The notes under the pieces: generated by a model
Databases searched by the model: none
The model's input: the letters and a program-made list of their open reading frames with translations, nothing else
What the model was told of the DNA's origin: nothing
Source of the DNA: a virus
Strand: one strand, 5' to 3'
DNA: 21,538 nucleotides
Virus record (IMG/VR): IMGVR_UViG_3300046011_000144
Location: 1-21,538 of that record
Translations under genes and position numbers: made by a program
In this document: positions 1 through 21,538 of the stretch, piece by piece
Layout: each line of letters opens with the position of its first letter
Numbering within the stretch: position 1 is the stretch's first letter

Positions 1-304
1 AATTAAACGATGTCAGACTGCTGGAAAGGGCTGTGTTGGCATCTGTTGTATTGCTGTTAATCTCAGTGTTTACACCCCTAAGAGTGTCAAACAAATGGTG
101 ATTAGTAGCAGTGCTTCTGTCCTTGATCCAGACTAAACCATCTTTAATTGCAAGGTTAACCCCATTTTCGATAGTTTGGCTTGTCGGTGATTGCTGATCC
201 CAAAAAACATAGTTACCTGTATACAGATAAGTGCTGAACACGTCTTCAATCACTTGACCCTGTGCAGCAGAAGAAGCGGTTGCAAGTGCCTTTTTACTAA
301 GCAT
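1..304 (-). CDS. Tail fibre/adhesin-like protein, N-terminal part (cut by window edge)
   Basis: The frame stays open from an ATG at 304 to the window edge, giving 101 residues without a stop. The N-terminus (MLSKKALATASSAAQGQVIE) is followed by a stretch ending in IENGVNLAIKDGLVWIKDRS and then HHLFDTLRGVN. The pattern 'NG(I/V)xLA..GGLVWIK.R....HHLFDT.RG' is common in phage tail and appendage proteins with a lectin/LamG-like fold, especially in environmental phages; that match is from memory. The start codon overlaps the stop of the preceding gene as TAATG, and GGAG lies 8 bases upstream, so it is translationally coupled. Its place as the last gene after two other distal tail genes suggests a receptor-binding or decoration role on the tail tip. 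The C-terminus and any chaperone domain are outside the window. Confidence 0.8.
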   Translation of the reverse strand, partial: MLSKKALATASSAAQGQVIEDVFSTYLYTGNYVFWDQQSPTSQTIENGVNLAIKDGLVWIKDRSTATNHHLFDTLRGVNTEINSNTTDANTALSSSLTSFN

Positions 305-1116
305 TATGCATCTCCTACACGAGCGCCATACAAAGTTGAACCAACTTTCCACAGAACAATAGCAGTAAAGCCTGTAGTATTCAAGATCGGGGCAACACCG
401 TTGTCAGTCTTCCAAACCACAGAGGGCCAAGTGATCGTAAAGGCTGCGCCATCATCAATCATCAAGGTCACTGCTTCACCAGCAACAAAACTGTCTGTGG
501 GAGTAGAAGCACCACTCAAGGTCCAAGTCTGGACTGTACCATTGTTGGGGTTCAAAGCAGGGGTAGTACCAGACAACGCAAAGACAGTTTCAATGATAGC
601 ATTGGCGAACTTGACATCGCCATTAGCAGCAGCAGTCACAACCTTAGAGGCTTGAGAAGTACCAAGGGTGGTGATGTCGTTGTAGTTCAACTCAGCAGCA
701 GTTGCAGTAACACCAAAATCTGTCAATGCAGCCGCAGCATTAATACTGGCCCAGTTCGTAGTATCAAGCGAAGGGTCTGTGGTCAACCCTGAATGGGTCA
801 ACTTAGCACGATACGTCGAGAAGTTGATGGGGGAGTATCTGACAGAACCTACAGTGTAAGAACCTCCAGATACCCAAGCGGAAGCTACTTGAGCCGCAGA
901 GGCAGCACTGGCAGAGGCATTAGCAGCAGCGATAGCAGCAGCACTAGCATCAGCGTCTACAGCAGCACCTACACTCTCAATATAGTCACCAGCAGCATTT
1001 AGTTGAGTTTGAAAAGCAGGCAAGGCACCAAGAAAAGCATCTGCTTGAACAGTAAAGTTTGTAGGGTCTTGACGAGAGGGTGGGGTAGGAAGTGTAGAAA
1101 TCGGGGGGTAAGCCAT
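304..1116 (-). CDS. Tail fibre-like protein with carbohydrate-binding-like module
   Basis: A 270-residue protein. The N-terminus has TPPSRQDPTNF...ADAFLGALP, a motif I recognise from many phage tail and fibre proteins. An Ala-rich, probably coiled-coil linker follows (about 50-80). Residues 81-124 form a Trp/Tyr-patterned module (W..GG.Y..G..V.Y.......Y.A......T.DP.....NW) like the CBM5/12 chitin-binding fold used by phage fibres. Next comes an ATAAELNYND segment, frequent in fibre shafts, and a Thr/Gly-rich beta C-terminal region ending in VGSTLYGARVGDA. It starts one base after the stop of the upstream gene. The likely role is a structural or receptor-binding appendage of the tail tip; the actual ligand cannot be read from sequence. 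Confidence is high for a virion appendage protein and low for the specific ligand. Confidence 0.85.
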   Translation of the reverse strand: MAYPPISTLPTPPSRQDPTNFTVQADAFLGALPAFQTQLNAAGDYIESVGAAVDADASAAAIAAANASASAASAAQVASAWVSGGSYTVGSVRYSPINFSTYRAKLTHSGLTTDPSLDTTNWASINAAAALTDFGVTATAAELNYNDITTLGTSQASKVVTAAANGDVKFANAIIETVFALSGTTPALNPNNGTVQTWTLSGASTPTDSFVAGEAVTLMIDDGAAFTITWPSVVWKTDNGVAPILNTTGFTAIVLWKVGSTLYGARVGDA

Positions 1117-1117
1117 A

Positions 1118-2023
1118 TTAGGTTAATCCTTCTACTTCAATGGCACCAAGCGAGTAAGATGGTGTTTCTAGGGTCAAGTCAAATCTACGATAGAAACCAT
1201 AGACCACTGTGCCGTAAGACGTATCTTCTGAACCAATGTACACAATTGGTGTAGCACGGTATTGGGCCAATGTAGACTGAATTTTTCTTGTGTTTTGTGT
1301 TGGGTAGCTTACGTTGTAGTCAACCAATTGTGCGAAAGCCCGCTCAACCACAATAAAGTTACCAAAGGCATCTGTCTCTTTACGGGAGAAATCTTCGATG
1401 CTAACCGAAGTACCATAGGTGGTCAAACCAATTTCTGAGAAGAAACCGCTGACAATCTGGCCAATTTTTACATCTTGACCTGTTGTATTGGTGACAGTGA
1501 TTTGAACATCTGAACCAACGTAAGGGGGAATGTTCAAAAACAAGGCTTCTTGAAGTTGGGTTTGCTCTTCAAAAAAGTATGTATACCAATCTATGATGTT
1601 TTTGTTGTCAAGAAGGCCGATAGTCTCATTGTAGACTTCACCATCAATATTGTCAGTTACAGTCACATTTGCGGAGATACCTTGCAGACCAAACAAAGCC
1701 ACAGCAGTTATGCTAGAATTTGGATCGTTTAGAACATATTCTGCACTTGTGGTCTGAACAACAGGGTCGCCAATTTTCTTGTCAAAGGCTTTCCAGCGGT
1801 TTGTTGCACCAATCTCCAACCACTTAGTGCCATTATCAGTTGTAGGATCATTACCAATATTGCTGTTGATAAGGCTTTCGTAGACTTTGTGAACACTTAC
1901 AACAATGACCCTATTTCCAACGGCGTATGTGGTCCCCGAAGACCACTCAGCATAATCATTTTCGGGGACCGAGGAACTAACAAGGATACTGTCTGTCACA
2001 GTTACAGGTTTAATAAGTTTCAT
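1118..2023 (-). CDS. Distal tail protein with carbohydrate-binding-like module
   Basis: A 301-residue protein directly after the tape measure gene. Residues 27-71 hold a WSSGTTYAVGNRVIV...HKVYES.......DP.....KWLEIG module followed by NRWKAFDKKIG. This signature is common in phage tail proteins placed just downstream of the tape measure and resembles a chitin/cellulose-binding module. The remainder (about 85-301) is predicted all-beta and has no catalytic motif that I can see. The start ATG at 2023 lies 3 bases past the tape measure stop, with AAAGGG 8 bases before it. The position suits a distal tail or tip component. It is not recognisably lambda L, K, I or J, so the exact structural role is inferred. 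Confidence 0.82.
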   Translation of the reverse strand: MKLIKPVTVTDSILVSSSVPENDYAEWSSGTTYAVGNRVIVVSVHKVYESLINSNIGNDPTTDNGTKWLEIGATNRWKAFDKKIGDPVVQTTSAEYVLNDPNSSITAVALFGLQGISANVTVTDNIDGEVYNETIGLLDNKNIIDWYTYFFEEQTQLQEALFLNIPPYVGSDVQITVTNTTGQDVKIGQIVSGFFSEIGLTTYGTSVSIEDFSRKETDAFGNFIVVERAFAQLVDYNVSYPTQNTRKIQSTLAQYRATPIVYIGSEDTSYGTVVYGFYRRFDLTLETPSYSLGAIEVEGLT

Positions 2024-2026
2024 TCA

Positions 2027-5000
2027 TTAGACCCTTTCAGGAGGAAGACCATCTGTATCCCATTTACGTTCAATATCATACACACGCTTAACATTCTTAG
2101 AGATTTCAACTTGGATTTGCAGTTGCTCAGAACGCATACCCGAAACCTCTCTACGAAGACCTGCTACAGCACCTGCAAGTTCAGGATCACGGAACATATT
2201 AGCCGTATCCCTATTGCTATAGATACGAGAAGGACCAGTAACTTCAAGTTCGGGACCACTCTCACCAACAATACGGGGACCACCAGAGTGCATACCCCCG
2301 TAAGCGAAACCGCGAACCTTGCCTGTAGGGACATTAGCAGCCGATGCAATCGCATTAGCTACAGCAGTCTGTGCAGCCGTTTGGGCAGCAATAGCAGAGT
2401 TGAGGGCAAGAATAGCATCAGCAACACTAAGGAACGTCTCACTCAACATTGGGAACTGTGCGATAAGCTCTTCGTGTTGTGCTTGTACTTGCTCATAGGT
2501 AGCTTGCGCTTCCATGTATTGAGCCATTGCCTCTTCTACAGTAAGAACTTCTTCGTTGATGATAAGAAGTTTCTCAGCAGCAGCAATCTGACGGGCTTCA
2601 TTGACCCTTGCTTGTTCCAGTTGACGTTCCAGAAGTTGCACGGCTCTTTCATCAGCAGACATAGAGGCTTCTGCAACAGCACGGCTCTTTTCGATAGCAT
2701 TGGTAGTCAGGGCAAAGTCTCTAGCGTAGTCTTGGAAGGTTCCAAAGAACTTTTCGCTAGGCTCATTCAAGATGCCCAAAGCACTGGTCAGCTTATCTAC
2801 ATCCATACCACCACTGGACACATAGGTCATGGCAGCACGACGAGAAGCGAAAGCACCAGCCTCAGAGGTAGCACTGCGGCCACTCAGAGCATTGTCAAGC
2901 AGTTCAAAAATCCTGCGCGATCTTTCGGCTTTAGCCTTTGCAGAGTCTATCTGAGATTCAATGCTTGAGAAGATACGAGAAAAACCGCTTTGTATACGAG
3001 CTACACGCGCCCCTACAGCCTTCTCGAGTTGACTACGAGCGGTAGCCAAACCAGATTGTGCAGCAGACAGTTGCCTATCCATAGCACTACGAAGGTTAGA
3101 AGCGGCCTGATCTACTCTTTGAGCAGCCATCTGCACGTCTTCCATAGCATGGACGAGGGTGAGCAAGCCCCTGTTCAATTCATGTGTAGCTGCAAGTTCC
3201 AACTCACGGTTTCTACGCAGGAGTTCCTCAGCATTACCTTGGAGTTCAAGAAGTCTTGTGGTTAGATCGTAACGCTGTTGTGCAGCCGCCAGAAGTTCGT
3301 TCATCGAAGTGAATTGACCAGACAGGGCCGTGAAGGCATCCCCCATCTTGACGATTTCTTCGTTGATCTTCTGGATTTTCTGTTCTTCAGTCAGACCTTT
3401 CAGAGAGACTTCAAAGTCATAAACAAAGTTCTCGAAGGCATCAGAAGAGATACCAAACAGTTCAGCAGCTTTAACGATCTGCGTCTGCATCTTCTGGACT
3501 GCTTCCACAATCGGATCAGAGATTTCAGCAGACACTTCACTCTCTGTTGTGGTAGTCTTCTTAGACAAACCGAAGAAGCGTGTAGTCTGGATCGTCTGGA
3601 AACTCTTGACGAGAGCATCCATGTTGGTCACTGTGATACGAAGTCCAGCATCAAGTTCTTTAGTCTTCTTCTTGAAGAAACTGAAAATGCCTGCAACAGC
3701 AAGAAGAGGTGCGGCGATAGCACCAATGGCTGTAGAGATGCCAGACAAGCCACCAACAGACAAGCCACCACTGACAGCGCCCATAGTACCACCAAGGCCA
3801 CCATAAACGGATGTCATAAAGCCTGAGCCAAAACCGGATGCGGCAGTTCCAAAGGCAGCGCCAATACCACCAGCAGCACCTGCCCCAGCAGCACTTGCAC
3901 CGAAACCGCCTGCCAAAGCAGCACCTGCACCACCAGCACCTGCCCCTGCAAAACCAAGTCCAATGAGGATTTGATTACGAGCAGCAAGGGCAATCATCTG
4001 TGCAAGCATGTTCTTGAAGGAGCCAAGAATGTCTTTTACAAAACCCTTGAAACCTTTGAAACCACGCATAACAAAGTCTGCGAAAGCATCGGCCACACCA
4101 TCAACAGCGTTGACAACGTAGCCATCCATTTGACTTGCAAACTGTTTAGCAGCTTTTTCTGCGGCTGTCAGTTCTTCTTTGAGTTTCTTAGAACTTCCAG
4201 CAGCTTTCTTTTGAGACTCACTCAGCTTGTCAAAAGTTGCATTTGCTTTTTCTAGCTTGGCTATTTTATCGATAGAAGAGACATATTCAGCATTAATTGC
4301 ACGAAGTTGGTCTGCACCAACAGCGACTTGAGCGGCTGCATCTCTCCGTTGCTTGGCCTCTTCCCTAAGACCTGCCACAGTTGCTGCACTAGCTGCGTTC
4401 AATCCCTTTTGAAGGGCATCAACTTTTGCAGTTGCTTGTGCCAGCTTAACATCAAGACCTGCACTAAAACCTGTTAGTTGAGACATGGCCGAAGCTGCGG
4501 CTTGCAAGGCTCTTTCCAGATTTTGCGCAGAAGCACTTGCAGATTCTAGTTCAGCAGCATTAGCAATGACTTCCGACTTCATCTCAAGCAGCTTTTGAAT
4601 AATGCTGTCATGAATACCAAGTCTTTTAAGTTCTGCCTCATAGTTCTCAAGAATTTGTTGGTTCTCTAATGCCTTGACTTCTAGAGATTGTTCACCATAG
4701 CTAATCTTAGCTTGACCCAACTCAATTTCTTGTTGAAGAGTTTTTTCTTCCTGATCGGCCAAAACCCTTCTTTTCTCAACAAGCAAACCTTGATATTCAA
4801 GAAGTTGTTCTGAGTTAGCTGCCCTCTCTTTTTCTAACGCGGCAATTTCTTGCTCTGTTGAAGAAACTAAGCCTAAAGAGGTTAGATAGGCTTGGTTGTT
4901 TGTAAGACCTTTTTCCTCAAAAGAGACTGAAACTTCTCGTTGTTTGGTCAGTTGCTCTTGCAACCTAAGAATTTCCAGAGTGATGTCCTCTTGTTGAGAC

Positions 5001-5626
5001 AAGAGTTGAACTTGTTCTTCGGGAAGAAGTTGAACACCTTCCAAATCAGCAATCTCAGCTTTCAAATCTTTGATACGATCTGTCAGCAAACCTGCCGCTT
5101 CTTCACCTTTTAGGAAAGGCGCAATAAGCCCTGTACCGATAGCAAGTGCAGCACCTGCAATAGCGCCTGCCGGACCAAAGAAACCAAGAAGTTGGGAACC
5201 TTGTTGTCCCAAAGCCACAGCAGCATTTGTCCCACTCTGAATCTGAACAGCAAGGTCGCCAATCTGATAACCAGCTTGTTGGGCAATAACTTCGATCCTA
5301 CGCATACCTTTTCGGCTAGTATTCTCAAAAGTTTGTGCTGACCTGTTTGCATTTTGAAAGGCTTGGTCCATTTTCTGCGTTTGTTTCCAAACAGCTTCTA
5401 TGGCCCTATCAACTTCTTGAACACCTTTACCATAAGTCTCCAGACTGATTTTACCAGTGTTAAAGGCTTTATCCAGAATAGCGTAACTACGCTCAAGTCT
5501 CTCTGTGGCTTTAATCTGCTTGACAACAGTGGACTCAAGTTTATTAAAGTCGTTGGTAAGGTTTCTGACAGAATCTTGGCCTTTTACCTGAACTTCAATC
5601 CCAATAACGCCAAGATCGTTAGACAT
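2027..5626 (-). CDS. Tape measure protein
   Basis: A 1199-residue protein that sets tail length and occupies the tail tube before DNA ejection. The N-terminal part (to about 150) is helical and typical of siphophage tape measures. A hydrophobic glycine-rich segment lies at about 146-172 (GFFGPAGAIAGAALAIGTGL). A long Glu/Gln/Leu coiled-coil region follows (about 180-500). Then comes a Gly/Ala-rich hydrophobic block (about 550-655) ending in FSFFKKK, the kind of segment proposed to cross the host membrane. Near the C-terminus, at about 1107-1130, is the conserved YGG..SGGPRIVGESGPELEV motif. I chose ATG 5626, which overlaps the chaperone GT stop by 8 bases. An in-frame GTG at 5635 would add three residues, and neither start has a clearly better ribosome site. 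The neighbours (chaperones upstream, distal tail genes downstream) are canonical. Confidence 0.96.
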   Translation of the reverse strand: MSNDLGVIGIEVQVKGQDSVRNLTNDFNKLESTVVKQIKATERLERSYAILDKAFNTGKISLETYGKGVQEVDRAIEAVWKQTQKMDQAFQNANRSAQTFENTSRKGMRRIEVIAQQAGYQIGDLAVQIQSGTNAAVALGQQGSQLLGFFGPAGAIAGAALAIGTGLIAPFLKGEEAAGLLTDRIKDLKAEIADLEGVQLLPEEQVQLLSQQEDITLEILRLQEQLTKQREVSVSFEEKGLTNNQAYLTSLGLVSSTEQEIAALEKERAANSEQLLEYQGLLVEKRRVLADQEEKTLQQEIELGQAKISYGEQSLEVKALENQQILENYEAELKRLGIHDSIIQKLLEMKSEVIANAAELESASASAQNLERALQAAASAMSQLTGFSAGLDVKLAQATAKVDALQKGLNAASAATVAGLREEAKQRRDAAAQVAVGADQLRAINAEYVSSIDKIAKLEKANATFDKLSESQKKAAGSSKKLKEELTAAEKAAKQFASQMDGYVVNAVDGVADAFADFVMRGFKGFKGFVKDILGSFKNMLAQMIALAARNQILIGLGFAGAGAGGAGAALAGGFGASAAGAGAAGGIGAAFGTAASGFGSGFMTSVYGGLGGTMGAVSGGLSVGGLSGISTAIGAIAAPLLAVAGIFSFFKKKTKELDAGLRITVTNMDALVKSFQTIQTTRFFGLSKKTTTTESEVSAEISDPIVEAVQKMQTQIVKAAELFGISSDAFENFVYDFEVSLKGLTEEQKIQKINEEIVKMGDAFTALSGQFTSMNELLAAAQQRYDLTTRLLELQGNAEELLRRNRELELAATHELNRGLLTLVHAMEDVQMAAQRVDQAASNLRSAMDRQLSAAQSGLATARSQLEKAVGARVARIQSGFSRIFSSIESQIDSAKAKAERSRRIFELLDNALSGRSATSEAGAFASRRAAMTYVSSGGMDVDKLTSALGILNEPSEKFFGTFQDYARDFALTTNAIEKSRAVAEASMSADERAVQLLERQLEQARVNEARQIAAAEKLLIINEEVLTVEEAMAQYMEAQATYEQVQAQHEELIAQFPMLSETFLSVADAILALNSAIAAQTAAQTAVANAIASAANVPTGKVRGFAYGGMHSGGPRIVGESGPELEVTGPSRIYSNRDTANMFRDPELAGAVAGLRREVSGMRSEQLQIQVEISKNVKRVYDIERKWDTDGLPPERV

Positions 5627-6391
5627 TCTCTTCACCCATCGCTCTAATATAAATATTGTCTAGGTCTTTGATAACACCTATTTCCCAAGGTGTTAGTTCA
5701 ATACCCATCATACGACACCAAAAGTAGATTGTGTCATAGGAAATTGGATTTGGGCCACTCATATTGTAGGTTCTACCGTTGTGTAGTTCCAAGAAAGCAG
5801 CCCAAATATGCAAAGCTAAATCAGGGAAGGTGGGAGGTTCCTCAAGGTTATCCTCACGGTCCTCAAGTTCCTCGACACTCTTCCCTAACTGTTTAGCGAC
5901 TTGCTCTAGGTGATCCCTTTCTGTTGCTTTCGAACCTTTGACTTTACGATCCAGTCTAAAGGACTTCTGAGCATAATCCAGAAGGGCCAGTCTTACTTCT
6001 CCAAAAAAGCCTGAGCGTCTCCAAGCGCAGCGTCAACTTGGTCCTTGACCCAAGGCAACTGAGTAAAGACTTCTCGCACTTTAGCTTCTGTGGCTTTAGG
6101 CTTAGTACCACCAAGAGTGATGGCCCAGTCTTCAACGCATTGTACCAGAAGTTCCATAGCCGAGTTTTCAATCTCCTCAGCAGAAAGCGTCAGCTTACCA
6201 CCACGTTGGGCTTTGGCAAGGCGACGGTTCTGTTGTGCATGAGCAATAGCTTTGTACTTCTTGCTATAGGGGCCATGCACAGTAATAGTCATGTTAGACC
6301 CATCTTCATTCGTCAGTACTTCCGAGGTAACGGGGTGGTACAGAATGACTTCGGTAGTCTCTTTCGGTTTACCAATTTTCAGCAAATCCAT
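5619..6391 (-). CDS. Tail assembly chaperone GT fusion, made by -1 frameshift
   Basis: The frame -1 relative to chaperone G is open from the slippery run at 6008-6002 to a TAA at 5621-5619, with no convincing start of its own. Slipping gives a 257-residue fusion: 130 residues of G plus 127 residues of T. The T part has a charged linker and then a conserved-looking domain with IWAAFLELHNGRTY, YFWCRMMGIEL and TPWEIGVIKDLDNIYIRAM. By analogy with lambda gpG/gpGT, G binds along the tape measure and the T domain recruits tail tube subunits. The T stop overlaps the tape measure start, the usual arrangement. The fusion itself is inferred from frame and position. The alternative is a separate 64-residue protein from TTG 5813, which I consider less likely because it lacks a ribosome site. 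Confidence 0.8.
5993..6391 (-). CDS. Tail assembly chaperone G-like protein
   Basis: A 132-residue, mostly helical, charged protein lying between the major tail protein and the tape measure, the standard place for a siphovirus tail assembly chaperone. The N-terminus is beta-like (TTEVILYHPVTSEVL..EDG) and the remainder helical, with KKYKAIAHAQQNRRLAKAQRGG and VQCVEDWAITLGG. The VEDW segment is typical of phage tail chaperones that track the tape measure. The ATG at 6391 is preceded by AAGGAT about 9 bases upstream. The 3' end carries a six-T slippery run three codons before the stop, so a minority of ribosomes are expected to continue into the T frame. The protein acts in tail assembly and should be absent from the finished virion, as known for lambda G. 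Confidence 0.87.
   Translation of the reverse strand: MDLLKIGKPKETTEVILYHPVTSEVLTNEDGSNMTITVHGPYSKKYKAIAHAQQNRRLAKAQRGGKLTLSAEEIENSAMELLVQCVEDWAITLGGTKPKATEAKVREVFTQLPWVKDQVDAALGDAQAFLEK
6002..6008 (-). promoter_or_regulatory. -1 ribosomal frameshift slippery heptamer
   Basis: On the minus strand the sequence reads T TTT TTG in the frame of G, which fits the X XXY YYZ rule for simultaneous tRNA slippage. The 0 frame ends two codons later (GAG AAG TAA). The -1 frame is open for 127 codons to 5619. A possible stimulatory hairpin follows: CTTCTG (5984-5979) pairs with CAGAAG (5969-5964) across a 9-base loop, starting 17 bases after the heptamer, a little further than usual. The position at the 3' end of the gene before the tape measure matches the well-known tail chaperone frameshift. 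Confidence 0.78.
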
Positions 6392-6439
6392 GTCGGGTAT
6401 CCTTATTTGTCGGGTAGTGTGTCGGGTTTTATTAAAGAC

Positions 6440-6477
6440 GGGGCGAGATTTCCGCCCGACACAGATTTTCTCGCCCC
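6440..6477 (-). terminator. Hairpin after major tail protein gene, possible terminator/attenuator
   Basis: A perfect 9-base inverted repeat, GGGGCGAGA (6440-6448) and TCTCGCCCC (6469-6477), encloses a 20-base loop in the 107-base gap between the major tail protein stop and chaperone G. On the minus strand the stem is followed by GTCTTTAATAAAA, only a weak U-tract. A smaller CCCC-GTAA-GGGG hairpin precedes it, and GTCGGG (6421-6426) could pair with CCCGAC (6455-6460) in an alternative fold. A partial terminator here would lower expression of the chaperone and tape measure relative to the tail tube protein. The weak U-tract leaves RNA processing or 3'-end stability as alternatives. Confidence 0.5.
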
Positions 6478-6498
6478 TACCCCTTACGGGGATTTCTA

Positions 6499-7410
6499 TT
6501 AAGCGGAGCGGGTCAGCTTGATGTTCGTGCCTTCCACGCTGTCATACAGAGCCACGAAGGGCAGAGTAATCAGACGCGACTGGGGGTTAGCCAGAGGAAC
6601 CGAAGCACCGTTGTACTTGACACGCGGGAACAGGAAGGTGTAGTCCGAGGAACCCGTAGGATCGTCCACAGTAACTTGGATGGACGATTCGGTTTCGTTC
6701 AGGAACTTGTTGATGAGCGTAGCATTTTCGTAGTAGACGGTCATCGTACCTTCAACAACAGCGCGACCAAACTCCAACTGCGGGGTGGTCGAAGCACCAA
6801 CCACAAAGGTCGGGGCCAGCGAGTTGGACAGCGAGAATTCAAGCGAAGTCACGATAGCAATACCCGAACCACCGTCCGAGATAACACCGCTATAGCTGTC
6901 GAAGGGAGCATTAGCAGAAGCAGCCGTAACAGGCGAAGCAGTCGCAGAGGTGCCAGACTGAACCATTGTCTGACCGACCATATCGAAGGTGCCAGTGACC
7001 ATCTGGTTAGGAGCAATCGAAACACCAAGGGTCGAAACAGCCATACCCTTGAAGAGACGGTACTGAGAAATGTCAACAGCACGGTCTTCCATAGAGAAGA
7101 ACTTGGGGGTGGTGCCAATCTTCAAGACGTTGGTCGAGAACGAACTAAAGAAAGCCGATTCAAAGAGGGCGTCAAAGTCACCTTTACGCAGATCAACTTC
7201 AATCGAACCACCAGCTTGACGGTTGCCATGACGATCAACGCGAGGCATACGGTCAGCTTGGATTTCGTTACCTTCAACACGATCCTTGGTCAGATCAAGC
7301 GAGTGGCTGTTGATAGGCAGGTTAGCAAGCGTGGGGGTGGAAGGCGTAGTGCCGAAAGTGCTTTCAGCAATGTAAGCGAGGCTAGAGCGCGAACCCTGTG
7401 CAAAAGGCAT
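6499..7410 (-). CDS. Major tail protein (tail tube)
   Basis: A 303-residue protein that should polymerise into the tail tube. The N-terminus GSRSSLAYIAESTFGTTPST is typical of the siphophage tube family (Phage_tube_2-like). It continues with an LPINSHSLDLTKDRVEGNEI segment and then a Ser/Thr/Gly-rich beta protein. Residues around 216-250 (EFGRAVVEGTMTVYYENATL..KFLNETESSI) match the conserved tube-domain strand pattern ending in a phage-typical 'FLFPRVKYNGASVPLANPQS' stretch. The ATG at 7410 has a strong AAGGAG site 8 bases upstream. Codon choice is more C/G-ended than in neighbouring genes, as in the capsid gene, which fits high expression. Its place between the tail terminator and the chaperones supports the call. 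Confidence 0.93.
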   Translation of the reverse strand: MPFAQGSRSSLAYIAESTFGTTPSTPTLANLPINSHSLDLTKDRVEGNEIQADRMPRVDRHGNRQAGGSIEVDLRKGDFDALFESAFFSSFSTNVLKIGTTPKFFSMEDRAVDISQYRLFKGMAVSTLGVSIAPNQMVTGTFDMVGQTMVQSGTSATASPVTAASANAPFDSYSGVISDGGSGIAIVTSLEFSLSNSLAPTFVVGASTTPQLEFGRAVVEGTMTVYYENATLINKFLNETESSIQVTVDDPTGSSDYTFLFPRVKYNGASVPLANPQSRLITLPFVALYDSVEGTNIKLTRSA

Positions 7411-7413
7411 GAT

Positions 7414-7584
7414 TTATTCTCCTTCAAGAGTATTGGATTTTTGAGGTTTGGTGGTAGAAGTGGCCTTGACGGTTTCGAACAAATCTTCCCGATCAGCCAA
7501 GAGGGAGGCCACACTCTCTGGAACCTCATCCCCAATAAAGTAGGTATTACCTACAAACGCGAAATTAGAAATAGCTTTATACAT
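7414..7584 (-). CDS. Small conserved-type phage protein between tail terminator and tail tube
   Basis: A 56-residue protein. The motif MYKAISNFAFVGNTYFIGDEVPESVASLL resembles small phage proteins of the 'kak.nF.y.g..y..GDev' type often found in the neck-to-tail region. Their function is not established. The C-terminus is Lys/Thr/Glu-rich and probably disordered. I chose ATG 7584 because GGAG lies 9 bases upstream and the conserved part begins there. ATG 7599 would add five residues and overlap the previous stop, and TTG 7620 would add twelve. It lies 3 bases from the major tail protein gene and belongs to the same coupled series. No function is assigned. Confidence 0.68.
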   Translation of the reverse strand: MYKAISNFAFVGNTYFIGDEVPESVASLLADREDLFETVKATSTTKPQKSNTLEGE

Positions 7585-7588
7585 TAGT

Positions 7589-7996
7589 TCAGGCTCCATA
7601 AATGTACCATGCGATTGCAACAGGAGTGCAATAGAAGGGTGAGTCTAGATAACTCGTACCAACTTCTGCATATTCAATGGAGACTGTGTAACCATTGTAA
7701 GTAATATCCGTTCCCGCATCAAACCTAGACAACAGGGTGTCAGCAATATCGTAACCAGCACCAGTTCCCAAACCTTCAGGAGTGCAGATCAGGATGTTAT
7801 AGAACCCATCATATCTCTTTTGTGGGTTCAAACCACGAACAGCAGGACGACGAAGTGTTGGTACAAGGGTTGCTTTAACAAAGGCTGTACCCGTTGTAGG
7901 TTCAAAAGGTACGTTCTGCCTTGCAATAGTCGGGATGCTAGTAGTACCAGTCAAATGAGTGTCGAGACAAGCACGAATGTCGTTAATGATGCTCAT
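7589..7996 (-). CDS. Tail terminator-like protein (DUF4128 type)
   Basis: A 135-residue protein. The pattern IPTIARQNVPFEPTTGTAFV...LVPTLRR..., then YNILICTPEGLGTGAGYDIADTLLSRF, then GYTVSIEYAEVG, is that of the DUF4128/lambda gpU-like tail terminator family. These proteins cap the tail tube after the tape measure sets its length and form the surface that joins the head. The length is usual for the family. The start overlaps the previous stop as TAATG, with AGGAG 9 bases upstream. The order gp10-like, terminator, tail tube is standard for siphoviruses and supports the assignment. Confidence 0.87.
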   Translation of the reverse strand: MSIINDIRACLDTHLTGTTSIPTIARQNVPFEPTTGTAFVKATLVPTLRRPAVRGLNPQKRYDGFYNILICTPEGLGTGAGYDIADTLLSRFDAGTDITYNGYTVSIEYAEVGTSYLDSPFYCTPVAIAWYIYGA

Positions 7997-8439
7997 TACT
8001 CTCTACTCCTCACTTTGGCGACAGCACTGGCAAGGTGTTCCCCAGCCCTTCCTTGGACAGTCTGATAGACGTAGTAGCCATCCCGTGTCCAGTTAGCACC
8101 ACCAAATTCAACAGCTTTGTTGTGTGGCGATCTGTTATTGATGTAGATTTTAGTAGCACCAGCAGGCAATGCAGCAATATCCGAGTAGAGTTGCTCAAGG
8201 GCTTCTACTTGTTTTGCCCCAGTATCTTGACCACGAGGCTTATTCTCAGAGGTTCTAGACCGACCAGCACCAGAAGTTGTGGTAATGCTGTGGGAAGTCA
8301 CATACGCCCCAGTATCAACAGGCGATCTGGATACAAGGTCACGAGCCATGTTGCCCAGAAACTCACTTCGAACTTCATCAAGTTTCTCTTCTACGGACCT
8401 GAGGATTTGAGTGACGCTTCTTTGTACATTTTGAGCCAT
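7996..8439 (-). CDS. HK97 gp10-like neck/tail completion protein
   Basis: A 147-residue protein. The N-terminal helix (SVEEKLDEVRSEFLGNMARDLVSRSPVDTGAYVTSHSI) has the hallmark 'V..SPVDTGA....' of HK97 gp10-like minor structural proteins. The C-terminal part has KIYINNRSPHNKAVEFGG, also typical (NN...YA..VEfG). These proteins sit at the neck or tail completion ring. The start ATG at 8439 is one base after the upstream stop, with GGGAG close before it. Flanking stopper-like and terminator-like genes agree with this role. Confidence 0.87.
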   Translation of the reverse strand: MAQNVQRSVTQILRSVEEKLDEVRSEFLGNMARDLVSRSPVDTGAYVTSHSITTTSGAGRSRTSENKPRGQDTGAKQVEALEQLYSDIAALPAGATKIYINNRSPHNKAVEFGGANWTRDGYYVYQTVQGRAGEHLASAVAKVRSRE

Positions 8440-8440
8440 G

Positions 8441-8827
8441 TTACTCCCTCACTTGTAGCAAGTAGCACATAGTCCCACTACCAGACTTAATCTCCATCAC
8501 CTTGACAATGTTCACTGTGTCGCCAAGGCCAATGATCTGGTCTGTGGCATCAGGTTCAGGAGTGGCAGACCCATTGGTGAGTTTATTGTCGAGGACTACC
8601 CGACGATCACCACGAAGGATAGACTCTCCGTCAACCATGTCTGGCGTATAGTCGTAGAAATAGCCCCGTAGAGCGTAGTCTGTGTTTGTGGTGGTCACAG
8701 TACCCGTGGCATCACTATACGCACTGGCGGCTCTCTTTCGAAGCGTGAGGGCTATGCCATGCTCTCTAATCATCTGTCGCAGAGTGTAGGGGTCAAACGC
8801 CATTGGGTTCATCGGGGATGTAACCAT
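8441..8827 (-). CDS. Head closure/stopper-like protein
   Basis: A 128-residue protein from ATG 8827, which has GAGG 6 bases upstream. ATG 8803, giving MAFDPYTLRQMIREHG, is an alternative that looks closer to the usual N-terminus of such proteins. The first helix is LRQMIREHGIALTLRKR. A beta-rich body follows with YALRGYFYDYTPDMVDGESILRGDRRVVL and GLGDTVNIVKVMEIKSG, a pattern shared by phage head-tail joining or stopper proteins that have an SH3-like barrel. It follows the adaptor gene and precedes the gp10-like gene, the usual order. The product should plug or extend the connector after DNA packaging. The assignment rests mainly on order and fold pattern. Confidence 0.72.
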   Translation of the reverse strand: MVTSPMNPMAFDPYTLRQMIREHGIALTLRKRAASAYSDATGTVTTTNTDYALRGYFYDYTPDMVDGESILRGDRRVVLDNKLTNGSATPEPDATDQIIGLGDTVNIVKVMEIKSGSGTMCYLLQVRE

Positions 8828-9266
8828 CACCCGCCTCTACGTTATCGAATTGTGTAATGCTGAAAGCAGGCTTGACACGATCCGGGTCTTGGTTAGCAAC
8901 TTCCATCTGAGACGATGAATAACCACCACCAAAGACGCCAAGGGCTTTACCAGAAGTCTTCTTACCCTGTGCTTCAACCTGTGCAGCCAGTTGCTGATAC
9001 TGTTGAGCGCGAGTAGAGTACTTGGCACTCAAAGCCCCATCAAGGGTAGTGTCAACCATACGGCTGAACTTAGCAGCGATAGTACGGCAAACCCAAGCAG
9101 CAGCATAGTAGATGTTGTTATTAGCTTGAGCCAAGCCAAATGTAATCTCTTCGTTCTGAACCAATTGGTCAGAAGTGTCTGTGTCACCAACAAGCAGACG
9201 GACGCTGTTTAGACGACCAGACGATGTGGTTGTATTCAAGTCAGCAGCGGAATAACTCCAAGCCAT
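8793..9266 (-). CDS. Head-tail connector/adaptor protein
   Basis: A 157-residue protein. The segment NSVRLLVGDTDTSDQLVQNEEITFGLAQANNN matches the classical opening of phage head-tail adaptors (HK97 gp6/SPP1 gp15-like), followed by helices AAAWVCRTIAAKFSRMVDTTLDG and YSTRAQQYQQLAAQVEAQ. The C-terminal 50 residues are Gly/Ser-rich and probably flexible. It should bind under the portal as a ring. The ATG at 9266 has GAGGG 8 bases upstream. The 3' end overlaps the next gene by 35 bases from ATG 8827, or 11 bases if that gene starts at 8803. Confidence 0.88.
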   Translation of the reverse strand: MAWSYSAADLNTTTSSGRLNSVRLLVGDTDTSDQLVQNEEITFGLAQANNNIYYAAAWVCRTIAAKFSRMVDTTLDGALSAKYSTRAQQYQQLAAQVEAQGKKTSGKALGVFGGGYSSSQMEVANQDPDRVKPAFSITQFDNVEAGDGYIPDEPNGV

Positions 9267-9281
9267 CTGGTCGCCCTCTTA

Positions 9282-9698
9282 TTATTCAAACAATTCCCTA
9301 TGAGTATCACGCCAGAACTTAATCCTGCGAACTTGTGTCTCAACGTCCTTCGGGACTTTAGGGCATTTCTTTTCTCGAAACTCTTTTGCAGTTTTAGCTT
9401 TCTCCTGAAACCTCTCATTGAGTTTATCAATGTAAGAGTGGAGTTCTGCAAGGGTCATGCCGTCAAGGTTCTTGTTGAACACATCGGCAAGGACTTCTTT
9501 TTCATCTTCAGTATCATTAGGATCGTGATAGAAGAAGTCTTGATTGAACAGGGTGAGGATTTTCTGAGAACTTTCAGTACCCCTCCAATCGTAGTATTCT
9601 CCCCTCTCTCGCCACCTTTCACCAAGATGCACTCTTTGTTTGACATAGAGCCTTCTTGTAGGGTCGAAAGAGTGGGAGAGAAAATAAGTCGGGATCAT
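9282..9698 (-). CDS. Hypothetical structural-region protein
   Basis: I do not recognise a family with confidence. The 138-residue protein is rich in charged and aromatic residues. It opens with MIPTYFLSHSFDPTRRLYVK and contains GERWRERGEYYDWRGTESSQ, then an acidic middle (HDPNDTEDEKEVL). A long amphipathic helical half follows, with LHSYIDKLNERFQEKAKTAKEFREKK and a basic QVRRIKFWRDTHRE. No membrane segment or signal peptide is seen. It lies between the major capsid gene and the head-tail adaptor, with GGGGAG 5 bases before the ATG, so it is probably translated with the head genes. A head-completion or accessory role is possible only by position. Confidence 0.75.
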   Translation of the reverse strand: MIPTYFLSHSFDPTRRLYVKQRVHLGERWRERGEYYDWRGTESSQKILTLFNQDFFYHDPNDTEDEKEVLADVFNKNLDGMTLAELHSYIDKLNERFQEKAKTAKEFREKKCPKVPKDVETQVRRIKFWRDTHRELFE

Positions 9699-9717
9699 TC
9701 TCTCTCCCCTTTCTTAA

Positions 9718-10725
9718 TTAGGCGATAACGCTGTCGATGACTGCACCGAGGTCAGCCGAAACAACCTTGTGGTCGTAGGCCAAGTTGGCTTCCAGCACTT
9801 CGGCAACACCGTCGATAGCCAGATAGTCGCCACGATACGACTTGATCGTGATGCCGTGGCCCGAAGCATTTTCCAGATCGTCCCAAGTGAAGGTGTAACC
9901 AGCCGAGGGGATCATCAGGCCCGAAGAACGCGGACGGTAGTAGAAAGCAGCCAGCTTGCCACCAATGAAAGCGTTCGATTCGGTCAGACCTTCGGCAGCG
10001 GTGTTCTTCACCGTCTCCATGACCATGAATTCTTCCACACCGAAGATTTCAGCCAGTTTGGCATCCGTCACCAGAGCGGTGTTCGTCACGGTAGCGCCAC
10101 CATTCAGGCGGGCAAGGATCGTGGGGTGGTTGACCAGAATGTCACGAACTTCTTTACCGACAACCATGACGTTGGGCTTGAAGCCGCCCGACTTGAGTTG
10201 CACGGTACGCATGATGTTGGTAACGTCTTGGATCGGGGTCGAGGTCGAGTAGTTCGACCACTGGATGACCTGAACCGAAGAGGGCGACGAAGCAACGCCA
10301 TCCCAGTCCGTACCCCAGACACCGCCCTTGAAGTAGGTATCAGCCCACTTGATTTCGCGGTCAATCAGGAGTTGGTGGGTCAGCATCTGAGCGCCAGCAG
10401 CGCGGACATCCAGTGCTGCATCTTCGTTAGCCAGCGTCTCGAAGTCAAAGTCGGTTGCCAGCGAGAACACGTCAGCCGAGTAGGTGTCCTGCGACAGCGT
10501 CATGCCTACACGGGGAGCCTGAGTGCGCGGAGCGCGGGCCTGCACCTGACCAGTGCGATTGAAGTCGGCACGGTTGTAGATGTAGTACTTGTCAGTCTTC
10601 TTCGACACGCCAACTTTCGGGAACACACGGTCAGCAATAAAGCCATTAGCGTCTTGCAGGAAAGCAATCGTCAGGTTGGTAAGCGGTGCGTCAATATGAA
10701 CGCTGCTAGGGGTCAACATAGCCAT
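9718..10725 (-). CDS. Major capsid protein
   Basis: A 335-residue protein. The N-terminal region PLTNLTIAFLQDANGFIADRVFPKVGVSKKTDKYYIYNRADFNR is a pattern I recognise from a large family of phage major capsid proteins with HK97-type fold. It continues with DTYSADVFSLATDFDFETLAN and LLIDREIKWADTYFKGGVWGTDWDG. Later segments PNVMVVGKEVRDILVNHP and KLAEIFGVEEFMV fit the P and A domains. There is no obvious N-terminal delta domain, so scaffolding probably comes from the separate gene at 11150-11968. Codon usage is clearly more C/G-ended than in neighbours, consistent with high expression. AAGGA lies about 10 bases before the ATG. The decoration gene lies immediately upstream. Confidence 0.95.
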   Translation of the reverse strand: MAMLTPSSVHIDAPLTNLTIAFLQDANGFIADRVFPKVGVSKKTDKYYIYNRADFNRTGQVQARAPRTQAPRVGMTLSQDTYSADVFSLATDFDFETLANEDAALDVRAAGAQMLTHQLLIDREIKWADTYFKGGVWGTDWDGVASSPSSVQVIQWSNYSTSTPIQDVTNIMRTVQLKSGGFKPNVMVVGKEVRDILVNHPTILARLNGGATVTNTALVTDAKLAEIFGVEEFMVMETVKNTAAEGLTESNAFIGGKLAAFYYRPRSSGLMIPSAGYTFTWDDLENASGHGITIKSYRGDYLAIDGVAEVLEANLAYDHKVVSADLGAVIDSVIA

Positions 10726-10760
10726 TTTTGGTAATCCTTTATTAAACTATTCAGATGCTA

Positions 10761-11135
10761 TTAGGTGGAGGGAACAGCGGTTTCAGCACGCGACAGTTCG
10801 ACCGTGATGATCTGATTGTCAACGCCAGCTTCAAGAGCATAGCCGAGGATCACGTCGCCAGCACCAGCAGCAACAGCTTCACCAGCCGAGTCCGAAGCAA
10901 CAGCAGCGCCACGAGTGATGTTGCCAGCAGCCTTAACAGTCACACGACCATCGTAAGCAACCGTAACAGCCTGACCAGCGCCAGTGGCAGCGTTCAGAGC
11001 CACACCACAAGCACGAGCGCCATCGCCGCAGGGATCAATTTGACCGTCCGAAGCGGGGCCAGCAACAAAGGTGAATTGAGAGATGACAGCGCCCGAAATG
11101 GAGGTGCGGGTCTGCATGTTTTCCGTAAATGCCAT
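10761..11135 (-). CDS. Capsid decoration/stabilisation protein (DUF2190-like)
   Basis: A 124-residue, small-residue-rich beta protein. The segment AVTVAYDGRVTVKAAGNITRGAAVASDSAGEAV....GDVILGYALEAG is the typical 'G.v.v.a..aI..G..l..d..G.......G....G.al' pattern of DUF2190-like phage capsid decoration proteins, which bind the outer capsid surface. A strong AAGGAG lies 8 bases before ATG 11135. Codon use is C/G-ended as in the capsid gene, and it directly precedes that gene, as decoration proteins such as lambda gpD do. Two Cys residues near 36 and 43 (CGDGARAC) could bind metal or form a disulfide; this is speculation. Confidence 0.83.
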   Translation of the reverse strand: MAFTENMQTRTSISGAVISQFTFVAGPASDGQIDPCGDGARACGVALNAATGAGQAVTVAYDGRVTVKAAGNITRGAAVASDSAGEAVAAGAGDVILGYALEAGVDNQIITVELSRAETAVPST

Positions 11136-11149
11136 AATAGAGGCTCCTT

Positions 11150-11968
11150 TTACTTTTTGTAGGTTTCAAGCACGAGGGCGCGACCCTGTGCGGTTTTGAT
11201 GACAGCAGCATACGCTTTGTGGAAGTCTTTCTCTTTCTTCTCGTCCTGATAAGCCTTCACGATATCGTTTAGCTTCTCAGTCGGAGATTTCAGATCATTA
11301 GCTGCATCAGTTTTGCCGACTTCTTCATAGATGCCTGCAAAGGCAGCGTCAGCGGAACGAAGGAGTGCAAGCAGTTCTTCGTCTTGCCCAATCGACTTCA
11401 ACAGTTTACCACGCTCATCAGCAGTTCCCTTGAAATTGGGGAGAACCTCATCGGCGCGTTTACGGAGTTCTTCGACTTCGAGAGCCTTTTGAACATCTTC
11501 TAGTTTTTTCAGGATCGGTGCGGGGATAGCCGACTTGGCAATCATCTCACCTTCAACTTCGATCATCTCTTCGGCAGGCTTTGCCTTCTCGACAGCAGCT
11601 ACTTCAAGATCAGCGACTTTGCCTTTGAGAGTTTCGATCTCTTCCAGAAGCATCTTGTTGACTTCTTCAAGTTCAAGGGCTTCATTCTTCCAAGACTTAC
11701 GAGCAGGCTTCTTTTCGCCCATCATGTCGTCTTCCATCATTTCTTCTTCGTCGTCTTCCATGTCGTCCATCTTGTCGGACTTCATTTCTTCCATGTAACC
11801 CTTTTCGGTTTCAGTCTCTTCAACCGTGTCGAGTTTTTCGACTTCTTCGTTTTCCATGTGTTCCCCTTCCGGGCTGCGCTTGAACAGTGCGACCTTAGCG
11901 AGTGGGTCATCGCCCATATCGACCAAGGAAACCTCTTCAAGTTCCAAGTTTACGAGTTCGGTGGGCAT
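11150..11968 (-). CDS. Scaffold-like prohead core protein
   Basis: A 272-residue, highly charged protein. Residues 4-31 (ELVNLELEEVSLVDMGDDPL then KVALFKR) match the strand that normally follows, or ends, phage prohead protease domains ('EVSLVD.gAnp.A....Kr'). Residues 55-88 are an extreme Met/Asp/Glu tract. A coiled coil (about 95-128) follows, and the rest is helical with a Lys-rich C-terminal end (ALVLETYKK). This composition and its place between protease and capsid genes fit a scaffold that is degraded by the protease during maturation. Its ATG overlaps the HNH gene stop as TAATG, with AAGGAG 8 bases upstream. The start motif suggests an ancestral link to the protease gene, now separated from it by the HNH gene. 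Confidence 0.8.
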   Translation of the reverse strand: MPTELVNLELEEVSLVDMGDDPLAKVALFKRSPEGEHMENEEVEKLDTVEETETEKGYMEEMKSDKMDDMEDDEEEMMEDDMMGEKKPARKSWKNEALELEEVNKMLLEEIETLKGKVADLEVAAVEKAKPAEEMIEVEGEMIAKSAIPAPILKKLEDVQKALEVEELRKRADEVLPNFKGTADERGKLLKSIGQDEELLALLRSADAAFAGIYEEVGKTDAANDLKSPTEKLNDIVKAYQDEKKEKDFHKAYAAVIKTAQGRALVLETYKK

Positions 11969-12465
11969 TACACCATCTCCTTCAAAGTTAATCTGTTACC
12001 CTTAGACATGTTCAAGTCCGCAGGAAGAATTTGTAAGTTCCACGGGACATGTAAACCACAAACGTCTTTGCCATTTAGAGGGACTATGTGGTCAACTTGA
12101 TAATTTTCACCCGTGATTGCCCTCAAATCCCTAGCAAGCCAATAGATTTGTTCAATCTCTTTGCTGTAGCCAGACAGAGTTGCGCGTCTTTGTTTTGACC
12201 TTCTGGCAGAATTATAAGACAAAACTTTGTCGTAGTTAGATGCAATCCAATTTTTGGAGGCTGCTAACTTTTTGGGACGATTATTTTTCGCCCAAGTTTT
12301 GTTATACTCTCTCATTTCGTCTTTTCTGTTGGCTCTTTGGAGCTTTTGTGAAACAGAGTCACAAACTTTGCAATGTGACCTAACCCCAAACTTACCCTGT
12401 TTACTTTTACTAAACTGGTAAATTGGTTTTTCGACAGAACATTTATTGCAAGTTTTAGTCTGCAT
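11968..12465 (-). CDS. HNH endonuclease with zinc-ribbon N-terminus
   Basis: A 165-residue protein from ATG 12465; the longer frame to 12549 only adds sequence inside the protease gene. Cys 6, 9, 32 and 35 (CNKC...CKVC) form a zinc-ribbon-like site, followed by a Lys/Arg-rich helical linker. The HNH core is at 123-157: QVDHIVPLNGKDVCGLHV, then WNLQILPADLN..KGNR. D125-H126 is the catalytic pair, N143 and the N152/K155/N157 helix complete the finger. It is likely a free-standing homing-type nuclease; a packaging-associated HNH is the alternative. It overlaps the protease stop by 11 bases (ATGCAGACTAA) and the scaffold ATG by one base (TAATG), so it fits exactly between them. Its A/T-richer, Lys-rich coding style differs from the neighbours, suggesting transfer. 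Confidence 0.93.
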   Translation of the reverse strand: MQTKTCNKCSVEKPIYQFSKSKQGKFGVRSHCKVCDSVSQKLQRANRKDEMREYNKTWAKNNRPKKLAASKNWIASNYDKVLSYNSARRSKQRRATLSGYSKEIEQIYWLARDLRAITGENYQVDHIVPLNGKDVCGLHVPWNLQILPADLNMSKGNRLTLKEMV

Positions 12466-13582
12466 TTTCACTAAACTCTTTAAGAGCGCGGCCACCAATA
12501 CTAAACGCAGCCAGTTTACCGCTTTTAACATCTTGCCACACTTGGTCATCGTAGACCTTGATAGCGACTAGCCAGCCTTCGCGGTCAGACTGGATACCCA
12601 ATGCCTTGGCAATCTCGTTAGTCAAGGGCATGGAATGGACAACTTCCCCGATCTTACCACCACTGTGCATAGCCTTGGCGGTTCTCATGGAAAGCATAAA
12701 ATTGGTTGCAGCCTTTGCGATCTGGTCAGGGCGAATAAACTCTTCGCTGTGATCTAGGCTGATTTCACCGTTGACAGTTGAGACGTAAGCCCAACCAAAG
12801 GCAAGACGCTCTTCATCAAGTTGCTTGACGATCTGACCTTCAACGGAAACTTTGGTCAACTCTGAGACAGAGGTTCCGCTTTCCCACATGCGACAAGACC
12901 AGTAACGGGCTGAGGTTTTATCGGTGGCCGTGTCACAAGAATGGCGGGAACGGAAGTTAGCACGAGCATCTGGATCGTCCCTTCGGATTTCCATGTTTGG
13001 GTCGCCAAAGGTGACTTTCTTTACTTTGTCACCATCTTTGACGTAGACACCAAACTTCTTGGTGGAGCCAGCCGGGAGACGGAAAGGCTTGTCAAGTTCG
13101 ACTTCTCGACCCTGATGCACAGCTTTTTCCACAGTCTTAGAGGCCATCGGATGATTTTCTGGCAACAGGTCTGTGTCATGCTTCCCAGAGCGGAACTTGC
13201 CATTTCGGATAGCCCGAAGGAAGTTGTTGACACGGGCCATAGCCCACTGTTCAGGGGAAGTGACGTTAGGGCGGACACTCTGAGGGTTAGTGCGATAAGC
13301 ACCGACACCACGATCATAAACTTGGCGAAGGGTTTCAGCAGTAACTCTGCCTTTGTCGCCATACTTTTCGTTGTGTTCTGTGGCCTTCTGACGAAGTGTG
13401 TCCATATTGACTTTTTCGACAGCCTGTTTAGCCTGTGACCACGCACCAGCAAAAGCACGGCTTTCAGTCATACCGTCTTCGGTCATCATAGAGTTGAAGA
13501 CGTTACGGAAGACTGATTGCTGATGTGCAGACAGTTTACCACGAACTGCTTTCGGGAGGTCTTCATTGCTACTGTACGGCAT
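12455..13582 (-). CDS. Prohead protease, ChaB domain plus XkdF-type serine protease
   Basis: A 375-residue multidomain protein. Residues 1-55 form a ChaB-like domain (MPYSSNEDLPKAVRGKLSAHQ). Residues 75-145 carry a phage-typical VYDRGVGAYRTNPQSVRPNV...WAMARVNNFL segment. Residues 174-233 carry KKFGVYVKDG...KVTFGDPNMEIRRDDP..ANFRSRHSC..........ARYWSCRMW, a module common in phage protease polyproteins. Residues 258-368 are XkdF-like (LAFGWAYV....GEISLDHSEEFI....GWLVAIKV.D..VW.DVKSGKLAAFSIGGRA), with H306 and S361 as candidate catalytic residues. It should cleave scaffold and capsid precursors in the prohead. GAGG lies 4-5 bases before the ATG, and the start overlaps the previous stop by 14 bases. 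The protein ends soon after the FSIGG motif, where related proteins often continue with EVSLVD, which here is in a separate gene. Confidence 0.88.
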   Translation of the reverse strand: MPYSSNEDLPKAVRGKLSAHQQSVFRNVFNSMMTEDGMTESRAFAGAWSQAKQAVEKVNMDTLRQKATEHNEKYGDKGRVTAETLRQVYDRGVGAYRTNPQSVRPNVTSPEQWAMARVNNFLRAIRNGKFRSGKHDTDLLPENHPMASKTVEKAVHQGREVELDKPFRLPAGSTKKFGVYVKDGDKVKKVTFGDPNMEIRRDDPDARANFRSRHSCDTATDKTSARYWSCRMWESGTSVSELTKVSVEGQIVKQLDEERLAFGWAYVSTVNGEISLDHSEEFIRPDQIAKAATNFMLSMRTAKAMHSGGKIGEVVHSMPLTNEIAKALGIQSDREGWLVAIKVYDDQVWQDVKSGKLAAFSIGGRALKEFSENAD

Positions 13583-14297
13583 TGTTCCTCACCAAAATCA
13601 TAGTAAAGTTTGTGGTAACTCGTGTGTTGTTAGTTTCAACCTGAGCGGCTTGTACATCAAGGTCTGTCTTTTCAGGCATTGCAACAGGGGCGTAGAAGTC
13701 GTACCTGTAAGTGTTTTCGTAGACTTCGCCAATATGAGCAATACGGAAACCTTGACCAAACGGTCGAATAAAGAAACGAACCTGAGCGTCTTCACCCTTC
13801 TGGACACTAAAGTTGCCAGTGATGATGTAAGCTGTATATCCAGCAGGTACTGTGTAAATGCCGTTAAGGGTTTGACCAATACCATTTTGGATAAGTCCAA
13901 TAGTGTTTCCGTTGGCAGTAAGCGTGACATTCCCAGCGTTGTTAGATGCACCGTTCTTATAGACAGCAGAGTTTACACGCTTAAACTGCACAGTGCCTGT
14001 GGTGGGAGTAAGACCGCGACAATCAATCTCTTCTGTAATTGGGTTGAAGTCTGCATCTAGACCACTTACCACAACAGACCCTGTGTCGGAGGCAGATGCA
14101 GAGACGACTGTGACGACCCTCACAGAGTCCCAGACGGACCAAGGGTACAATCCCCCAGCCGCCCAGACAGTCTCGTCACCACCAGAGTCAACGTCTGCAT
14201 TATACCCAGTGACATTGACAACAGAGTAGCCATCAAACTGACCTTGAGCGATGGAGAAGTAACTATCCCTAAGAGTGAGGTGTCCCCAATCAGCCAT
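13569..14297 (-). CDS. Virion structural protein, head-fibre-like
   Basis: A 242-residue protein from ATG 14297, which overlaps the portal stop (ATGGCTGA) and has GAAGG 9 bases upstream; ATG 14306 is an alternative. The sequence ETVWAAGGLYPWSVWDSVRVVTVVSASASDTGSVVVSGLDADFNPITEEIDCRGLTP has a 'W..GG.Y.WP......v.S..A.DT.....v..GLD..y....E....G' pattern frequent in virion structural proteins of environmental and cyanophage-type phages. It continues with VNLTANGN-like strands and IYTVPAGYTAYIITG, a jelly-roll-type signature. These are often described as head or capsid appendage proteins, but the exact place in the virion is not established. Its position between portal and protease, in a head module, agrees with a capsid location. 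Confidence 0.76.
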   Translation of the reverse strand: MADWGHLTLRDSYFSIAQGQFDGYSVVNVTGYNADVDSGGDETVWAAGGLYPWSVWDSVRVVTVVSASASDTGSVVVSGLDADFNPITEEIDCRGLTPTTGTVQFKRVNSAVYKNGASNNAGNVTLTANGNTIGLIQNGIGQTLNGIYTVPAGYTAYIITGNFSVQKGEDAQVRFFIRPFGQGFRIAHIGEVYENTYRYDFYAPVAMPEKTDLDVQAAQVETNNTRVTTNFTMILVRNNAVQ

Positions 14298-15636
14298 CTG
14301 TAGCATCCTTCACAGGTTTGTTAAGTTTTGCTTCATACTTGGAACTATCGAAATCAATCTCAGCAATTGACATAAGGTCAGTGACAACCTCAGTCTGATC
14401 TTGAAGTTCAATACCAGCGCCATTGATGTTACGCAGGAAGGAAGCAATTTCACGAAGATCGTGGGGAGCAACATCACCAGCAACAAGTTTAGGCATGGTG
14501 GACCAATCAAGGCCGTTCAACTGCCACAGACGTTCAACAAGTTGCTTATTCAGGACATCTACAATCGTGTTGATGTAGCTTTCGAGGCTTCTGAGGAAGA
14601 GGTCAGTCTTAGTCTTTGACAGAGCATAAGAACCGCTGCCACTACCAAGCATAAGAAACTCAGCCATAAGGCTACGAGCAATATCATGCTGGTAACGCTT
14701 AACAACAGGATCAATGTCGATGGAGCGAGAGCCATTTGCGGTAATCAACTCCACGTCCATGAGACGTTGGTTAGTAGGTTTGCCATCAGCATCTACATAC
14801 AGGTCTGAGGGAAGAAGGGCATAGCCTTGTTCGTTGTTCTTGAGGTCACGAAGGATACGCTCAAATTGGGTACGAAGTGCAGCCTGATCGGCAGTAGCAT
14901 CTGCACTCAGATACTCCGCAGGCATACGGCCAACAGGCACCCCATGAAGTTCTCGCTCAATAGCAATAGCTTCATATCCCTGAATCTTGTTGAGGTAAGT
15001 GTAAGAAACATAAGCGTTGCGAAGAACGGAGCGACCAGAGGGATCATTGTTGAGGCTCGTTGTGCGATAATACAGGGATTTTTCGACAGGGATCATCTTA
15101 GGGGGCTTGCCCCAAACAGCCTCTTGGTACATACCAAGAATTTCACCAGTGCTTTGGTCAACTTGGAAAGTCTCTACAGTCCAAGGTGCGCGGATAGCAA
15201 TCTTCTTTACACCGATACGACCATCTTCATGCTTAGAGTTTTTCTTAGGGGAGCGGGCATCACCAGCACGGACCTTGTAGATAACCTCGAACCACGAAAA
15301 GCCATAGGTCAGGTACGACAGGGCTTCTGAGATATGATCGTCAAGGCTGTGGTCCATGTCTTCAATGACAGATTTGAGGAAGACTGCACCTTCTTTAGCA
15401 GCTTCGCTGTCATCAGCAGGGACCACATCAACTTTGACATCACGAAGGGTCTGTTCCACAGCATACATGATCGAACCGACAATCGCGTTGTTATCACGCA
15501 TTTCCCGGTATTTTTGGATCGCCTTTTTGCCTTTGAGTTCTTGAAGAAACTCGTCAGCACGAATATCACCCGTGTAGGTGTTCTTACCATAAACGCCGAG
15601 TTCAATTTTAGCGGCGGTTTCTGAGAGTTTCTTCAT
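14290..15636 (-). CDS. Portal protein (Mu gp29/SPP1-like, DUF935 type)
   Basis: A 448-residue protein forming the dodecameric DNA channel. The N-terminal IQKYREMRDNNAIVGSIMYAVEQTLRDVKVDVVPADD is the conserved opening of this portal family. It continues with ISEALSYLTYGFSWFEVIYKVR, RAPWTVETFQVDQSTGEI, and VEKSLYYRTTSLNNDPSGRSVLRNAYVSYTYLNKIQGYEAIAIERELHGVPVGRMP. The clip and wing regions follow, ending in FLMLGSGSGSYALSKTKTDLFLRSLESYINTIVDVLNKQLVERLWQLNGLD, which is diagnostic of the family. GAAGAG lies 8 bases before ATG 15636. Length is usual for the family. It is separated from terL by a fibre-type gene and three small genes, less compact than the usual terL-portal pair. Confidence 0.95.
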   Translation of the reverse strand: MKKLSETAAKIELGVYGKNTYTGDIRADEFLQELKGKKAIQKYREMRDNNAIVGSIMYAVEQTLRDVKVDVVPADDSEAAKEGAVFLKSVIEDMDHSLDDHISEALSYLTYGFSWFEVIYKVRAGDARSPKKNSKHEDGRIGVKKIAIRAPWTVETFQVDQSTGEILGMYQEAVWGKPPKMIPVEKSLYYRTTSLNNDPSGRSVLRNAYVSYTYLNKIQGYEAIAIERELHGVPVGRMPAEYLSADATADQAALRTQFERILRDLKNNEQGYALLPSDLYVDADGKPTNQRLMDVELITANGSRSIDIDPVVKRYQHDIARSLMAEFLMLGSGSGSYALSKTKTDLFLRSLESYINTIVDVLNKQLVERLWQLNGLDWSTMPKLVAGDVAPHDLREIASFLRNINGAGIELQDQTEVVTDLMSIAEIDFDSSKYEAKLNKPVKDATDG

Positions 15637-15661
15637 TGTAAATACTCTTCTTTAGACAGGA

Positions 15662-15964
15662 TCACCAAGGAAGCCCGGTGGCAATTGGTGGATTCTTTTG
15701 AACCTCAATCTGTTGAAGTAGGTTACCCTCAACTTCACCTTTATCAATTGAATCCCAAACCCATGCCATAACGTCAGCTTCAGTTAGGTTTTGAAAAGGT
15801 ACAAACTCCAATGCGGCAGGGTCGGGGGTGAAGCCAGCAGTACCGTAGGAAGATGCACTGTGGTCCCCATCAACGGCAGATACAGCCCAGTGAGCCATAG
15901 TCACACCACCATCAACAGCGTTGCGTTCAAGTTGCGAGATGGTCCAAGTGATCGTTGCGGTCAT
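15662..15964 (-). CDS. Small conserved phage protein (DUF7936-like)
   Basis: A 100-residue protein. The pattern ITWTISQLERNAVDGGVTMAHWAVSAVDGDHSASSYGTAGF then FVPFQNLTEADVMAWVWDSID...NLLQQIEVQKNPPIATGLPW is a recurring small phage protein (opening with 'TW.I.qLdr', containing 'F.pf..LTe..V..Wvw', ending in 'P......LPW'). I know it as a conserved family of unknown function found near portal and tail fibre genes in many phages. The ATG overlaps the previous stop as ATGA, with AAGGTG 7 bases upstream. The conserved C-terminal half is probably a helical interface. Function is not assigned. Confidence 0.78.
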   Translation of the reverse strand: MTATITWTISQLERNAVDGGVTMAHWAVSAVDGDHSASSYGTAGFTPDPAALEFVPFQNLTEADVMAWVWDSIDKGEVEGNLLQQIEVQKNPPIATGLPW

Positions 15965-16173
15965 TCTGCGGCACCTTCTGTCAGGGATTCAGTCAGCATG
16001 TTCATAAAGGCGTTGCGGCCCACCTGAAGCTGGTCGAGGTTAAACTGAGTAGAACCGATCTTACGGTCCAAATCAGCGATGTGGTTGATAAGAACCTTCT
16101 GCTGATCGTTAAGTTGGTCTTCGGTATAGTCTTTATCGTTGATCGTGATGACGAATGGTTTTTTCTCGGCCAT
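15961..16173 (-). CDS. Small conserved phage protein (DUF6447-like)
   Basis: A 70-residue protein. It starts with MAEKKPFVITINDKDYTEDQLNDQ and continues as a helical hairpin (KVLINHIADLDRKIGSTQFNLDQLQVGRNAFMNMLTESL). The 'itI..k.Y....L.d..k.llnhi..Ld.ki....f.l.ql.v...af...L' pattern is shared by a family of small phage proteins without known function, often encoded next to the preceding type of small protein. A very strong AAGGAGG lies 6 bases before the ATG. It forms a coupled pair with the 100-residue gene through an ATGA overlap. Confidence 0.75.
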   Translation of the reverse strand: MAEKKPFVITINDKDYTEDQLNDQQKVLINHIADLDRKIGSTQFNLDQLQVGRNAFMNMLTESLTEGAAE

Positions 16174-16190
16174 CTTGATCCTCCTTTTTC

Positions 16191-18119
16191 TTAGCTAATA
16201 CGGTAAACAGTATAAGTGTTGGTTGCAGTCTTACGAACACGGAACATGCCACTTGTAGCCGCTGTAACGGCCATAGAACCTGTGAGGGTGAGGCCAGCAG
16301 CAGTACCAAGAGTTGCCGTCCCAGAACCCGTATTGATGACGGAAAAATCAAAGGACATATCAACTGGGAAAGTAGCAGGCACACCACCTTCAATCAGAGT
16401 TCCTGTCGGCATAGTTAGCGTGGCTAGAGCGCCCGTGTACTGGATGATCCCCGTCAGCAATTCTGCAATGGTCAGCGTTGCTGCTGCGGCCTTTGAGGTC
16501 TGTGCAGGCTGGTTCTTGTAGACCACACCAGTGGTGACGGTAGCGCCAGTGACGTGGAGCGGGGTAATGGGTGTGGTGTTGCCAATCCCCACGTTGCCCG
16601 TAGAGGTGATGTGCATCCGGTTTGTCGCATTGGTATAAAACGCAAGTGGAAATGCGCCCTGAGAAGCAACAAACGGCACATTCCCGTTAAGGCTCCCGAG
16701 CAACAAGTCAGAATCTACACCCGGCCCGAGTCTCGCAGCCACATTTGTTTGTGAGGAAACCGTTGTGCTGCCCAACACGCGGAGACGCACATCAGGGCTG
16801 CTTGTTCCGATGCCAACAAAGCCCGAAGAGTCGATCCGCATACGTTCACTAGTGGAAGACGCTCCATCAGCAGTCGTGCTGAACACCAGACGACCCGGCA
16901 TGTCGTTGGTGCCGGGGGTGCCATCAACAGCGGCTTCAATTGTTGCAGCAATTATAGGCGCAGTGCCGTCTGTCCCGTAGAATCTCATAACCCCCAGTTG
17001 ACGATTATTTGCAACCGCAGTGTTATCCCCAAAAGTCGTGCCGCCGCCGGTGACAAAACTGAAAATAGGTCTTGCAGCGTTGTAGGCATAAAATGTCTGA
17101 GCAAAAGCAGAGCTTGGGTTGGCGTCAACAGCAACAGCAGGGGCGGTGATGCCAGACCAAGCGGCATTATGCAAAACTTTTACCTTGCCGTCAGCCCCAA
17201 CCACAAAAGGCGAAGCATCTGGGCTAGTGCTATCCTCAACCACAAGAGCATCCCCGGCACCCGTCTGGGTGATTCGGACAGCAGGTTCAGTAGCGGAGGA
17301 CGAGAGAACATCGAGCCTTGCGGCAGGAGAACTCACCCCAATTCCTACGTTGCCCGCACCAGTGATCCTCATGCGCTCTGTGTTAGTCGTGCCAAAAATA
17401 AGTGGAGTAGAACCGTTCGTGCCGATAGTAGCATTAGTGCAATTCAAGAACCGCAGTGAGCCGAGGTTTGCCCTTGAGATACCAAACTGGGTTCCTGTCG
17501 AGTCAATCGGCCAATACTCAAGCGCGGTGGCCCTGAAATTATCAGAATAGTTGACTTCGGTCACAAGCACATTGGCGATAACGGTAGAAGACCGTGCGGC
17601 TGCTTGTAGACTGGCAGCGGGAGATGTTGTGCTAATCCCGACTAGGCCATCAGAGGTAATCCTCATGCGCTCAGCCCCACTCGTCTCCACCGTCATGGTG
17701 TCATTAGCAGGGAAACGAATGGCGGTGTTAGTGTCGCCAGAATGGACGATCTTGTCAATTACCGTAACATCTCCATTTGGGCCAATACGGAGTTGTTCAA
17801 CACCACCCAATGTGATTGCTAGGGTGTCTATAGTGGGTCTATAAATACCCGTGTTAGTGTCACTTGCGAAACTGATTGAAGGTAGGCTGGCAGACCCATT
17901 AGGAAAGAGTCCGTTACCTGACCCAACAATAGCAGAAGCTGTAGCTGCACTGGCTGCGGCAGCAACTGCACTAGCTGCGGCTGCGGAAGCATTAGCCTCT
18001 GTTTCTTGAACAACAACAGCTAGAGAAGCAGAATCTGTTGTACCAACACTAACAGTGATTGGATTTCTCGGTTGCATAGCCGAGATAAGATTGTTCGTGT
18101 TTGTGATCTCAAGGCTCAT
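16191..18119 (-). CDS. Fibre/appendage protein with ERMRI-type repeats
   Basis: A 642-residue, Ser/Thr/Gly/Ala-rich protein. The N-terminal region is followed by an Ala-rich probable coiled coil (about 38-65). At least five degenerate copies of a 'sERMRI.s.G.VGIGt.sP..rL.V' repeat lie at about 106-120, 148-170, 246-270, 423-448 and 498-520. This repeat is widespread in phage tail fibre and appendage shafts as a trimeric beta-helix-like unit. The C-terminus (GMFRVRKTATNTYTVYRIS) shows no self-cleaving chaperone signature. The start overlaps the upstream gene as ATGA. The location between terL and portal is unusual for a fibre, so it could be a head appendage as well as a tail fibre. Host receptor and attachment site cannot be read from sequence. 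Confidence 0.85.
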   Translation of the reverse strand: MSLEITNTNNLISAMQPRNPITVSVGTTDSASLAVVVQETEANASAAAASAVAAAASAATASAIVGSGNGLFPNGSASLPSISFASDTNTGIYRPTIDTLAITLGGVEQLRIGPNGDVTVIDKIVHSGDTNTAIRFPANDTMTVETSGAERMRITSDGLVGISTTSPAASLQAAARSSTVIANVLVTEVNYSDNFRATALEYWPIDSTGTQFGISRANLGSLRFLNCTNATIGTNGSTPLIFGTTNTERMRITGAGNVGIGVSSPAARLDVLSSSATEPAVRITQTGAGDALVVEDSTSPDASPFVVGADGKVKVLHNAAWSGITAPAVAVDANPSSAFAQTFYAYNAARPIFSFVTGGGTTFGDNTAVANNRQLGVMRFYGTDGTAPIIAATIEAAVDGTPGTNDMPGRLVFSTTADGASSTSERMRIDSSGFVGIGTSSPDVRLRVLGSTTVSSQTNVAARLGPGVDSDLLLGSLNGNVPFVASQGAFPLAFYTNATNRMHITSTGNVGIGNTTPITPLHVTGATVTTGVVYKNQPAQTSKAAAATLTIAELLTGIIQYTGALATLTMPTGTLIEGGVPATFPVDMSFDFSVINTGSGTATLGTAAGLTLTGSMAVTAATSGMFRVRKTATNTYTVYRIS

Positions 18120-18439
18120 CGTGTAATATCCTGCACAACTACAATCTCGAATGTCTCAGAAGAAACAACCGTACCAGTCAGTGAAAACTCAATATCACAA
18201 AAGAGGTTTGAGGCATAAGTCGTAATAGGCCACAAAGCTGTAAAAGATGCCGCACGAGTCACAGTAAATTCACCATTGGCAGCATTTGTCACAGTGACAA
18301 CCAGATTATCAACAAAAGTTTCTGTCCTAACCTGAGAGGCTATGATATAACCAGACAGGTTTACAGGGCTACCAGCAGCATCCCTCCAAACACAAGACAG
18401 CGTAAAGGTGTCTGCCCTTTTGTGATAAATCTGTGCCAT
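18116..18439 (-). CDS. Small beta-sheet phage protein, appendage adaptor-like
   Basis: A 107-residue protein. The pattern AQIYHKRADTFTLSCVWRDAAGSPVNLSGYIIASQVRTE, then NGEFTVTRAASFTALWPITTYASNLFCDIEFS, is typical of small phage proteins resembling the N-terminal immunoglobulin-like domain of baseplate-upper-type (BppU) proteins. In other phages they are encoded directly before a fibre gene. Here it is coupled to the ERMRI-repeat fibre gene by ATGA, so the two probably act together, this one perhaps anchoring the fibre to the virion. That link is inferred from order only. An AGGG-type site precedes ATG 18439 by about 6 bases. Confidence 0.8.
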   Translation of the reverse strand: MAQIYHKRADTFTLSCVWRDAAGSPVNLSGYIIASQVRTETFVDNLVVTVTNAANGEFTVTRAASFTALWPITTYASNLFCDIEFSLTGTVVSSETFEIVVVQDITR

Positions 18440-18447
18440 AGTGATCC

Positions 18448-19827
18448 CTATAATCTAGCCAGCAAGCCTTTTGCATCAGCATAGGCCAAATTGAGTTCAG
18501 GTTTAGCCACACCTTTGAGGGCAAGTTCAGTTACAGCCCAGACCATTGCATCAAGCCTGTCAGGTGAACCAATAGAACCTAGAGGCTCCCACTGGACCAT
18601 CTGATCTTCTAGGGCATCTAGACCCTTGACATGCTTTACCCGACCCCGTTCATAGAGGGCCGAGACAGGTTCTGCACGAGCGAACTTACCACGGGATGCG
18701 TGTACGAGTTTAATGGGGATAGTCTCATCTACACTCTTGAATGTGTAGCGAACCATCTCACCACCTTGGTTGCGTTCTGCAACAATACGATCAGCACCGT
18801 ACTCATTGTACAGTTCGATTGCTTTAGCAGCCCAACCTTCGGGGGAATATCTGTCTGTGGCATCTTGTAGGATATAGCAGACACCGTTGATGTCCTGTCC
18901 TGCCACAACAATACCAGTCATGTCACTTTCACTGTTAGCGGAAACAGCCGGATCGACTGATACCACAACACGAGCAAGTGTTTCTGCAAACTCTACGGGG
19001 TTATCAACTTCAACTTCACAAGTTGCTAGGAGTTGACGGTTCCACAAGGCACCAGAGGCTTCATCTAGGACTTCTGCATAGAGTTCCTGACGACCAAGGC
19101 GTGTGCCTTCATATTGAGATTTAACTGCTTCAATGTAGCTTGTAGCAAGGTTAGCAGAGTTATCGAATGTAGAACCGTAAGTCACAACAGTCTTAGGGTT
19201 CTTGAGAATGTCTCTAACGAGTTTTGTAGGCTTTGGCGTTGTGGTTACACAAATTTGTGGATGCTTACCTAGACGGAGACAGAATTGGAGCATATCCCAA
19301 GTGTCTCTGTCTTTATTCCAAGCAGCAAGTTCGTCACACCAAGCAACCTCAAACTGAGGACCACGAAGACGTTCAGGCTCTTCTGCGCTAAAGAACTGGA
19401 CGTAGGCACCATTCTCCCACGTCAAAAGACGTTTGGTTGGCGACCACAAAGGCTTACCTAGAGGCACACCTTTAAGGGTCTTGTCATTCTTCCAGCAACG
19501 AGCAAGGAAACCTGACTCACCGTTAATCATAACTCGTTCAATGTCGGAGTTGGTAGCAGCAATGGCAGCAATACGCTTATGGCCTTGCATCACTTTACCA
19601 CGGACCCACTCAACACCAGCACGGGTCTTACCGAAACCACGACCAGCATTGATGAACCAAGTGTTCCAGTCACCAACAGGGGCAATCTGTTGTGGTCTAG
19701 CCCAGAAGGGCCAATTGTAGAGGAGTTCTTCTGCTTTAGCTTGGGGAAGCTGCGACAACAAAGAAGTTAGGTCTTCACCCATAGCCCTTAGATCATCAGC
19801 ATGGATTGGAAGACCGTTCTTACTCAT
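18448..19827 (-). CDS. terL: Terminase large subunit
   Basis: A 459-residue DNA packaging motor. The ATPase half has a Walker A site AGRGFGKTR at 61-69, a Walker B site VAWCDE at 161-166 and the coupling motif TTTPKP at 195-200. The nuclease half has the RNase H-like acidic residues D292 (VVSVDPAV), E351 (VAERNQGG) and D423/D426 (SPDRLDAMVW). It belongs to the large Terminase_6-type group without an obvious lambda- or T4-like extra domain. The length is usual. The start ATG overlaps the terS stop by four bases (ATGA). All catalytic residues expected for packaging and headful or site-specific cutting are present. The packaging strategy cannot be decided from this sequence alone. Confidence 0.97.
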   Translation of the reverse strand: MSKNGLPIHADDLRAMGEDLTSLLSQLPQAKAEELLYNWPFWARPQQIAPVGDWNTWFINAGRGFGKTRAGVEWVRGKVMQGHKRIAAIAATNSDIERVMINGESGFLARCWKNDKTLKGVPLGKPLWSPTKRLLTWENGAYVQFFSAEEPERLRGPQFEVAWCDELAAWNKDRDTWDMLQFCLRLGKHPQICVTTTPKPTKLVRDILKNPKTVVTYGSTFDNSANLATSYIEAVKSQYEGTRLGRQELYAEVLDEASGALWNRQLLATCEVEVDNPVEFAETLARVVVSVDPAVSANSESDMTGIVVAGQDINGVCYILQDATDRYSPEGWAAKAIELYNEYGADRIVAERNQGGEMVRYTFKSVDETIPIKLVHASRGKFARAEPVSALYERGRVKHVKGLDALEDQMVQWEPLGSIGSPDRLDAMVWAVTELALKGVAKPELNLAYADAKGLLARL

Positions 19828-20210
19828 TCTTCTTGTTCTTCTACTTTTCTTTTACCAAGGAGTGCAAGAAGATCATCAATAGCCCCAGTGTCTTCTTTGA
19901 CTTCTTCGGGGTCAACTTCTTCAACCTTGATTGTCGGGTTCCAACCAGCCTTACTACGAAGGAAGAGTTCAGCAGCTTTAAGGTCGCCCTCAAGGGCTTT
20001 GTTGACAACAACATTACCTACTGCTTCTTGAATATCAGCCCTAGCTTCTGCAATGTCATTGCGGTAAGTCTTGTACATACCGTTCATGGAAGAGGGTGCA
20101 TGGTCATACTTCTGGATGTTATCCAAGATGACCTTCATTGCTACACCAGCCCGAATGGCCTTACGAATGTAGGTAGCAATGTGGAGATTGTGTTTCAGCT
20201 TCTCAGCCAT
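19824..20210 (-). CDS. terS: Terminase small subunit-like protein
   Basis: A 128-residue protein directly before terL and overlapping it by ATGA. I chose ATG 20210, since AGGTGA lies 6 bases upstream; an in-frame GTG at 20219 would add three residues and lie inside that ribosome site. The N-terminal part (HIATYIRKAIRAGVAMKVILDNIQKYDHAPSSMNGMYKTYRNDI) looks like a helix-turn-helix DNA-binding domain. A helical middle with VVVNKALEGDLKAAELFLRSKAGWNP follows, matching terS oligomerisation helices (the 'KA.eGD..A..f.L...gWn' pattern). The C-terminus is acidic (EEVDPEEVKED). It should bind the phage packaging site and regulate TerL. It is the first clear gene of the operon after the promoter at 20488-20516. 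Confidence 0.87.
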   Translation of the reverse strand: MAEKLKHNLHIATYIRKAIRAGVAMKVILDNIQKYDHAPSSMNGMYKTYRNDIAEARADIQEAVGNVVVNKALEGDLKAAELFLRSKAGWNPTIKVEEVDPEEVKEDTGAIDDLLALLGKRKVEEQEE

Positions 20211-20480
20211 ATCTATCACCTGTTAGCTGAAATTGAATTGGCGATCCGTTAGCACGATCTGAGTGGAACCAGACCATTATACCAACTGTTCAGTTACTTC
20301 TATACCGCGACGGATCAAGCGCGGTTGGTAGTAACCCGTTGGGGTGCGCTTGGGTTTACAGTCAGCATTGTTATCTGACTTTCCAGAAGGCGTAACAGGT
20401 CTTGTTAGAGTAGCAAACCACATCGGCACCCATTTCGTACTTAAATGATTCGGTGAGAGAATGTGATGGTTGTGGCTTGC
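20203..20480 (-). other. Leader of the structural operon, no confident gene
   Basis: From the expected transcript start (about 20481) to terS there are about 270 bases. They hold overlapping weak ORFs: 20 codons starting with ATG GGT GCC, 48 codons (20277-20423), and 24 codons from ATG 20277 (MVWFHSDRANGSPIQF...) that ends inside the terS start. The second and third overlap as TAATG, and the third overlaps terS by 8 bases. None has a good Shine-Dalgarno site. The stretch may be a translated leader, a binding site for TerS (pac or cos), or both. I see no long hairpin here. Confidence 0.5.
20277..20423 (-). CDS. Possible small protein in operon leader (weak)
   Basis: A 48-residue ORF from ATG 20423 (MWFATLTRPVTPSGKSDNNA then CKPKRTPTGYYQPRLIRRGIEVTEQLV). 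The frame is open further upstream to 20540, but that part overlaps the promoter and so cannot be translated from it. The basic, Tyr/Pro-containing middle looks protein-like, and its stop overlaps the next small ORF as TAATG. The ribosome site is poor (GGGTG-like, close to the ATG), and I recognise no family. It may be non-coding. Confidence is therefore low. Confidence 0.28.
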   Translation of the reverse strand: MWFATLTRPVTPSGKSDNNADCKPKRTPTGYYQPRLIRRGIEVTEQLV

Positions 20481-20487
20481 TTGTTGG

Positions 20488-20516
20488 TATATAGTTGTAC
20501 AGTTGGCTTTTGTCAA
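20488..20516 (-). promoter_or_regulatory. Sigma70-type promoter of the structural operon (P1)
   Basis: On the minus strand: -35 TTGACA (20516-20511), a 17-base spacer, -10 TATATA (20493-20488). Both elements and the spacing are close to the sigma70 consensus. Expected start about 20481, about 270 bases before terS. It is positioned to drive the packaging-head-tail operon. The spacer and -35 region are shared with the promoter at 21275-21303. Confidence 0.82.
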
Positions 20517-20519
20517 GGG
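20496..20519 (-). repeat. Shared 24-base promoter block, copy 1
   Basis: These 24 bases recur at 21283-21306 with a single mismatch (T/C on the plus strand). The block covers the -35 hexamer, three bases before it, and 15 of the 17 spacer bases. The spacer is not normally conserved between independent promoters, so it may be an operator or a duplicated promoter cassette. Confidence 0.85.
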
Positions 20520-20521
20520 GT

Positions 20522-20543
20522 AAAGTGATAAAAATATCACTTT
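20522..20543. repeat. Perfect inverted repeat, terminator or operator candidate
   Basis: AAAGTGATA (20522-20530) and TATCACTTT (20535-20543) are perfect complements with a 4-base AAAA loop. On the plus strand the stem is followed by a T-run (TTTATATTTT), as in a rho-independent terminator. On the minus strand the T-run is only three bases. It lies between the stop of the 170-residue gene (20558) and the -35 of the P1 promoter (20516), five bases upstream of that -35. It could end the upstream transcript or bind a regulator. Confidence 0.6.
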
Positions 20544-20557
20544 TTTATATTTTCCCC

Positions 20558-21070
20558 TCAGTTTCTGAACATTTCAGGCATTGTTGCATCCCATTCGTGC
20601 AGAATCTTCCCAGATTGCAACCAACGATCCCTCACTTCTATAGCCTCTTGTTTGCTATAGGTACGGTAGATAGCCTGTTCCGGCCCTCTCCTAACGACAA
20701 ACAATCTGTTCATCGAACCTACATAGATATGCTCTTCCTCAGTCTCATAGTACCGATTGACAGGATCATTGGCATCTTTCATGTACACTTGGTTGTATGG
20801 AACAACAACAAGGTTATCAGCTTTGAGATTGTAGATGTCCTTGTCCTTGTAGATAACCCTATCCTTGTCATCAATGTAGTCATTCTTGACAAACATGACA
20901 GCTACTCTAGCTAACCAGAACTTGACAATCTCTTTAGTTCCATCAACCCTATGAGAAAAGTCTCTCCCAATGAGGGTCTTGCCACTCCTCTTAGAAGTAA
21001 ACTCACCCTTCTCAGGGTCATAGTCCAACAAGTCCTTGATCTGGTCAATTGTGTAGCCTTTGTAGTCCAT
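20558..21070 (-). CDS. HNH-fold-like protein with altered catalytic position, possible regulator
   Basis: A 170-residue protein from ATG 21070, with AAGAGGA 9 bases upstream; ATG 21103 lacks a site. Residues 13-60 (DLLDYDPEKGEFTSKRSGKT...FWLARVAVMF) follow the N-terminal layout of phage HNH proteins (YdPetGef..k..G......HRLAw.f). Residues 71-94 (RVIYKDKDIYNLKADNLVVVPYNQ) align by eye with 'VnHiDGDk.NNr.eNL..vt..eN'. N81 and N86 are kept, but the His is Tyr 74. The C-terminal part is unassigned: RTYSKQEAIEVRDRWLQSG resembles an AP2-like or helical DNA-contact end of some HNH proteins. If the alignment is right, the nuclease is inactive, so DNA binding or regulation is possible. It sits between two related promoters. 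It could instead be a degraded homing nuclease. Confidence 0.72.
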   Translation of the reverse strand: MDYKGYTIDQIKDLLDYDPEKGEFTSKRSGKTLIGRDFSHRVDGTKEIVKFWLARVAVMFVKNDYIDDKDRVIYKDKDIYNLKADNLVVVPYNQVYMKDANDPVNRYYETEEEHIYVGSMNRLFVVRRGPEQAIYRTYSKQEAIEVRDRWLQSGKILHEWDATMPEMFRN

Positions 21071-21274
21071 ATCTCTAAGTCCTCTTGTTTGGTTGTTACC
21101 CATTACATAGGAACTCAGGTAGGATATGTCAATATAGGATACTATGATAAGTAAGGTTATCTCTATCTACCTCCGATATTACCTTATCTAGTGATCCTTA
21201 CACTCCTTCTATGGGAGATTCTGTACCATCTATCTTGTTAGTATATATTCAGGGGCGGGGGAAGGACTTTTTAG

Positions 21275-21303
21275 TATATGGGTGTACAGTTGGCTCTTGT
21301 CAA
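21275..21303 (-). promoter_or_regulatory. Sigma70-type promoter upstream of the HNH-like gene (P2)
   Basis: On the minus strand: -35 TTGACA (21303-21298), a 17-base spacer, -10 CATATA (21280-21275). An alternative -10 TATACT has 19-base spacing. Expected start about 21268, leaving a leader of about 200 bases before ATG 21070. Preceded by CACCC and sharing 23 of 24 bases with the corresponding part of P1. Confidence 0.72.
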
Positions 21304-21306
21304 GGG
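21283..21306 (-). repeat. Shared 24-base promoter block, copy 2
   Basis: Second copy of the block at 20496-20519, 787 bases away in the same orientation, with one mismatch. It includes TGTACA, a 6-base palindrome placed mid-spacer, a plausible half of a regulator site. Confidence 0.85.
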
Positions 21307-21438
21307 TGGAACTCAACTTTTTTTGTTTTTTTTGTAGAAATCTTACAAGTATTTGTTTTTTCTCTGTATTTTGTTGACCGATCAAATTTTTTCCTTTGGC
21401 TATGTAGCGGGTTACCCCCTACCGAATCACTCCGGCGC

Positions 21439-21467
21439 ATAATACTGGGGGTCCCAAGGGATGTCAA
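21439..21467 (-). promoter_or_regulatory. Sigma70-type promoter (P3)
   Basis: On the minus strand: -35 TTGACA (21467-21462), a 17-base spacer, -10 TATTAT (21444-21439). It shares the preceding TACCCC with P1 but not the spacer. It reads towards the HNH-like gene from about 165 bases upstream of P2, so it may be a tandem promoter for the same transcript. Confidence 0.68.
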
Positions 21468-21484
21468 GGGGTATTTTCGCCTGT

Positions 21485-21522
21485 GATAAATTTGCCACAG
21501 TGATCCGACAACGATAAATTTG
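21485..21522. repeat. Direct repeat GATAAATTTG, two copies upstream of P3
   Basis: GATAAATTTG occurs at 21485-21494 and 21513-21522, start-to-start distance 28 bases, ending 18 bases upstream of the P3 -35. Short A/T-rich repeats of this kind can be regulator sites, but two 10-base copies may also arise by chance. Confidence 0.45.
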
Positions 21523-21538
21523 TGCAAAAATTATCTTG

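Follow-up and report, generated by a model that had tools for sequence, protein, structure and literature searches.

The window, the whole 21,538-nucleotide stretch of viral DNA analysed here, very probably carries an old, two-piece and translationally coupled prohead protease whose last segment is borne on the scaffold and which was later invaded by an HNH endonuclease gene. It is practically certain that the split is older than the HNH insertion, because HNH-less relatives and cultured phages already have two ORFs at this place.

Organization of the Locus

The window is a tailed-phage late module read on the minus strand. The gene order is terminase large subunit, portal, a 245-aa protein, protease, HNH gene and scaffold-like ORF, followed by a small head protein, the major head protein and then the tail genes. 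A 642-aa tail-fibre-like repeat protein (phrog_9942; 16191-18119, minus strand) is encoded between terminase and portal, an unusual position for a tail fibre, and a second, weak HNH-like ORF (phrog_99, E 7.9e-5; 20558-21103, minus strand) lies upstream of the terminase genes. The ORF coordinates (Table 1) confirm that, as the original prediction had stated, the HNH ORF sits between the protease and scaffold-like ORFs and overlaps the former by 11 bp and the latter by 1 bp. The protease end and the HNH start share ATGCAGACTAA (12465-12455), while the HNH stop and the scaffold-like start are joined in TAATG, with base 11968 common to both; overlapping stop and start signals are thus kept at both junctions, again as predicted. 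The downstream ORF is a probable scaffold, judging from its acidic composition and the gene order.

Table 1. Positions of the three overlapping ORFs and of the features at the insertion site.
Feature	Position	Strand	Description
Prohead protease ORF	12455..13582	-	375 aa; C-terminal end AFSIGGRALKEFSENAD
HNH ORF	11968..12465	-	165 aa
Scaffold-like acidic ORF	11150..11968	-	272 aa; N-terminal start MPTELVNLELEEVSLVD
Inserted segment, 488 bp	11988..12475	-	blastn blocks of the empty allele L003 against the window break here
Empty-allele remnant CTTTGAAGGAGATGGTGTAATG	11966..11987	-	identical to empty alleles
FSIGGRA codons	12485..12505	-	synonymously recoded in HNH+ alleles

The protease ORF matches Pfam PF14550 (Peptidase_S78_2/XkdF) over residues 250-367 (E 1.1e-14), and its score of 54.9 bits against a gathering cut-off of 24 places it in the XkdF family; ChaB and DUF5824 segments lie upstream of this domain. 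Comparison with PHROG gave a head maturation protease, and H306, S361 and G363, at the His and Ser motif positions, are invariant in alignment A1. The Peptidase_S78_2 part stops just past the FSIGGRA serine motif. The window protease is not a single-chain domain with a C-terminal EVSLVD-type segment, as this segment is encoded by the next ORF. Neither the protease nor a Streptomyces phage relative nor the HNH protein had a useful sequence relative in the PDB. The N-terminal region of the protease varies in length (~280 vs ~375 aa) in otherwise very similar phages (L002, the window locus, vs L014, L028 and L033), apparently because some have the DUF5824-containing segment and others lack it. 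In PHROG the protease scores best against phrog_1530, which is annotated as DNA methyltransferase, and the same label stands on the XkdF proteases of the RDJL Phi 1, 9NA, G1 and Lactococcus 28201 records. It looks like a propagated misannotation, and the analysis corrects this PHROG 1530 label for XkdF proteases.

Age of the Split

An IMG/VR scan with the protease yielded 80 relatives, 78 of which could be scored, and all 78 loci were split just past FSIGG[RK]A. The HNH gene occupied 5 of them; the other 73 were empty, and each of these encoded two ORFs at the boundary, with no fused locus among them. Counted from the base after the protease stop, the downstream start lay at -14 (39 loci), -1 (25), -8 (7) or 0 (2). 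In L007 and L059 the TAA is immediately followed by ATG and the two ORFs are in frame. The same split was present in Roseobacter phage CRP-6 (gp55/gp54), with a TAATG junction and no HNH gene. More distant cultured phages split without an HNH gene were Enterobacter Mulvp2, Roseobacter RDJL Phi 1 and Rhizobium RHph_TM3_3_10, and further two Vibrio phages, Pseudomonas RSP, Klebsiella Carvaje, Salmonella 9NA and Pseudomonas G1.

Protease and scaffold-like ORF do share a reading frame in the window, as had been noted (13582-11968 = 1614 = 3 x 538), but this is no sign of a fusion. Offsets of 0, 1 and 2 all occur between protease and downstream ORF in the HNH-less loci, so the relation seen in the window is coincidental, and frame conservation was rejected as the trace of a former fusion. 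What the loci keep is a stop and a start that touch or overlap, and not the frame, which fits translational coupling and makes frameshifting unlikely.

The Downstream N-Terminus and the Protease Domain

By sequence comparison, the first ~35 residues of the scaffold-like ORF (LELEEVSLVD...) are the C-terminal part of the S78 protease domain that the first ORF lacks. This segment shows strong conservation within the family, with the consensus LELEEVSLVDxxxxxxAxVALFKR. Five separate downstream N-termini (CRP-6, RHph_TM3_3_10, L008, L015 and L055) matched positions 126-162 of the 165 in Pfam PF04586 (Peptidase_S78), at E values of 0.004-0.06 that were each below the curated cut-off; the window's own N-terminal segment alone gave no match to Pfam S78. 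When L059 was read through its TAA as one chain, the S78 match spanned the boundary (63-158/165, E 4.5e-4). Built from trans segments, an HMM found single-chain Streptomyces phage proteases, in which it matched at ~140-165, directly after the serine motif (E 5e-7, compared with 1.8 for the best shuffled decoy). The S78 and HMM matches uphold the earlier proposal that EVSLVD is the strand found after the serine motif where the prohead protease is a single chain.

The joined L059 chain was also modelled with AlphaFold2. The model was of moderate confidence (pLDDT 66.7, pTM 0.64), and the trans segment formed a strand (137-147) followed by a short helix. XkdF and prohead proteases made up most of the 47 matches of this model at E<=0.001 in the viral structure library BFVD; the single-chain psiM2 protein aligned over 179 columns and the closest sequence relatives over ~125 columns. 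A PDB fold search with the joined L059 model and the L212 model described below gave no match at E<=0.001, the best sensible match of the joined chain being a herpesvirus protease (E 0.16).

The segment was found in three linkages. In psiM2, PhiCh1 and the Streptomyces phages it follows the serine motif in the same chain (cis C-terminal), and in the window's group it stands in trans on the next ORF. Lactococcus phage 28201 and ~20 related loci examined have (F/Y)VS(L/Y)VDKAANKKQF ahead of the core, and in this type the N-terminal segment is followed by a scaffold-like region. psiM2 ORF12 and the S78/S78_2 (XkdF) protease of Streptomyces phage Francob have the same His and Ser motifs as the window and a C-terminal EVSLVDxPAN segment, but are single chains where the window has two polypeptides. 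The Lactococcus 28201-type XkdF protein likewise has the same core and a (F/Y)VSxVDKAANKKQF segment, but here the segment precedes the core in cis. The next ORF of Vibrio phage MS01 and Rhodobacter phage RcMenchie has an (I/V)SVVDRGAN motif. XkdF proteases with an N-terminal VSxVDxAAN-type segment were also seen at L170, L175, L178 and L180-L224.

For L212, which has the segment at its N-terminus, the AlphaFold2 model was confident (pLDDT 81.5, pTM 0.80); the segment formed a strand (5-19) and then a helix, a local structure shared with the joined L059 model. The XkdF proteases with an N-terminal segment are apparently circularly permuted relative to those of psiM2, PhiCh1 and the Streptomyces phages. 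As the trans-segment HMM matched the permuted segments weakly (best E 0.018), we regard this as a strong lead and not as proof; it rests on motif, position and predicted strand, and not on a significant sequence score.

The HNH Gene and Its Insertion

The HNH protein matched PHROG 1035 (E 1.8e-27). It has two CxxC pairs and a DH...N...N motif, all intact, and the conserved residues are C6, C9, C32, C35, D125-H126, N143, N152 and N157. The DHHRN class (F-CphI, Endo VII motif) was considered and rejected: DHHRN homing endonucleases have a DHDH motif and then CX2C (PMC6083498), and the window protein has DHIVP...WNLQ...NxxK instead.

In blastn, the window and the empty allele L003 aligned in three blocks at 94-97%, two of them meeting at the insert, which is flanked by an 11-bp imperfect repeat (CTCTTAAAGAG / CTTTGAAGGAG). 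The 5' copy re-encodes the protease LKE and provides AAAGAG ahead of the HNH ATG, and the 3' copy, once the tail of the protease gene, now encodes the HNH C-terminus LKEMV and stop. The remnant of the empty allele carries the original, Shine-Dalgarno-like AAGGAG and the TAATG coupling site for the scaffold-like ORF. L014 has the same insert arrangement with an HNH gene 96% identical to that of the window, the HNH ORF of L032 likewise runs into KEMV and stop, and in L064 the HNH stop lies inside the remnant, which is intact. From the arrangement at these loci and the window, it follows that the element kept both couplings and altered only the last protease residues.

No group I intron or other RNA family scored above threshold anywhere in the window (Rfam), and the insert is almost wholly ORF; an intron-encoded endonuclease was therefore ruled out, in agreement with the fitted, intron-free insertion first proposed. 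The further claim that the ORF fills the insert holds for nearly all of it, but the LKEMV and stop of the HNH ORF are the original protease 3' end. A fractured gene with a split intein was rejected as well, since 8-10 residues after FSIGGRA and 4-10 before the conserved segment leave no room for it.

Judged from the alleles, the HNH gene is a recent and free-standing homing-type insertion: there are near-identical empty alleles, two HNH genes of ~50% identity occupy one site, and the adjacent codons are recoded. L003 and L033, both empty, align with the window on either flank of the insert. Directly upstream of the insert, 7/24 bases differ between the window and L003, all of them synonymous, compared with 6/306 further upstream (p=5.6e-6). 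The seven changes also separate the window allele, at the same positions, from L004, L005, L027, L028 and L033. Clustering of flank differences was tested on 330 bp, the whole-gene version being misleading for alleles with an upstream indel. L032 is 91-94% identical to the window in its backbone, yet its HNH gene at the same site has ~50% identity, and its 90-bp flank is divergent (26/90 vs 9/240, p=1e-9). The motif serine codon was AGT in all five HNH+ loci vs 3/28 HNH-less loci of the same group. The FSIGGRA codons presumably lie in the homing site or adjoin it.

Such a pattern is the trace expected if homing recurred with co-conversion or if the target was recoded; the recoding beside the insert could instead reflect drift within a donor lineage. 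Genes of the same HNH family were present elsewhere in related contigs (L008:2441-2947, L014:2535-2966, L064:2310-2864 and L074:8492-8974). In all likelihood the HNH gene is a homing-type mobile gene, and cleavage and homing by its protein are predicted with much the same confidence. The homing gene fitted into a late operon that the original prediction described thus agrees with the empty alleles, the divergent HNH genes at one site and the recoded codons.

Proposed Sequence of Events and Alternatives

We propose two events. In the first and old one, the prohead protease of this phage lineage came to be encoded in two translationally coupled ORFs, the first for the core that contains the His and Ser motifs, the second for the terminal strand-helix segment, which continues into the acidic scaffold-like protein. 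As the likeliest mechanism, the two polypeptides made in this coupled way would reassemble, the scaffold-borne segment completing the protease fold, and reassembly would also dock the protease on the scaffold. In the second and recent event, a free-standing HNH gene would have entered the existing boundary beside the catalytic-serine codons. It would have swapped the last two protease residues for a short new tail and taken the original tail (LKEMV-TAATG) as its own C-terminus, so that both coupling signals were kept.

The original prediction saw the HNH gene itself as the cause of the split of a protease-scaffold fusion, as with MobE and nrdA in phage Aeh1. The overlapping ORFs on both sides would suit this, and comparable cases are known (PMC2988022), but it is hardly credible any longer: every one of the 73 HNH-less relatives that could be scored is already split, as are CRP-6 and nine further phage records from distant groups, and so are the empty alleles L003 and L033 despite their match to both sides of the insert. 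HNH-less homologues split at the same boundary were what that prediction had named as evidence against itself, and 73/73 scorable loci are of this kind. Programmed frameshifting or readthrough, which would join the ORFs into a single protease-scaffold chain in HNH-less phages, draws on the overlap of the ORFs and on L007 and L059, where they are in frame across the TAA. We consider it unlikely, since stop and start stay adjacent through all three frames and offsets of -14, -8, -1 and 0, as fits termination-reinitiation, and since in HNH+ phages the joining would have to skip the HNH gene. The intact HNH gene, well integrated in the operon, might also be a resident phage gene, vertically inherited and not mobile; this is very unlikely given its presence in just 5/78 scorable loci, the near-identical but empty alleles L003 and L033, the ~50%-identity HNH gene of L032 at the same site within a 91-94% backbone and beside a divergent flank (26/90 vs 9/240), and the related HNH genes at other places in related contigs.

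An old split followed by HNH invasion leaves the question of reassembly, and complementation of the protease in trans appears rather probable to us. It is itself inferred, and the window's segment alone lacks a Pfam match, both of which favour a reading without reassembly, in which the product of the first ORF either works by itself or has no activity, and the EVSLVD segment carried by the scaffold is left over from an earlier state or serves as a capsid-binding tag. We find that reading somewhat doubtful, as the segment shows strong conservation and, in related proteases, is found again in cis at one end or the other, which suggests that the segment is needed and its linkage is not. In the related giant-phage protease gp245 (H77, S153, D178), the third catalytic residue lies 25 residues past the serine (PMC5694885). 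This distance falls inside the trans segment here, so by analogy two chains may jointly form the active site. Activation of the protease that depends on the scaffold is a more tentative idea than complementation.

Comparison With Known Systems

In phage Aeh1 (MobE in nrdA) and in T4 (MobA at gene 39/60), a free-standing HNH gene likewise lies between pieces of an essential protein and its ORF overlaps, as in the window. There the endonuclease insertion is held responsible for the split (PMC2988022), whereas here the split is older and widespread without the HNH gene. Closer in this respect is the split DNA polymerase 43A/43B of Aeromonas phage 25 with its seg gene, where a homing gene may have invaded an already split gene (PMC2988022); it concerns another protein and a GIY-YIG endonuclease, and in the window's case the empty split alleles reveal which event came first. 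T4 homing genes overlap upstream ORFs, by 11 bp at segF/gene 56 (PMC2988022), the same overlap as here but with a GIY-YIG type and no split gene.

With the HNH insertion, a new case is added to a kind already known. In the open-access literature we found no description of a split prohead protease or of the permutation, and an earlier one may exist outside it. In the HNH case a homing gene exploits a gene boundary that was already present within what is functionally one enzyme, and the empty alleles put the events in order. Beyond it, we tentatively suggest that a wide range of tailed phages have a natural split protease, in which the scaffold that it digests carries the final strand, perhaps including the third active-site residue, and which is completed only by docking; on this equally tentative reading, the segment moved among C-terminus, N-terminus and another protein during evolution. 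With its cis C-terminal, cis N-terminal and trans linkages, the segment offers a natural experiment in protein topology. Should it act in trans, phages would have a way to hold the head protease inactive before assembly: its last piece would sit on the scaffold and make a built-in split-protein switch, testable in cultured phages.
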